Assembly (NCBI RefSeq): GCF_000828055.2
Contig: NZ_CP010523.2
Coordinates: 124,001-188,000 of the forward strand
Source: Klebsiella variicola
Lineage (GTDB): Bacteria > Pseudomonadota > Gammaproteobacteria > Enterobacterales > Enterobacteriaceae
Length of the DNA stretch: 64,000 nucleotides
Direction of reading: 5' to 3'
Part shown: positions 1 through 64,000 of the stretch, piece by piece
How the letters are laid out: each line of letters opens with the position of its first letter
Position numbering within the stretch: the stretch's first letter is position 1
Notes under the pieces: model-generated
Told to the model about the DNA's origin: nothing
Databases searched by the model: none
The model's input: only the letters and a program-made list of their open reading frames with translations
Program-made: the position numbers and the translations under genes

Positions 1-1
1 A

Positions 2-1336
2 GAACTTACCATTGGTATTGAGAATATGGCTGGTAAGATGAGCCATAAGAAATTCAGGGAAATGAACGATCACCTGAAGAACGGTGGTGTGTTGATTATT
101 TGTCCTGCAGGTAAGTTGGCTAGCTGGTCTCTTTCAGGTTTACAGGAACATCAATGGAATCCCGGTTTTTTACAGCTGGCGATGAGAAACAACGCGGCGC
201 TGGTACCTGTTCATATTACGGGATCAAACAGCAAAACTTATTATTTAGCTGCGACGGTCTGGCGGCAACTGTCAAATATAATGATTATTCGTGAAGCGCT
301 ACGCCATCGTGGTAAGACCATGAAAATCAAAGTAGGGCAGCAAATAGCCTTATCCTCGTTTAATCGATTTAATAAAGATCTGTCTGCCGCGTCAAGTGTA
401 TGCTTGATGCATCTCCAGAGCATCGGAGAGAATGGCCCGGCGCTGGTAGATACGGTTTCTCCGCAACAATTAACAGGTAGTCGAGAGAGTTTAATAAACG
501 CAATAGAAGAGTGCGAAGTATTAAGACAATTTGATGATGGTAGAAAATTATTGATATTTCGCTGCAATACCCTCGGAGACTCACCCATTATTGATGAGCT
601 AGGGCGCTTACGCGAGCGCTGTTATCGCGATATTGGCGCCGGATCCGGTAAAGACAGAGATAATGATGTTTTTGATGAAACCTATTACCATGTCATTTTA
701 TGGGATCCTTCTGATGAAGAAATACTGGGTGCCTATCGTCTAATACCCGTTGGTGAGCAGTTAGCGCAACATGGAATAACAGGCCTCTATAGCAACAGCC
801 TGTTCAAGTACCATAATAATGCCTATTCCTGTTTAAGCCAGTGTGTGGAAATCGGCCGTGGATTTATCCAGAAGCCTTATCAAAAAAGTAATGTTCTTGA
901 TTATTTATGGCGCGGGATATTTGATTTTATAAAAAGATATCCAGACTATAAATATTTGTTAGGTGTGTTGACGATTCCCGGCTCTTTTCCTGAAGAGGTA
1001 CAGAAACTCATTGTAAGCTTTTATAATATGTACTTTCCCAGTTCGGTTAACTTTTGTACGCCAATTCAATTATTCACTGCAGAAGGTGCACAAAGTGATA
1101 GCCCATTTTCCGGAAATGATTTTAGAGACGACTGGCGTGTGCTTAACGATTTACTGAGAGAAAAAGGTTATGAACTACCATGGCCTTTTAAACAGAGCGC
1201 TAAATGGTTTTCTCCAGGCGGGTCGTCGATTCTTGCATTCACAAAAGATGATGCTTTTCACTCGATCGCTGGTTTAAACCTGAGTGCTCTCGATAAATTG
1301 AATGAAATATACTTTAAGCATTATTTAAAGGATTAA
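2..1336 (+). CDS. olsF: OlsF-type bifunctional acyltransferase (ornithine lipid synthesis), 5' end missing
   Basis: The frame is open to the left edge, so the start and the PlsC HxxxxD catalytic box lie outside the window. The first ~110 visible residues are the end of a PlsC/LPLAT O-acyltransferase: IICPAG matches the FPEG-type block III and ALVPVHITGS matches block IV. The remaining ~300 residues fit the OlsB-type N-acyltransferase fold: LRERCYRDIG, then NDVFDE, GAYRLIP, EIGRGFIQ and LDYLWRGI. This two-domain order is that of OlsF, which makes ornithine lipids from ornithine and acyl-ACP, the C-terminal part doing N-acylation and the N-terminal part O-acylation. The gene is markedly AT-rich compared with the housekeeping genes to the right, which suggests transfer. 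A membrane-fusion protein and ABC exporter follow on the same strand. The substrate is inferred from family membership. Confidence 0.75.
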   Translation, partial: ELTIGIENMAGKMSHKKFREMNDHLKNGGVLIICPAGKLASWSLSGLQEHQWNPGFLQLAMRNNAALVPVHITGSNSKTYYLAATVWRQLSNIMIIREALRHRGKTMKIKVGQQIALSSFNRFNKDLSAASSVCLMHLQSIGENGPALVDTVSPQQLTGSRESLINAIEECEVLRQFDDGRKLLIFRCNTLGDSPIIDELGRLRERCYRDIGAGSGKDRDNDVFDETYYHVILWDPSDEEILGAYRLIPVGEQLAQHGITGLYSNSLFKYHNNAYSCLSQCVEIGRGFIQKPYQKSNVLDYLWRGIFDFIKRYPDYKYLLGVLTIPGSFPEEVQKLIVSFYNMYFPSSVNFCTPIQLFTAEGAQSDSPFSGNDFRDDWRVLNDLLREKGYELPWPFKQSAKWFSPGGSSILAFTKDDAFHSIAGLNLSALDKLNEIYFKHYLKD

Positions 1337-1422
1337 ACTGACGATAACGTTAGGGTTTGGAATGAGAATAATTCAATCCAGACATCAGTAATGAAAAACT
1401 CTATGCGTACGGATGCGTTTTA

Positions 1423-2388
1423 ATGCAAAAACCAGTAAATATATTTATTGTTGTGATAGCGATGCTGATGATAACGGGGTGTGATAACAAACCGGAGAAC
1501 AGGTTATCTGGTTATTCACATGGCGAATTTGTCTATCTTTCTTATTCTTCCACTGCAAAAATTGAACAGCTATTCATTAAGAAAGGAGATAATGTCACGC
1601 CTGGACAAGAGTTAGTGAAAATTGAGTCCTTTGATGCGCAAAATATTTTCCTGCGAGCTGAGGAAAAACTTTCTGCAGAGAGCGCATTATTGCGAAATCT
1701 GGAGTCGGGAGAACGGCCTGAAGAGCTGGATATTATTCGTGCCCAGATTAAAAAAGCGCGATCGGCGGAATCCCAGGTAAAGCGTCAGCTTGAGCGGTAT
1801 CGTAATCTTTACGCCAGTCGCGCCATCTCACTCGCAGAATGGGAGGATATCCGGGATGAGTTAACGCAAAAAGGCGCGCAGGTTGAAGAGTTAATTAATC
1901 AACTCAAAGCGCGGCAACTGCCTGCCCGTCAGGATGAGATTAGCAAACAGCTCTCGATGGTGGCCGCGGCAAAACTCGAACGTGATAAGGCGCTTTGGGA
2001 TGTCCAGCAAACGACGATTGTTTCTCCGGTCAATGCTAAAGTCTTCGATATTATTTATCGTGCCGGGGAACGGCCCACTGCCGGCAGACCAATAATTAGT
2101 CTGTTACCTCCTGAGAATATAAAAGTACGCTTTTTTATACCCGAGGCGATGCTTGGTAAATTTAAAATCGGAACTAAGGTAAAACTGATATGCGATGGTT
2201 GCGCTGAGCCCATTGCTGGCGTGATTAACTACATCAGTCCTGAAGCGGAATTTACGCCTCCGGTTATTTATAGTACGAAACGCCGGGAGAAACTCATTTT
2301 TATGGCTGAGGCTGTTCCTGCCCGGAAGCAGGCTGAGCGGATGAAAATCGGCCAGCCGTTTGATGTGGAGGTTATTGGTAATGAATAA
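1423..2388 (+). CDS. HlyD/YbhG-like membrane-fusion lipoprotein of an ABC exporter
   Basis: A 321-residue periplasmic adaptor. It begins with a lipoprotein signal whose lipobox is ITGC (Cys20). The residue after the cysteine is Asp, which in enterobacteria is the signal for retention in the inner membrane and avoidance of Lol export. A split biotinyl-lipoyl-like domain (IEQLFIKKGDNVTPGQELVK near residues 47-66, TTIVSPVNAKVFDI near 200) flanks a long alpha-helical hairpin rich in Lys, Glu, Arg and Gln. The C-terminal beta-barrel part is RFFIPEAMLG onward. The gene lies 86 bp after the acyltransferase and its stop overlaps the start of the ATPase gene, so it is probably co-transcribed. Its partner permease and ATPase follow; no outer-membrane channel gene is seen. 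Confidence 0.85.
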   Translation: MQKPVNIFIVVIAMLMITGCDNKPENRLSGYSHGEFVYLSYSSTAKIEQLFIKKGDNVTPGQELVKIESFDAQNIFLRAEEKLSAESALLRNLESGERPEELDIIRAQIKKARSAESQVKRQLERYRNLYASRAISLAEWEDIRDELTQKGAQVEELINQLKARQLPARQDEISKQLSMVAAAKLERDKALWDVQQTTIVSPVNAKVFDIIYRAGERPTAGRPIISLLPPENIKVRFFIPEAMLGKFKIGTKVKLICDGCAEPIAGVINYISPEAEFTPPVIYSTKRREKLIFMAEAVPARKQAERMKIGQPFDVEVIGNE

Positions 2389-3298
2389 TCTTTGTATTGA
2401 TGTAAAAAATCTCAATAAGTATTTTGGTGAGCATCACGTCGTAAAGGATTTCTCTTTGCAGGTGGCCAAAGGCGAAATTTATGGTTTTCTTGGGCCGAAC
2501 GGTAGCGGGAAAACAACATCGATTCGGATGATGTGTGGTTTGATTACCCCGGATTCAGGTGAAGGCTCTTGTCTGGGCATGGACATCTTTACGCAGCGGG
2601 AAAAAATAAAAAAAAAGATAGGTTATATGACCCAGTATTTCTCAATGTGGGGAAATTTAACCATCCGGGAAAACTTACTTTTTATCGCGCGGTTGTATAG
2701 CCTCGACCAACGTAAAGCCCGGGTTGAACGCGCGCTTTCAGAGTTAGGCCTCACTACCCGACAGCATCAGCAGGCCAGGGAGCTTTCTGGCGGCTGGAAG
2801 CAAAGAATGGCCCTCGCCGCTTGCATGTTGCATGAACCCGTTTTGTTGTTTCTCGATGAACCAACCGCCGGCGTGGATCCGAAAGCGCGGCGAGAGTTCT
2901 GGCAAATGCTGCATCAGTTATCGGACAGAGGGATCTCAATCCTGGTGAGCACGCATTATATGGATGAGGCCGAGCGCTGCCATAAGGTTGCCTATCTGTC
3001 TTATGGCCGTCTGTTGGCGAATGGCACTATTTCGTCGATTATCGCGTCCCAGAATCTGATCACCATGCGAACCAGTGGCACCGGTCTGACGCTGCTTGAA
3101 AACCAGCTACAACGCTTGCCGGATATTGAGCAAACGGTCATTTTTGGCAATCAGCTTTATATTACTTCCAGAGATGAAGCCAAATTAAAGTCCACGCTTT
3201 TTGCATTTACACAACAGGGCTATGAGTTCTGTCAGGTGGCTACCAATCTGGAAGATGCATTTACCTACTTGATGAAAAACGATTGTGAAAAAAATTAA
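2381..3298 (+). CDS. ABC transporter ATP-binding protein
   Basis: Cytoplasmic ATPase of an ABC-2 exporter, 305 residues. Walker A is GPNGSGKTT (residues ~38-46), the signature is LSGGW (~135-139) and Walker B is LLFLDEP (~155-161), followed by the D-loop and the STHYMDEAE H-loop. The signature has Trp where LSGGQ is usual. A ~90-residue C-terminal extension follows the ATPase core. I chose ATG 2381 over an upstream TTG at 2360 because GGAG lies 10 bases before it and it gives the usual family N-terminus. It overlaps the end of the HlyD gene by 8 bp and the permease start by 14 bp, which indicates translational coupling. Confidence 0.9.
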   Translation: MNNLCIDVKNLNKYFGEHHVVKDFSLQVAKGEIYGFLGPNGSGKTTSIRMMCGLITPDSGEGSCLGMDIFTQREKIKKKIGYMTQYFSMWGNLTIRENLLFIARLYSLDQRKARVERALSELGLTTRQHQQARELSGGWKQRMALAACMLHEPVLLFLDEPTAGVDPKARREFWQMLHQLSDRGISILVSTHYMDEAERCHKVAYLSYGRLLANGTISSIIASQNLITMRTSGTGLTLLENQLQRLPDIEQTVIFGNQLYITSRDEAKLKSTLFAFTQQGYEFCQVATNLEDAFTYLMKNDCEKN

Positions 3299-4424
3299 TT
3301 TAAGCTTCTCCTTTACCCGTTGGATCGGCGTGGTTATTAAGGAAATCCACGAATTACGTCGTGATAAAGTCAGCATTAGTATGGTGCTCCTGACACCTAT
3401 TTTTCAGCTGATCATTCTTGGCTATGCGATCAATATGGATCCCCATAATCTTCCTACCGCGTTATTAAATTACGATACCGAACGCATGAGTCATATTTTT
3501 GTGACGGAAGCGCAAAATACAGGGTATTTTTCAATGATTCCTGTCGATTCAGAAGAGGCGGCGCAGAAAGCTTTCGTTCGGGGAGATGTCACTTTTATCG
3601 TGACAATTCCTGAGGGGTTTACGCGCAAGATGCTGCGTGGAGAAAAGCCTCAGCTGTTAATTCAGGGGGATGCCATCGATCCGATAACCACGGGGAATGC
3701 GCTAAGTGCCCTTGTACAGGTGGCGAAATCGATGTTTCAACACGATTTGCCGGGCGACATGCGTGTCTCGCAAAAAGAGGATGATTTCGAGCTTATTATC
3801 CATCGGATGTTTAACCCTGAGGGGATTACCCAGTTTAATACTATTCCAGGTATTATGGGATCGATACTCAGTACCACCTTGATCCTGATGACCGCCCTGT
3901 CTATTACCCGTGAGCGAGAAAACGGGGCGTTAGAAAATTTACTGGTCTCTCCTTTGACCGGGTTTGAGGTCATTGTCGGGAAGATAACGCCTTTTGTTGT
4001 CATCGGTTTGTTCCAGGCGACGTTAATTCTGATTGCCGCTGTGCTATTGTTCAATATTCCCCTTCATGGTAGCGTTTTTCTGCTTTTTTTTGTGCTGTTA
4101 ATATATGTTTTCCTCTGCCTGTCAATTGGCATTGGTATTTCTGGCCTGGCACAAAACCAACTGCAGGCGCTGCAAATGTCGTCATTTTACTTTATTCCTT
4201 CCATTATGCTTTCCGGCTTTATCAGCCCCTTTATTAGTATGCCTGACTGGGCGAAAGCCATTGGCTCCTGTTTACCGCTGACCTATTTCATCCGACTGGT
4301 TAAGGGCATCATGCTGAAAGGCTATTCTGCGATGGCATTATTACCCGACCTTTTGCCACTGATCGGCCTGGCGGTGATAGTGATTGGCGTGGGGTTGAAA
4401 TCTTATCGTAAAACACTGGACTGA
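3285..4424 (+). CDS. ABC-2 type transporter permease
   Basis: A 379-residue integral membrane permease with a GTG start inside the ATPase gene. One membrane segment near residues 30-50 (VLLTPIFQLIILGYAI) is followed by a ~130-residue periplasmic domain and then a bundle of about five membrane segments from ~190 to the end, the usual ABC-2 plan. The cytoplasmic RERENGALENLLVSPL stretch is characteristic of the YhhJ/YbhR/YbhS class. Only one permease gene is present, so the transporter would be a homodimer, unlike YbhFSR with two permeases. Location behind an OlsF gene suggests a lipid-related substrate, but that is inference. Transcription runs on towards rph, which has its own promoter. Confidence 0.88.
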   Translation: MKKINLSFSFTRWIGVVIKEIHELRRDKVSISMVLLTPIFQLIILGYAINMDPHNLPTALLNYDTERMSHIFVTEAQNTGYFSMIPVDSEEAAQKAFVRGDVTFIVTIPEGFTRKMLRGEKPQLLIQGDAIDPITTGNALSALVQVAKSMFQHDLPGDMRVSQKEDDFELIIHRMFNPEGITQFNTIPGIMGSILSTTLILMTALSITRERENGALENLLVSPLTGFEVIVGKITPFVVIGLFQATLILIAAVLLFNIPLHGSVFLLFFVLLIYVFLCLSIGIGISGLAQNQLQALQMSSFYFIPSIMLSGFISPFISMPDWAKAIGSCLPLTYFIRLVKGIMLKGYSAMALLPDLLPLIGLAVIVIGVGLKSYRKTLD

Positions 4425-4433
4425 CATTATGTG

Positions 4434-4446
4434 CGTGCCCGGCACG
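4434..4446. repeat. Short palindrome after the exporter operon
   Basis: CGTGCC-C-GGCACG is a perfect 6 bp inverted repeat 10 bases after the permease stop. It has no following T-run, so it is at most a weak terminator or a protein site in the short gap before the rph promoter. Confidence 0.35.
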
Positions 4447-4454
4447 TGTTGGCA

Positions 4455-4483
4455 TAGGCTTTTCGCCATGAAATTCGTATAAT
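4455..4483 (+). promoter_or_regulatory. Predicted sigma-70 promoter of rph
   Basis: A perfect TATAAT at 4478-4483 lies 36 bp before the rph start. The best hexamer 17 bp upstream is TAGGCT, a poor -35 box, so assignment rests mainly on the -10 match and position. Confidence 0.55.
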
Positions 4484-4519
4484 GCGCCCCACATTCGTTT
4501 CAAGCCGGAGATTTCTATC

Positions 4520-5236
4520 ATGCGTCCAGCAGGCCGTAGCGCTAATCAGGTGCGTCCCGTCACCCTGACCCGTAATTACACAAAACACGCTGAAGGCTCC
4601 GTGCTGGTCGAATTCGGTGATACCAAAGTGTTGTGCACCGCTTCCATTGACGAAGGCGTTCCGCGTTTCCTGAAAGGACAGGGGCAGGGCTGGATCACCG
4701 CTGAATATGGCATGCTGCCGCGCTCAACGCACACGCGTAACGCGCGTGAAGCAGCAAAAGGCAAGCAGGGCGGCCGGACGATGGAAATTCAGCGTCTGAT
4801 CGCTCGCGCGCTGCGCGCGGCGGTTGACCTGAAAGCGCTGGGTGAATTCACCATCACACTCGACTGCGATGTGCTGCAGGCCGATGGCGGCACCCGTACG
4901 GCGTCGATTACCGGGGCCTGCGTGGCGCTGGCCGATGCGCTGAACAAACTGGTGGCAGCCGGCAAGCTGAAAACCAACCCAATGAAGGGGATGGTTGCCG
5001 CGGTGTCCGTTGGTATCGTTAACGGCGAAGCCATTTGCGATCTGGAGTACATCGAAGATTCCGCAGCGGAAACCGACATGAACGTGGTGATGACCGAAGA
5101 TGGCCGCATTATTGAGGTGCAGGGGACGGCAGAAGGCGAGCCGTTCACCCATGAAGAGCTCCTCACTCTCCTGGCGTTAGCCCGAGGGGGGATTGAATCC
5201 ATTATCACGACGCAGAAGGCGGCGTTAGAAAATTAA
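4520..5236 (+). CDS. rph: Ribonuclease PH
   Basis: Phosphorolytic 3'-5' exoribonuclease that trims tRNA 3' ends, working as a cytoplasmic ring hexamer. The 238-residue product is a single RNase PH domain starting [10 protein letters not shown], with the [15 protein letters not shown] and [19 protein letters not shown] motifs of the catalytic fold. Length matches the full-length enzyme and is not the frameshifted version known from E. coli K-12. The gene is followed by the pyrE attenuator and pyrE; translation to the end of rph is part of the known control of pyrE, so an intact rph should give normal coupling. Confidence 0.97.
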
Positions 5237-5241
5237 TGATT

Positions 5242-5270
5242 AAGGCGACTGAGAAGTCGCCTTTATTTTG
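5242..5270 (+). terminator. pyrE attenuator (intrinsic terminator)
   Basis: Perfect 9 bp stem AAGGCGACT / AGTCGCCTT with a GAGA loop, followed by TATTTTG. It begins 5 bases after the rph stop codon. In E. coli the equivalent hairpin attenuates pyrE by UTP-dependent coupling of transcription with translation of rph, and both position and sequence fit that here. Confidence 0.9.
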
Positions 5271-5347
5271 CGCTTCATCCTTCATTACAACTGCGAAGGA
5301 TGAGCGCGTAGTCTGACAATGATGAAAGTACCAAAAGGAGCGAATCC

Positions 5348-5989
5348 ATGAAGCCGTATCAGCGCCAGTTTATTGAGTTTGCGCTTAGCAAGCAGGTTCT
5401 TAAGTTTGGCGAGTTCACGCTGAAATCCGGGCGCAAGAGCCCCTATTTCTTCAACGCCGGCCTGTTTAACACCGGGCGCGATCTGGCACTGCTGGGCCGT
5501 TTTTATGCCGAGGCGCTGGTGGATTCCGGGATTGAGTTCGACCTGCTGTTTGGCCCGGCCTATAAAGGTATTCCGATCGCCACCACCACCGCGGTGGCGT
5601 TAGCCGAGCATCATGACCGCGATCTGCCTTACTGCTTTAACCGCAAAGAGGCAAAAACCCACGGCGAAGGCGGCAACCTGGTCGGTAGCCCGCTGCAGGG
5701 GCGTGTGATGCTGGTGGATGACGTGATCACCGCCGGTACGGCGATCCGCGAATCCATGGAGATTATCCAGGCCCAGGGCGCCCAGCTGGCGGGCGTACTG
5801 ATCTCCCTGGATCGTCAGGAGCGCGGCCGCGGCGAGATTTCAGCTATTCAGGAAGTGGAGCGGGATTACGGCTGCCAGGTTATCTCAATCATCACTCTGA
5901 AAGAGCTGATTGCTTATCTGGAAGAGAAACCCGAGATGGCGGAATATCTGGCGTCAGTTCGTGCCTATCGTGAAGCCTACGGCATCTGA
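5348..5989 (+). CDS. pyrE: Orotate phosphoribosyltransferase
   Basis: Makes orotidine 5'-phosphate from orotate and PRPP, the fifth step of UMP synthesis. The 213-residue protein starts [10 protein letters not shown] and carries the PRPP-binding motif [13 protein letters not shown] (~residues 120-132) and the catalytic flexible loop [11 protein letters not shown] (~100-110). The start follows AAAAGGAG by 8 bases. It is the second gene of the rph-pyrE operon, controlled by the attenuator just upstream. Length and sequence are typical for enterobacteria. Confidence 0.97.
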
Positions 5990-5995
5990 TGATGC

Positions 5996-6024
5996 ATCCG
6001 GCAGCCTCGGCTGCCGGATATTTC
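5996..6024. terminator. Convergent terminator between pyrE and the gluconolactonase gene
   Basis: Stem ATCCGGCAG / CTGCCGGAT (9 bp, CCTCGG loop) 6 bases after the pyrE stop, followed by ATTTCC on the plus strand. It sits between two convergent genes and could serve both. Confidence 0.7.
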
Positions 6025-6026
6025 CT

Positions 6027-7043
6027 CTATACCAGCTTAGCGCCCTGCGCATTGACGTACAGCGAATAGATTGACGTACTGGACGCCATAAACAGCCGAT
6101 TGCGCTGTTCGCCGCCAAAACACAAGTTCGCGCAGCGCTCCGGCAGTTGAATGGTGCCGATATGCTTACCCTGAGGGTTAAAGATCCGCACGCCGTCGAG
6201 TTCTTCGTTTCCGCTTCCCCATCCGCACCACAGATTGCCGTCTGTGTCGCAGGCGATCCCATCGGCGGTACCGTTGCCACAGTCGAGATACACCCGTTTA
6301 TTTTTCAGCGTATTGCCTTCCACGTCCCACGCCAGAATTAAGCGGTTCGGTGTCGCCCGGCTTTCCACCACGTACAGGGTCTTTTCGTCCGGCGAGAAAC
6401 ACAAACCATTTGGCCCTTTTATGTCGCCCAATACCACGCTTAGTTTGCGGCTTTCCGGCTCCAGGCAATAGACGTTTTGCGGCAATTCTGGCGTTGCTTT
6501 GTGGCCTTCGTAAAAGCCGCTGATGCCAAATGGCGGGTCGGTAAACCAGATGGTACCGTCTGACTTCACAACGATATCGTTTGGGGAATTGAGGCGCTTA
6601 TCTTGGTAGCTATCGGCCAGTACGGTGACAGATCCATCGTATTCGGTACGCGTAATGCGGCGGGTGTCGTGCTCGCAACTGATTAAGCGCCCCTGTCTGT
6701 CGCGGGCGTGGCCATTGCTATAATTGGCCGGGTAGCGAAAGACGCTGGTTTCTCCACTGATTTCATCCCAGCGCATGATGGCGTTATTCGGAATGTCGCT
6801 CCACAGCAGCATTCGCATGTCGCCGAACCAGACCGGGCCTTCCGCCCAACGGAAGCCGCTGGCGATGCGTTCAACCTTTGCGCTGGCAAGCATATAGCGA
6901 CGAAAGCTGTCATCGACGGCCACGATGCGTGGGTCAGGATAGCGTTCAGAAGGGGCCCATGCTGCGAAGCTTTTTTGACTGACTAGTAGCGATGCGGTTG
7001 CCAACCCGCCTATCTTCAATAAATCCCGCCGTGACGTCGCCAT
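6027..7043 (-). CDS. SMP-30/gluconolactonase-like protein with Tat signal
   Basis: A 338-residue beta-propeller protein of the SMP-30/gluconolaconase/LRE family, which hydrolyse sugar lactones or related esters using one bound metal. The N-terminus SRRDLLKIGG followed by a hydrophobic stretch and SFAA is a twin-arginine signal, so export of the folded protein to the periplasm is predicted. Family motifs seen are EGPVWFGDMRMLLWSDI, NSPNDIVVKSDGTIWFTDPPFG, GPNGLCFSPDEKTLYVVES and DGIACDTDGNLWCG. ATG at 7043 has AAGGAGAG just upstream; the preceding TTG codon is less likely. The gene interrupts the pyrE-slmA neighbourhood that is contiguous in E. coli. The substrate cannot be told from sequence. 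Confidence 0.85.
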   Translation of the reverse strand: MATSRRDLLKIGGLATASLLVSQKSFAAWAPSERYPDPRIVAVDDSFRRYMLASAKVERIASGFRWAEGPVWFGDMRMLLWSDIPNNAIMRWDEISGETSVFRYPANYSNGHARDRQGRLISCEHDTRRITRTEYDGSVTVLADSYQDKRLNSPNDIVVKSDGTIWFTDPPFGISGFYEGHKATPELPQNVYCLEPESRKLSVVLGDIKGPNGLCFSPDEKTLYVVESRATPNRLILAWDVEGNTLKNKRVYLDCGNGTADGIACDTDGNLWCGWGSGNEELDGVRIFNPQGKHIGTIQLPERCANLCFGGEQRNRLFMASSTSIYSLYVNAQGAKLV

Positions 7044-7218
7044 CAAATCTCTCCTTGTCGGGTGGTGTTGGGGGAGGGTGAAACGATCAGCAAGCTGGAT
7101 AGTAGGAAAGGAAAGCGGAAACGCGCATTGGGCTATTCAACCAATGGCCCTGGGATTTGCAACAAACTTACGCAGATTGCGAGGAGAATCATGCAGCCTG
7201 GCGGCTGCATGTGAGGAT

Positions 7219-7815
7219 TTACTGCAGCTGTGCGGCGACCAGCGGCCAGCGGGCTTCGAAATCATCCGTCGGACGATATTTGAACTCGCTGCGCACAAAG
7301 CGCGACAGCATACCCTCGCAGAAGGCCAGCAGCTGGCTGGCCAGCAGGGTTTCGTCGAGGGTGTAGCCTTCGCCTTCACGCATTTTTTTCTCGCGCATCA
7401 CCTGACGCAGCTGCACTTCGATGCGCTCAAAAAGCTGGTTGATGCGGCCCTGTAGCCGGTCCTGTTCGAACATTAGCGCGTGCCCGGTGAGGATACGCGT
7501 CAGCCCAGGATTACGCTCGCCAAACCCAAGAATCAACAGAACGATCAGGCGCAGGCGCGCGGTCGTGTCCTTTTCATCTTTCAAAATCAAATTGATGCGC
7601 GTAATCAGACTGTCTTCAATGAACTCGATCAGGCTGTCAAACATGCGGGTTTTGCTGGGAAAATGGCGATACAGCGCGGCTTCGGAGACGCCGACGGAAG
7701 CCGCCAGTTTCGCGGTGGTAATACGTTGACTACCATCGCTGGATTCCAGCATGAGCGCCAGAGATTGAAGTATTTCTTCGCGACGATTCCGTTTCGCAGT
7801 TTGCTTTTCTGCCAT
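7219..7815 (-). CDS. slmA: Nucleoid occlusion factor SlmA
   Basis: TetR-family DNA-binding protein that binds SlmA sites on the chromosome and antagonises FtsZ polymerisation over the nucleoid. The 198-residue product has the N-terminal helix-turn-helix [20 protein letters not shown] (~residues 32-51) and the SlmA C-terminal dimer domain. It lies downstream of dut on the same strand, 125 bp away, as in E. coli. Nothing is unusual in length or start. Confidence 0.96.
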
Positions 7816-7939
7816 GTTTTAAAATACCCCTGAAAATAAGCACTTGTCAGGCAGACATCCACAACGCGACCGCAAACCGGAGTTTGCGGTGATGTTATTG
7901 CGTTATGCGCGTTGGGATGCAGGTTCCGTGTTGCTGGGC

Positions 7940-8398
7940 TTATTTACGCCCTGAGTGACCGAAGCCGCCTTCGCCGCGGTCGGTGGCGTCAAACTCTTCC
8001 ACCAGGTTAAATTCCGCCTGCACGACCGGCACAAAGACCATCTGCGCGATACGTTCGCCCGGCTCGATAATAAAGCTCTGCTGACCGCGGTTCCAGACGG
8101 ACACCATCAGTTGCCCCTGGTAATCGGAGTCGATGAGGCCCACCAGATTGCCCAGTACTACGCCATGCTTATGGCCCAGGCCGGAGCGTGGCAGAATTAC
8201 CGCCGCCAGAGAGGGATCGGCGATATGAATCGCAAGGCCCGTCGGCAACAGCGTGGTTGCACCCGGCGCCAGCTCTACGGCGTCGTCGAGACAGGCTCGC
8301 AGGTCAAGTCCGGCGGAGCCGGAGGTGGCATAGGTCGGCAGCGGAAATTGCTGGCCGACACGCGGGTCCAGAATCTTAACGTCGATTTTTTTCATCAT
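7940..8398 (-). CDS. dut: Deoxyuridine 5'-triphosphate nucleotidohydrolase (dUTPase)
   Basis: Hydrolyses dUTP to dUMP and pyrophosphate, keeping uracil out of DNA and supplying dUMP for thymidylate synthesis. The 152-residue trimeric-dUTPase protein shows the five motifs: [36 protein letters not shown] and the C-terminal [10 protein letters not shown]. Two ATG codons stand in tandem (8398 and 8395), so the protein may be one residue shorter. Its start lies inside the 3' end of coaBC, so the two are translationally coupled. Confidence 0.97.
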
Positions 8399-9590
8399 AA
8401 CGGGTCACGATCTCGTCGAGTAATAATTGGCCCAGGAGTTCCTTGCGCTCAAGTGGTAAGCGCTTTTCCCCATCCTGCCAGAAAAGGTGTAATGCGTTGT
8501 TATCGCTATTAAAGCCCTGATCAGGCTGAGAAACATCGTTAGCGCAAATCAGGTCGAGGTTTTTGCGGGCACGTTTTTGCCGCGCATATTCTTCCACATT
8601 ATTCGTTTCGGCGGCAAACCCAACGACGTAAGGGCGATGGGCTTTTAGCGCCGCAACCCCGGCCACGATATCCGGGTTTTTAATCATTTTTATTGTTAAT
8701 TCATCACCTTGTTTTTTAATTTTATCTTCGGCGATGACGGCGGCGCGGTAATCCGCCACTGCGGCGCAGCCAATAAAAATATGCTGCTGCTGAGCGCCGG
8801 CCTGGACGGCGGCTTCCATTTCCAGTGCGGTAGTGACATCAATGCGCTGCACAAACGGCGGTGTCGGTAGTGATACCGGGCCGCTGACCAGGGTCACGTT
8901 CGCGCCCCGCTGCGCGGCGGCGGCGGCAATCGCGAAGCCCATTTTGCCTGAGCTGTGGTTGCTGATGTAACGCACCGGATCCAACGGCTCACGGGTCGGG
9001 CCCGCGGTAATCATGAGGTTGAGATGTTGCAAATCTTTGACAGGGGAGGCGAAATGCTGCGCGGCCATCTCCACGATGGTTAACGGATCGAGCATTCTCC
9101 CCGGGCCGACGTCGCCGCAGGCCTGGCTGCCGCTGTCCGGTCCCCACAGCAGCAGGCCGCGGGAAGCCAGCGTCCGCAGATTCTGCTGGGTGGCCTGCGC
9201 GCGATACATCTGCTGGTTCATGGCGGGCACCACGGCAACCGGGGAAGGGGTGGCAAGACAGATCGTCGACACCAGGTCGTTGGCCATGCCGGCCGCCACG
9301 CGGGCGATTAAATCAGCGGTTGCCGGGGCGAGGATCACCAGGTCGGCCCATTTCCCGAGCTCAATATGGCCCATAGCCGCTTCCGCCGCCGGATCGAGCA
9401 GGCTGTCGGAAACCGGATAGCCGGATACCGCCTGCAGGCTGAGTGGGGTGATGAACGCTTTTGCCGCCTCCGTCATCGCGACACGCACCTCCGCGCCGCG
9501 TTCGCGCAGTCGGCGCACCAGTTCCGGGGTTTTATACGCCGCGATACCGCCGCTGACGCCCAGGACGATTTTTTTACCCGCCAGAGTCAT
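8376..9590 (-). CDS. coaBC: Bifunctional phosphopantothenoylcysteine synthetase/decarboxylase
   Basis: Catalyses two consecutive steps of coenzyme A synthesis: CTP-dependent ligation of cysteine to 4'-phosphopantothenate (C-terminal CoaB) and FMN-dependent decarboxylation (N-terminal CoaC). The CoaC part shows [10 protein letters not shown], the active-site histidine in [19 protein letters not shown] and [10 protein letters not shown]. The CoaB part shows [20 protein letters not shown] and KNPDIVAG. An upstream in-frame ATG would add 28 residues; I chose 9590 (404 residues) because it gives the family N-terminus and has AGGAAG in front. The tandem ATG at 9593 is equally possible. Overlaps dut at the 3' end and is divergent from radC. 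Confidence 0.95.
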
Positions 9591-9762
9591 CATGATGTCT
9601 TCCTGTTGCCGTAGACCAGAATCCGCGCATCTTATCACAATCCTGTCGTCGTCGTGCCTCTGGTGGGCATTCACTTTGCGAGCGGCTACGCAGGGTGAAA
9701 AGCAGTGGGTCGGCAGCGCCGTCAGGCTGTGCCAGGATAGGCAAATTCACCCAGGAGGGCGC

Positions 9763-10428
9763 ATGGACGAAACGGAAAATCTGATGCCACGAGAAAAGAT
9801 GTTGCAGTACGGCATCGAAGCGCTAACGGATGTTGAGCTGCTGGCGCTGTTTCTGCGCGTCGGCACGCGTCGTCAGGATGTGCTCGGCTATGCGCAGGCG
9901 TTACTGCAGCGTTTTGGCTCGCTCTACGCTCTGCTTTCCGCGGATAAAGCGCAGCTGATTGCCGTGGATGGACTGGGGCTGGCGAAATATGCGCAACTGA
10001 AGGGTATTGCCGAGCTGGCGCGACGCTATTTTAGCTCACAGCTGGTCGAGGAGGCTGCGCTGGTCAGTCCCTCGACGACGCGGGAATTTTTACAAAGCCA
10101 GCTTACGGAAGAAGAGCGCGAGATCTTTATGGTGATCTTTTTAGATAATCAGAACCGGGTGTTGAAACATAGTCGCCTTTTTTCTGGTACTCTTAGCCAC
10201 GTTGAGGTGCATCCGCGAGAAATTGTACGCGAAGCCATCAAAGTGAACGCTGCCGCCGTGATCCTTGCGCATAATCATCCCTCCGGTAGTCCGGAGCCGA
10301 GCCAGGCAGACAGGCTGATTACCGAAAGGGTGGTAAAATGTTGTCGATTCATGGAGATACGCGTGCTTGACCATCTGGTTATCGGCCGCGGTGCGTATGT
10401 ATCTTTTGCCGAGCGTGGCTGGATTTAG
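9763..10428 (+). CDS. radC: RadC family JAB/MPN domain protein
   Basis: A 221-residue protein with an N-terminal helix-hairpin-helix-like region ([14 protein letters not shown]) and a C-terminal JAMM metalloprotease-like domain with [14 protein letters not shown] holding the zinc ligands. The biochemical role is not settled; older DNA-repair assignment in E. coli was withdrawn. ATG 9763 follows CCAGGAGGG and gives the usual family length, although the frame is open much further upstream antisense to coaBC. Divergent from coaBC and upstream of rpmBG. Confidence 0.92.
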
Positions 10429-10429
10429 C

Positions 10430-10468
10430 CCCGAACTGGCGATCCTTCGGGATCTTTGTCTGTTCGGG
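10430..10468 (+). terminator. Nested hairpin with UUCG tetraloop after radC
   Basis: Outer arms CCCGAAC (10430-10436) and GTTCGGG (10462-10468) enclose an inner hairpin GATCC-TTCG-GGATC (10441-10454). The inner loop is a stable UUCG tetraloop. There is no T-run, so termination is uncertain; it immediately precedes the rpmB promoter. Confidence 0.5.
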
Positions 10469-10470
10469 AC

Positions 10471-10499
10471 TTGAGCACATCGCCGAGTCAGCGTATACT
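10471..10499 (+). promoter_or_regulatory. Predicted sigma-70 promoter of rpmB-rpmG
   Basis: TTGAGC at 10471-10476 and TATACT at 10494-10499 are separated by 17 bp, a near-consensus promoter suited to strongly expressed ribosomal protein genes. Transcription would begin near 10506, leaving a leader of about 140 bases before rpmB. Confidence 0.8.
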
Positions 10500-10623
10500 A
10501 CGCCACCTTTGAGAATCTCGGGTTTGGCATTTGGGCCTGGCAGTCGAGAGTTCACATTGAACTGCGATGACCAGGCTGTAAAGCCTGACGAGGCGCCAAT
10601 ACCCCATACGAAGCTCGAGCTAA

Positions 10624-10881
<258 letters not shown>

Positions 10882-10898
10882 GTACTTAGAGGAAATAA

Positions 10899-11069
<171 letters not shown>

Positions 11070-11088
11070 TTTTCGCTTTCTTGTAATG

Positions 11089-11116
11089 AAAACCCCGCCC
11101 CGGCGGGGTTTTTTAT
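11089..11116 (+). terminator. Intrinsic terminator of rpmBG
   Basis: Stem AACCCCGCC / GGCGGGGTT with a two-base tip and TTTT tail, 20 bases after rpmG. This cleanly separates rpmG from the accessory block that follows. Confidence 0.92.
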
Positions 11117-11275
11117 TGCCATTATTCAGGCAAAACACCTTCAAAACTTATCATATATCCCTCTTTTAATTATTTACTACAAATCAATTAACATAATGAA
11201 TATAAAGGTTTTTCTTGTCTTGCTTGTATAGTCTGTCTATTCTTCCGGTACAGAAAACCAGCGACAGGGATTGTT

Positions 11276-11953
11276 ATGGCCTCTTTTATTCCAGATGTTT
11301 CATTTATCGATAACAGCGAACAGCGCACACCGTTAATTTTGGTCCTCGATTGCTCAGGCAGCATGCAGGGCCAGCCAATCGCCCAGCTGAATCAGGGATT
11401 AAAGCTGCTGGAAGAGGAACTTAAGCAGGATGTCATCGCCGCTAAGCGCGTTCGCCTGCTGGTGATCAAATACGGCGGCTATGATGAATGCGAGCTGTAT
11501 GGCGACTGGTGTGATGCGATGGACTTCATTGCCCCCGAGCTTGAGGCCAGTGGCCTGACGCCCACCGGGCAGGCCGTTAGCCTGGCGCTGGGCGAAATTG
11601 AAGCGGAAAAACAGCGCCTGAAAGCGGCTGGCGTCCCCTATACCCGGCCATGGCTGTTTTTAATGTCGGATGGCGAGCCCACCGACAACTGGCAGGCGGC
11701 AGCGCAGGCGTGCCGTGATGCGCAGGCGGCAAATAAAGTCGCTGTGTTTCCGATTAGCGTAGGACACGAAGCAACTGAGTCGATGGGGCAGTTCAGCCGT
11801 AGCGGCATTAACGGCGTGAAGCAGCTGAAGGGATTGCAGTTCCGCGAGCTATTCCTCTGGCTCAGCGCCAGTATGCAGGTGGTGTCGCAGTCGACACCGG
11901 GCGGTAAAGCACAGCTACCGCCGACGGATAGCTGGTCCGAAATTTCGGTCTGA
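11276..11953 (+). CDS. YegL-like von Willebrand factor A domain protein (TerY type)
   Basis: A 225-residue soluble protein made almost entirely of one vWA domain. The metal-ion-dependent adhesion site is complete: DCSGS (residues 25-29), Thr95/Thr97 in GLTPTGQA and Asp132 in MSDGEPTD. No signal peptide or membrane segment is seen, so it should be cytoplasmic. The C-terminal region (GLQFRELFLWLSASM, then QSTPG) closely resembles E. coli YegL. vWA proteins of this class occur with PP2C phosphatases and kinases, as in the TerY-P triad and E. coli yegL-yegK-yegI. Here it is first of four co-directional genes, with only 4 bp before the phosphatase. The preceding ~160 bp is AT-rich and is where a promoter must lie. 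Confidence 0.85.
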   Translation: MASFIPDVSFIDNSEQRTPLILVLDCSGSMQGQPIAQLNQGLKLLEEELKQDVIAAKRVRLLVIKYGGYDECELYGDWCDAMDFIAPELEASGLTPTGQAVSLALGEIEAEKQRLKAAGVPYTRPWLFLMSDGEPTDNWQAAAQACRDAQAANKVAVFPISVGHEATESMGQFSRSGINGVKQLKGLQFRELFLWLSASMQVVSQSTPGGKAQLPPTDSWSEISV

Positions 11954-11957
11954 CACC

Positions 11958-12683
11958 ATGAACTGGCGCGTATACGCAGCGTCGGTCATGGGTAGCAGCC
12001 ACCGACAAAATCAACTTCCCTGCCAGGATGCCTTTTGCTATCGCCATCTGGGCGATCGGCTTGTCGCCGTGGTATGCGATGGCGCAGGCTCTGCCGCGTA
12101 TAGCGAGCAGGGCGCAGCGTTGGTCGCGCATGCGCTGGCCGATCGCCTGGCGACATTCATCACGGCGCCGGATGAAAATCAGCTGGCGACGCTGCTCGGT
12201 AGTGTGCGCGAGACCGTGCTGCTACAGGCGCAGGAGCGGGAAATTTCCGCGGGCGATTTTGCCTGTACCGTTCTGGCTGCCTGGCTGGGAGAGACCGCCT
12301 CTGTGATAGTGCATATTGGCGATGGCGCTGCGGCGTTAAGCCTGGATGCCGAACAGCACTTCTCCCTGCCTGAAAACGGCGAATACGCTAACCAGACCTG
12401 GTTCCTGACCAGCGACGACTGGCGGGAGCATTTACATATCAGCCAGTTTTCTGGCAGAGCCACGAGACTGGTGATGATGACTGACGGCGTGCAGCCGTTC
12501 GCGCTCAATCGGCGTGGGGATGCGCTGTTCTCTCCGTTTATCGATCCGGTTTTGCGTTATGTGCAGCAGGTTTCAGAGGCTGAAGGAAGCGAAGCGCTGC
12601 GCGCCACGCTGGACGACCCGCGCACCTGGGCGATAACCGGTGATGACAAGACACTTCTGGTAGCCCTGCGTCATGAAGCATAA
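11958..12683 (+). CDS. PP2C family protein phosphatase (YegK-like)
   Basis: A 241-residue Mg/Mn-dependent Ser/Thr phosphatase. PP2C metal-binding and fold motifs can be traced: PCQDAF (Asp24), VVCDGAGS (Asp41), VHIGDGAA, MTDGV (Asp176) and GDDKT (Asp229-Asp230). It should therefore be active. It lacks membrane segments. The gene starts 4 bp after the vWA gene and overlaps the kinase gene by 11 bp, so the three are translationally coupled. The likely substrate is the neighbouring kinase or its targets, as in other kinase-phosphatase pairs; this is inference. Related to E. coli YegK. Confidence 0.85.
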   Translation: MNWRVYAASVMGSSHRQNQLPCQDAFCYRHLGDRLVAVVCDGAGSAAYSEQGAALVAHALADRLATFITAPDENQLATLLGSVRETVLLQAQEREISAGDFACTVLAAWLGETASVIVHIGDGAAALSLDAEQHFSLPENGEYANQTWFLTSDDWREHLHISQFSGRATRLVMMTDGVQPFALNRRGDALFSPFIDPVLRYVQQVSEAEGSEALRATLDDPRTWAITGDDKTLLVALRHEA

Positions 12684-14046
12684 AAAGCTGCCAGCCTGCT
12701 ATGACGGACAGCGCCGCACGGTACGTCTGGGGAAACTGATCAAGAGCGGCGGCGCGGGGAGTGTTTATTTCCTGGCGGATGACCCTTCCCGCGTTGCTAA
12801 ACTTTACCATCCGCAGACCGATACCGCTTACTACCAACGCAAGCTCAGCGCCATGCTGGCGCAGCGGCCTGAGATCCCCGCCCCCGCGGAAGGTGAGTCG
12901 ATTGTCCAGCTGGCATGGCCCGACTATTTGCTCTACGACGAGCGCAAGCGCGTAGTGGGCTTTGTCATGCCGGTTCTCGACACCCAGCGCACCATTGAGC
13001 TGGAGTATATTTTACAGGCGCGGCAGGCGAAGGCGCACCATCTGCCGGAAGGCATCGGTGCGAAAGTGAGCCTGGCTTGTAACCTTGCTACCCTGGTCTC
13101 TACGCTGCATGCGCGACAGCACCGGGTTATCGACATGAAGCCAGTCAACCTGCGGTTCTATCGCGACAGCCTTTATATCGCGCTGCTGGACTGCGATGGC
13201 TTTAGCATTCAGGGCGAGGGAGAGCGTTTCCCTGCAGGGCAGTTCACGCCGGATTATCTGGCGCCGGAGTTTCAGCGTATTGGGCAGGTGCCCGGTGAGC
13301 AGGAAGAAGCGCAGGATCGTTTCTCGCTGGCGGTGATCATTTTCCAACTGCTCAACCATGGTATTCATCCCTACAGCGGTCGCTCGCAAATGGCGAAGGT
13401 ACCGGATGATTTACCCGGCCGTATCGCCGCTGGCTGCTACGCCTACGGGATCAACGCAGCAACGACTATCTCACCGGTGCCGGCAAGTACCCACCATTTG
13501 CTGCCGGTTGAGCTGCGTAAGCTATTCGATCGCGCATTTAGCGATTCGCCCGCCCGACGACCTTCCGCCGATGAATGGGCGCAGGTGCTGCGTCCTTATG
13601 CGCTACGTAGCACGCAAAAAATTATTCTTTGTCATCAAAAACACCAGCATTTCGCCGGGATGCCATGCCTGGTCTGCGCGCGGAAAAAACAGGTTGTTGC
13701 GGGAATAAAGCAGGCAAAGCAGCGTAAGCAAGCGGAAACCGTGCGCCCGCGGGTCGCACCGGTAATGCAGAAGCCTCGCAGGGCGCCAGCCGCCGCCGTA
13801 CCTCGTCAACCTACCGGGCCGGGGCCGTTAACCCTGCTGTGGCGCAGTATTCGCAGCAACGTTCCTTCATTTGCCTGGCATGGCGCGCTGGCGCTGATGA
13901 GTACGCTGATTATTGGGGGGCTGGCGCGCAGTTTTGCCCGGCTCAACGGCTCTGGTCCAGCATGGTTCGATATTGCGGCGTTACTGATTATTTTTATCTG
14001 GGTGGCGGCGCTGATACTCCGGTCCATTATTCGGAGTCAGCCATAA
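12673..14046 (+). CDS. Membrane-anchored protein kinase with Cys/His knuckle (YegI-like)
   Basis: A 457-residue protein with a eukaryotic-like kinase domain over residues ~18-305. Seen are the glycine loop GGAGSVY (26-32), Lys43 in VAKLYH, the catalytic loop DMKPVN (Asp154, Lys156, Asn159) preceded by RV instead of HR, metal-binding DCDGF (173-177), APE (197-199) and Asp215. All key residues are present, so catalysis is plausible. After the kinase comes a CHQKH...CLVC cluster (Cys320, His324, Cys332, Cys335), a possible zinc knuckle, then a basic Pro/Arg linker and two membrane segments (~401-421 and ~432-450). It is shorter than E. coli YegI. It overlaps the phosphatase gene and abuts the next gene without a gap. 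Confidence 0.83.
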   Translation: MKHKKLPACYDGQRRTVRLGKLIKSGGAGSVYFLADDPSRVAKLYHPQTDTAYYQRKLSAMLAQRPEIPAPAEGESIVQLAWPDYLLYDERKRVVGFVMPVLDTQRTIELEYILQARQAKAHHLPEGIGAKVSLACNLATLVSTLHARQHRVIDMKPVNLRFYRDSLYIALLDCDGFSIQGEGERFPAGQFTPDYLAPEFQRIGQVPGEQEEAQDRFSLAVIIFQLLNHGIHPYSGRSQMAKVPDDLPGRIAAGCYAYGINAATTISPVPASTHHLLPVELRKLFDRAFSDSPARRPSADEWAQVLRPYALRSTQKIILCHQKHQHFAGMPCLVCARKKQVVAGIKQAKQRKQAETVRPRVAPVMQKPRRAPAAAVPRQPTGPGPLTLLWRSIRSNVPSFAWHGALALMSTLIIGGLARSFARLNGSGPAWFDIAALLIIFIWVAALILRSIIRSQP

Positions 14047-16380
14047 ATGACGCTGAAATTAAGATATCTCATTCTCTTTTTCGCGTTGTTGATGGCTTTT
14101 GTGGCGCCGGATTTAGTCTCCTTGCTGTGGTCCGCACCGTTCCGCTTAATGGATACACTGCCGCTGTTACCTGCCGCGCTCAATGATCCCCAGCGTTTAT
14201 ATCTCTATGGCCTGTGGCTGGGGGGAACGATCTATTTTTCCGCTCTGATGTGGGTGGCGGTTACCCGACACAATAAAGGCTATCTGATTGTTGCTGTGGC
14301 GCAGATTGTTTTTGTCATCGGCATTACCTTATGCAAGGTGCCTTTTGGCGAACAAAACCAGCGGCGCTGGCAGAGTATGAATCAGCTGGAAACACCCGCC
14401 TGGAGCGATTTTCTCTATGACCGCCATGCTCGTTTTATTCAGATAGCGCTGCGTGGGGGGCCGTTGAATCAGCACAACATCACCGAGCAATTTCTCGCGC
14501 AGAAAAAACCGCTGGCGGCGCTGCCGCTTGGCTGGAATGAAGAAGATGCCGCCGCCGCGGATGCGCTCTGGCAGCAGGCGCTGGGCTATCGTGAACGGGA
14601 AGCGAAAGCATTACCTAAAATGATGGAGTATCTGGCCTGGATGCCGGACCGGGGCGATCTGACGCTGGCCACGGCCATCCTGACGCTGACGAGCGAGGCG
14701 GATAAAGCGCAGGCGGAAACGGCGTTTCGCCGGGCCATCGCCATTGCGCCGGAAAACCCGGATGCCTGGCTGGGCTGGGCAGTCGCGCTGATCCAGGCCC
14801 GCGATGATGAGCGGGTGCGAAAATCGCAGTTTCAGCCGTTCACAAAGAGCATTACGACCGGATTGTTAATGGCGGAGGGTCTGAAGGAGAGCCCGCGGCA
14901 GCCTGCGCTACAGCAGCGGCTGGCAGCATACATCGCGCAAATGCCGGTGGAAGATCGGCAAATCCTGCTCATTTTGCAGGCGCGGATGCAGACGCGCTCC
15001 TGCGACTTGCCGTTGGATAAGTATGCAACAGAACAGGGTGAAGCGAGCAAGGTGCTGCCTTTGGCAAAATCAATCGTGTTTAAAACTGCCCCCGTGCGTA
15101 GCGTCAGCCCGATTAACGAACGCTTTCCTGGCCATGTCAGCATTGATACGGAGCGCTATGGCATCAGGAAAGAGAGTTTGCAGGCGATGCTGTATCCGGC
15201 GATACATAAATATATCAAGTCAGCGACGACCATACTCTCGCTGGATACCGACGCCAGCGGCGAGCTGTTAAACGTGGTCGTTGAATGCAGCAGTGGCGTT
15301 CCCGAGTTCGACCAGGCGGCGCTGCACTATGCACAGGAGTGGCGTTTTGGTTCTCACCGGCAGGGAAAACGCGTGTTGATGCCAGTGAGCTTTATCAGCG
15401 ATCGCGTACCGCCGGAAGAATACTATGGGGAGATGGAGGCGCGGGCGATGCGCATTTCCCGGCTGGCCGCTCGCCATAATAAAACGGGGATGGAAAGCGC
15501 CTCGAAGGAAATGGTTGCGCGATTTACGCGAATGAAAGCGCTGTTTCCGCAACAGAGACTGAGCGCGGAAGAGGCGCATCAGTTACAGCTTATCTACCTA
15601 AAAAAACGCGATAAAACGCCCAAAGGCAGAATGGAAAGCTTTACTGAAATGACGGAGGCGATGGAAGCCCTGGTGGAGACGCACCCGTACTACGCGCCGC
15701 TACTCAAAGATCTGGCGTTCAGAAAAAGTTACGCTTCCTTTGAGGAGAAGCGGGCAGCATGGTCGCAGCTGCTGGCGCTGGCGCCAGAGGATCCGCAGGT
15801 GTGGATGGCCTGGGGGAGCGTGTGGGCCGAGCGCGATCCTGAGCTGTATATGGGCGCGATGATCGCTTCCATGCTGCTACAGCCGCTTACCGAGGATACC
15901 GAGCAGAAAATAGCGAATATCAAAACGAAGCTACTGATGCGGGTTGGCATGGGGCCACGTAAGGCGATTCTTTCGGCAAAGGTCTACGCCGACTATGGCG
16001 ATATCCTTGGGGAAAGAGCGAAAGGGGAAGATACGGCGAAGGCCGCGGCGATCTTACCTGCCAGTAAAAAACTGGATCGTCAGGAAACCATCACTCCCCT
16101 GGATCCAGCGCCGCGCATGACGGTTGATATCGATCGGGATGAGGTGTTGAACGCCGCTCTCTTCAACGTGGAGTGGAAGGCGCCGCAGAGGCCGGACGAA
16201 CGGCGGGCGGAACTGACCGTTGATATCGATGATACTGGCATGCCGACGCTGGTTCTCATCAGCAAAAGCAGCGAAGTGGAACAGTATGATGCGCAGGCGG
16301 TCAATATGCTGTGGCGCTGGAACTTTAAACCGCAGCCTGATGGCAGGCGGATGACCGTTGGCGTGAATTTTCTCCACTAA
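14047..16380 (+). CDS. Large membrane protein with TPR-like helices and two TonB-C-like domains
   Basis: A 777-residue protein. Three membrane segments stand at the N-terminus (~5-27, ~51-72, ~79-96). TPR-like helical repeats follow (~205-255, with FRRAIAIAPENPDAWLGWA). A first TonB-C-like domain covers ~380-450 (YPAIHKYI, then DASGELLNVVVECSSG and FDQAALHYAQEWRF). A second helical part lies around 560-605, and a second TonB-C-like domain at ~715-777 (DDTGMPTLVLISKSS, WRWNFKP). It starts immediately after the kinase stop codon and ends the block. No ExbB/ExbD genes or TonB-type proline spacer are nearby, so a classical energy-transducer role is doubtful. A role as partner or substrate of the kinase is inference. 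Confidence 0.7.
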   Translation: MTLKLRYLILFFALLMAFVAPDLVSLLWSAPFRLMDTLPLLPAALNDPQRLYLYGLWLGGTIYFSALMWVAVTRHNKGYLIVAVAQIVFVIGITLCKVPFGEQNQRRWQSMNQLETPAWSDFLYDRHARFIQIALRGGPLNQHNITEQFLAQKKPLAALPLGWNEEDAAAADALWQQALGYREREAKALPKMMEYLAWMPDRGDLTLATAILTLTSEADKAQAETAFRRAIAIAPENPDAWLGWAVALIQARDDERVRKSQFQPFTKSITTGLLMAEGLKESPRQPALQQRLAAYIAQMPVEDRQILLILQARMQTRSCDLPLDKYATEQGEASKVLPLAKSIVFKTAPVRSVSPINERFPGHVSIDTERYGIRKESLQAMLYPAIHKYIKSATTILSLDTDASGELLNVVVECSSGVPEFDQAALHYAQEWRFGSHRQGKRVLMPVSFISDRVPPEEYYGEMEARAMRISRLAARHNKTGMESASKEMVARFTRMKALFPQQRLSAEEAHQLQLIYLKKRDKTPKGRMESFTEMTEAMEALVETHPYYAPLLKDLAFRKSYASFEEKRAAWSQLLALAPEDPQVWMAWGSVWAERDPELYMGAMIASMLLQPLTEDTEQKIANIKTKLLMRVGMGPRKAILSAKVYADYGDILGERAKGEDTAKAAAILPASKKLDRQETITPLDPAPRMTVDIDRDEVLNAALFNVEWKAPQRPDERRAELTVDIDDTGMPTLVLISKSSEVEQYDAQAVNMLWRWNFKPQPDGRRMTVGVNFLH

Positions 16381-16443
16381 TCGCGTCGTTGCCTCCTGAA
16401 CGAGGTAAAATAGTGACGCCTGCCTATGTAGATGAGGAAAATC

Positions 16444-17253
16444 ATGCCTGAATTACCAGAGGTTGAAACCAGCCGCCGCGGCATCGAGCCGCACCTGGTT
16501 GGCGCAACCATTCTGCACGCCGTCGTGCGCAACGGACGGCTGCGCTGGCCGGTTTCCGAAGAGATTTATCGCCTGAGCGACGTTCCGGTGCTCAGCGTGC
16601 GGCGTCGTGCCAAATACCTGCTTCTGGAACTGCCGGACGGCTGGATCATCGTCCATCTCGGGATGTCTGGAAGCCTGCGTATCCTGAGCGAAGAGCTACC
16701 GGCCGAAAAACACGATCACGTTGACCTGGTCATGAGTAATGGCAAGGTGCTGCGCTATACCGATCCGCGCCGCTTTGGCGCCTGGCTGTGGACCAAAACG
16801 CTGGAAGACCATCCGGTACTGGCCCACCTTGGCCCGGAGCCGCTCAGCGATGAATTTAACGCCGACTATCTTCAGCAGAAATGCGCGAAGAAAAAAACTG
16901 CGATCAAACCCTGGCTGATGGATAACAAGCTGGTGGTAGGGGTCGGCAATATCTACGCCAGCGAGTCGCTGTTCTCGGCCGGGATCCATCCCGACAGGTT
17001 GGCTTCTTCACTGTCGCGGGAAGAGTGTGAGCAGCTGGTGAAAGTGATTAAGCTGGTCCTGCTGCGTTCGATAGAGCAGGGCGGCACCACGCTGAAGGAT
17101 TTCCTGCAAAGCGATGGCAAGCCGGGCTATTTTGCCCAGGAGCTGCAGGTCTATGGCCGCAAGGGCGAACCGTGCCGGATCTGCGGCACGCCGGTTGTCG
17201 GGACCAAACATGCCCAGCGGGCGACCTTTTATTGCCGTCAGTGCCAGAAGTAG
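16444..17253 (+). CDS. mutM: Formamidopyrimidine-DNA glycosylase
   Basis: Base-excision repair enzyme that removes 8-oxoguanine and formamidopyrimidines and cuts the abasic site. The 269-residue product begins [10 protein letters not shown]; Pro2 is the catalytic nucleophile and Glu3 also acts in catalysis, so ATG 16444 must be the start rather than an upstream in-frame codon. The C-terminal zinc finger is CRICGT...YCRQCQ. The gene lies 63 bp after the accessory block and is convergent with coaD. Confidence 0.97.
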
Positions 17254-17273
17254 TTCTCAGGAACAGGAACGTT

Positions 17274-17304
17274 TGTAGGCCAGGTCAGCGTAGCGCCACC
17301 TGGC
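17274..17304. repeat. REP-like palindrome between mutM and coaD
   Basis: GCCAGGT (17279-17285) and ACCTGGC (17298-17304) flank CAGCGTAGCGCC, the layout of enterobacterial REP units (GTAGGCC..., GC-rich arms). It sits between convergent genes in a 135 bp gap. Confidence 0.6.
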
Positions 17305-17388
17305 ACAAAGACCGGGACAGAGCCGGTGTGGATGGGCGGCGCAGTGCAGCGCCAGCCTGCGTGGCTCATGCCCCAGCAGATAGATGCG

Positions 17389-18640
<1,252 letters not shown>

Positions 18641-18641
<1 letters not shown>

Positions 18642-19915
18642 TAATGACTCCGTTGCGGCATGTAAGGTTGCAGTAACTTGAGCAGACGCGACAGCGCGCC
18701 CTGGTTCTGGTGCAGCACTTCCACCGCGTGACGGCCATACCACAGGCGGTAGTCTTCATCGGTCAGGAGCGTGGACACTTCCCTGACCAGCGAGTCGGCG
18801 TCGGTGACCGTGATCAGGCCATCATCCTGCTGCAGCTTGGCGCAGATATCTTTGAAGTTGAAGGTATGCGGCCCCATCAGCACCGGAATGGCATGCGCCG
18901 CCGGCTCGAGCGGGTTATGGCCGCCGCGCTCCACCAGGCTGCCGCCAACGAAGGCGAGGTCGGCAATGCCGTAGAGCAGCATCAGTTCACCCATGGTATC
19001 GCCAATCACCACCTGGGTACTGGAGGAGGGGATCTCGCCGGTGCTGCGCAGAGTAAAGCTCATTCCGGCCTTTTGCACCATCTCACGCGCGTCGGGGAAG
19101 CGCTCCGGATGCCGGGGAACGAGGATCAGCAGCAGGTTCGGGAAGGTCTCCAGCAGTTTTTTATGCGCCTGCAGGATGATTTGTTCTTCGCCGTCGTGAG
19201 TGCTGGTGGCAATCCAGACCTTGCGGTGTGGCGCCCATTGGCGGCGCAACGTAATCGCGCGGGCCGCCAGCTCCGGGGTGACAGAGATATCGAATTTCAG
19301 ACTTCCGGTGACCGCCAGCTGGTTGCGCTTCAGTCCGAGAGCAAGGAAGCGGTTGCCATCCTCTTCATTCTGCGCGGCGATAAGCGTAATACGGCTTAAC
19401 AGGCGGCGCATAAAACCGCCCAGTTTGGCATAGCCTTTGGCGGAACGTTCAGAAAGGCGGGCGTTGGCGATCACCAGCGGGATCTTACGCTTATGCAGCG
19501 CGGCCACCATATTCGGCCATAGCTCGGTTTCCATCACGATAACCAGCTTCGGCTGAACGGTATTCAGGAAGCGGTTCATGGCGCCGGGCAGATCGTAGGG
19601 CAGATAGACGTGATGGACATCTTTGCCGAACGCCGACATGGCGCGCTCGGAGCCGGTCGGCGTCATGGTGGTGACGGTGATCGGCATCGAAGGGTAGCGG
19701 TGGCGCAGAGCGCGAACCAGCGGAATGGCGGCCAGGGTTTCTCCGACGGAAACGGAGTGCAGCAGAATGCCATCCGGCTCTACCTTGTTCTGACAGAAGC
19801 CATAGCGTTCCGCCCAGCGTTTACGATAGGCAGGAGCCTTACGACTGCGCAGCAGCAGCCGCAGCCACACCAGCGGCTGAATAAGGTAAAGTAGGGTGGT
19901 ATAAAGCAATTCCAA
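18641..19915 (-). CDS. waaA: Kdo transferase
   Basis: Transfers 3-deoxy-D-manno-octulosonate residues to lipid IVA at the cytoplasmic face of the inner membrane, an essential step before core assembly. The 424-residue protein has an N-terminal hydrophobic anchor ([20 protein letters not shown]), the GT30 motif [12 protein letters not shown] with the catalytic Glu, and a C-terminal donor domain with RHPERF and [17 protein letters not shown]. It is full length and overlaps waaE by one base. Confidence 0.97.
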
Positions 19916-20006
19916 ACTATTTATCCGTTCTCTGTTTTGGCGGGCAAATTCTAAGCATTTAGCCCGCGTAAAGCTATCTCTTTGGCGGAAACAGCGGGTT
20001 TTTGGT

Positions 20007-20996
20007 CTATACCGCGTGGCGATAACGCTTAATACGCAGATAACGGCGTCCCAGGCGCCAGCGTAAACGGAAAGTACAGGCGTTTTTCCAGATTAACCGC
20101 CAGATACCGCGGTCGAAGAATTCTTTAATAATAACATGCTTTTTCGACTCATCTTTCATGCTGTCGAAGGTGTGGATGATCCCCAGACCTTCTTTGGCGA
20201 TCTGCCAGCGACAGGCGGCGATATGGCGCACTTTATCCGGGTAGCGCTGGTTGATCGCCTCCAGCATCTCCAAAATCTTCATATAGTGGCGCGCCGAACG
20301 CATCAGCGTGTCGTCGTTGTCCGGCTTATGCGACACCGACTCAGAGTGGATGTAGTAATCATAGAACTGCTGGCTGGTGTACTGCACGCGCTCCGCGGCC
20401 AGCAGCGCCTCTGTCGTCCACGGGATATCCTGATGGCGCAGGCCGGGTTCGAAATGGAAGTGATGCTGGCGGATAAAGTCGTGGCGATAGATGTTGAGCC
20501 AGGTGACGTGTAGAAACTTCCGCGAGTCCAGGGCCTGCTTGAGCCAGACATGACCCGGCAGCACGCCGGTCGAGGGCAGGCGATCCAGCGGGAAGATCGG
20601 GTGGCTCTCGCGGCGCTTTTCATACACGTAGGTGCCGTTGCAGGTCGCGATATCGAGATGTTCTTTCTCGGCCATCTCCAGCAGCGTGCGATACATGCCC
20701 GGATAGAGTTTGTCGTCGATATCCGGAAACGCCAGATATTTGCCGCTGGCGGCGGCGAGGCCGGTATTGCGCGCGACCGAGACGCCCTGGTTTTCCTGCT
20801 CCAGTACCTGGACGTTCTGCAGCCGATCCCGCCATTCGGCGATCACCGCCAGGCTGTTGTCTGTCGAACCATCGTTCACCAGGATCAGTTCATAGCTTTC
20901 CAGCTGCTGCTGTTCAAGGCACTCAAAGAACTGCGCAAGAAATTTCTCACCGTTGTAGACGGCAGCCACGATGCTCAATAAAGGCGTTTGACTCAT
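20007..20996 (-). CDS. GT2 core glycosyltransferase (WabO candidate)
   Basis: A 329-residue family 2 glycosyltransferase. N-terminal PLLSIVAAVYNGEKFL, LVNDGSTDNS and the metal-binding FPDIDDKLYPG are typical of the GT-A fold; the C-terminal third is rich in Arg, Lys and Trp. I took MSQTPLLSIV at 20996 as the start since the frame extends upstream without family homology. Its place between wabH and waaA is that of an extra transferase in the Klebsiella core cluster. WabO, the second galacturonic acid transferase acting on heptose III, is the likely identity, but I rely on memory of the cluster and cannot confirm the symbol. Confidence 0.75.
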   Translation of the reverse strand: MSQTPLLSIVAAVYNGEKFLAQFFECLEQQQLESYELILVNDGSTDNSLAVIAEWRDRLQNVQVLEQENQGVSVARNTGLAAASGKYLAFPDIDDKLYPGMYRTLLEMAEKEHLDIATCNGTYVYEKRRESHPIFPLDRLPSTGVLPGHVWLKQALDSRKFLHVTWLNIYRHDFIRQHHFHFEPGLRHQDIPWTTEALLAAERVQYTSQQFYDYYIHSESVSHKPDNDDTLMRSARHYMKILEMLEAINQRYPDKVRHIAACRWQIAKEGLGIIHTFDSMKDESKKHVIIKEFFDRGIWRLIWKNACTFRLRWRLGRRYLRIKRYRHAV

Positions 20997-21025
20997 AAAT
21001 CTTCGATCCTGGTTAACTAACGGCG

Positions 21026-22120
21026 TCAGGTGCGCTGCAACTGACGGTACTGCTGACAAATGGACACGACGCTGAATTTTTCCAGCGCGGCGTCGTCGAT
21101 AGTCGGCGGGTTATGGTAAATGCTTTGCATCGTCTGAGCCAGCGCCGGACTGGTCAGATCCGCCAGACCGCGGGCAAGTTCGCCGGTGAGGATCTCGGTG
21201 ACGCCGCCGGGGCAGCGGGTGCTGGCAACCGGCGTATGCAACAGCAGCGCTTCCACCACCACATTGCCGAATCCTTCGCTATCGGAGCTTAAAACCAGCA
21301 TCCGTGCGCCTTTGATCCACGGTAAGGGGTTTTTCTGAAAACCCTTGAACCACACCCGATCGTCAACCTGCAGCGTTTTGGCCAGCTGGCGCAGGCGCTG
21401 CTCTTGCTCCGGTTTTCCCTGGCCTAACAGCACCAGCGGCGCGTCAATGCCGCTTTGCGCATAGGCTTCGAGCAGGCGGTCGTGGCGTTTGCCCGGATGG
21501 AAGCGGCCGACGTGAATCAGATAGTCACCGGCCGGTCGCTCACTGTCGGCTTCCGCCTCGGCGCGCAGAGTGGCGATATCGAAGGGGTTGTAGATAGTTT
21601 TCAGCTGTGCCGGACGCAGGGCGAAGGCTTCCACCAGATCGCGTCCCACGGCGTCGGAAACCGCCACCACGTTGCGACCCTGGTAAATTCGCTTAATTTT
21701 CTGCTGCTTCATCCAGCGGTCAAAGCCGGTGCGGTGCCCGAGATAGGAGGCAGAGAATACGCCGTGCAGGCAGAACCAGACGTTACGCTCGCGCAGCGCC
21801 CGGCTGCGGGCGACGATGCGGTCGGTTTTGTGCAGGTTGGAAAGCACGAGGTCAAATTGCCCCTGCTGTTCGGCCCGGATGACCGCGGCGTCCAGCTGGC
21901 GGGCGCGGCGGGACAGCTCGGTCAGCTTGCGCCACGGTTTACGGCAGCGATCGGCCACCACCTGATAGTCGAGACCCTCGGGCAACGGATACTCGCAGAC
22001 ATCGCGCAGCGAAATGAGCGACACCCGATCGCCGTCGCGCAGGAACTGTGCCGCCAGGGTCAGGACCACTTTTTCCGCGCCGCCGCCGGGTAAACCGTCA
22101 ATCACAAATAAGATGCGCAT
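21026..22120 (-). CDS. wabH: Core N-acetylglucosaminyltransferase WabH
   Basis: A 364-residue GT-B family 4 transferase: N-terminal FVIDGLPGGGAEKVVLTLA, C-terminal HVGRFHPGKRHD and SSDSEGFGNVVVEAL with the family E(x7)E. In Klebsiella, WabH adds GlcNAc to the outer-core galacturonic acid, after which WabN removes the acetyl group. wabN lies 2.3 kb away in this cluster, supporting the assignment. It starts 2 bp after wabG ends, so they belong to one transcription unit. Confidence 0.87.
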   Translation of the reverse strand: MRILFVIDGLPGGGAEKVVLTLAAQFLRDGDRVSLISLRDVCEYPLPEGLDYQVVADRCRKPWRKLTELSRRARQLDAAVIRAEQQGQFDLVLSNLHKTDRIVARSRALRERNVWFCLHGVFSASYLGHRTGFDRWMKQQKIKRIYQGRNVVAVSDAVGRDLVEAFALRPAQLKTIYNPFDIATLRAEAEADSERPAGDYLIHVGRFHPGKRHDRLLEAYAQSGIDAPLVLLGQGKPEQEQRLRQLAKTLQVDDRVWFKGFQKNPLPWIKGARMLVLSSDSEGFGNVVVEALLLHTPVASTRCPGGVTEILTGELARGLADLTSPALAQTMQSIYHNPPTIDDAALEKFSVVSICQQYRQLQRT

Positions 22121-22122
22121 CG

Positions 22123-23250
22123 TTATTTCACCAGATCCTGATAAAGAGAAAGCAGCTGGGTTGAGAGTCGCTCGCTGGTGCAGGCCATGATGCGCTCGCG
22201 GGCGCGACCACCTTGCGCGGAGCCCAGCGCGCGGGGAGGCAGGGCCATCACCGCCTGCTGCAGCGCCGGGATATCCAGGGCGTCGCAGACGTAACCGTTG
22301 TGGCCGTCGACGATAAACTCCGCCCCGCCGCAGCCGGTGGTGGTGATCACCGGCAGACCGCAGGCCATCGCTTCGAGAATGACGTTGGGGAACGGATCGT
22401 AGAGGGTGGGCAGCAGCAGACCATCGGCTATCTGATAGAAGGGCAGCGTCTCCGACTGCATGCCGAAGAAGCGCACCCGCGCTTCGCAGCCGAGACTCTT
22501 CGCCAGCGCCTGATAGCGCGACTGATCCTTATCTTTGCCAACCACCAGCAGATAGCGATCGGTGGGGGCGATGGCGCGGATTGCCGCCGCCAGTCCCTTG
22601 CGCTCAAAGCCGGAGCCGACGTAAATCAGGCAGGTTGCCTGCAGCGGTAGCTGCCATTTGGCGCGTAAGGCGGCAAAGGTGTCTTCGCCCGGCGGTAGAA
22701 AACGCTGGTTATCAATGGCGTTATAAATAACGTGGATCTTCTCCGCCGGCAGGCCAAAGTCTTCGATAATTTCGCGCTTGATCATCTCGGCGTTGCAGAT
22801 CACCCCGCGCAGGTGTGAGTCTTCATACATCTCGCGCTCCGCCTGCATGACGTAGCGGTGGTAACGGTCGGCGAACAGCAGGCGGCTTTTCCAGGCCGGT
22901 AAAATGCGCGAGCGCTGCTGCAGCCAGCGGCGATGAACGCCATCGCCAGCGCGGTAGAGATCGCAGCCGGGAATACGTTCATGGCTCTGCACCAGGTCAA
23001 AAGACTCACGCTGCCAGAGCGCACGCGCGGCGTTGGCAAAGCCGCGCTCGCGGCTGATGCGCCCCCATTTACGTGGGTTACAGATATGGATCTGCCAGTC
23101 CGGTTTCACCGGCCCCTGCCATTCGCGGGTGATGACGTTCAGCTGCAGATGACTGCTGTCGAGGGCTTCCAGCGCGCGGGAGACAAACCGTTCTGCGCCG
23201 CCGTCCGGGCGGTACTTCTGCCGCACCAGAGCCAGCCTGAATTTACTCAT
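22123..23250 (-). CDS. wabG: Core galacturonosyltransferase WabG
   Basis: A 375-residue family 4 (WaaG-like) transferase starting MSKFRLALVRQKYRPDGGAE. It has the donor-site YVGSGFERKG and PTLYDPFPNVILEAMACGLP segments. WaaG adds glucose in E. coli, whereas the Klebsiella homologue WabG adds galacturonic acid to heptose II, a residue needed for capsule retention; I assign by cluster context. The frame is open upstream through waaQ, but the start at 23250 overlaps the waaQ stop by 4 bp (ATGA), the normal arrangement. Confidence 0.9.
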   Translation of the reverse strand: MSKFRLALVRQKYRPDGGAERFVSRALEALDSSHLQLNVITREWQGPVKPDWQIHICNPRKWGRISRERGFANAARALWQRESFDLVQSHERIPGCDLYRAGDGVHRRWLQQRSRILPAWKSRLLFADRYHRYVMQAEREMYEDSHLRGVICNAEMIKREIIEDFGLPAEKIHVIYNAIDNQRFLPPGEDTFAALRAKWQLPLQATCLIYVGSGFERKGLAAAIRAIAPTDRYLLVVGKDKDQSRYQALAKSLGCEARVRFFGMQSETLPFYQIADGLLLPTLYDPFPNVILEAMACGLPVITTTGCGGAEFIVDGHNGYVCDALDIPALQQAVMALPPRALGSAQGGRARERIMACTSERLSTQLLSLYQDLVK

Positions 23251-24323
23251 GCCAGTACCTTTTTCGCCGCCGCGATCACGGCGTCGGTAGGAATTAAATC
23301 GAGATAACGTTCTTCGGTGTTGGTGTTGATGGCGTCCGGGTCGGGCAGCGGACCGAAGTCGCCGGCCCAGATCACCTCGCCTTTCGCCTGCCACGGACGC
23401 CAGAAGGTCAGCTTCGAGGGGCCGAACAGGGCGACCAGCGGAGTGCCAAGAGCCGCAGCCATATGCATCGGCACCGAGTCGACGCCGATAAACAGGCGGG
23501 CGTGATCGATCACCGCCGCCAGCTGGCGCAGCGTTAACTGGCCGGCTAGAGAGTGCAGACGCGCCTGCGGGCAGCCGGCGATGATGGTGTCCACCATCTT
23601 CTTCTCTCGATCGTCGGGGCCGGAGGTGAGCACCACCGCGTACCCCTCGGCGGACAGCGCGTTGATCAGCGCACTCATACGATCTTCGCGCCAGCATTTA
23701 AAGAACCAGCGCGACGTTGGCTGGATGACGATGTAGTTTTCCCGGAACTCCTCCGGCAGCAGGGCGCGGCTGGTGGCCCAGTCTGCTTCGCTGTAGCCCA
23801 TCCGCGCCGGCGCGTCGTTCAACGGGAGACCGAGCGGAGCGAGAATAGAGAGATTCTGCTGTACCGTATGCAGCTGGTTGTGCTGTTGGGTGGAGGCCAG
23901 CGCGGTGTGGCAATAGCGCCAGACCGGGTGGCGGCGCTTCGGAAAATCAAAACCAATCCGCGTCGCGGCGCCGGTCAGTTTGCTGATAATCGCGCTCGGC
24001 CACTGGTCAGCAAGGTTAAGCACCATATCGTATCGCTGCTGACGCAGCGTCTGAATGAGCTGCCATTGCATCTTCAACTGATGCCTTTTTCCCTGCTTTT
24101 TCCAGCGGCGATCGAGACCATAAATATGATGGATATCGGGGTTGGCGGCGAGCATATCCCGGGTCTCTTCATACAGCAGCACATCCACGCTGGCGGCGGG
24201 ATACTGCTGTTTCAGCGCGTGAATAAGCGGCGTGATCAACAGCATGTCGCCATGATGGCGCAGCTTAATGACCAGGATCCGCGCCGGGTTCAACGGGCCG
24301 CGGGAGAGGGTTTCAGGCGTCAT
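23247..24323 (-). CDS. waaQ: LPS heptosyltransferase III
   Basis: A 358-residue GT9 enzyme that adds the side-branch heptose (Hep III) to heptose II. Motifs are ILVIKLRHHGDMLLITPLIH at the N-terminus, VIQPTSRWFFKCW in the donor domain and IGVDSVPMHMAAALGTPLVALFGPS near the C-terminus. It is the first gene of the minus-strand run waaQ-wabG-wabH and is divergent from wabN, so the 24324-24434 gap must hold promoters for both directions. No ops/JUMPstart element is visible there. Confidence 0.93.
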   Translation of the reverse strand: MTPETLSRGPLNPARILVIKLRHHGDMLLITPLIHALKQQYPAASVDVLLYEETRDMLAANPDIHHIYGLDRRWKKQGKRHQLKMQWQLIQTLRQQRYDMVLNLADQWPSAIISKLTGAATRIGFDFPKRRHPVWRYCHTALASTQQHNQLHTVQQNLSILAPLGLPLNDAPARMGYSEADWATSRALLPEEFRENYIVIQPTSRWFFKCWREDRMSALINALSAEGYAVVLTSGPDDREKKMVDTIIAGCPQARLHSLAGQLTLRQLAAVIDHARLFIGVDSVPMHMAAALGTPLVALFGPSKLTFWRPWQAKGEVIWAGDFGPLPDPDAINTNTEERYLDLIPTDAVIAAAKKVLA

Positions 24324-24434
24324 ACTCTGTTCTTCATCCAGGATAAGGGTTCCGATTCTAGGGGATCAGACAGATTGAGAGAAGCGTTGTATTGCTCTAC
24401 CATGACCCGATACGTATGGCCTGAGGACGTTTTC

Positions 24435-25397
24435 GTGCACAATCCCGCATTTCTCATCACGATTGATACAGAGGGCGATAACCTCTGGCAAAAACATGAC
24501 AGCATCACCACCGAGAATGCGCGTTATCTCCCGCGTTTTCAGCAGCTTTGCGAAAAGTATGGCTTTAAACCGGTCTATTTGACCAACTATGAAATGGCCA
24601 TCGACCCCTTTTATATCGAATTCGCCAGAGACGTGATTGCCCGCGGCACCGCGGAAGTCGGCATGCATCTGCATGCGTGGAACAGCCCGCCGACCGAGCC
24701 GCTGACCGCCGATGACTGGCGGCATAAGCCTTATCTCATTGAATACAGCGATGCCATGATGCGTGAGAAGGTCGACTATATGACGCATCTGCTGGAGGAT
24801 ACTTTCCAGACCAAAATGGTCAGCCATCGCGCCGGGCGCTGGGCCTTTGACGAGCGCTATGCGCGTCTGCTGGTGGAGCACGGTTATCAGGTGGATTGCT
24901 CGGTGACCCCGCGGGTGAACTGGAAGACCGCCAAGGGAGCGCCGCAGGGCGATGGCGGGACCGATTATCGCCGCTTCCCGCAGCATGCCTATTTTCTCGA
25001 TGAAAATGATATCAGCCGCGAAGGCCACTCTCCGCTGCTGGAAGTGCCGATGAGCATTCAGTACAAGCACTCAGCGTGGATGAACAGCGTGAAGCAGGGC
25101 TACGATCGCCTGCGGGGTAAAGTGCGTTCCCCCTCCGTACACTGGCTGCGTCCGATGGGCGGCAACGTGGAGACGATGAAAAAAGTCGTCGAACAAACGT
25201 TGACGCAGGGCAATGACTACGTGGAATATATGCTCCACTCTTCAGAGTATATGCCCGGCGGCAGCCCCACGTTCCAGAATGAACGGGATATTGAGCGTTT
25301 ATACGCTGACCTTGAAGCCTTTTTTAGCTGGCTGGCGCCGCAGGTGAAGGGCATGACGTTGGCAGAATATTACCAGCGGAAAATCACACAGCGCTAA
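24435..25397 (+). CDS. wabN: Core GlcNAc deacetylase WabN
   Basis: A 320-residue NodB-like polysaccharide deacetylase (FLITIDTEGDNLW, then EVGMHLHAW and SHRAGRWAFD with the metal-site Asp and His residues). In Klebsiella, WabN deacetylates the GlcNAc added by WabH, giving the free glucosamine of the outer core. Start choice: GTG 24435 has TGAGGA 7-8 bases upstream and begins right at the conserved fold, while the in-frame ATG 24402 would add 11 residues and has no good ribosome binding site. On the plus strand, opposite to most of the cluster, and 18 bp before the next gene. Confidence 0.85.
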   Translation: MHNPAFLITIDTEGDNLWQKHDSITTENARYLPRFQQLCEKYGFKPVYLTNYEMAIDPFYIEFARDVIARGTAEVGMHLHAWNSPPTEPLTADDWRHKPYLIEYSDAMMREKVDYMTHLLEDTFQTKMVSHRAGRWAFDERYARLLVEHGYQVDCSVTPRVNWKTAKGAPQGDGGTDYRRFPQHAYFLDENDISREGHSPLLEVPMSIQYKHSAWMNSVKQGYDRLRGKVRSPSVHWLRPMGGNVETMKKVVEQTLTQGNDYVEYMLHSSEYMPGGSPTFQNERDIERLYADLEAFFSWLAPQVKGMTLAEYYQRKITQR

Positions 25398-25415
25398 CAC
25401 AGCTCAAGGTACCGT

Positions 25416-26495
25416 ATGCGTATCCTTAAACAATTAACGCGGAAAAAGAATGCTTTTTTCCGCGGCATTAAATTTAATTTAATTAACTATCGATACAGAA
25501 ATAAGCCGGCGCGTAAAGCCTTCGACCCAGCGGCTGTCCGCCGCGTACTGCTATTGCGCCTGGACGATAAAGTCGGGGATATGGTGGTCACGACCGGCTG
25601 CGCCAGAATACTGGCCGAACGGGGATATCAGGTTTCGGTGTTAACCGGACCAATATGCTGCGAAATATTAGCAGGCTCAGAATTCATTCAGCAAGTATAT
25701 TTATATCGGCCGCGCATGTCCTTAAATACGTTGCGGGCGGTAGGTTTTGATGCAGTTATCGATTTTGATGACGTCACCAGCTATGAACGCTTTAAATTAC
25801 TCGCCGATTTACGGGCGGCCAGCGTGATTGGTTTTAATAAAGATCAATATAAACTTTACGATCATTCGATCGCTTTTTTTGACAGCAACAGCCATATTTC
25901 CCAGCGCTATAAACAGGTGGTGAAACTGTTTGGCATCGTTGACGACCACCCGTATCACTATCATCTCCCCGGCTGCCGCCATGAGCGGGAGAAAGTGGCT
26001 CGCTTGCTTTCCCAGGCCGGAGAGGTCGAACTGCGTATCGCCATTAACCCTTTTACCGCGTCTGAGGATAAAGACTTCTGTCGTCACCAGGTGGCGACCC
26101 TGGTCGAGCGGTTACGCGCCCTACCTTACCGGGTCTGTATCGTGATGGTGGGGCGTAGTGAGAAAATCCGCCAGCTGGGGCTGGATATGGCGCTGTATAT
26201 CGCCGACAGCACCATCAACTCCGCCGTCGAAGTGATCCGCAGCTGTGATTTAGTCATTACGCCAGACACCTCGATCGTGCATATCGCCCGGGCCTTCGAT
26301 AAACCGATGGTGGCGGTCTATAACAAGCGCAAACTCAAGGATACCGGGCTGCCCGGCTATCACATCTGGGCGCCGGGCTATGACAAGGCGAAACAGATCG
26401 TCTGTGAAGAAGCGAATGTCGCCGATGTGGCGATTGAGTCGGTGTGGCCCGTGATTAAAGAGCAGGCCGACCGGCTGGTCGCCGCCCGCAGTTGA
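25416..26495 (+). CDS. GT9 heptosyltransferase (WabJ candidate, outer-core heptose)
   Basis: A 359-residue GT9 protein: VLLLRLDDKVGDMVVTTGCA at the N-terminal lobe, then INPFTASEDKDF and DLVITPDTSIVHIARAFDKPMVAVYN. It is divergent from WaaC, WaaF and WaaQ here. The first ~80 bp are AT-rich. Klebsiella core type 1 carries Hep-Kdo on glucosamine and needs an extra heptosyltransferase (WabJ), and this gene lies next to waaL and the WaaZ-like gene as expected. The function is inferred from family and place. It forms a two-gene unit with wabN and converges on waaL across a shared terminator. Confidence 0.75.
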   Translation: MRILKQLTRKKNAFFRGIKFNLINYRYRNKPARKAFDPAAVRRVLLLRLDDKVGDMVVTTGCARILAERGYQVSVLTGPICCEILAGSEFIQQVYLYRPRMSLNTLRAVGFDAVIDFDDVTSYERFKLLADLRAASVIGFNKDQYKLYDHSIAFFDSNSHISQRYKQVVKLFGIVDDHPYHYHLPGCRHEREKVARLLSQAGEVELRIAINPFTASEDKDFCRHQVATLVERLRALPYRVCIVMVGRSEKIRQLGLDMALYIADSTINSAVEVIRSCDLVITPDTSIVHIARAFDKPMVAVYNKRKLKDTGLPGYHIWAPGYDKAKQIVCEEANVADVAIESVWPVIKEQADRLVAARS

Positions 26496-26510
26496 TTTAA
26501 AAGTGAATAT

Positions 26511-26537
26511 AAAAAAGGGCCGCTGACGGCCCTTTTT
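26511..26537. terminator. Bidirectional terminator between the GT9 gene and waaL
   Basis: Stem AGGGCCG / CGGCCCT with CTGA loop, flanked by A5 on the left and T4 on the right, so it can end transcription from both sides. It abuts the waaL stop codon. Confidence 0.92.
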
Positions 26538-26538
26538 G

Positions 26539-27708
26539 TTAGCGTTTTTCCGCCAGCCCTTTGCTGAGCGCGATGCCCAGCGGCAGCCAGAACAGCACCC
26601 AGGTTTCCCGGGGGTTGCTGATGATAAACATTCCCTGCGAGGCCATAAACACCAGCGCGTAAAACAGGATCGCCAGACTGTAGCGGCTGTCGGTGTGGCG
26701 CTTGCGCCACGCCTGCCATAGCCCGCAGGCAATGACCGCCAGCAGCAGCAGTAACCCCAGGATGCCGCCTTTCAGCAGGGCGCCCATATACACGCTGTGG
26801 GTGGTGGTGATGTGCTCGCCGCTGTAGTTGATGAAATCCAGTTCATAGCTGAAACCGCGCCCCAGCCACGGCTGGCTGGCCATCTCCGACAGCGTATGGT
26901 GCCAGATGCTCAGGCGCAGCCCGCTTTGGGTACCAAGCTCCTCGAAACGGGCGAGCAGCATGTCGCCCACCGGCGTCATGACCAAAAGCAGCGCTACCAG
27001 CACAGCCAGCGCCGCGGCGATCAGCAGGTTGCGGCGGGTGAAGACGTGCAGGTGCAACGTGCAGCCGACCGCCAGCACCAGGGCGATGATCGGCCCACGG
27101 CTTTGGGTGAGCAGCAGCATCACCAGCATGATGACCACCGGCAGATAGAGCCAGTGGCTGGCTTTTTCTTTCAGTAGCATGCCGCAGATTAAAATGCCGA
27201 TGCCGCAGTAACCGGCAAGGTCGATAACGTTCGTTGGTCCGGGGTTCTCGGGGGAGACCGCTCGTGCAGTGAGGACCAGCGTATGGTCGATAATCAGCGT
27301 CCACAGGGAGAGCACGGTGATCCCGCCAACCACCGCCAGCATGGCCAGGCGGCGGGTTCGTTCGTCGCTGAGCAGCATCGTCATCAGCAACAGATACCCC
27401 GTCAGATACACGCCGTGGGTGATCGGCGAGTCAATATGCTGCGGCGTATGTCCCCACAGGTTACTGAGGGCGTAATAGATAAAGAAAGCCGCCAGCAGCG
27501 TCCAGGTCTGCCACTGCTCGCGTAACACCCCGGCCAGCGCCTGGCGGTTTTCCTGGCGTACCAGCGACAGCAATAGCAGCAGGATGGATAAATGCAGCAG
27601 ATTATTGGTCCGGGTGGACATGCAAAAAATCGCGCTGAAAAATAAAAACAAAGGAAAGACAATCGAGTAGCCCTGTCTGGCGAAGTTACTCACTTTTAAA
27701 GTACTCAT
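26539..27708 (-). CDS. waaL: O-antigen ligase
   Basis: A 389-residue polytopic membrane protein of the O-antigen ligase family, with about ten to twelve hydrophobic segments. A large periplasmic loop is at ~residues 255-300, including the conserved GRGFSYELDF and ITTTHSVYMGALLKGG, where the His needed for ligation lies. WaaL joins undecaprenyl-linked O antigen to the finished core at the periplasmic side. MSTLKVSNFA at 27708 is preferred to an ATG three codons upstream. It overlaps the end of the preceding WaaZ-like gene by 23 bp. Confidence 0.92.
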   Translation of the reverse strand: MSTLKVSNFARQGYSIVFPLFLFFSAIFCMSTRTNNLLHLSILLLLLSLVRQENRQALAGVLREQWQTWTLLAAFFIYYALSNLWGHTPQHIDSPITHGVYLTGYLLLMTMLLSDERTRRLAMLAVVGGITVLSLWTLIIDHTLVLTARAVSPENPGPTNVIDLAGYCGIGILICGMLLKEKASHWLYLPVVIMLVMLLLTQSRGPIIALVLAVGCTLHLHVFTRRNLLIAAALAVLVALLLVMTPVGDMLLARFEELGTQSGLRLSIWHHTLSEMASQPWLGRGFSYELDFINYSGEHITTTHSVYMGALLKGGILGLLLLLAVIACGLWQAWRKRHTDSRYSLAILFYALVFMASQGMFIISNPRETWVLFWLPLGIALSKGLAEKR

Positions 27709-28594
27709 TAAACGCAACCTTTTCGAAGATAGTATCCGGCACAGCGCTTTCTGGGGAAAAATTAATCACCCGAATCTGACGTTGCTGCAGTACCTGCGCG
27801 GCATGCGCAAAGGAGGGCATGACGAGGGTATCCACTTTTGTTGCCAGGTAAGAAGGCAATTTTTCTTGTTGTGTTTCGTAGAATCGCGGCTGGTTAAAGT
27901 TGGTCATATCCAGGCCGCTCACCAGGATAGTATTGAAGCCCAGCCAGGCGAGAATTTGCAGCGCCCAGTAGACCACCGTGCCGGCATCAAAGATGCCCTG
28001 GCGAATATCGGTGCTAAAACAGATATCCGGGCGCTGAGGATGAAAGCACATCGCCGCATTCTGCTGGTAAGTGCGCTTTATCGCTTCGCTGGCGACTTTC
28101 GGCTGGTAAATCTTATAGCAACCGTCCTCAATCAACGCCAAACGGCAGCGTAGTGCGTCCCCATAGCGATCGAGAATTTTGGCGATCCCGTGCATGGTGG
28201 TGAACAGCAGAATCTCCGGCTGGCTGACAATGGCGCGGATAATATCAGGCTTCTTATCGAAAAATTCCATGTCGACGATGGTATAGAGCGAAAAGTGCAG
28301 CCGGTCGGCAAGATGCCAGGCGCCATTGACGCCCATCACCGGGATCGTTTTCGACAACAGGGAAAAATCGATATTGCGGGTTGAGGGGCCGGTGGCGGTC
28401 AGCAGGACTTCGCCCTGCATGCTGTTTTTCAGCGCGCTCAGGCTGACCAGCGGCACCGTTTTCCCTTTATAGCGTAACGCGCTGATTTCGCCGCTTGGCG
28501 CGCGCGTAATACGGGTAAAAGGCCACAGATTTTCATTGTGGCGATAAGCGCGAGGGCGCGTATAGCGGTAGATCTGTTTAAACAGGGATCCCAT
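27686..28594 (-). CDS. WaaZ-like Kdo transferase (WabI candidate)
   Basis: A 302-residue cytoplasmic protein. The segments LLTATGPSTRNIDFS, PVMGVNGAWHLAD, GIFDAGTVVYWALQIL and ILVSGLDMTN followed by RFYE resemble WaaZ, the Kdo III transferase of E. coli, especially around the SGLDxT...RFYDE stretch. Klebsiella core type 1 has an outer Kdo on glucosamine, and WabI is the transferase proposed for it; this gene is the only candidate in the cluster. The ATG shares one base with the waaC stop (TGATG). Confidence 0.72.
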   Translation of the reverse strand: MGSLFKQIYRYTRPRAYRHNENLWPFTRITRAPSGEISALRYKGKTVPLVSLSALKNSMQGEVLLTATGPSTRNIDFSLLSKTIPVMGVNGAWHLADRLHFSLYTIVDMEFFDKKPDIIRAIVSQPEILLFTTMHGIAKILDRYGDALRCRLALIEDGCYKIYQPKVASEAIKRTYQQNAAMCFHPQRPDICFSTDIRQGIFDAGTVVYWALQILAWLGFNTILVSGLDMTNFNQPRFYETQQEKLPSYLATKVDTLVMPSFAHAAQVLQQRQIRVINFSPESAVPDTIFEKVAFNEYFKSE

Positions 28595-29565
28595 CAGCGC
28601 AGCCCCTGATTTTGCAGGAGAAGATGAACCCGGCTGGCCGGAATATCGCTGGTGCTGGTGCTGTTTTCCGGCCTGACGATATGCTGGTTTTTACCGTATC
28701 CGCCAATCAGCCCCGGATCGGTCGGGCCGTAGAGCGTGAAGTTCGGTTTATCCAGCGCGGCGGTCAAATGACTCAGTCCGGTATCGACCGAGACGACAGC
28801 CCGGGCGCTGGCCAGAACCTGCGCCACCTGCTCAAGGCTCATGCGCGGCAGCACTTCAACATACTCCCGGCCTTCCGCCAGTCGTTTTGCCCGCGCCTCT
28901 TCGTGCGGGGCGCCCCACGGCAGCTTAATGCGGACGCTGCTGTCGGCCAGCAGATCGAGAAGCTCCTGCCAGCGGGTTTCCGGCCAGTGCTTATCATCGC
29001 GGGTGGTGGCGTGCAGAAACACCAGATAGGGCGCGGCAGCGCTAGCCTCGTGCTGCAGGAAATGGCGCGCAATGGCGTAATCCCCCTGGGTCTGGGGTTT
29101 CGCGTAGCCAAGGCTTTTGGCGAACAGCTCGCGGGTACGCTCCACCGCGTGCTGCTGTTTCGCGATATGGTGGCGGCGGTTGTAAAACAGGCTGGCCAGC
29201 GGCTCGCGGGCCGTTTGCCAGTCCATACCGTGCTTGACGCCGTGCGCCAGGCGAGTAACCAGCGCGGCGCTTTTCACCAGCCCCTGGGCGTCGATGATGG
29301 CGTCATACTTTACCGCCTGAACGGCCTCGCGGAAGGCTTGACGCTCCGCTTTAATCGGCGCGGAAAACCAGGCTTTACGCCAGCGGCGAATCGCCACCGG
29401 GATCACCCGCTCGACGCTTTCATGCCAGGAGGGGATCTGCGCGAAACCCTCTTCAACCACCCAGTCGAAGCGAATGCCGGGGATGGCCTGCGCAGCGTCG
29501 GTTAGCGCGGGCAGCGTGTGTAGCACGTCGCCCATGGACGAGGTTTTTACGATCAATACCCGCAT
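28594..29565 (-). CDS. waaC: LPS heptosyltransferase I
   Basis: Adds the first L,D-heptose to Kdo of the inner core. The 323-residue GT9 protein begins MRVLIVKTSSMGDVLHTLPAL with the catalytic Asp13 region, and has VFLHATTRDDKHWP and VVSVDTGLSHLTAALDKPNFTLYGPTDP for ADP-heptose binding. Length is close to the E. coli enzyme. It lies 3 bp after waaF in the hldD-waaF-waaC operon. Confidence 0.96.
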   Translation of the reverse strand: MRVLIVKTSSMGDVLHTLPALTDAAQAIPGIRFDWVVEEGFAQIPSWHESVERVIPVAIRRWRKAWFSAPIKAERQAFREAVQAVKYDAIIDAQGLVKSAALVTRLAHGVKHGMDWQTAREPLASLFYNRRHHIAKQQHAVERTRELFAKSLGYAKPQTQGDYAIARHFLQHEASAAAPYLVFLHATTRDDKHWPETRWQELLDLLADSSVRIKLPWGAPHEEARAKRLAEGREYVEVLPRMSLEQVAQVLASARAVVSVDTGLSHLTAALDKPNFTLYGPTDPGLIGGYGKNQHIVRPENSTSTSDIPASRVHLLLQNQGLR

Positions 29566-29568
29566 CCG

Positions 29569-30627
29569 TTACGCTTCCTCGTGCTCGGTTTTTTCCGCTA
29601 ACAGTTCGTTCAGCTCTTGCAGGACGCGTTCTGGGGTGATGTCGATCAGGCTCTGATGATAGCCTTCCGCGGCATCGCCTTTGCGCACCTTGTGGTAGCC
29701 GCTAATCAGGCGGATAACCCGCGCTTTATGCGACAGCGGCGGGGTGAAGTCCGGGCTGCTCGGGCCATACAGCGCCACCAGCGGGCGGTCCAGCGCGGCG
29801 GCGACGTGCATCAGCCCCGAATCGTTAGTCACTACAGCTTTACAGGCGGCGATCAGAATGACCGCCTGCTCCAGCTGGGTTTCACCCGCCAGATTACGAC
29901 ACCAGGCCTGCTGCTCGCTGCTGAGGGCGGCGATGATCTCTTTGCCGGCCTCGTTATCTTTCGCCGAGCCGAATAACGCAATCTGATAGCCATCGTCGAT
30001 AAGCTTTTTAGCCAGCGCAGCATAGTGATAGTGCGGCCAGCGCTTTGCCGGTCCGAATTCCGCGCCGGGGCAGAAACCGATGATCGGCCGCTCGTTTGAG
30101 AGATTAAAGGCGTTGCAGGCCTGTGATTTTTCGCCATCGTTGACCTGCAGCTGCGGCCACAGCAGCGGCTGCGGTAGATCTTTGGCGCAGCGCATCACGC
30201 CGTTGTCGTAGGCCAGCGCCACGTAGCGTTCCACCATCAGCGGCCAGGCGTCTTTGTCCAGTACCCGGGCGTCGTTGAGCAGACCGTAGCGCATCTCGCC
30301 GCGCCAGCCGGTGCGCAGCGGGATGTTGGCAAAGAAGGGGACTAATGCCGATTTAAACGAGTTCGGCAGCACGTAAGCGCGATCGTAGCGACGCTCGCGC
30401 AGGCTGTGGCCGAGCTTGCGGCGTTCGCCGATAGCCAGCGCGCCGTGGCCCAGCGGCATCGGGATCGCTTCATTCACTTCCGGCATGCGCGATAGCAACG
30501 GACGGCACCAGGCTGGCGCCATCACGTCGATAATCGCCTGGGGATAGCGCGCCCTGAGCGTACGATAAAGACTTTGCGACATCATCATGTCGCCCACCCA
30601 AGACGGGCCTACCACCAGAATTTTCAT
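29569..30627 (-). CDS. waaF: LPS heptosyltransferase II
   Basis: Adds the second heptose of the inner core. The 352-residue GT9 enzyme starts MKILVVGPSWVGDMMMSQSL and has GFCPGAEFGPAKRWPHYHYA and VVTNDSGLMHVAAALDRPLVALYGPSSP. It sits 8 bp after hldD and 3 bp before waaC. Typical length and motifs. Confidence 0.96.
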   Translation of the reverse strand: MKILVVGPSWVGDMMMSQSLYRTLRARYPQAIIDVMAPAWCRPLLSRMPEVNEAIPMPLGHGALAIGERRKLGHSLRERRYDRAYVLPNSFKSALVPFFANIPLRTGWRGEMRYGLLNDARVLDKDAWPLMVERYVALAYDNGVMRCAKDLPQPLLWPQLQVNDGEKSQACNAFNLSNERPIIGFCPGAEFGPAKRWPHYHYAALAKKLIDDGYQIALFGSAKDNEAGKEIIAALSSEQQAWCRNLAGETQLEQAVILIAACKAVVTNDSGLMHVAAALDRPLVALYGPSSPDFTPPLSHKARVIRLISGYHKVRKGDAAEGYHQSLIDITPERVLQELNELLAEKTEHEEA

Positions 30628-30635
30628 GTTATCTC

Positions 30636-31568
30636 TTACGCATCCCGATTCAGCCAGGCCATATATTCCGTTACGCCTTCGGCAACGGTTTTGAACGGTT
30701 TGTCATAGCCCGCTTTGCGCAGGTTAGTCAGATCGGCCTGGGTGAATGCCTGGTAGCGGCCTTTCAGTTTGTCCGGGAACGGGATGTACTCAATGCTGCC
30801 TTTTTTATGGAAAGCCAGGGTCGCATCGGCAACCGCCTGGAAGGATTCCGCGCGGCCGGTGCCAAGGTTGAAGATCCCGGACACGCCGTTTTCCCAGAAC
30901 CACAGGTTGACGTCTGCCACGTCGCCCACGTAGACGAAGTCGCGCTTGAAGCCGTCGCTGCCTTCGAACAGTTTCGGACTTTCGCCATTATTCAGCTGGG
31001 TGTTGAGGTGGAAAGCGACGCTCGCCATGCTGCCTTTGTGGCCTTCGCGCGGCCCGTAGACGTTGAAGTAGCGGAAGCCGACGATCTGCGAATTGGCTTC
31101 CGGCAGGATCTGGCGGACGTATTCGTCGAACAGGAATTTGGAGTAGCCGTAGACGTTCAGCGGCTGTTCGTACTCACGGGACTCGATGAAGTCGCTGGTG
31201 CGTCCGCCGTAGGTGGCGGCGGAAGAGGCGTACAGGAACGGGATTTCGCGCTCCAGGCAGTAGTGCAGCAGCTCTTTAGAGTACTGATAGTTGTTATCCA
31301 TCATGTACTTGCCATCCCACTCTGTGGTGGAAGAGCACGCGCCTTCGTGGAAGATCGCTTCGATTTCACCGAACTCTTCACCCGCCATTATCTGGATCAG
31401 AAAGTCTTCTTTATCCATGTAGTCAGCGATGTTCAGGTCAACCAGATTCACAAACTTGGTGCCGTCTTTCAGATTGTCGACAACCAGAATGTCGGTGATG
31501 CCTTTGTCATTCAGCGCTTTAACGATGTTGCTGCCGATAAAGCCTGCGCCGCCGGTAACGATGATCAT
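30636..31568 (-). CDS. hldD: ADP-L-glycero-D-manno-heptose 6-epimerase
   Basis: Makes ADP-L,D-heptose, the donor used by WaaC, WaaF and WaaQ. The 310-residue short-chain dehydrogenase/epimerase starts with the NADP-binding [16 protein letters not shown] and has the catalytic YGYSK (Tyr-x-x-x-Lys) around residue 140. It heads the minus-strand waa operon and is divergent from kbl across a 213 bp gap that must hold both promoters. Confidence 0.97.
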
Positions 31569-31781
31569 AACTGTACCTTTGAAGTTGGGAGCCCGAAGAC
31601 AATCCGGGCATGAATGCTCATATCATATCACCACATGAGCAAGCCTACAGCCATTCGCAGAATAAGGTGCTGGGCTGACGTGATTTATGCTGCAAATAAT
31701 TCATTCAGGCCTGCATCATCTCGTATCAGCGTATAGCTTTGGGTAATATGTGCCAAATTTTGCCGAATCTGGAGAGTTGCA

Positions 31782-32975
31782 ATGCGTGGTGATTTCTACA
31801 AACAGTTAACGAGTAATCTGGAAACCGCTCGGGCCGAAGGCTTGTTCAAAGAAGAGCGGATCATCACCTCGGCGCAGCAGGCGGACATTACCGTCGGCGA
31901 CAGCCATGTGATTAACTTCTGCGCCAATAACTATCTGGGTCTGGCGAACCACCCGGAACTGATTGCCGCAGCGAAATCCGGTATGGACAGCCACGGCTTC
32001 GGGATGGCCTCGGTGCGCTTCATCTGCGGTACCCAGGACACGCATAAGCAGCTGGAGAAGAAGCTGGCCGATTTCCTCGGTATGGAAGACGCGATCCTCT
32101 ACTCCTCCTGCTTTGACGCCAACGGCGGCCTGTTTGAAACGCTGCTCGGGCCGGAAGACGCCATTATCTCCGACGCCCTGAACCATGCCTCGATCATCGA
32201 CGGCGTGCGCCTGTGTAAAGCGAAGCGCTTCCGCTATGCCAACAACGACATGCAGGAGCTGGAAGCGTGTCTGAAAGAAGCGCGCGAGGCCGGCGCGCGT
32301 CACGTGCTGATCGCCACCGATGGCGTCTTCTCGATGGATGGCGTGATCGCCAACCTGAAAGGCGTTTGCGACCTGGCGGATAAATACGATGCGTTGGTGA
32401 TGGTCGATGACTCCCACGCCGTCGGCTTCGTCGGCGAAAACGGCCGCGGCTCTCATGAATATTGCGACGTGATGGGTCGCGTCGACATCATCACCGGCAC
32501 GCTGGGTAAAGCGCTGGGCGGCGCCTCCGGGGGCTACACCGCCGCACGCAAAGAGGTGGTTGAGTGGCTGCGCCAGCGTTCCCGTCCGTATCTGTTCTCC
32601 AACTCTCTGGCGCCGGCCATTGTGGCCGCCTCCATCAAAGTGCTGGAGATGGTTGAAGAGGGTGCAGACCTGCGCGATCGGCTGTGGGCTAACGCGCGTC
32701 TGTTCCGCGAAAAAATGACCGCGGCAGGCTTCACGCTGGCGGGCGCCGACCACGCCATCATTCCGGTGATGCTGGGTGAAGCGGTGGTGGCGCAGAACTT
32801 TGCCCGCGAGCTGCAGAAAGAAGGGATCTATGTCACCGGCTTCTTCTATCCGGTGGTACCGAAAGGCCAGGCGCGTATTCGCACCCAGATGTCGGCGGCG
32901 CATACCCCTGAACAAATTGAGCGTGCGGTGGAAGCCTTTACCCGCATCGGCAAACAACTGGGCGTCATCGCCTAA
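31782..32975 (+). CDS. kbl: 2-amino-3-ketobutyrate CoA ligase
   Basis: PLP enzyme that splits 2-amino-3-oxobutanoate with CoA into glycine and acetyl-CoA, the second step of threonine breakdown after Tdh. The 397-residue alpha-oxoamine synthase has [14 protein letters not shown] with the PLP-binding lysine (~residue 244) and [11 protein letters not shown] upstream of it. GGAGAG precedes the ATG. It forms an operon with tdh, 12 bp away; in E. coli this operon is controlled by Lrp, but I did not identify Lrp sites here. Confidence 0.97.
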
Positions 32976-32987
32976 TAAGGGTGTGAG

Positions 32988-34013
<1,026 letters not shown>

Positions 34014-34040
34014 CGCCTCCGGGCTGTTGTAAAAATCAGC

Positions 34041-34069
34041 AAAAAAGGCGCCTGCGGGCGCCTTAATTT
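34041..34069 (+). terminator. Intrinsic terminator of kbl-tdh
   Basis: Stem AAGGCGCC / GGCGCCTT, TGCG loop, preceded by an A-run and followed by AATTTA. It begins 28 bp after the tdh stop. Confidence 0.85.
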
Positions 34070-34182
34070 AGATTTGGATAACATTTTTAGCCTGCTTAAT
34101 ATTAAGCGCACAATTTCTACATCGATTTTACGGTTATTCGCTTATACAGTGTGTTTAGTCGCGGTTTAACTTTGTAACTATC

Positions 34183-34971
34183 ATGCTTAAACTCTCCGTA
34201 TGCTTACTGACCTGTAACTCTGCGCGCCTGCTGATGGAGGTGCTGCCGCCGCTGCTGAAGGTGGCCGATGAATGTATCGTCGTCGACTCCGGCAGCACCG
34301 ACGAAACGGTCTCTATTTGTCAGCAGTTTGGCCTCACCGTCCATCATCATGCCTATAAAGCCCACGGCGCCCAGATGAACTACGCCATCGGGCTGGCCAG
34401 CCATGACTGGGTGCTGTGTATGGATAGCGATGAGATTCTTGATAATGACGTAGTGGCGGCCATTCAGGCGCTAAAAGCGGGGGAGGAGCCGGACCCAACC
34501 TGCGCCTGGCGTCTGCCGCGCTACTGGTTTGTGCTCGGCACGCAGGTGCGAACGATCTACCCTATTTCTTCGCCGGATTACCCGGTGCGTCTCTTTAACC
34601 GCCAGCAGGCGCGGTTTAACGACCGGCCGGTGGATGACCAGGTGGTCGGACACGCACGCTCCGTCAGGCTGCCGGGCTTTGTACGCCATGACACCTTTTA
34701 TTCGCTGCATGAAGTGTTTAATAAGCTGAACAGCTATACCACCCGGCTGGTGAAGTACCAGCAGATCAAACCTTCGCTGACGCGGGGGATCGTCAGCGCC
34801 ATTGGCGCTTTCTTTAAGTGGTATCTCTTTAGCGGAGCGTGGCGCTTTGGCAAAGTCGGCGTGGTCACCGGCCTGTACGCCACGTTTTACAGCTTTCTCA
34901 AATATTTTAAGGCGTGGTACGCCCACGAAGATAACCAGGCGCCCGTCGCGCAAAAGCGAACGGACCCCTGA
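34183..34971 (+). CDS. WaaE-like family 2 glycosyltransferase
   Basis: A 262-residue GT2 enzyme with the same plan as WaaE of this window: LSVCLLTCNSARLL, VVDSGSTDETV and metal-binding CMDSDEIL, a central Trp/Arg-rich acceptor region and a C-terminal amphipathic FFKWYLFSGAWRFGKVG. It occupies the place of yibD (waaH) next to tdh in E. coli but is clearly shorter than that protein and nearer WaaE. An LPS-core modifying role is likely, but acceptor and donor sugars are unknown. No good ribosome binding site precedes ATG 34183, and the 170 bp upstream is AT-rich. Convergent with yibQ, only 5 bp apart. Confidence 0.8.
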   Translation: MLKLSVCLLTCNSARLLMEVLPPLLKVADECIVVDSGSTDETVSICQQFGLTVHHHAYKAHGAQMNYAIGLASHDWVLCMDSDEILDNDVVAAIQALKAGEEPDPTCAWRLPRYWFVLGTQVRTIYPISSPDYPVRLFNRQQARFNDRPVDDQVVGHARSVRLPGFVRHDTFYSLHEVFNKLNSYTTRLVKYQQIKPSLTRGIVSAIGAFFKWYLFSGAWRFGKVGVVTGLYATFYSFLKYFKAWYAHEDNQAPVAQKRTDP

Positions 34972-34976
34972 GTGGT

Positions 34977-35933
34977 CTAGTTGCCGGGATTGTCCCAGCC
35001 TTGCCATTTGAGGCGATAGTACTGGACCAGCGCGCTCTGGCTGATGCTGTCGCTGAGGATAGTGAAGAAGCGGCTGGCGTTCACGGGCTCCAGCGGGCGC
35101 TTCGGCTTGCAATACTTCACGCCGTGGAACGGATTGCGCGGTTTCTGCGGCGTTGGCAGCGTTTGTTGCGCAGGCGGCTGAGCATAGTTTGGCGTCGAGT
35201 TGTCGACCTGTGGCTCGTTGAGCAGGCTGCTCGGGCGCACCAGCGTGATATCCGGCGGCAGGTTATAGACCATCTGCTGCAGCACCCGCACCGTTGTCGG
35301 ATGCGGATGGCCAATGGCTATCGCCGAACCGTTGCGCCGCGCCAGGGCGATGGCGCGATTGAACTGGTTGCGGATATCGGCTTCATTCTGCGTATCGTCA
35401 AGAAACACCTTGCGCTTAATCACCTTCACCCCGGTGCCCTGCGCGGCGCGCATGGCTTGGGTGTTGCCGATGGTGACGCTATCGAGAAAATAGAGATTGT
35501 AGCGCTCCAGGGCCTGCATCACCTTCTGCATACCAAACAGGTTGGAGGTCATCGCGCTGCCCATATGGTTATTCAGCCCGACGGCGTAGGGAACTTTGCC
35601 GTAAGCCTCGCGAATGATGCGCTCGATCTCCTCGCTGCTCATTTCGGGACGCAGGGTGTCTTTTTCCAGCGGCTGTTTGCTGAGCGGCGCCATCGGCAGG
35701 TGGATGAGCACTTCATGGCCCAGATTATGCGCTTTCGTGGCCATTTCCCGGGCGTGCGGCGCGTTCGGCAGCACGGCGACGGAGATAGTTGACGGCAGCG
35801 CCAGCACCTGATTCTCGGTCTGCGGGCGGTAGCCAAAATCGTCAATAACGATGGAGAGTTTGCCAGCGAACGCTGGCGCCGCCAGAGCCAGCGAACCGGC
35901 TACGGCAAGAGCAATTGCGCGAAATTGAAGCAA
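34977..35933 (-). CDS. yibQ: Divergent polysaccharide deacetylase family protein YibQ
   Basis: A 318-residue exported protein with signal peptide (cleavage after AFAG, ~residue 24). The body is the divergent polysaccharide deacetylase domain: IVIDDFGYRP, VAVLPNAPHAREMA, EVLIHLPMAP and IAIGHPHPTT. Enzyme activity has not been settled for the family. It follows envC by 3 bp and is co-transcribed with it, which suggests a link to envelope or septal peptidoglycan work. The C-terminal ~60 residues are Pro/Gln-rich then basic. Confidence 0.92.
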   Translation of the reverse strand: MLQFRAIALAVAGSLALAAPAFAGKLSIVIDDFGYRPQTENQVLALPSTISVAVLPNAPHAREMATKAHNLGHEVLIHLPMAPLSKQPLEKDTLRPEMSSEEIERIIREAYGKVPYAVGLNNHMGSAMTSNLFGMQKVMQALERYNLYFLDSVTIGNTQAMRAAQGTGVKVIKRKVFLDDTQNEADIRNQFNRAIALARRNGSAIAIGHPHPTTVRVLQQMVYNLPPDITLVRPSSLLNEPQVDNSTPNYAQPPAQQTLPTPQKPRNPFHGVKYCKPKRPLEPVNASRFFTILSDSISQSALVQYYRLKWQGWDNPGN

Positions 35934-35936
35934 AAC

Positions 35937-37208
35937 TTATCTTCCCAACCACGGCTGTGGATTGACCGCCTGACCCTGGCGGCGAATTTCGAAATAGAGC
36001 GACGGACGGCCCTGACCGCCGCTGCTGCCTACGAGCGCGATAGGCTGACCAGCACGAACCTGCGTACCGACGCTGACCAGCGCGCTTTGGTTATAGCCAT
36101 ACAGGCTCATGTCGCCTTTGCCATGTTCGACCACCACCACCAGACCATAGCCCTGCAGCCAGTCGGCCAGAATGACCCGACCATCGGCAATGGCTCTGAC
36201 TTCGGTGCCTTCAGACGCGGCGATAACCATCCCTTTCCAACGTAGTTCACCTTGCAGCTGTTCGCCATATCGATGAAGGAGCGGACCGCGAACCGGCCAG
36301 AACGCCTGGCCGCGCGGCGAGCCCAGCCCGCCGGTGCGTGACATCAGCGAACGCTCGCTTTCCGTTGGTTTATAGGTGGTGCCTTTGCGCGATGCTTCCT
36401 GCTGGCGGTCGCGCACCGCCTGCGCATCGCGAGCTTCCCGATCGGCTCGGGCTTTGGCGGCAGCCTCCGCCTGGGCGATACGACCGCGTAGGCGCGATTC
36501 GTTAGCCCGCAATTCACTTAACTGTTGCTGACCCTGCTGAATGGCGGACTCCAGACCGGAAAGGGTCTTTTTCCGTTCGTTACGCGCCTGCTCCAGCTTC
36601 GCCTGCTGGGCTTTTTGCTCGTAGACCAGCGTCTGCTGCTGGCTCTGCTTCTCTTCGAGCATCGACTTTTGCACCGCCATCTCTTCGCGCGTTTTCTTCA
36701 GCTCCGCAATAGTCTCCTGACGGGCCTGGTTGAAATAGCTGAAGTAGACCTGCATCCGCTGATTGCGCTGGCCCTCTTCACCGCTCAGCACCATCTGGAT
36801 GCCGGTATGCGGCCCCTGGCGGAACGCGGCGTCAAGCTGCGCAGCGAGGTTACGCTCCTGAGACGCGCGCTGACGCTCCAGCTTCGCGAGAGAAGCGTTC
36901 ATCTCGTCAATCTGCTTATTGAGCTGGTTCAGGCTGTCCTGGGTTTCACGCAGTTTGCGGGCCGCGGCGGCGATCGCCTCTTCCTGCGCTTTGAGCTGGG
37001 CGAGCAGGCTTGCGCGCTGCTGCTGCTGTTGCTTAATCGCCCGCTGCCTGGCGGCGATGTCGGCCTGGATGGACTTTAGCTGATCGCGATCGTCGGCGTG
37101 CGCAGATGACGCGCACAGCAATACGCCAGCGCTGAGCGCGCTGGCGTAAAGGACGGATCGAACTGCCGTTGCGATCCATGTAGTTGAATACGTCGCCTTT
37201 CCCCTCAT
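35937..37208 (-). CDS. envC: Murein hydrolase activator EnvC
   Basis: Periplasmic activator of the amidases AmiA and AmiB during cell separation, recruited by FtsEX. The 423-residue protein has a signal peptide ending SSAHA, a long coiled coil (~residues 42-270) and a C-terminal LytM domain (~310-423). The LytM active site is degenerate: the last motif reads HGKGDMSLYGYN in place of the usual HxH, as known for EnvC, so it activates rather than cuts. It lies 9 bp downstream of gpmI and upstream of yibQ. Confidence 0.95.
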   Translation of the reverse strand: MRGKATYSTTWIATAVRSVLYASALSAGVLLCASSAHADDRDQLKSIQADIAARQRAIKQQQQQRASLLAQLKAQEEAIAAAARKLRETQDSLNQLNKQIDEMNASLAKLERQRASQERNLAAQLDAAFRQGPHTGIQMVLSGEEGQRNQRMQVYFSYFNQARQETIAELKKTREEMAVQKSMLEEKQSQQQTLVYEQKAQQAKLEQARNERKKTLSGLESAIQQGQQQLSELRANESRLRGRIAQAEAAAKARADREARDAQAVRDRQQEASRKGTTYKPTESERSLMSRTGGLGSPRGQAFWPVRGPLLHRYGEQLQGELRWKGMVIAASEGTEVRAIADGRVILADWLQGYGLVVVVEHGKGDMSLYGYNQSALVSVGTQVRAGQPIALVGSSGGQGRPSLYFEIRRQGQAVNPQPWLGR

Positions 37209-37217
37209 GGGGAAGGA

Positions 37218-38762
37218 TTATTCCACGATGAACAGCGGCTTGCCAGTCATCTCTTGCGGGATTTCCATTCCCATCAGCGACAGCATGGTCGGGGCGATGT
37301 CGGAAAGTTTACCGCCATTGACCGCTTTGACCGCTTTGTTACCGACGTAGATCAGCGGAACCGGCAGGTTGGTATGGGCGGTGTGCGCCTGACCGGTGGC
37401 CGGGTCGCGCATCTGCTCGGCGTTGCCGTGGTCGGCGGTGATCAGCAACTGGCCGCCAACGGATTCCACTGCCTGAGTCACCTGGTCGATGCAGTGATCC
37501 AGCGCTTCAACCGCTTTCACTGCCGCTTCCATCACCCCGGTATGGCCAACCATATCGCCGTTCGGGTAGTTACAGATGATGGTGTCGTATTTGCCACCTT
37601 TGATGGCGGCGACCAGTTTCTCGGTCAGCTCGGCGGAGCTCATTTCTGGCTGCAGATCGTAGGTTGCCACTTTTGGTGAGTTAATCAGAATACGCTCTTC
37701 GCCTTTAAACGGCTCTTCTACGCCGCCGTTGAAGAAGAAAGTCACGTGAGCGTATTTCTCGGTTTCGGAGATGCGCAGCTGGGTTTTATCGTGCTTCGCC
37801 ATCCACTCGCCGAAGGTGTTAGCGAGTGAGGCGGGCGGATAAGCGCAGGCGACTTTGATGTCGGCGGCGTATTCGGTGAGCATCACGAAGTCGAGGTTAA
37901 CCACTTTCTTACGCGCGAAGCCGTCGAAGTCGGCGTTGACGAAGGCGCGGGTGATTTCACGCGCGCGGTCAGCACGGAAGTTCATGAAGATCAGCGCGTC
38001 GCCGTCTTCCATCGCGGCATCGGCCTGGCCGGCGGCGCGGATAACGGTGGCTTTGACGAATTCGTCGTTTTCGTCACGGGCGTAGGCGGCCTGCAGACCC
38101 GCGACGGCGGTATCGGCCTGGAATTCGCCTTTCGCCAGGGTCATCAGATCATAAGCTTGTTCCACGCGATCCCAGCGGTTATCGCGATCCATGGCATAGT
38201 AGCGGCCAATAATAGACGCGATGCGGCCTTTGCCCAGCGCGGCAAATTTGGCTTCGAATGTCGCCAGCGTTTTTTCCGCGCTGCGCGGCGGCGTATCACG
38301 GCCATCAAGGAAGGCGTGCAGATAGATTTTCTCAGCGCCGCGCTCTGCTGCCAGCTCCACCATCGCCATGATGTGATCTTCGTGGCTGTGGACGCCGCCC
38401 GGAGACATCAGGCCCATGATGTGGACCGCTTTACCGGCGGCAACCGCTTTGTCGACCGCGGCGGTGAGTACCGGGTTGGCGAAGAAGGTGCGTTCTTTAA
38501 TTTCAACATCGAGACGGGTCAGGTCCTGGTAGACGATACGACCGGCGCCCAGGTTGACGTGGCCTACTTCGGAGTTCCCCATCTGACGGTCCGGCAGGCC
38601 GACTTCCAGGCCAGATGCATCGATCAGGGTATGCGGACGTTTGGCCCACAGGGCGTCCATTACCGGCGTTTTAGCGCTGTAAATGGCGTTATCCTGTTGG
38701 TCTTCGCGATAGCCGTAGCCATCCAGAATCACCAGTACCATAGGTTTTTTAGAAACCGACAT
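37218..38762 (-). CDS. gpmI: 2,3-bisphosphoglycerate-independent phosphoglycerate mutase
   Basis: Glycolytic interconversion of 3- and 2-phosphoglycerate using two Mn ions and a phosphoserine. The 514-residue protein starts [17 protein letters not shown] (metal ligand Asp) and has GNSEVGH with the catalytic serine (~residue 64), [12 protein letters not shown] and [12 protein letters not shown] chose 38762 because the further upstream in-frame codons do not match the family and this gives the standard length. Confidence 0.96.
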
Positions 38763-39007
38763 TGCGACAACCTCATGCTCAAAGACAGAAATTTTGCGTA
38801 ATTTTACTACAGCTGAATCGTTTAAATCCCCGTGAAAGATCAAAGAAAGGGAAGGGGCGGCGTCAGAGGCGATGATGAAGGCGGCTTTTTTTTCGTGACC
38901 GCCCGCAGAAAATACATTACATCGCGCTCACTGGCTGTATTTGCCGCAATGCACAGGTATACTCCTTCCCTGGTTTTTTATCACTTAGTCGGGAGTTGTA
39001 ACCCCCC

Positions 39008-39439
39008 ATGCAAGAAATTATGCAATTCATCGGCCGTCACCCGGTCCTGAGCATCGCGTGGATCGCGCTGCTGGGTGCGGTACTGTTCACCACCTTTAAA
39101 GGGTTGATGTCGAAAGTTAAAGTCATCACCCGTGGTGAAGCGACGCGTCTTATCAATAAAGAAGATGCGGTGGTGGTCGACCTGCGTCAGCGTGACGATT
39201 TCCGTAAAGGCCATATTGCCGGCGCCATCAACCTGCTGCCTGCCGATATCAAAGCCAATAACGTCGGCGAGTTGGAAAAACACAAATCGCAACCCATTAT
39301 TGTGGTAGACGGTTCCGGCATGCAGGCGCAAGAGCCAGCCAGCGCGCTGAACAAAGCCGGGTTTGAAAAAGTCTTTGTACTGAAAGAGGGCATCGCAGGC
39401 TGGAGCGGCGAAAACCTTCCTCTGGTACGCGGCAAATAA
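39008..39439 (+). CDS. yibN: Rhodanese-like membrane protein YibN
   Basis: A 143-residue protein with an N-terminal membrane anchor ([19 protein letters not shown]) and a cytoplasmic rhodanese fold ([22 protein letters not shown]). At the active-site loop the sequence reads VVDGSGMQA, without the usual cysteine, so sulfur transfer is unlikely. It opens the yibN-grxC-secB-gpsA group, divergent from gpmI. Its neighbour SecB and its membrane anchor fit a role at the envelope rather than in thiosulfate metabolism. Confidence 0.92.
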
Positions 39440-39543
39440 CTTACCTCGCGTGGTAATGCCGCCGCGCTTTCCCCTTCATGCCTGACGTGAGGGGAAGCTC
39501 AGGCTGCGGCGTAAAACCCCAGGGTAAAAACAGGAGTAAAGTC

Positions 39544-39795
39544 ATGGCCAATATTGAGATCTACACCAAAGCGACCTGCCCGTTCTGCGTACGCGCGAAA
39601 GCGCTGTTGAACAGCAAAGGCGTAACGTTCCATGAGTTGCCGATCGATGGCGATGCCGCGAAGCGTGAGGAGATGATCCAGCGCAGCGGACGGACGACGG
39701 TTCCGCAGATTTTTATTGATGCGCAGCACATTGGCGGCTGTGACGACTTGTATGCGCTTGATTCACGTGGTGGACTTGATCCCCTCTTGCGCTAA
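39544..39795 (+). CDS. grxC: Glutaredoxin 3
   Basis: An 83-residue dithiol glutaredoxin that reduces disulfides and glutathione mixed disulfides with glutathione. The active site is CPFC (residues 11-14), with the cis-Pro in TTVPQIF and the GGCDDL glutathione-binding turn. The frame is open upstream, but MANIEIYTKA at 39544 is the standard N-terminus with CAGGAG before it. Lies between yibN and secB. Confidence 0.96.
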   Translation: MANIEIYTKATCPFCVRAKALLNSKGVTFHELPIDGDAAKREEMIQRSGRTTVPQIFIDAQHIGGCDDLYALDSRGGLDPLLR

Positions 39796-39855
39796 TTTTT
39801 GCGCGCTTTCCCTGGCGGAAGCGCGTATTTAAGGACAACACGAAAGGGTTTTACT

Positions 39856-40323
39856 ATGTCAGAACAAAACAGCACCGAAATGACCTTCCAGATCCAGCGT
39901 ATCTATACCAAAGATATCTCTTTTGAAGCGCCGAACGCGCCGCAAGTTTTCCAGAAAGACTGGCAGCCGGAAGTTAAACTTGATCTGGATACCGCCTCCA
40001 CCCAGCTGGCTGAAGGCGTTTATGAAGTGGTGCTGCGTGTGACCGTGACCGCCGCGCTGGGCGAAGAAACCGCGTTCCTCTGTGAAGTACAGCAGGGCGG
40101 TATTTTCTCCATCGACGGCATCGAAGGCACCCAGATGGCGCACTGCCTCGGCGCATACTGCCCGAACATTCTGTTCCCGTACGCGCGTGAGTGCATCACC
40201 AGCCTGGTTTCCCGCGGCACCTTCCCGCAACTTAACCTTGCGCCAGTGAACTTCGACGCGCTGTTTATGAACTATCTGCAGCAGCAGGCTGGCGAAGGTG
40301 CTGAACAACATCAGGATGCCTGA
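39856..40323 (+). CDS. secB: Protein-export chaperone SecB
   Basis: A 155-residue acidic cytoplasmic chaperone that keeps precursor proteins unfolded and hands them to SecA. Sequence landmarks are [38 protein letters not shown] and the C-terminal flexible tail. The start at 39856 follows AAAGGGTT. The TGA stop shares one base with the gpsA ATG (TGATG), giving coupled translation. Confidence 0.98.
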
Positions 40324-41342
40324 TGAACGCACTTAATGCTGCAATGACTGTGATCGGTGCCGGCTCTTACGGCACCGCTCTTGCCATCACCCTGGCAAGA
40401 AATGGCCACCACGTTGTGCTCTGGGGCCATGACCCGAAACATATCGCGACGCTGCAACACGATCGCTGCAACGCCGCGTTCCTTCCCGATGTGCCTTTCC
40501 CGGATACGCTGCATCTTGAGAGCGACCTGGCCACCGCGCTGGCCGCCAGCCGCGACATCCTTGTCGTGGTGCCAAGCCATGTGTTCGGCCAGGTATTACG
40601 TCAGATTAAACCGCTGATGCGTCCCGACGCACGTCTGGTGTGGGCGACCAAAGGCCTCGAGGCTGAAACCGGCCGCCTGCTGCAGGACGTAGCGCGTGAA
40701 GCGCTGGGCGATGATATCCCGCTGGCGGTGATCTCGGGGCCAACCTTCGCCAAGGAGCTGGCCGCCGGTCTGCCGACGGCGATTTCGCTGGCAGCGACGG
40801 ATCCGCAGTTTGCCGAGGATCTGCAGCACCTGCTGCACTGCGGCAAAAGTTTCCGCGTCTACATCAATCCGGACTTTATCGGCGTGCAGCTCGGCGGCGC
40901 GGTGAAAAACGTCATTGCCATCGGGGCCGGTATGTCGGATGGCATCGGCTTCGGCGCCAATGCGCGTACGGCGCTGATTACCCGTGGGCTGGTGGAAATG
41001 TCCCGTCTCGGCGCGGCGCTGGGCGCCGATCCGGAAACCTTTATGGGCATGGCCGGTCTCGGTGACCTGGTGCTCACCTGCACCGACAACCAGTCCCGTA
41101 ACCGTCGCTTCGGCATGATGCTCGGCCAGGGTATGGACGTGCAGAGCGCCCAGGACAAGATTGGCCAGGTGGTCGAAGGCTACCGCAATACCAAGGAGGT
41201 TCGTGTTTTGGCACAGCGTTTAGGTGTCGAAATGCCAATAACCGAGGAAATTTATCAGGTATTGTATTGCGGAAAAATTGCGCGCGAGGCAGCATTGACC
41301 TTATTGGGTCGCGCCCGCAAGGACGAGCGCAGCAGCAATTAG
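40323..41342 (+). CDS. gpsA: Glycerol-3-phosphate dehydrogenase [NAD(P)+]
   Basis: Reduces dihydroxyacetone phosphate to sn-glycerol 3-phosphate, the head group for phospholipid synthesis. The 339-residue protein has the NAD-binding [10 protein letters not shown] (~residues 13-22), [13 protein letters not shown] and the catalytic-lysine region [13 protein letters not shown]. It overlaps secB by one base, and cysE follows 73 bp later across a hairpin. Confidence 0.97.
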
Positions 41343-41360
41343 CTTTCCTTTGTCACCTGA

Positions 41361-41392
41361 ATGACCCTGCCAGCGCAGAACTGGCAGGTCAT
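41361..41392 (+). other. Hairpin between gpsA and cysE
   Basis: CCTGCCAG (41366-41373) pairs with CTGGCAGG (41381-41388), and outer ATGA / TCAT bases extend the stem. No T-run follows, so it may stabilise mRNA ends or adjust read-through into cysE rather than terminate fully. Confidence 0.45.
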
Positions 41393-41415
41393 TATCATAT
41401 CGTCTGGAGTATGCA

Positions 41416-42237
41416 ATGCCGTGTGAAGAACTGGATATCGTCTGGAATAATATTAAAGCCGAAGCCCGGGCTCTGGCTGACTGTGAGCCGATGCTCGCCA
41501 GTTTTTACCACGCTACGCTACTCAAGCATGAAAATCTGGGCAGTGCGCTGAGCTATATGCTGGCCAACAAGCTGGCCTCGCCGATTATGCCAGCGATCGC
41601 CATTCGCGAAGTGGTGGAAGAGGCCTATGCCGCCGATCCGGAAATGATCGCCTCCGCCGCCTGCGATATTCAGGCGGTGCGCACGCGCGACCCGGCGGTG
41701 GATAAATACTCCACGCCGCTGCTCTACCTGAAGGGTTTCCATGCGCTGCAGGCCTACCGTATCGGCCACTGGCTGTGGACTCAGGGCCGACGTGCGCTGG
41801 CGATTTTCCTGCAAAATCAGGTCTCCGTCTCCTTCCAGGTGGATATCCACCCGGCGGCGAAAATCGGCCGCGGGATCATGCTCGACCACGCCACCGGCAT
41901 TGTGGTCGGCGAAACGGCGGTGATTGAAGATGACGTCTCTATCCTGCAGTCGGTCACCCTCGGCGGTACCGGTAAAACCAGCGGCGACCGTCACCCGAAA
42001 ATTCGCGAAGGCGTGATGATTGGCGCCGGGGCGAAGATCCTCGGTAATATCGAAGTGGGACGTGGGGCGAAGATTGGCGCCGGTTCGGTGGTATTGCAGC
42101 CGGTTCCGCCGCACACCACCGCGGCGGGCGTACCGGCGCGCATCGTTGGCAAGCCGGAGAGCGACAAGCCGGCGATGGACATGGATCAGCATTTCAACGG
42201 CATCCACCACACCTTCGAGTACGGCGACGGGATTTGA
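41416..42237 (+). CDS. cysE: Serine O-acetyltransferase
   Basis: Makes O-acetylserine from serine and acetyl-CoA, the entry step to cysteine. The 273-residue protein has the N-terminal helical SATase domain and a C-terminal left-handed beta helix of hexapeptide repeats (IHPAAKIGRGIMLDHATGIVVGETAVI, then IGAGAKILGN). It ends with a Gly-Asp-Gly-Ile tail; the terminal Ile is what binds the active site of O-acetylserine sulfhydrylase. Typical length. Confidence 0.97.
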   Translation: MPCEELDIVWNNIKAEARALADCEPMLASFYHATLLKHENLGSALSYMLANKLASPIMPAIAIREVVEEAYAADPEMIASAACDIQAVRTRDPAVDKYSTPLLYLKGFHALQAYRIGHWLWTQGRRALAIFLQNQVSVSFQVDIHPAAKIGRGIMLDHATGIVVGETAVIEDDVSILQSVTLGGTGKTSGDRHPKIREGVMIGAGAKILGNIEVGRGAKIGAGSVVLQPVPPHTTAAGVPARIVGKPESDKPAMDMDQHFNGIHHTFEYGDGI

Positions 42238-42270
42238 TGTATTGCCATTTGCCGCTGTTAAGCTTAGATA

Positions 42271-42307
42271 TGTAGCCCGGATAAGGCGCGGTGCGCCGCC
42301 ATCCGGG
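42271..42307. repeat. REP element between cysE and trmL
   Basis: GCCCGGAT ... ATCCGGG arms around AAGGCGCGGTGCGCCGCC, which matches the classic enterobacterial REP/PU layout. It lies between convergent genes, the usual location. Confidence 0.85.
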
Positions 42308-42318
42308 AATGGCTCAGG

Positions 42319-42792
42319 TTAGCTGCGCAACACGGCGCCCGGATACCCCAGCTGGCGCCAGGCTTCATACACCACCACCGACACCGCGTTGGACAGGTTC
42401 ATGCTGCGGCTGTCCGGCATCATCGGAATACGGATTTTCTGCTCTGGCGGCAGGGCATCGAGGATGCTGGCCGGCAGACCGCGGGTTTCCGGGCCAAACA
42501 TCAAGAAATCGCCATCCTGATAGCTCACTGCGCTGTGCGCCGGCGTGCCTTTGGTGGTCAGGGCGAACAACCGCTGTGGCTGCGCGCTGGCGAGAAACGC
42601 CGCGTAATCCGCATGGCGCTGCACGGCAGTGAACTCGTGATAGTCCAGTCCGGCGCGTCTCAGGCGTTTATCGTCCCAGGTAAAGCCCATCGGCTCAATG
42701 ATATGCAGACTGAAGCCCGTGTTGGCGCACAGGCGGATAATATTCCCGGTGTTCGGCGGGATCTCTGGTTCGAATAACACGATGTTCAGCAT
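42319..42792 (-). CDS. trmL: tRNA (cytidine(34)/uridine(34)-2'-O)-methyltransferase
   Basis: A 157-residue SPOUT methyltransferase that 2'-O-methylates the wobble base of leucine tRNAs with S-adenosylmethionine. Landmarks are [20 protein letters not shown] at the start, FGPETRGLP and the trefoil-knot [20 protein letters not shown]. It is a minimal protein of the SpoU/TrmH class with no extra RNA-binding domain. A GC-rich hairpin stands immediately before its start codon. Confidence 0.96.
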
Positions 42793-42793
42793 A

Positions 42794-42818
42794 CTGCCCC
42801 CTTAATTGCGGGGGGCAG
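42794..42818 (-). promoter_or_regulatory. Hairpin sequestering the trmL ribosome-binding region
   Basis: CTGCCCCC (42794-42801) pairs with GGGGGCAG (42811-42818) around a 9-base loop. Read on the minus strand the GGGGGCAG arm lies one base before the trmL ATG and is the only purine-rich stretch there, so the stem would mask initiation. Confidence 0.5.
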
Positions 42819-42838
42819 AATAGCAGATATTTGGCGAA

Positions 42839-43025
42839 CCCTCACCCCGGCCCTCTCCCTGAGGGAGAGGGGGAAAACCGGCGCCGGTCGGTGGATCGGA
42901 GGGTGCGGGTAAAGGACTCACCCATCAGTCGATACTTCTCGTGGACAGAGGCTCAGGGAAACGCCGCCGCTAACCTGTCTGCCGGACAGTCCCCTCTCCC
43001 TTTGGGAGAGGGTTAGGGTGAGGGG
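42839..43025. repeat. Paired CCCTCTCCC/GGGAGAGGG element between trmL and lldD
   Basis: Two copies of a hairpin repeat in opposite orientation bound a 187 bp stretch. Left copy: CCCTCACCCC then CCCTCTCCC-TGA-GGGAGAGGG (42851-42871). Right copy: CCCTCTCCC-TTT-GGGAGAGGG (42992-43012) then TTAGGGTGAGGGG. The ends are thus inverted repeats of each other. Related copies occur at 49561-49617, 46911-46930 and 54361-54379. Confidence 0.75.
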
Positions 43026-43043
43026 AGAGAATGACGCCGCCGC

Positions 43044-44231
43044 CTACGCGGCGTTATTCTGCTTGAGCGCATCGAAGGTCTGCAGCGCTTCGGCGTTCTG
43101 CACCAGCGAATCACGGCTGATTTCACGGATGGTTTTCGCCCCGGTCAGGGTCATCGCCACTTTCATTTCTTTTTCGATCAGGTTCAGCAGATTCGCCACG
43201 CCCTGCTTACCGTGGGTCGCCAGGGCGTACAGGTAAGCGCGGCCCAGTAGCACGCTGTCGGCGCCCAGGGCGATCATCCGCACCACGTCGAGCCCGTTGC
43301 GGATGCCGCTGTCGGCGAGAATGGTAATGTCGCCTTTCACCGCGTCGGCAATTGCCGGCAGGGCGCGGGCCGAGGAGAGCACGCCATCGAGCTGGCGGCC
43401 GCCGTGGTTAGAGACCACAATGCCGTCAGCGCCGAAGCGCACCGCGTCGCGGGCGTCCTCCGGATCGAGGATCCCTTTGATCACCATCGGACCGTCCCAG
43501 AAATCGCGGATCCACTCGAGGTCTTTCCATGAAATCGACGGATCGAAGTTATTCGCCAGCCAGCCGATGTAATCCTCCAGACCGGTCGGTTGGCCGAGAT
43601 AGGCGGAGATATTGCCCAGATCGTGCGGGCGACCGTTAAGGCCGACGTCCCACGCCCACTGCGGATGAGTCACCGCCTGCCAGTAGCGGCGCAGGGCGGC
43701 GTTCGGGCCGCTCATGCCGGAATGGGCGTCGCGGTAGCGGGCGCCAGGGGTCGGCATATCGACGGTAAAGACCAGCGTCGAGCAGCCGGCGGCCTTGGCG
43801 CGCTCCAGCGCATTGCGCATAAAGCCGCGGTCGCGCAGGACGTATAACTGGAACCACATCGGGCGTTTGATGGTCGGGGCGACCTCTTCAATCGGGCAAA
43901 CGGAAACGGTAGAGAGGGTGAACGGAATGCCTTTGTCGTCCGCCGCGCCGGCGGCCTGCACTTCGCCGCGGCGAGCGTACATGCCGCACAGCCCGACCGG
44001 CGCCAGCGCCGTCGGCATCGCCAGCTTCTCATTGAACAGAGTGGTCTCGAGACTCAGATCCGACATATTGCGCAAAATACGCTGGCGCAAGGCCACATCG
44101 GACAGGTCCTCGACGTTACGGCGCAGGGTATGTTCGGCGTAGGCGCCGCCGTCGATATAGTGGAACAGAAACGGCGGCAGGATACGCTGTGCGGCGGCGC
44201 GATAGTCGCTGGCGGCGGAAATAATCATCAC
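43044..44231 (-). CDS. lldD: L-lactate dehydrogenase (FMN, quinone-linked)
   Basis: Oxidises L-lactate to pyruvate and feeds electrons to the respiratory chain from the inner-membrane surface. The 395-residue FMN-dependent alpha-hydroxyacid oxidase family protein has the catalytic His in [11 protein letters not shown] (~residue 275), the substrate and FMN residues [12 protein letters not shown] near the start and [21 protein letters not shown] near the end. Last gene of lldPRD, overlapping lldR by 4 bp (ATGA). Confidence 0.97.
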
Positions 44232-45001
44232 GAGTTCTCCCTGGAATTTTCATTGTGGTCACCGGGCAGGCGGGTAATTCGCGCCTGGCGGGCCTGGTCT
44301 TCATCAAAACGTTTAATCGTGGCGTGGACAAAACCTAAGTGGCCCATCATCGCCTGGCGCGCCGCCTCGGCGTCACCGGCAACAATAGCCTCCATAACGG
44401 CCTGGTGCTGTTCAGTCAGGCGGGCAAACACCGGCGGCACCAGATACATGCGCTGGCGGCTCTGCTTAACGGAGGAGTGCAGCAGGTCGAAAAAACCGCG
44501 CATGGTTTGCAGGTGCACCACGTTATGCGAGGCTTCGGCGATGGCCAGATGGAAGCGGACATCCGCCTGCGAGGCGATATCCGGATCTTCACTCTGGGTC
44601 GCTTCAAAGCACAGACGAATTTTTTCTTTATCGGCGTCGGTGGCCCGCATCGCTGCGTGCCACGCGGTGCTGGCCTCGATGGCGTGGCGGGCTTCGAGGA
44701 TGTCGAAGCTGTAGTCCGGGTCATCGGCCAGCAGCGTCTTCAGCGGCTGGACGATGTTTTGCTCCGACCACGGTTCATGCTGCCAGCGGACGAAGGTGCC
44801 GCCGCCGCGACGGCTCAGCAGCACGCCTTCATTGACCAGCATCGCCAGCGCTTCGCGCAGGGAATTGCGCGAGACGCCGAGCTGGGCGGCGAGCTGGCGT
44901 TCAGCGGGCAGTCGCATGCCCGCCTCCAGCTGTTGTTCTTCAATCAGCGCCCGGACGCGACGCGCCACGTCGTCGGCCAGGCGTTTAGGCATCACTATCA
45001 C
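44228..45001 (-). CDS. lldR: Transcriptional regulator LldR
   Basis: A 257-residue GntR/FadR-type regulator that represses lldPRD and responds to L-lactate. The winged helix-turn-helix is at the N-terminus ([22 protein letters not shown], ~residues 31-52) and the FCD effector domain follows, with metal/ligand residues around [14 protein letters not shown]. The start is GTG 45001, whose bases overlap the lldP stop (GTGA). Two palindromic operators lie upstream of lldP. Confidence 0.95.
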
Positions 45002-46653
45002 GGGATCATCCAGGTTAAAACGTAGGCCTGCAGCGTGGTGATCAGGCCCACCATGCAGGTGAAGATCAGGCTGTGTTTGACGGTAAAGCGGAACAGATCC
45101 GACTCTTTACCCACCAGGCCTACCGCGGCGCAGGCGATGGCGATCGACTGAGGGGAAATCATCTTGCCGGTGACACCGCCGGTGGTGTTGGCCGCGACCA
45201 GCAGAATATCGGAGACGCCAATCTGCTGCGCGGCCGTTGCCTGCAGTGCGGCGAACAGGGCGTTAGACGAGGTGTCCGAACCGGTCAGGAATACCCCCAG
45301 CCAGCCAAGGAACGGCGAGAAGAAGGTAAACGCGTGGCCGGTATGCGCCAGCGCCAGGGCCAGGGTCGACGACAGCCCGGAGTAGTTGGAGATAAAGGCG
45401 AACGCCAGCACCATGCCGATAGAGTAGATCGGCAGCGCCAGATCCTTCAGCGTCCCGGCGAAGGTGGTCAGCGCGTCTTTTGGCTTCATGCGCAGCCAGA
45501 CGATGGACAGCAGGGCGGCGAACAGAATGGCGGTGCCGGTTGCCGACAGCCAGTCGAATTTATACACCGCGGCGTATGGCGTCGCGGCGCTAACTACCGG
45601 CGGCATACGGGCAACCATTTTGTCGAGGAACGGCACCGAAATATTGATGACGAAGTCATACATTGCGCCGCCCGGTGCGAACAGCGCTTTAAACGGCGGT
45701 ACGCTCCACAGGGTCACGGTGGCGGTCAGGAACAGGAACGGCGACCAGGCGCGGATCACTTGTCCCGCCGTGTAGCGGGTGCGGGCCAGCGTCATATCCA
45801 CCTGCGAGGCGCCGATATCGCCGAAGCGGAAGATGCGTACCGGCTGCCAGCGTTTGAGGAACAGGGTCAGACAGACCAGGGAGACCAGCGACGAGATGAT
45901 GTCCGGCAGCTCCGGGCCAAGGAAGTTAGAGCTGAGGTACTGGGCAATAGCGAACGAACCGCCTGCCACCATCACCGCCGGCCAGGTCTCTTTGATGCCG
46001 CGCCAGCCATCCATGATGGCCATGATCCAGAACAGGACGATAATGGTCAGGAACGGCAGCTGGCGGCCCACCATCTGGCCGATAGCAAAGCTGTCGATAC
46101 CGGTCACCTGGCCGGCGACCAGGATCGGGATGCCCATCGCGCCAAAGGCCACCGGCGCGGTGTTGACGATCAGGCACAGGCCAGCCGCATACAGCGGGTT
46201 AAACCCAAGGCCGACCAGCAGCGCGGCGGTAATCGCCACCGGCGCGCCGAAACCCGCCGCCCCTTCGAGAAAGGCGCCGAACGAGAAGCCGACGATCAGC
46301 ATCTGCAGGCGCTGGTCCGGCGTAATCGACAGAATCGATGAGCGGATGATGTCGAACTGCCCGGTCTTCACCGAGATTTTATAGACGAAGACCGCGGCGA
46401 TAATAATCCACGCGATAGGCCACAGGCCGTAGAAGAAGCCGTAGACCACCGAGGCTAAGGCGCGGTCCACCGGCATTTTATAGAACAGCAAGGCGACGGC
46501 CAGCGCAATAGCGACGGTCCAGGTGGCTGCGAGGTAGCCTTTCAGTTTGAGCTTAATCAGCGCAAAAAAGAAAAACAGAATCGGTAGCGATGCGATAAGA
46601 CTGGATAACCAGATATTACCGGCGGGATCGTAGTTTTGTTGCCAGAGATTCAT
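44998..46653 (-). CDS. lldP: L-lactate permease
   Basis: A 551-residue, multi-pass inner-membrane lactate:proton symporter of the LctP family. Landmarks are [40 protein letters not shown] and the C-terminal [20 protein letters not shown]. The frame is open 111 bases further upstream, but that would extend into the operator region; 46653 gives the standard protein. First gene of lldPRD. Confidence 0.96.
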
Positions 46654-46724
46654 GCAGGGTCTCCATCGGGCCGCCAGGAGAGGAGGGCTGAGTCTGCGCT
46701 CATTGCCGATCCCATCGTAGGTAA

Positions 46725-46741
46725 AATTGGCCCGGCCAATT
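46725..46741. promoter_or_regulatory. LldR operator O2 (promoter-proximal)
   Basis: Perfect palindrome AATTGGCC-C-GGCCAATT in the lldP leader, 72 bp before the lldP start. The ATTGG...CCAAT core is that of LldR/PdhR-type sites. Pairs with the upstream copy at 46852-46866. Confidence 0.85.
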
Positions 46742-46851
46742 AAGGGTGTCAGGGTTGATGACAACGAATGGTTAATCAGATGTTGCTCTTAAGCAACGTA
46801 TTTGTGATGTATTTTGATGGATTTGTGAACTGCTGGGGGGTAGATGTAATT

Positions 46852-46866
46852 ATTGGTTGGACCAAT
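46852..46866. promoter_or_regulatory. LldR operator O1 (upstream)
   Basis: Palindrome ATTGGT-TGG-ACCAAT. Its centre is 126 bp from the centre of the promoter-proximal operator, about twelve helical turns, as in the E. coli lldPRD control region where looping between two operators is known. Confidence 0.85.
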
Positions 46867-46910
46867 CGACCTGGCTGAGGGTAAAAATGTGGGAAGTGAA
46901 GACAGAATGA

Positions 46911-46930
46911 CCCTCTCCGGGCGGAGAGGG
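46911..46930. terminator. Hairpin after yibL, degenerate member of the CCCTCTCC repeat family
   Basis: CCCTCTCC (46911-46918), GGGC loop, GGAGAGGG (46923-46930), ending 7 bp from the yibL stop. It can terminate yibL transcription on the minus strand, though no clear T-run follows. Confidence 0.55.
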
Positions 46931-46937
46931 CAGGGGA

Positions 46938-47300
46938 TCAGAATTCGCTGCGGGCGAAACCGGTCATCTCTTTCAGACCCATTTCCCGGCCCAGGGCGGT
47001 CATCGGATGGACGACCACCAGACCGCGAACGCTTTTCTTCAGCTTGCCCATATCGGCCTGCTCTTTTTTGGTGATCGCGCGGCGGAACGGCAGGCTCATT
47101 AGTTTCTGCGCCTCTTTGCTCAGCTTCTGGCTCTGGACGGAACGCAGACGTTCAATCTCCGCTTCCAGGGTGGCTTTTTCTTTTTCCAGCTCGGCGTATT
47201 TGTCGGCGGCTTCCACCAGCGACAGCTCGGCCTGCTGATGGCGGATGGCGTCGAGACGGTCGCTCAGGCGCTTGATTTCATTCTTTTCGACTTCTTTCAT
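46938..47300 (-). CDS. yibL: Conserved protein YibL (ribosome-associated)
   Basis: A 120-residue cytoplasmic protein with an N-terminal coiled coil (~residues 1-60, rich in Glu, Leu, Arg and Lys) followed by a basic segment ([28 protein letters not shown]) and [20 protein letters not shown]. The E. coli homologue has been found with ribosomes, but its function is unknown. Located between the lld operators and yibT as in E. coli. Confidence 0.92.
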
Positions 47301-47572
47301 GATAACTTAATCTGTTAATAAAGGGGCTTCATTCGCCTATAGTATGTGCTGTGACCGTCATTGTTGATAGCTATTTATCAAAAATTCGCCGTTTATCGCC
47401 CGCAGAATGCTATACCAGCGATCGCTAATAATTTGAATTTTATTAATATTCCGCCTAATACCCGTTCTAATTTCATTTCTGTGAAGCCCGTCGGCAGATA
47501 AGCACGTTTTCCTTAACCCGCGCTGGTGATTTGGCTAATGCTTAATCAGATTATTCCCAAAAGGAGGACGTG

Positions 47573-47797
47573 ATGGCAAAGATCGGCGACGGCGTACCAC
47601 GTTTAATCGATAAAGCGGTTGATTTTATGGCTTCCAGTCAGGCGTTTATGGAGTATTTGAAAAAATCTCCGCGTCTGCAGCATATACCGCGAGATATTCC
47701 CCAGGATAAGGAAGCGTTGTTTCTGCAGCGTCTGGAATATTATCGTCAGCTTTACCGGCCGACCTGCGACCAGACGGAGCCGGAGTCAGAGCGTTGA
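47573..47797 (+). CDS. yibT: Small conserved protein YibT
   Basis: A 74-residue protein of unknown function, matching the small enterobacterial YibT by position and by the [15 protein letters not shown] and [14 protein letters not shown] stretches. The start is ATG 47573 with AAAGGAGG six bases upstream, a strong ribosome binding site; the GTG just before it is not needed. Its 3' end overlaps the convergent mtlR gene by 12 bp. No signal peptide or membrane segment. The 272 bp upstream, shared with yibL, is AT-rich with no gene seen. Confidence 0.88.
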
Positions 47798-48385
47798 TTT
47801 CTGGAAGGCTTTTTTTAAGCTGATTCGCGAAATCAGCTCAGTCAGGGACAACACCATTGTTGAGCGCACCATCTGCTGGTAACGCAGCTTCTGCATTGCC
47901 AGCAGTTCGGCATCGCTGTCATCAAACTGCGGCGTTGGCGGCAGGGCGGCGACGCAGTGCAGCTCGCCGAACGGACCGATAATTTCGTCGTCGGTAAAGC
48001 TGTACTCATTGCCGTCGTGGTTAAGCTCTTCGCGCAGGGCCATCAGAAGTTCGGCGTCTTCATATTCGGCACGACTTATCACCCCAAGGCCATAAATCAG
48101 CTTCAGGCGTACAGAGAGATCGCCGAGCGGCCCGCTGCCCTCCAGCAAGGGCTCGACGGCGTATTTCACCGCGTAGTCGTCTTTACGGAACACCTGAAGC
48201 ACCAGAATATTGACCGCTTCCGTTAACAGTTCGACGGTGGCGATCAGGAAGCTTCGTACGGTTTTGCCAGCATTCAGACGCTCAAGCACACGGTTTTCAA
48301 ATGCTTGTGTTTCTTCCATCATTGCCTGCATATCTGACAGGAGTCGTAATGGGCGCGACGTTGGTCGCGCCAGGTTGTGCATCAT
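47786..48385 (-). CDS. mtlR: Mannitol operon repressor MtlR
   Basis: A 199-residue all-helical protein of the MtlR family, which represses the mannitol operon but has no recognisable DNA-binding domain. Conserved stretches are [31 protein letters not shown] and [28 protein letters not shown] codons at 48385 and 48382 stand in tandem; the first overlaps the mtlD stop by 4 bp. Third gene of mtlADR, convergent with yibT. Confidence 0.95.
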
Positions 48386-49530
48386 TTTTCCGCGTTGTAG
48401 TCGTTAACGGCCTCCGCGACGACATCACTTGCGGCATCCAGGCCGGAAATCTGCGCCAGCGCGGCCTGCGGCCCCTTGTCGGCGATCAGTGCCGCCAGCT
48501 CCTGCGCCTGCGGATCGTCTTCGCTACGGAAATGCATCGCCGCTGCAATCCCTTTCACCAGGTTGCGGTGCGGCAGACCGTATTCCAGGGTACCCAGCAG
48601 CGGCTTAATTAAACGGTCGCCAGCGCTCAGTTTGCGCAGCGGCTGACGGCCAACGCGCTCAACATCGTCTTTCAGGTACGGGTTCTCGAAACGTCCAAGA
48701 ATTTTCTGGATATAAGCCGCGTGTTTCTGCGGGTCAAAGGCGTAACGTTTGATCAGCACCGCGCCGCTCTCTTCCATCGCGCCCTGCACGACGGCACGAA
48801 TTTTCTCGTCGAGGATCGCGTCGCGAATCGTCTGGTGGCCCGCCAGTTTTCCGAGGTAGGCGGTTATAGCATGCCCGGTGTTCAAGGTGAAGAGCTTGCG
48901 TTCGACAAATGCCATCAGGTTATCAGTTAATTCCATTCCCGGGATAGTCGGCAGCGCTCCTTTGAACTGCGTCTTATCGACAATCCACTCGCTGAAGGTT
49001 TCCACGGTGACTTCCAGCGGGTCATGGGTGGCGGAAGCCGATGGCGGCACAATACGGTCAACGGCTGAGTCGACAAAGCCGATATGGGCTTCAACCCACG
49101 CTTTATCTTCTTCCGCCAGCGCGTTAAACACGTGGCCTTTTAACTGCGTGGTGCCGCGCACCATATTTTCGCAGGCGATAATGTTCAGCGGACGTTCGCT
49201 GCCCTGCGCTTTGCGCTTCGCCAGTCCTTTGGCGATGGCCGGGGCGATGCGCTCAAGTACGACGGGACCGACGGCGGTGGTGACCAGATCCACCTCAGCG
49301 ATCAGGTCCACAACCTCATCGCCGATGCTGCTGACGGCATTGACGCCGGAGACAGTATCCACCTGCTCGTTCTCACCGACGACGTGAACCTGATAGCTAT
49401 GACGGGCATTCAGGGCATCAAGTACGGTCTGATTGACATCGGCGAACGTCAGTTCAATGCCCGCGTCGGCCAGCAATTTACCGATAAAGCCACGTCCGAT
49501 ATTACCTGCGCCAAAATGTAATGCTTTCAT
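48382..49530 (-). CDS. mtlD: Mannitol-1-phosphate 5-dehydrogenase
   Basis: Oxidises mannitol 1-phosphate, formed by MtlA, to fructose 6-phosphate with NAD. The 382-residue polyol-specific long-chain dehydrogenase starts [20 protein letters not shown] (NAD fold) and has the catalytic [20 protein letters not shown] region (~residues 213-232). The start at 49530 is preferred over an ATG five codons upstream. Separated from mtlA by a repeat element. Confidence 0.96.
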
Positions 49531-49560
49531 AGTATTAACCTTCAATTAATGTTTTTACCT

Positions 49561-49617
49561 GAGAGGGCTGGGGTGAGGCTTTTCCCCTCACCCAAACCCT
49601 CTCCCAAAGGGAGAGGG
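49561..49617. repeat. Hairpin repeat between mtlA and mtlD
   Basis: Two overlapping foldbacks are possible. GAGAGGG-ctg-GGGTGAGG (49561-49578) pairs with CCTCACCC-aaa-CCCTCTC to about 49603. Alternatively CCCTCTCCC (49597-49605) pairs with GGGAGAGGG (49609-49617) around AAA. The CCCTCTCCC arm is common to both, so they exclude one another. Same family as the trmL-lldD element. Confidence 0.75.
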
Positions 49618-49632
49618 AATGGACCGTTTTGG

Positions 49633-51540
49633 TTATTTATTCAACAGTGCCAGAACTTCGTCGACGCTGGTGGTTTTCGCCAGGCGCTCAATCACGGTTT
49701 CGTCATCCAGGGCGTTAGTCAGGCTGGTGATAACCTGAATATGCTCGTTGTTGCGGGCCGCGATGCCGATGACCAGACGGGCGACATCGTCTTCATCTTC
49801 CCCAAAGCGCACGCCTTCCGGGTACTGGCAGAAGACGACGCCGGTTTTCAGCACACGGTCTTTCGCTTCGATGGTGCCGTGCGGTACCGCGATGGACTCG
49901 CCGAGATAGGTCGAGGTCAGTTTTTCGCGGTCCAGCATCGCCTGCACATATTCCGGCTCGACGTAGCCGCCTTTCACCAGCTGCTCGCCGGCGAAGCGAA
50001 TGGCTTCTTCTTTGGTGGCTGCTTTGCGCCCGAGGAAGATGTTATCCGCACCCAACTGGAACAGGTTTTTGTCGCCATCATCAAAGCTGTCTTTCAGGCT
50101 ATCGGTAACTTTCACTTCATTCTCGATGTGGCGCTGGGCCGCGACCAGACGCTCAGTCAGGCTGGTGTACAGACCGCTGTCGAGGAAGTTGGTCAGCGAA
50201 ATATGCTGCGCCTGTGGTACCTGGCGCATCGCCCGCTCGGTCAGGTCACGGTGAGTGATGACCAGGTCAACATCCGGCGGCAGGTTATTGATCGCGCTGT
50301 TGGTAACCGAGATGTTACTCAGTCCGGCATCCTGCACTTTCTTGCGCAGCACCCCGGCACCCATGGCGCTGGAACCCATCCCGGCGTCGCAGGCGACGAT
50401 GATTTTACGCACATGGCTCAGGTCGTTGGTGACATTACCGGCCGCCAGCGGGCTGGCGCCTTTGGATTCCGCTTTCATGTCATGCATACGACGCGTCGCG
50501 GCTTCGATATCGTCTTCTTCTTTTACCTTGCTGGTCTTCAGCAGAACCGCAGAGACCACGAAGGAGACCGCCATCGCTGCGATAATCGCGGCGATGTTAG
50601 CGAAGTAGGCGCCTTTCGGCGTCATCGCCAGCACCGCCAGGATAGAGCCTGGGGAAGCCGGAGAGACCAGACCGCCATTGAGGATGGTCAGGGTGAAGAC
50701 ACCGGTCATCCCGCCGAGGATAACGGCCAGGATCAGACGTGGGTTCATCAGCACGTACGGGAAGTAGATTTCATGGATACCCCCCAGGAAGTGGATGATA
50801 GCCGCCCCGCCTGCTGACTGTTTTGCGCTGCCGCGACCAAAGAACATGTACGCCAGCAGTACGCCCATCCCCGGGCCCGGGTTAGCTTCAATCAGGAAGA
50901 AGATAGATTTACCCAGCTCGTGGGACTGCTGAATACCCAGCGGCGAGAAGATACCGTGGTTAATGGCGTTATTGAGGAACAGGATTTTTGCCGGTTCCAC
51001 GAAGATAGACGCCAGCGGCAGCATGTCGTGCGCCACCATAAAGTTAACGCCAGCCGCCAGAATTTTCGACAGAACTTCAACCGCCGGGCCAATGCCGAGG
51101 AAGGCCAGAATGGCGAGGATCATCCCGATGATGCCAGCGGAGAAGTTATTCACCAGCATTTCAAAACCGGATTTGATCTTACCGTCTACCCAGTTATCGA
51201 ACTTCTTGATGCAGTAGCCGCCCAGCGGGCCGGCAATCATTGAGCCGAGGAACATCGGCATATCCGCGCCGACGATAACGCCCATGGTGGTGATCGCCCC
51301 GACCACGCCACCACGTTCGCCGCCGACTAATTTACCGCCGGTGTAACCGATCAGCAGCGGCAGCAGGTAGGTGATCATCGGACCGACCAGCTTCGCCAGC
51401 GTTTCGTTTGGCAACCACCCTGTCGGAATGAAAAGCGCGGTGATGATACCCCACGCGATAAACGCGCCGATATTCGGCATCACCATATTGCTGAGGAAAC
51501 GACCAAAGCTTTGCACCTTGATCTTGATATCGGATGACAT
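49633..51540 (-). CDS. mtlA: PTS mannitol-specific EIICBA
   Basis: A 635-residue phosphotransferase permease that imports and phosphorylates mannitol. Order: EIIC membrane domain (~1-340, with GGIHEIYFPYVLMNP), EIIB (~375-470, phosphocysteine in IVACDAGMGSSAMGAG) and EIIA (~495-635, phosphohistidine in SIAVPHGTIEAKD). All three domains are intact. First gene of mtlADR; the 538 bp upstream contains four CRP-type sites. Confidence 0.97.
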   Translation of the reverse strand: MSSDIKIKVQSFGRFLSNMVMPNIGAFIAWGIITALFIPTGWLPNETLAKLVGPMITYLLPLLIGYTGGKLVGGERGGVVGAITTMGVIVGADMPMFLGSMIAGPLGGYCIKKFDNWVDGKIKSGFEMLVNNFSAGIIGMILAILAFLGIGPAVEVLSKILAAGVNFMVAHDMLPLASIFVEPAKILFLNNAINHGIFSPLGIQQSHELGKSIFFLIEANPGPGMGVLLAYMFFGRGSAKQSAGGAAIIHFLGGIHEIYFPYVLMNPRLILAVILGGMTGVFTLTILNGGLVSPASPGSILAVLAMTPKGAYFANIAAIIAAMAVSFVVSAVLLKTSKVKEEDDIEAATRRMHDMKAESKGASPLAAGNVTNDLSHVRKIIVACDAGMGSSAMGAGVLRKKVQDAGLSNISVTNSAINNLPPDVDLVITHRDLTERAMRQVPQAQHISLTNFLDSGLYTSLTERLVAAQRHIENEVKVTDSLKDSFDDGDKNLFQLGADNIFLGRKAATKEEAIRFAGEQLVKGGYVEPEYVQAMLDREKLTSTYLGESIAVPHGTIEAKDRVLKTGVVFCQYPEGVRFGEDEDDVARLVIGIAARNNEHIQVITSLTNALDDETVIERLAKTTSVDEVLALLNK

Positions 51541-51685
51541 AAAACACCCCTTCTTCTGTTTTGCGTATCGCGCAGGCTTAAAGCCCGAGGTTTGTTGTTA
51601 ATGTGGCGGCAGAGGTAGCCGGGCCCTGATTGATAGTGCGAAATCTGGCACTGAATCGTTTAGCTGTCCAGCCAGCGCCCTTTTG

Positions 51686-51701
51686 TGTGACACGGATCAC
51701 A
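51686..51701. promoter_or_regulatory. CRP-type site 1 upstream of mtlA
   Basis: TGTGA-CACGGA-TCACA, both half-sites perfect. It lies 146 bp upstream of the mtlA start codon. Confidence 0.85.
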
Positions 51702-51729
51702 TGAATATAGGGGGCAAAGCGCTTTTTGT

Positions 51730-51745
51730 AGTGATGTTGATCACA
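51730..51745. promoter_or_regulatory. CRP-type site 2 upstream of mtlA
   Basis: AGTGA-TGTTGA-TCACA, one mismatch to TGTGA-N6-TCACA. Its centre is 44 bp from site 1. Confidence 0.75.
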
Positions 51746-51802
51746 TAATTCCTGTGTAAAAAAACAACACAGCGCCTTTTTAGCCGCTGATCTACCTTTT
51801 TA

Positions 51803-51818
51803 TGTGATATTTGTCACA
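51803..51818. promoter_or_regulatory. CRP-type site 3 in the mtlA-yibI gap
   Basis: TGTGA-TATTTG-TCACA, both half-sites perfect. Its centre is 73 bp from site 2. Confidence 0.82.
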
Positions 51819-51846
51819 ATTTTGTTTCGGGTTTTTGTTGTTTGTT

Positions 51847-51862
51847 TGTGATTTTGATCACA
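51847..51862. promoter_or_regulatory. CRP-type site 4 in the mtlA-yibI gap
   Basis: TGTGA-TTTTGA-TCACA, both half-sites perfect. Its centre is 44 bp from site 3. This 538 bp gap (51541-52078) contains no gene; besides these sites I see only AT-rich sequence and the short leader of yibI. Confidence 0.82.
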
Positions 51863-52078
51863 AAGAATTTCACGGTGGATTTTTGCTGCTGTGATCTCGG
51901 CCCGGTTTTGCGGCCAGGGCGAGATGGCTCTGTAACTAAGCAACCTTAACTGCCGAATAACTTTTTTACGCCGGATGGCAAAAATGAAAGGCGTGAATTA
52001 TGCTCAAAATAGCGGCCCGAATGTCAGTGGGTCGTGAATAAAATTCATATAAATTATTAGCGTAAAGCCGAGGGAATT

Positions 52079-52447
52079 ATGTTTCTCAATTATTTTGCGC
52101 TGGGCGTTCTGATCTTCGTTTTTCTGGTCATTTTTTATGGGATTATCATTATTCACGATATTCCTTATTTGATCGCCAAAAAACGCAACCACCCTCATTC
52201 CGATGCTATTCATGTCGCCGGATGGGTCAGTCTTTTTACTCTCCACGTCATCTGGCCGTTTTTATGGATTTGGGCCACGTTGTACCAGCCTGAGCGCGGC
52301 TGGGGCATGCAGCATAAGGCGAATACGGCCCCTGACGAACCTGAAAAAGAGACCGATATACAACAGCTTCGCCAACGACTGAGCGACCTTGAACACCAGG
52401 TGGCGGCCATCCAGCGGCCGCAGTCCACCTCTGCGGCGGAGACATAA
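52079..52447 (+). CDS. yibI: Inner membrane protein YibI (DUF3302)
   Basis: A 122-residue membrane protein with two hydrophobic segments (LNYFALGVLIFVFLVIFYGIIII, ~3-25, and WVSLFTLHVIWPFLWIWATL, ~49-68) and a short cytoplasmic coiled-coil tail (DIQQLRQRLSDLEHQVAAIQ). Function unknown. It lies 3 bp before yibH and the pair is conserved, which suggests a two-component membrane assembly with the HlyD-type protein. Confidence 0.93.
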   Translation: MFLNYFALGVLIFVFLVIFYGIIIIHDIPYLIAKKRNHPHSDAIHVAGWVSLFTLHVIWPFLWIWATLYQPERGWGMQHKANTAPDEPEKETDIQQLRQRLSDLEHQVAAIQRPQSTSAAET

Positions 52448-52450
52448 TCT

Positions 52451-53587
52451 ATGGATCTGTTGATAATTTTGACCTACGTGGCCATCGCCTGGTCGATATT
52501 TAAAATCTTCAAAATACCGGTAAATAAATGGACGGTACCTACCGCGGCGCTGGGGGGCGTATTTATTGTTAGCGCGCTTATTTTATTAATGAACTATAAC
52601 CACCCTTACACCTTTCTGGCGCAAAAGGCGGTGATATCTATTCCTATTACGCCGCAGGTTACCGGAGTGGTTAACAGCGTCACCGACAAAGCGAATCAGC
52701 GCGTCAAAAAGGGTGAGGTGCTTTTTACCATTGACCCGGCGCGCTATCAGGCGCGGGTCGACCGTCTGCAGGCCGACCTGGTGACGGCGCTGCACAGTAT
52801 TAACACCCTCAAAGCGCAGCTCTCTGAAGCCCAGGCCAACACCACCCGCGTGTCGGCGGAGCGCGATCGCTTATACAAGGACTATCAGCGCTACCTGAAA
52901 GGGAGCCAGGCGCGGGTGAACCCGTTCTCGGAAAGCGACATCGATAACGCCAGGCAGAATTACCTTGCCCAGGACGCGCTGGTCAAGGCGTCGGTGGCGG
53001 AGCAGGCGCAGATCCAGAGCCAGCTGGACAGCATGATCAACGGCGAGCAGTCGCAAGTGGCCAGCCTGCGCGCCCAGCTGGCGGAGGCGAAATATAATCT
53101 CGATCAGACCACCGTGCGGGCGCCAAGCGATGGGTATATCACCCAGGTGCTGATCCGTCCGGGGACCTATGCCGCCTCGCTGCCGCTGCGTCCGGTGATG
53201 GTGTTTATCCCCGAGCAAAAACGGCTGATCGTCGCCCAGTTTCGGCAAAATTCCCTGTTAAGGCTGGAGAAAGGCGACGACGCGGAAGCGGTGTTTAACG
53301 CCCTGCCCGGGCAGGTGTTCCACGGCAAACTGGTGAGTATTTTACCGGTGGTGCCGGGAGGAAGTTATCAGGCGCAAGGGGCGTTACAGTCGCTGACCGT
53401 GACGCCGGGCAGCGATGGCGTGCTGGCGACCATCGAGCTCGACCCCAATGCCGAAATTGATGCGCTACCCGATGGTATCTACGCGCAGGTGGCGGTCTAC
53501 TCCGACCATTTCGCCCACGTCTCGGTGATGCGTAAAGTGCTGCTGCGGATGACCAGCTGGATGCACTACCTCTATCTCGATCATTAA
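52451..53587 (+). CDS. yibH: HlyD-family secretion/efflux adaptor YibH
   Basis: A 378-residue membrane-fusion protein. Two hydrophobic stretches at the N-terminus (~3-20 and ~30-50) are followed by a split lipoyl domain ([20 protein letters not shown] and [20 protein letters not shown]) around a long coiled-coil hairpin, then a beta-barrel domain. No cognate transporter is next to it other than YibI. Substrate unknown. Confidence 0.93.
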
Positions 53588-53693
53588 TGCGATCGGCGGC
53601 AGGTTGAGCGGGACGCTCACCTGCCTTTTGTCCTGCCCTGAGCCATACTCATATCTTTGTTGGCGATAATTTGTTGGCGATAAGGAGCAGCTT

Positions 53694-54302
53694 ATGAAAC
53701 TGATCGGCAGCTACACCAGTCCCTTTGTGCGCAAAATCTCCGTGATCCTGCTGGAAAAGCGCATCCCTTTTGAGTTTGTCAACGAATCCCCCTACAGCGA
53801 AAGCAACGGTGTGGCGCGCTATAACCCGCTGGGCAAGGTACCGGCGCTGGTGACGGACGACGGTGAGTGCTGGTTTGACTCCCCGGTCATCGCCCAGTAT
53901 CTGGAGCTGCTGGGCGTGGCGCCGCCGATGATCCCCGCCGACCCCAGAGCCGCTCTCAGGATGCGTCAGCTAGAGGCGCTTGCGGATGGGGTGATGGAGG
54001 CCGCCCAGGCGCTGGTGCGTGAAAAGGCTCGCCCGGGCGCGCAACAGTCAGAGCAAGAGCTGCTCCGCCAGCGGGAGAAAGTGGCTCGCGGCCTCGACCG
54101 GCTGGAAGCCTGCGCGGCAGACGGAACGCTGCGCGGCGACGAGGTTAATCTGGCGACCATTTCAACGGCCTGCGCCATTGCTTATCTGAACTTTCGCCGG
54201 GTCGCGCCCGGCTGGTGCGCCACCCGGCCGCAACTGGTGAAGCTGGTGGATGCGTTGTTCCAGCGCGCCAGCTTTGCGCGTACCGAACCGCCGCGGACTT
54301 GA
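53694..54302 (+). CDS. yibF: Glutathione S-transferase-like protein YibF
   Basis: A 202-residue GST: N-terminal thioredoxin-like domain ([23 protein letters not shown], with Ser/Thr in the glutathione site and [10 protein letters not shown] plus [10 protein letters not shown]) and a C-terminal helical domain. It is the stand-alone glutathione transferase family; the physiological substrate is unknown. It lies 106 bp after yibH and upstream of selA. Confidence 0.94.
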
Positions 54303-54360
54303 CCCAGGCAGGTAACAGTTTGCGCAAGGAGGCGTTACAATCGCCGCTGATTGTTGACTC

Positions 54361-54379
54361 CCTCTCCCGTCGGGAGGGG
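54361..54379. repeat. CCTCTCCC/GGGAGGGG hairpin before selA
   Basis: CCTCTCCC, GTC loop, GGGAGGGG (one G-T pair), 28 bp upstream of the selA ATG. Sequence relates it to the CCCTCTCCC repeats elsewhere in the window. It could end yibF transcription or be transcribed in the selA leader. Confidence 0.55.
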
Positions 54380-54407
54380 GGAAAATAACTTACCGCCAGG
54401 CCCATTC

Positions 54408-55796
54408 ATGACTACCGATATTCGTGCGCTTTATACCCGGCTCCCGGCCATTGACCGCTTACTACGCGACCCCGCTTTTTCTCCCCTGCTGGCGCAGCAC
54501 GGCCATTCGCAGGTGGTGGCGCAGCTGCGCCAGATGCTGGATGAGGCGCGGGAACAGATTAGCCAACGGCAGACGCTCCCTGACTGGAGCCATGACTGGC
54601 TGCACGCCTGTGAGCAGCGGCTCACCGCCGGCCAGCGGAGCGCCCTGCGTCCGGTGTTTAATCTCACCGGTACGGTATTGCATACCAATCTGGGGCGCGC
54701 CATCCAGGCGGAGTCGGCTGTGGAGGCGGTTGCCAGCGCGATGCGCGCGCCGGTGACGCTCGAATATGATCTCGACGACGCCGGGCGCGGCCATCGCGAT
54801 CGCGCCATTGCCGATCTGCTGTGCCAGATCACCGGCGCGGAAGATGCCTGTATCGTGAACAACAACGCGGCGGCCGTTCTGCTGATGCTGGCGGCCACCG
54901 CCAGCGGCCGCGAAGTGGTGGTTTCCCGCGGCGAACTGGTGGAGATCGGCGGCGCATTTCGCATTCCTGATGTGATGCGTCAGGCGGGTTGTCAGCTGCA
55001 CGAAGTGGGTACCACCAACCGCACCCATGCCAAAGACTATCGTCAGGCGGTGAATGACAATACCGCGCTGCTGATGAAGGTTCACACCAGCAACTACAGC
55101 ATTGAAGGCTTTACTAAAGCCGTCGACGAAGCGGAGCTGGCGGCCATTGGCCGCGAACTGGACATCCCGGTGGTGGCCGACCTGGGCAGCGGGTCGCTGG
55201 TGGATCTCAGCCAGTATGGCCTGCCGAAGGAGCCGATGCCGCAGGAGATGATCGCCGCCGGGGTGAGCCTGGTCAGTTTCTCTGGCGACAAGCTGCTCGG
55301 CGGCCCGCAGGCCGGAATTATCGTCGGCAAACGCGCGCTGATTGCCCGGCTGCAAAGCCATCCGCTGAAGCGGGCCCTGCGCGCGGATAAAATGACCCTC
55401 GCGGCGCTGGAAGCCACGCTGCGCCTCTATCAGCACCCGGAGGTGCTGACGGAGAGATTACCGACGCTGCGCTTGCTCACCCGTCCGGCGGAAGAGATCC
55501 GCCGGCTGGCTGAACGCCTGCTGCCTGACCTGGCGGCACACTATGCTGACTTTGCCGTCAGCGTGGCAGCCTGCCAGTCGCAGATTGGCAGCGGTTCGTT
55601 ACCCGTTGACCGCCTGCCCAGCGCGGCGTTGACCTTTACCCCGCATGACGGCCGCGGCAGCCGGCTGGAGGCGCTGGCTGCCCGCTGGCGCGCGCTGCCG
55701 TGTCCGGTGATTGGCCGCATTGATGATGGTCGGCTCTGGCTGGACCTGCGCTGTCTGGAAGATGAAACCCGGTTTATGGAGATGTTGTTACGATGA
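54408..55796 (+). CDS. selA: L-seryl-tRNA(Sec) selenium transferase
   Basis: Converts Ser-tRNA(Sec) to Sec-tRNA(Sec) with selenophosphate; a PLP-dependent ring decamer. The 462-residue protein begins [19 protein letters not shown] and has [14 protein letters not shown] with the PLP lysine (~residue 294) and [11 protein letters not shown] upstream. The frame extends upstream but 54408 gives the family start. Overlaps selB by 4 bp (ATGA). Confidence 0.97.
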
Positions 55797-57634
55797 TTAT
55801 TGCCACCGCTGGACATGTTGACCACGGCAAAACGACGCTGCTGCAGGCGATAACCGGCGTAAACGCCGATCGTCTGCCGGAAGAGAAAGCGCGGGGAATG
55901 ACGATCGATCTCGGCTATGCCTACTGGCCGCAGCCGGACGGGCGGGTGCTGGGATTTATTGACGTTCCCGGACACGAAAAGTTTTTGTCCAACATGCTGG
56001 CGGGGGTGGGGGGTATTGACCATGCGCTGCTGGTGGTGGCCTGCGATGACGGGGTGATGGCGCAAACCCGCGAACACCTGGCGATCCTGCAGTTGACCGG
56101 AAAGCCGACGCTGACCGTGGCGCTCACCAAAACGGACCGCGTGGCGGCCACCAGGGTGGAGGAGGTCCGGGCGGAGGTCGAGCAGACTCTGCGCGAGCTG
56201 GGCTTTGACGCCGTCGCTTTCTTTCCCACCGCGGCGGCGGAAAACATCGGTATTGCCGAACTGCGCAGCCATCTGCTGCAGCTTGCGGAGCGCCCCCGCC
56301 CGCAGCAGCAGCGGTTTCGCCTGGCGCTGGACCGCGCTTTTACCGTCAAAGGGGCAGGGCTGGTGGTCACCGGGACGGCGCTCTCCGGTGAAGTACGGGT
56401 CGGGGATACTCTGTGGCTCACCGGCGTCAACACGCCGATGCGCGTGCGGGGTCTGCATGCCCAGAATCAAGCGGTTGAGCAGGCGCACGCCGGGCAGCGC
56501 ATTGCGCTGAATATTGTCGGCGATGCACAGAAAGAGGCAGTGCACCGCGGCGACTGGCTGTTGTCCTCACCGCCGCCGGAGCCTGCGGAACGGGTGATTG
56601 TCGAGCTGCGGTGCCATACGCCGCTCAGCCAGTGGCAACCGCTGCATATTCACCATGCTGCCAGCCACATTACCGGCCGGGTGTCGCTCCTCGAGGACAA
56701 CCTGGCGGAGCTGGTGCTGGATACCCCGCTGTGGCTGGCGGATAACGACCGGTTGGTGCTCCGCGATATCTCTGCGCGTATGACGCTGGCCGGCGCACGG
56801 GTGGTGACGCTGGATCCCCCGCGCCGCGGCAAACGTAAACCGGAATATCTGCAGTGGCTGCACGCCCTGGCGGCGGTCGGCGCTGACGATGCGCAGGCGC
56901 TTGAGCTGCATCTGCAGCGGGATGCCGTCCGGCTTGAGCGCTTCGCCTGGGCACGGCAGCTCAGCGAAGCCGGAATGGCCGCCCTGATCCAGCGACCAGA
57001 CTATCTGCAGGCCGGACAGCGCCTGCTCAGTGCCCCGCTTGCCGCCCGCTGGCAGCGAAAATTGCTGGATGCTCTGGCGCGTTACCATGAGCAGCATCGC
57101 GATGAGCCCGGGCCGGGCCGGGAGCGCCTGCGCCGCATCGCGCTGCCGATGGAAGATGAAGCGCTGGTGCTGCTGCTGATTGAGCAGATGCGCGAGAGCG
57201 GCTTAGTCCACAGCCATCACGGCTGGCTGCATTTGCCGGAGCATAAAGCCGGGTTTACCGACGAGCAGCAGGCGGTCTGGCAGAAGGTGGAAACCCTGTT
57301 CGGCGACGATCCGTGGTGGGTGCGCGATCTCGCGCGCGAAGTCCATGTCGAAGAGTCGCTGATGCGCGCGGTGCTGCGCCAGGCGGCGCAGCAGGGGATG
57401 ATTACTGCGATCGTCAAGGATCGTTACTACCGCAACGATCGCATTGTGCAATTCGCCCAACGGGTGCGCGAGCTGGATCAGCTGCGCGGATCAACCTGCG
57501 CCGCGGATTTCCGCGATACCTTAAACGTCGGGCGCAAGCTGGCGATCCAGATCCTGGAGTATTTCGATCGGATTGGCTTCACCCGCCGTCGCGGTAACGA
57601 TCATATCCTGCGCGATAAGGCGTTGTTTCTGTAA
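55793..57634 (+). CDS. selB: Selenocysteine-specific elongation factor SelB
   Basis: GTPase that carries Sec-tRNA to UGA codons marked by a SECIS element. The 613-residue protein has G1 [10 protein letters not shown] (~residues 7-16), G3 DVPGHEKF, G4 TKTD and EF-Tu-like domains II and III, followed by four winged-helix domains (~370-613) of which the last bind the SECIS hairpin. Complete. Sits directly after selA. Confidence 0.97.
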
Positions 57635-57642
57635 TCATTCAC

Positions 57643-57679
57643 GCCAGCTCCCCGGCGGACTTCGTGCAGGGGAGCTGGC
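57643..57679 (+). terminator. Long hairpin after selB
   Basis: Perfect 11 bp stem GCCAGCTCCCC (57643-57653) / GGGGAGCTGGC (57669-57679) with a 15-base loop, 9 bp after the selB stop. GAAAAG follows instead of a T-run, so it is more a 3' stabiliser or Rho-independent terminator of weak type. The remaining ~190 bp to ysaA hold a short open frame of doubtful meaning and the ysaA leader. Confidence 0.55.
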
Positions 57680-57878
57680 GAAAAGAACTTGTTAAAACCG
57701 CTGCGTGAGACCGCCGAAGCAATTTCGCGTGAGCTGGGTTTCACGGTGCGTGAAGCGTCAGGCAAATGACCACATCCTGCAGGCCATCTGACAAAAAACA
57801 GCGCTGATTCCATTCAGGATCAAAGCGCGGGCAGGGACTATTCTGGCACCCTGCGGTTTTATCCCCAGGGAGCAGAGG

Positions 57879-58364
57879 ATGAACCAGTTTCTTATTGCCA
57901 ATGCCCAGCGGTGTATTGGCTGTCGTACCTGTGAAGTGGCTTGTGCGGTGGCGCACCAGCAGGCGCAGGATGTCGCCGCCCTGTCGACGAACCATTTCGC
58001 GCCGCGTATCCGGGTGGTGAAAAGCGGTGACATATCGACGGCGACGGCGTGCCGGCAATGCGAGGATGCGCCCTGCGCCAGCGTTTGCCCGCAAGGGGCG
58101 ATTCAGCGCGACAATGACGTCTGGTGGGTCGATCAGCGGCGCTGCATCGGCTGCAAAAGTTGCATGGTGGCCTGCCCGTACGGCGCGATGACCGTTACGG
58201 TAGTGAACGAGCAGGCGCAGGCGCTGAAATGCGATTTATGCCATCACCGCGCTGAAGGACCAGCCTGCGTGGCCGCCTGCCCGACGCAGGCGCTGCGGGT
58301 GATGGTTCCCGCGGAGCTGGAGGCGCTATGTGCGCAAAAACGCCAGCGGCTGGCGCTGGCGTGA
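57879..58364 (+). CDS. ysaA: Electron transport protein YsaA, four-cluster ferredoxin
   Basis: A 161-residue HycB/NarH-like iron-sulfur protein. Four cysteine groups are seen: CIGCRTCEVAC (~residues 10-20), CRQCEDAPCASVC (~58-70), CIGCKSCMVAC (~87-97) and CDLCHHRAEGPACVAAC (~116-132), enough for four 4Fe-4S clusters. It would pass electrons in the cytoplasm between a dehydrogenase and an acceptor; no partner gene is adjacent, so the pathway is unknown. AGCAGAGG precedes the start. Proximity to selAB may point to a selenoprotein partner, but that is speculative. Confidence 0.9.
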   Translation: MNQFLIANAQRCIGCRTCEVACAVAHQQAQDVAALSTNHFAPRIRVVKSGDISTATACRQCEDAPCASVCPQGAIQRDNDVWWVDQRRCIGCKSCMVACPYGAMTVTVVNEQAQALKCDLCHHRAEGPACVAACPTQALRVMVPAELEALCAQKRQRLALA

Positions 58365-58406
58365 GTGGGGACGCTGACGGGCGTTAACCGCCCGTGGCGT
58401 CAGAGG

Positions 58407-59663
58407 CTATGCTTCCTGTTCGCGCCAGGCGAATTCAATCTCTTCGGCGAGAATTTTCACCCCGGCCTCAATTTTTTGCGGGTCTGGCACATAGTTCATG
58501 CGCATACACTGGTGAGTGTGCGGCCACGGCTTATCCAGACCCGGGAAGAAGTAATCCCCCGGCACCATCAGCACGCCGCGCTTTTTCAGCCGCTGATACA
58601 GCAGCTCGGTGGAGACCGGCAGGTCCTTAAACCACAGCCAGAGGAAAATGGCTCCCTCCGGTTTGTGGATCAGGCAGCGCTCCTCCGGTAAATAACGGCG
58701 AATAATGGCGATGGTTTCCTGCACCCGCTGGTAATAGAAGGGCTTGATCACCGTCTCTGACAGGCGCAGCAGATCCTGTCGTTTAATCATTTCGCACATC
58801 ATTGCCGGCCCAATGCCGCCAGGGGCGAGGCTGATAATGCCGTTCATGTTGCTGATGGCGGTGATGATTTTCTCGTTGGCGATGATAATCCCGCAGCGGC
58901 TGCCCGGCAGGCCCAGTTTGGACAGGCTCATACACAGCACGATGTTTGGATTCCACAGCGGTCGGGCATCGCTAAAGATAATGCCCGGGAACGGTACGCC
59001 GTAGGCGTTATCAATCACCAGCGGGACCCCGTGCTGATTCGCCAGCGCATCCAGTTTGATCAGCTCTTCATCAGTGATGACGTTGCCGGTCGGGTTGGTG
59101 GGGCGCGAGACGCAGATCATCCCGGTCTCTTCCGTCACCTGCAGATGTTCAAAATCAACGTGGTATTTGAACTGGCCTTCCGGCAGCAGTTCGATGTTCG
59201 GCCGGGTGGCAACGAACAGATCCTCTTCCAGACCGGCATCGGCGTAACCAATATATTCCGGCGTCAGTGGGAACAGTACCTTACGCGTGGTGCCATCTGC
59301 CCGACGGCCTGCAAACAGATTAAATAAGTAGAAAAATGCGCTCTGACTGCCGTTTGTTAGCGCAATATTCTGTGGTTCGATCTCCCAGCCCAGCTCGTCG
59401 CGCAGCATGTTCGCCAGCAGGCTCAGCAGCTCGCTTTTGCCCTGCGGCCCATCATAATTACAAAGCGCATCAAGGGCTTTGCCATTATCCAGCATGTCGG
59501 ACAGCAGCTGCTGGAAGTAGTCATTCATTTCCGGGATCTGAGCGGGGTTGCCGCCGCCCAGCATAATAGCGCCCGGCGTGCGCAGACCGTCATTAAGGTC
59601 TTCCATCAAGCGGGTGATGCCTGAATGACGGGTGAATTTGTCGCCGAAAAGGGAAAATGTCAT
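58407..59663 (-). CDS. avtA: Valine--pyruvate aminotransferase
   Basis: PLP-dependent transaminase that interconverts valine/2-ketoisovalerate with alanine/pyruvate. The 418-residue fold-type I protein has the PLP lysine in CMSLSKLGLPGSRCG (~residue 250), the NPTGN aromatic-transaminase turn and the C-terminal MRMNYV arginine. It starts MTFSLFGDKFTRHSGITRLM. Length equals the E. coli enzyme within one residue. Confidence 0.96.
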   Translation of the reverse strand: MTFSLFGDKFTRHSGITRLMEDLNDGLRTPGAIMLGGGNPAQIPEMNDYFQQLLSDMLDNGKALDALCNYDGPQGKSELLSLLANMLRDELGWEIEPQNIALTNGSQSAFFYLFNLFAGRRADGTTRKVLFPLTPEYIGYADAGLEEDLFVATRPNIELLPEGQFKYHVDFEHLQVTEETGMICVSRPTNPTGNVITDEELIKLDALANQHGVPLVIDNAYGVPFPGIIFSDARPLWNPNIVLCMSLSKLGLPGSRCGIIIANEKIITAISNMNGIISLAPGGIGPAMMCEMIKRQDLLRLSETVIKPFYYQRVQETIAIIRRYLPEERCLIHKPEGAIFLWLWFKDLPVSTELLYQRLKKRGVLMVPGDYFFPGLDKPWPHTHQCMRMNYVPDPQKIEAGVKILAEEIEFAWREQEA

Positions 59664-59798
59664 CGCGAATAGTCTATCGGTGGTTCTGGAAAGTGGCTAA
59701 CCATAACGCCAGCGCTAGCGTGGTGCAAATCGGCGGGAGGAGACGGCTTTTTATCTTTATCCTGTAAATTGCTATTTTGTTAGCGTTTTGTTCTGAAT

Positions 59799-59822
59799 GG
59801 CTCCCCGCCAGGGCGGAGAGCC
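59799..59822 (-). terminator. Hairpin downstream of malS
   Basis: GGCTCCCCGC (59799-59808) pairs with GCGGAGAGCC (59813-59822) with a 4-base loop and one G-T pair, 10 bp after the malS stop on the minus strand. The tail is not T-rich, so strength is uncertain. Confidence 0.55.
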
Positions 59823-59831
59823 ACCTGTGGA

Positions 59832-61865
59832 TTACTGCTGTTGTCCGGCCCAGATGACCATCACTTTGTCTTCACCGCTCTCACGCACGAACCCGTAACC
59901 ACGCGGCATCGACAGCGTTGTCTGTTTGCCCATGCCGATTGCCGGATGGCGAGCGCGGAACTGACCGATCTTCTGCCAGTGAGTGACGCTGCGGGCCGCC
60001 TTGCCGTTAACATCCTGCCAGTTCATCTGCGAACGGGTGCCCTGTAGCGGGTCCGAGCCGGTGGGGCCGAACGGACGTGATGATTCGTCACCATAGAAAA
60101 TCTGCACGGCGCCAGGGGCCAGCAGCAACAGCTCCGCCGCAGTGGTGCCGCCTTCGCGGAACAGGCGCGTATCGTGCGAGGAGAGGTAACTCAGGACGTT
60201 AAAGCTCTGCAGCTTGTCCGCCATTTGCTGCCAGGTGAGGTCAATATTGGCCATACAGGTCGCCGCTTTCGCCGCCTGGTCCTGGTAGTCGAAATTGATC
60301 ATCGCATCAAAACCGTGGCGATAATAATCGCTCTGCATCACCCCATGTCCCCAGGCTTCGCCGGTCATCCAGAACGGCGCCGCATCCAGCGCTTTATCCG
60401 GATTGGCTTTCTTCCACTCCGCCAGCGCGGCGGTGGCCTGGGTTTTTAACTGCTGCCAGGCGTCCATCTCCACATGTTTGGCGGTATCGACGCGGAAGCC
60501 ATCGATGCCGTAGTCGCGCACCCACTGGCTTAGCCAGTGGGTCAGGTAGTCGCGCGGCGTATAGCCCGGGATCGCCTTCGCCGCGGTGTCCGGTTTATGG
60601 CTATAGAAGTTCGGCAGGCCTGAGGCTTCCTTCGATTCGGTTTTCAGGTCCGGCAGGAAGGCCAGCGACATGGTGAGATCGTCATAGCCTGGGTTGTCAT
60701 AATCGCCGATATCGGTGCGGATCCACTTCTTGCCCCACCATTTCTCCCAGCCGGCTTTGTCGCTGAAGTTGATATAGTCGTTAAAGCTATGCCAGGTCTG
60801 GCCCGCGCCCGGTTTCCAGTCCGTCCAGCGCTCGCCAAGGGTTTTTTTCAGCTCATCGCCTTGCAGATACAGGGCACCGAACTGGAACTCCTGCATGTCG
60901 GCCAGGGTGGCGTAACCGGTATGGTTCATCACCACGTCAAACAGGATGCGTATGCCGCGCTTATGCGCTTCATCCACCAGCCGGCGGAGATCCGCTTCGG
61001 TCCCCATGTTGGCGTCCAGTTTCGACCAGTCCTGGGTGTAATAGCCGTGGTAGGCGTAGTGCGGGAAATCGCCCTTCGTGCCGCCGCCGACCCAGCCGTG
61101 GATCTGCTCGAGCGGGGAGCTGATCCACAGGGCGTTAACCCCCATCTGCTGCAGATAATCCAGCTTGCTGGTTAATCCCTGCAGGTCGCCGCCGTGGAAG
61201 GTGCCGATCTCCTGCATGCCGTCTTTATGACGGCCATAGCTGTTGTCGTTGGCCGGGTTGCCGTTTACAAAGCGATCGGTCAGGACGAAGTAGACAGTGG
61301 CGTTGTGCCAGTCAAACGGCGCCGGGGCGGCGGTCTCGGCACGCTCGAGCAGCAGCAGGCCATTGCTGCCGAAGGCGGGCTGCAGGGTGATTTTGCCGCC
61401 GCTGACGGTCGCGACATTGCCGCTGTAGAAATCGCGGACCTTGCTGCCCTCGGCGAAGGTTTTGCTGACGTCGATGGTCAGCGGTTTTCCATCCCACTTC
61501 GGACACTGACGGATCTGCGGCGCCGCGGCGCTGGCCTCTTTTTCCTCCAGCGAAATCATCATTGTCGGTGTGCCGGAGCGGGTATCCACCTCCAGGGTAT
61601 ACAACCCCTGGCGGAAGATACGCCATTGCGGCGGGGTGCCACGGCAGGGCTCCATGGACAGCATCTGGTTGAGCTTAATGCCGCCGGAAGGCTGCCAGCA
61701 CTGCTGGTCAAAATTTAGCTGCAGAGGACGTGTACCCTTCTCAACCACTTTCTGGCTGATGAATCGGCCCGTCCCTTCTTCGGTAAAGGCAGGGAAGTCG
61801 GTAGTAGTCCAGGCGGCAAAGGCCATCCCAGGCACGAATAACGTGGCAAGCGCAGCGAGTTTCAT
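59832..61865 (-). CDS. malS: Periplasmic alpha-amylase
   Basis: Hydrolyses maltodextrins in the periplasm before uptake by the maltose system. The 677-residue product has a signal peptide (MKLAALATLFVPGMAFA) and a GH13 catalytic domain: FDVVMNHTG (region I), GFRVDTAKHV with the nucleophile Asp (II), MTGEAWGHG with the acid Glu (III) and LSSHDTRL (IV). An in-frame upstream extension of 35 residues is rejected because the signal peptide starts at 61865 with AGGATC upstream. Expected to be under MalT control. Confidence 0.95.
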   Translation of the reverse strand: MKLAALATLFVPGMAFAAWTTTDFPAFTEEGTGRFISQKVVEKGTRPLQLNFDQQCWQPSGGIKLNQMLSMEPCRGTPPQWRIFRQGLYTLEVDTRSGTPTMMISLEEKEASAAAPQIRQCPKWDGKPLTIDVSKTFAEGSKVRDFYSGNVATVSGGKITLQPAFGSNGLLLLERAETAAPAPFDWHNATVYFVLTDRFVNGNPANDNSYGRHKDGMQEIGTFHGGDLQGLTSKLDYLQQMGVNALWISSPLEQIHGWVGGGTKGDFPHYAYHGYYTQDWSKLDANMGTEADLRRLVDEAHKRGIRILFDVVMNHTGYATLADMQEFQFGALYLQGDELKKTLGERWTDWKPGAGQTWHSFNDYINFSDKAGWEKWWGKKWIRTDIGDYDNPGYDDLTMSLAFLPDLKTESKEASGLPNFYSHKPDTAAKAIPGYTPRDYLTHWLSQWVRDYGIDGFRVDTAKHVEMDAWQQLKTQATAALAEWKKANPDKALDAAPFWMTGEAWGHGVMQSDYYRHGFDAMINFDYQDQAAKAATCMANIDLTWQQMADKLQSFNVLSYLSSHDTRLFREGGTTAAELLLLAPGAVQIFYGDESSRPFGPTGSDPLQGTRSQMNWQDVNGKAARSVTHWQKIGQFRARHPAIGMGKQTTLSMPRGYGFVRESGEDKVMVIWAGQQQ

Positions 61866-61920
61866 TGCGGGATCCTGTGAGCGGTTTTTATCTAGTGTGC
61901 CTTGTTGCCGCACGGGTGAA

Positions 61921-61953
61921 CTCCTCCTGGCCGGCGTTTTACCAGGAGGATGA
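61921..61953. promoter_or_regulatory. Possible MalT-box cluster upstream of malS
   Basis: TCCTCCTGG (61922-61930) and CCAGGAGGA (61942-61950) form a 9 bp inverted repeat; GGATGA overlaps at 61948-61953. These contain the GGA(G/T)GA core of MalT boxes in both orientations, 56-88 bp upstream of malS. The rest of the 314 bp malS-bax gap is AT-rich and holds no gene. Assignment is by motif only. Confidence 0.45.
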
Positions 61954-62179
61954 AAAGGGGTGAGTGACACCGCTCAAAAAATAGGCTAAAAATGAGACGA
62001 AGCTAGCATTTTCGCACTGGCGATGCGGCGCAGAAACCGATTTCAGATGACACCAATTCGGAATTGGACTATTTCTGTTGATGCTCTCATTGCGTATTTT
62101 TGATACTATTAGCGATTCAGCTATCGTTTTTTTGTGAAAAACAAGGTGTTGGAATGCATATATCCGACCAGGAGACCTG

Positions 62180-62998
62180 ATGATATCGAATCCCATACGA
62201 CGATATGGGGCCGCCATACTTATGTTACTAACCTGTGTATTTTCAGGTAGTGTGTTGGCAACAACGCACACAGCAACAAAGAGTCATAAAGCCCCAACGG
62301 TTAAGAAGATCAGTAGTACTAAGGTAAGCAGTAAACAAGAGTATTCTCGCAATAGTGTAAAGAGCAGTTCACTTCCTGACTTGCGAAAATACCCTTCCGG
62401 AACACCAAGGAAAAAAGCGTTTCTCCGGACGGTCATGCCTTATATTACCAAGCAGAATCAGGCGATTACTGCGGATCGTAACTGGCTTGTTTCCAAGCAG
62501 TACGATGCTCGCTGGTCGCCGACTGAGAAGGCGCGCCTGAAAGATATCGCTGCCCGTTATAAGGTGAAGTGGTCAGGCAATACGCGTCATGTGCCCTGGA
62601 ACGCGCTGCTTGAGCGTGTCGACATTATTCCGAACAGCATGGTAGCGACCATGGCGGCGGCGGAAAGTGGCTGGGGTACCTCCAAGCTGGCGCGTGAGAA
62701 CAACAACCTGTTTGGCATGAAGTGCGGCGCTGGTCGCTGCCGCGGGGCGATGAAAGGCTACTCGCAGTTCGAATCAGTGGAGCAGTCGGTGCAGGCTTAT
62801 GTCACCAACCTGAACACCCACCCGGCTTATTCTTCATTCCGCAAATCGCGCCTGCAGCTGCGCAAGGCGGATCAGGAAGTGACGGCCAGTACCATGATTC
62901 ATAAGCTGAAGGGTTATTCGACCAAAGGGTCGAGCTACAACAACTATCTCTTCGCGATGTATCAGGACAATCAGCGGCTCATCGCCGCCCATCTGTAA
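62180..62998 (+). CDS. bax: Bax protein, glucosaminidase-domain
   Basis: A 272-residue exported protein. A signal peptide (ILMLLTCVFSGSVLA) is followed by a Lys/Ser-rich linker (~30-75) and a C-terminal mannosyl-glycoprotein endo-beta-N-acetylglucosaminidase-like domain (VATMAAAESGWGTSKLARENNNLFGMKC, with the catalytic Glu at ~residue 160), as in peptidoglycan hydrolases. Its cellular role is not established. CAGGAGA precedes the ATG. Divergent from malS, convergent with xylR. Confidence 0.93.
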   Translation: MISNPIRRYGAAILMLLTCVFSGSVLATTHTATKSHKAPTVKKISSTKVSSKQEYSRNSVKSSSLPDLRKYPSGTPRKKAFLRTVMPYITKQNQAITADRNWLVSKQYDARWSPTEKARLKDIAARYKVKWSGNTRHVPWNALLERVDIIPNSMVATMAAAESGWGTSKLARENNNLFGMKCGAGRCRGAMKGYSQFESVEQSVQAYVTNLNTHPAYSSFRKSRLQLRKADQEVTASTMIHKLKGYSTKGSSYNNYLFAMYQDNQRLIAAHL

Positions 62999-63003
62999 TC
63001 CGG

Positions 63004-63033
63004 ATGCCCGGCCTTGTCGCCGGGCATTTTTTT
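63004..63033. terminator. Terminator between bax and xylR
   Basis: Stem ATGCCCGGC / GCCGGGCAT with CTTGTC loop and a following T-run, starting 5 bp after the bax stop. It serves bax and may also help end xylR from the other side. Confidence 0.9.
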
Positions 63034-63036
63034 GCC

Positions 63037-64000
63037 CTACAGCATCACCTCGCTGTGCCGGTCACGGTACTCCTTCGGCGTCACGTCGTACTCCTTCTTA
63101 AACACCGAATAAAAATATTGCAGCGATGGGTAGCCGCACATCTGTGAAATCTCATTGATCGACAGGCTGGTGGACACCAGCAGGCTGCGCGCCTTTTCCA
63201 GTTTCTCGCTGTGGATCACCGTGTGGATGGTCTCCCCGACTTCCTCTTTGAAGCGTTTCTCCAGATTGGAGCGAGAGATGCCCACGGCGTCGAGCACCTG
63301 TTCCACCTTGATGCCTTTGCAGGCGTTGTTGCGAATGTAATGCATCGCCTGAATCACGGAGGGATCGTTCAATGACCGGTAGTCGGTGGAGCGTCGCTCA
63401 ACGACGCGCATCGGCGGGATCAGCTGGCGCTGCAGCGGGAGCACCTCGTTATTCAGCAGCCGGTGGAGTAATTTTGCCGCCTGATAACCCATCTGGCGGG
63501 TGCCCTGGGCGACGGAGGAGAGGGCGACGCGAGAGAGATAGCGGGTCAGCTCCTCGTTATCGATGCCAATAACGCACAGTTTCTCTGGCACCGGGATATG
63601 CAGCAGCTCGCAGGCCTGCAGGACGTGGCGGGCGCGGGCGTCGGTGACGGCGATGATGCCGGTTTGCGGCGGCAGGGTTTGCAGCCAGTCGGCGAGCCGG
63701 TTTTGCGCGTGCTGCCAGTTTTCCGGCGCCGTCTCCAGCCCCTGGTAGACCACGCCGCGATACTTCTCCTTCGCGACCAGCTGGCAGAAGGCATACTCGC
63801 GCTCTACCGCCCAGCGTTTACCGCTGGAGGTGGGGAGTCCGTAAAACGCGAAGCGGTGCACCCCTTTTTCCTTCAAATGAAGAAAGGCGCTTTCCACCAG
63901 CGCGGCGTTGTCCGTGGCAATATAGTGGACCGGCGGGTACTGCTCTGGCTGATGATAAGAGCCGCCGACGCCGACGATGGGCACGTGGACATCGGCCAGC
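63037..64000 (-). CDS. xylR: Xylose operon regulator XylR, 5' end missing
   Basis: AraC-family activator of xylose catabolism and transport genes. The visible ~320 residues are the C-terminal four fifths; the frame is open to the right edge and the ATG at 63984 is internal (residue reading LADVHVPIVGVGG). The LacI-like periplasmic-binding-protein fold for xylose binding precedes the AraC DNA-binding domain (IQAMHYIRNNACKGIKVEQVLDAVGISR to the end, two helix-turn-helices with LSINEISQMCGYPSLQYF). Ends NSEVML-like tail RHSEVML. Confidence 0.95.
   Translation of the reverse strand, partial: LADVHVPIVGVGGSYHQPEQYPPVHYIATDNAALVESAFLHLKEKGVHRFAFYGLPTSSGKRWAVEREYAFCQLVAKEKYRGVVYQGLETAPENWQHAQNRLADWLQTLPPQTGIIAVTDARARHVLQACELLHIPVPEKLCVIGIDNEELTRYLSRVALSSVAQGTRQMGYQAAKLLHRLLNNEVLPLQRQLIPPMRVVERRSTDYRSLNDPSVIQAMHYIRNNACKGIKVEQVLDAVGISRSNLEKRFKEEVGETIHTVIHSEKLEKARSLLVSTSLSINEISQMCGYPSLQYFYSVFKKEYDVTPKEYRDRHSEVML

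Follow-up and report, generated by a model that had tools for sequence, protein, structure and literature searches.

A conserved four-gene block of a vWA-PP2C-kinase triad and a TonB_C-type membrane protein in Klebsiella variicola and its family

The genes between rpmG and mutM

The window analysed here is a stretch of 64,000 nucleotides from Klebsiella variicola, whose genome of 5.52 Mb forms a single contig. A check of the open reading frames revealed four intact genes on the + strand at 11276-16380, sited between rpmG and mutM; we take the flanking genes from their translations to be radC, rpmB, rpmG, mutM, coaD and waaE. The first gene (11276..11953, +) encodes a vWA protein of 225 aa, the second (11958..12683, +) a PP2C-type Ser/Thr phosphatase of 241 aa and the third (12673..14046, +) a protein kinase of 457 aa with a catalytic part, a zinc-ribbon motif and two membrane segments. 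The fourth (14047..16380, +) encodes the proposed sensor, a membrane protein of 777 aa with two units that are each helical/TPR-like plus TonB_C. An earlier sequence-only reading had described tight packing with gaps of 4, -11 and 0 bp, and the ORF check returned the same values (+4, -11, 0) for the genes in turn. The boundaries named in that reading were also located: the upstream one is a terminator-like stem of rpmG (11097..11109, +), which recurs in the aligned sequences of 7 carriers and of 13 empty sites from Klebsiella, and downstream mutM starts at 16447 or 16432.

The G+C content of the block genes (0.56-0.60) is similar to that of the window (0.57); in the 160 bases upstream it is 0.32. 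A 15-base stretch ahead of the vWA gene, GGTTTTTCTTGTCTT (11208..11222, +), is identical in the 7 carriers and may be a control element; it showed no match to the sigma-70 consensus. The leader and ribosome-binding region of the vWA gene (11243..11275, +) is conserved in the alignment of the same carriers. A sigma-70 scan of 10900-16700 gave 0 promoters versus 3.1 expected in shuffles, Rfam had no match in 9000-18000 at gathering score, and no tRNA was found in the 64-kb window.

The vWA protein matches Pfam VWA (4.7e-8) and has 125 invariant positions in 15 orthologues. A MIDAS-like pattern DxSGS ... T ... SDG (D25-x-S-G-S, T95, S131-D132-G) is kept in all of them, as is the C-terminal tail QVVSQSxPGGxAQLPxTDxW, which is looser in relatives elsewhere. 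A second match to this protein was not found in the window's genome at 0.001. The phosphatase matches Pfam PP2C_2 (6.3e-46), and its motifs QD, CDGAGS, GDG, DG and DDKTL contain residues invariant in 15/15 orthologues (Q23-D24, D41-G42, G121-D122-G123, D176-G177, D229-D230-K231). PDB sequence searches at 0.01 returned nothing for either protein.

The kinase and the fourth protein

At E 1 no Pfam kinase model matched the kinase, for which DUF6312 (0.24) was the sole match; it was matched by the kinase region of the NCBIfam model LanL (2.5e-8) and by phosphorylase-kinase chains in the PDB (2.4e-4). The Gly-rich loop, K43, D154-M-K156-P-V-N159, D173-C-D175-G, the APE motif, E199 and D215 are invariant in 8 aligned orthologues; the Gly-rich loop, K43, D154-x-K156-P-x-N159, D173, E199 and D215 recur in all 12 block kinases of an alignment of 29. 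The residues expected for kinase and phosphatase catalysis, which the sequence-only reading had listed as present, are thus conserved in the orthologues, and the same holds for the predicted metal-site residues.

In a tree of the 29 kinases those of the block fall together in a single clade of 12 (100/99). This clade belongs to a larger group of 18 kinases, which is split from YegI at 100/100 and also includes L093, a kinase with the loop DLTPEH. The deeper joins of this tree are unsure because of long branches. The catalytic loop reads D-(M/L)-KP-x-N in 12/12 block kinases, and the YegI loop GDVNQNS is absent. DxKPxN together with D-x-DG(F/Y) is common to the block kinases, two Azospirillum triads, a gut contig and the kinases L091 and L113. 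At 0.001 the window's genome contained no YegI match beyond the block kinase itself (31% identity); three members of the genus (G200, G212, G213) have, in addition to the block, another kinase that is YegI-like.

Behind the kinase part lies a zinc-ribbon motif, C320-x3-H324-Q-H326-x5-C332-xx-C335 (13630..13677, +), a putative metal site. The C..H..C..C pattern is invariant in 8 aligned orthologues, is common to YegI and other triads, and occurs in all rows of the 29-kinase tree except L047, which is far off and TerY-P-like, and L111, whose row is cut at residue 350 in the alignment. In 11/11 orthologues, at a lenient cut-off, the C-terminus consists of a proline-rich stretch, two membrane segments with 9-33 loop residues between them, and a short tail. 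In the window's kinase this membrane hairpin (13870..14028, +) comprises residues of about 400-418 and 434-452 with a loop of 15 aa; the first segment is weak, and a stricter cut calls the second only. Since the loop is so short in 11/11 orthologues, the block kinase appears to have no outer domain of its own.

Pfam detected TonB_C in the 777-aa protein (4.8e-12) in two stretches, residues 392-443 (15220..15375, +) and 709-775 (16171..16371, +), and TPR models matched weakly, below their cut-offs. The designation as a TonB-C-like membrane protein can be refined: a helical stretch followed by TonB_C occurs twice in tandem. Comparison of the two halves gave a BLAST E of 6.6e-9 and, by profile comparison (hhalign), 99.8% probability with E 8e-29. 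A fold of the full-length protein had a mean pLDDT of 35, and in an AlphaFold2 model of 15412-16377 the last 92 residues reached a block pLDDT of 63-80. The PDB matches of the modelled last TonB_C domain were headed by TonB C-terminal domains, and TolA C-terminal domains were also matched; a PDB sequence search with the protein gave one match at E 1.

Within the first 100 residues (14047..14346, +) hydropathy indicated about three membrane segments, and four in L037a, L037b and L111. Ahead of the last segment lies a loop with net positive charge in 14/14 sequences, so that by the positive-inside rule the C-terminal part of about 680 residues is predicted to be in the periplasm. The predicted cytoplasmic parts of the window's protein are 7 N-terminal residues and a 6-residue loop. 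The topology of the block proteins rests on hydropathy and charge.

TonB energy-coupling proteins have a single N-terminal membrane anchor followed by a proline-rich linker. We considered an ordinary TonB as an identity for the fourth gene and rejected it on layout: TonB_C is present, but the first TonB_C is preceded by about three membrane segments and a mostly helical stretch instead of a single anchor and a proline-rich linker.

Conservation and distribution of the four genes

In a sample of 20 genomes of the genus Klebsiella a close kinase was found in 7 and the fourth protein in the same 7; the rpmG-mutM interval holds all four genes in 7/7 of these carriers. In the other 13 the site is empty, with 100-222 bases from the rpmG stop to mutM. 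Among 198 genomes of the family, four contained a close kinase (E < 1e-100) and the same four a full-length fourth protein (E < 1e-280); weaker kinase matches (E above 1e-22) occurred in nine others. Fourth-protein matches in six further family genomes covered the TonB_C end alone (model positions 671-776) and were left uncounted. A sample of 392 family genomes, searched by kinase only, contained 10 matches at 1e-40, all of which were read for the four genes. A gene-order search over 394 genomes, in which at most two candidates per genome were scored, gave 2 matches, both carriers.

Pooling of these results yielded 15 distinct carriers in six genera, all with the order vWA-PP2C-kinase-fourth gene. 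One of them, G1059 (73% complete), is counted although a contig end cuts its fourth gene, and in G002 the fourth gene is present as two tandem copies. The chromosomal site differs by genus: it is rpmG-mutM in the Klebsiella genus and lies elsewhere in G002, G070, G078 and G1080. In three genomes of genus g82 the block stands beside a gene that is presumably recR and a CstA gene (assigned by Pfam, L110).

Fisher tests of the co-occurrence of kinase and fourth protein gave 1.6e-8 (198 genomes) and 1.3e-5, with shared ancestry ignored, and the identities of the two proteins covary (Spearman 0.89; 45 pairs, 10 sequences). The sequence-only reading had asked for co-occurrence as a unit, and named homologues of the fourth gene without the other three as the finding that would speak against it. 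A full-length fourth protein without the triad was found in none of the 20, 198 and 394 genomes searched. The four genes are one conserved unit.

In three Klebsiella pairs dN/dS rose from about 0.05 in the vWA gene through 0.06-0.14 (kinase) and 0.13-0.18 (PP2C) to 0.18-0.24 (fourth gene); mutM and coaD gave 0.02-0.06 in the same pairs. Judged from these ratios, the four block genes are under constraint. The order kept in 15/15 carriers, together with dN/dS of 0.05-0.24, argues that the block is more than a product of chance. Identity to the window in the genera g2, g70, g78 and g82 is 71-76% for vWA, 46-52% for PP2C, 47-56% for the kinase and 22-27% for the fourth protein; in G1059 (g17) the values are 89, 76, 73 and 54%. 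That the fourth protein changes fast is compatible with exposure to a variable environment, and looser constraint explains it equally well.

Beyond these carriers the picture is different. Searches with the kinase in the genus, family, class, phylum, plasmid and phage collections supplied 24 more distant loci, of which 18 have adjacent vWA and PP2C genes (in L092 the kinase lies on the opposite strand) and six the kinase alone (L091, L093, L094, L095, L096, L099). At 1e-3 the fourth protein had no match in any of the 24. These loci point to an old and wide triad, with the fourth gene as an addition seen in the window's family only, and suggest that the triad can dispense with it elsewhere. Matches to the kinase were found in 11/369 class genomes at 1e-20 and in 2/383 phylum genomes at 1e-30. 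The absence from E. coli, also part of the sequence-only reading, agreed with a megablast search that gave no match in 20,395 records of 5,426 genomes.

A mobile or viral origin was considered and rejected: 49 kinase and 29 fourth-protein pattern matches in IMG/VR yielded no confirmed relative. A plasmid origin was rejected as well: among 72,556 plasmid records none matched the fourth protein at 1e-5, and the kinase was matched on 56 plasmids, in every case with coverage of less than 80%. In the phage collection one record, the unverified gut contig MT836238, carries a related triad.

Relation to known triads and possible function

Triads of vWA, PP2C and kinase are already known. In YegL-PphC(YegK)-YegI of E. 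coli, YegI autophosphorylates and is dephosphorylated by PphC, according to excerpts of PMC13232886. TerY-P consists of a TerY-like vWA protein, a PP2C-like phosphatase and a Ser/Thr kinase with a C-terminal zinc ribbon (PMC11090510, in excerpt) and acts against T7-like phages (PMC7699616, in excerpt). The likeness to both systems proposed by the sequence-only reading held for the gene order and the zinc-ribbon motif. It did not extend to the kinase itself, which falls outside the YegI clade, shares about 29% identity with YegI in the kinase part and has the canonical DxKPxN loop where YegI has GDVNQNS. YegI also has membrane segments, but a long part follows them, in which a helix-hairpin-helix model matches weakly (2.9e-4, below cut-off); the gene after its own is yegD and no fourth gene of the block type. 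With TerY-P as outlined in these excerpts the block shares adjacent vWA, PP2C and Ser/Thr kinase genes and the kinase's zinc-ribbon motif; it differs by the membrane hairpin and the periplasmic-type fourth protein.

Closer relatives are the triads of Azospirillum and the gut contig (L033, L115, L034), with 35-38% identity in the kinase part, DxKPxN and DCDGF, and no fourth gene of the block type. The Azospirillum kinases differ from the block kinase by a C-terminal part of their own after the ribbon; in Azospirillum oryzae a region of about 200 residues beyond the membrane segment looks SH3-like by eye, with no Pfam match. The kinase of the gut contig has membrane segments and no such part. 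In S. meliloti a gene for an SH3_3 protein (3.4e-11) directly follows the triad. Kinase L091 bears an FGE-sulfatase domain (6e-45) and L093 Ig-like/FG-GAP domains; neither stands beside a triad, no vWA or PP2C gene being found in the stretches read, and L093 is without the canonical catalytic loop. No outer domain was seen in the gut-contig and Granulicella triads, which have several membrane segments, so an outer part is not a strict rule. A separate signal route is proposed for PknG of Actinobacteria, where a periplasmic signal would arrive via GlnX/GlnH, co-conserved with the kinase (abstract of PMC6069109). PknG-GlnX-GlnH resembles the block as a Ser/Thr kinase with separate membrane and outer proteins; its sensor proteins are others, and the abstract mentions neither vWA nor PP2C.

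Outer parts in related kinases, the mere hairpin of the block kinase and the PknG precedent suggest that the fourth gene most likely supplies an outer sensor to the kinase in trans. We tentatively favour, at slightly less than an even chance, the view that the four proteins make up a Ser/Thr phospho-signalling unit of the inner membrane, with the fourth as sensor. For the phosphorylation, the contact of fourth protein and kinase, the direction of the signal and the role of the vWA protein we infer the following steps. The fourth protein would read a periplasmic signal through its two helical plus TonB_C units, and its membrane helices would pass it to the kinase's own hairpin in the membrane. 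Autophosphorylation of the kinase and phosphorylation of a target would follow, the vWA protein would serve as metal-dependent scaffold or as first substrate, and the PP2C protein would take the phosphates off. A phospho-signalling system had been the sequence-only reading too, and the four-gene unit and the conserved key residues support it in part. The open-access literature searched contained no description of a four-gene form with a duplicated TonB_C protein. Such a form, whose triad has an envelope protein of its own encoded separately, offers a handle on the stimuli and outputs of vWA-PP2C-kinase triads. It also suggests that one kinase core is combined with varying outer parts from one bacterium to another.

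The TonB C-terminal domain is known for gripping outer-membrane receptors. A more specific and rather speculative form of the sensor reading, which we rate as unlikely, is an envelope surveillance system: the duplicated domain would let a Ser/Thr kinase listen to the envelope, with the fourth protein sampling outer-membrane receptors, lipoproteins or peptidoglycan and signalling what it meets to the kinase. No link between this domain and a Ser/Thr kinase was found in the open-access literature searched.

The signal could also run outward, the kinase/phosphatase pair and the vWA protein switching a TonB-like envelope machine by phosphorylation of the fourth protein's cytoplasmic parts. TonB and TolA engage partners in the outer membrane or the periplasm through their C-terminal domains, and the matches of the last-domain model to both, the position of the fourth gene at the end of the block and its two tandem copies in G002 are consistent with such a machine. 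The predicted cytoplasmic parts (7-residue N-terminus and 6-residue loop) are tiny, however, and the single-anchor layout of TonB is lacking, which makes an outward direction rather improbable. The fourth protein could be a target rather than a sensor.

The other main alternative, which we likewise regard as doubtful, is a TerY-P-like anti-phage or stress defence, in which infection or envelope damage would activate the kinase and halt growth. The triad order and zinc ribbon shared with TerY-P, the phage activity reported for the latter and the patchy presence in 7/20 genus genomes would suit it. The PP2C protein matches the candidate-defence model PDC-M21C (5.9e-5) and the kinase matches PD-T4-6 (7.7e-8) and MAD6 (1.3e-4), in each case over the general phosphatase or kinase part. 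Against this, the fourth protein is predicted to face the envelope, inspection by eye of the ORFs around the block, in the window and in the carrier loci, showed no restriction or ter genes, and none of the four proteins matched the PADLOC TerY and STK_OB models at E 1, which is weak evidence since E. coli YegL itself reaches the TerY model only at 0.0097.

By far the least probable explanation is a chance neighbourhood of a triad and an unrelated membrane gene: the 18/24 distant loci with a triad and no fourth gene would agree with it, but the carriers themselves gave it no support, and it is contradicted by the genomes searched, in which the order is kept in six genera at different chromosomal sites and kinase and fourth protein occur and diverge together.

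Flanking regions and fourth gene of the block

On the 5' side of the four-gene block, a stretch of 15 bases (window 11208-11222) is identical in all seven Klebsiella carriers, and no sigma-70 consensus was found within this conserved stretch. The block also occurs in genomes of the same family outside the rpmG-mutM site. In one of these, G002, the fourth gene is present twice, as tandem and diverged copies (L037:7794-12888). An RHS-repeat gene (L036:3-1910) ends about 2.4 kb 5' of the block in the carrier G078.

LuxR-type and LuxI genes downstream

In G078 the block is followed directly on its 3' side by a gene for a LuxR-type autoinducer-binding regulator (L036:9739-10476). The carrier G1080 contains at the same side a shorter open frame that by eye resembles this regulator (L108:10368-10757), and in G070 genes for both LuxI and LuxR are located 3' of the block (L038:10390-11787). 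This placement in the three genomes could be due to chance.

Related kinases and triads elsewhere

At a more distant locus, an FGE-sulfatase-type domain is fused to a kinase of the same clade as the block kinase (L091:4225-6273); neither a vWA nor a PP2C gene was found within its 9.6-kb contig. Two rhizobial plasmids carry His-Xaa-Ser system genes near vWA-PP2C-kinase triads, namely hxsA, hxsB and hxsC (L118:404-3503) and hxsA and hxsC (L119:10217-11014). One record classed as phage, an unverified contig from the human gut, contains a related vWA-PP2C-kinase triad (L034:5389-8292) whose kinase has several membrane segments.
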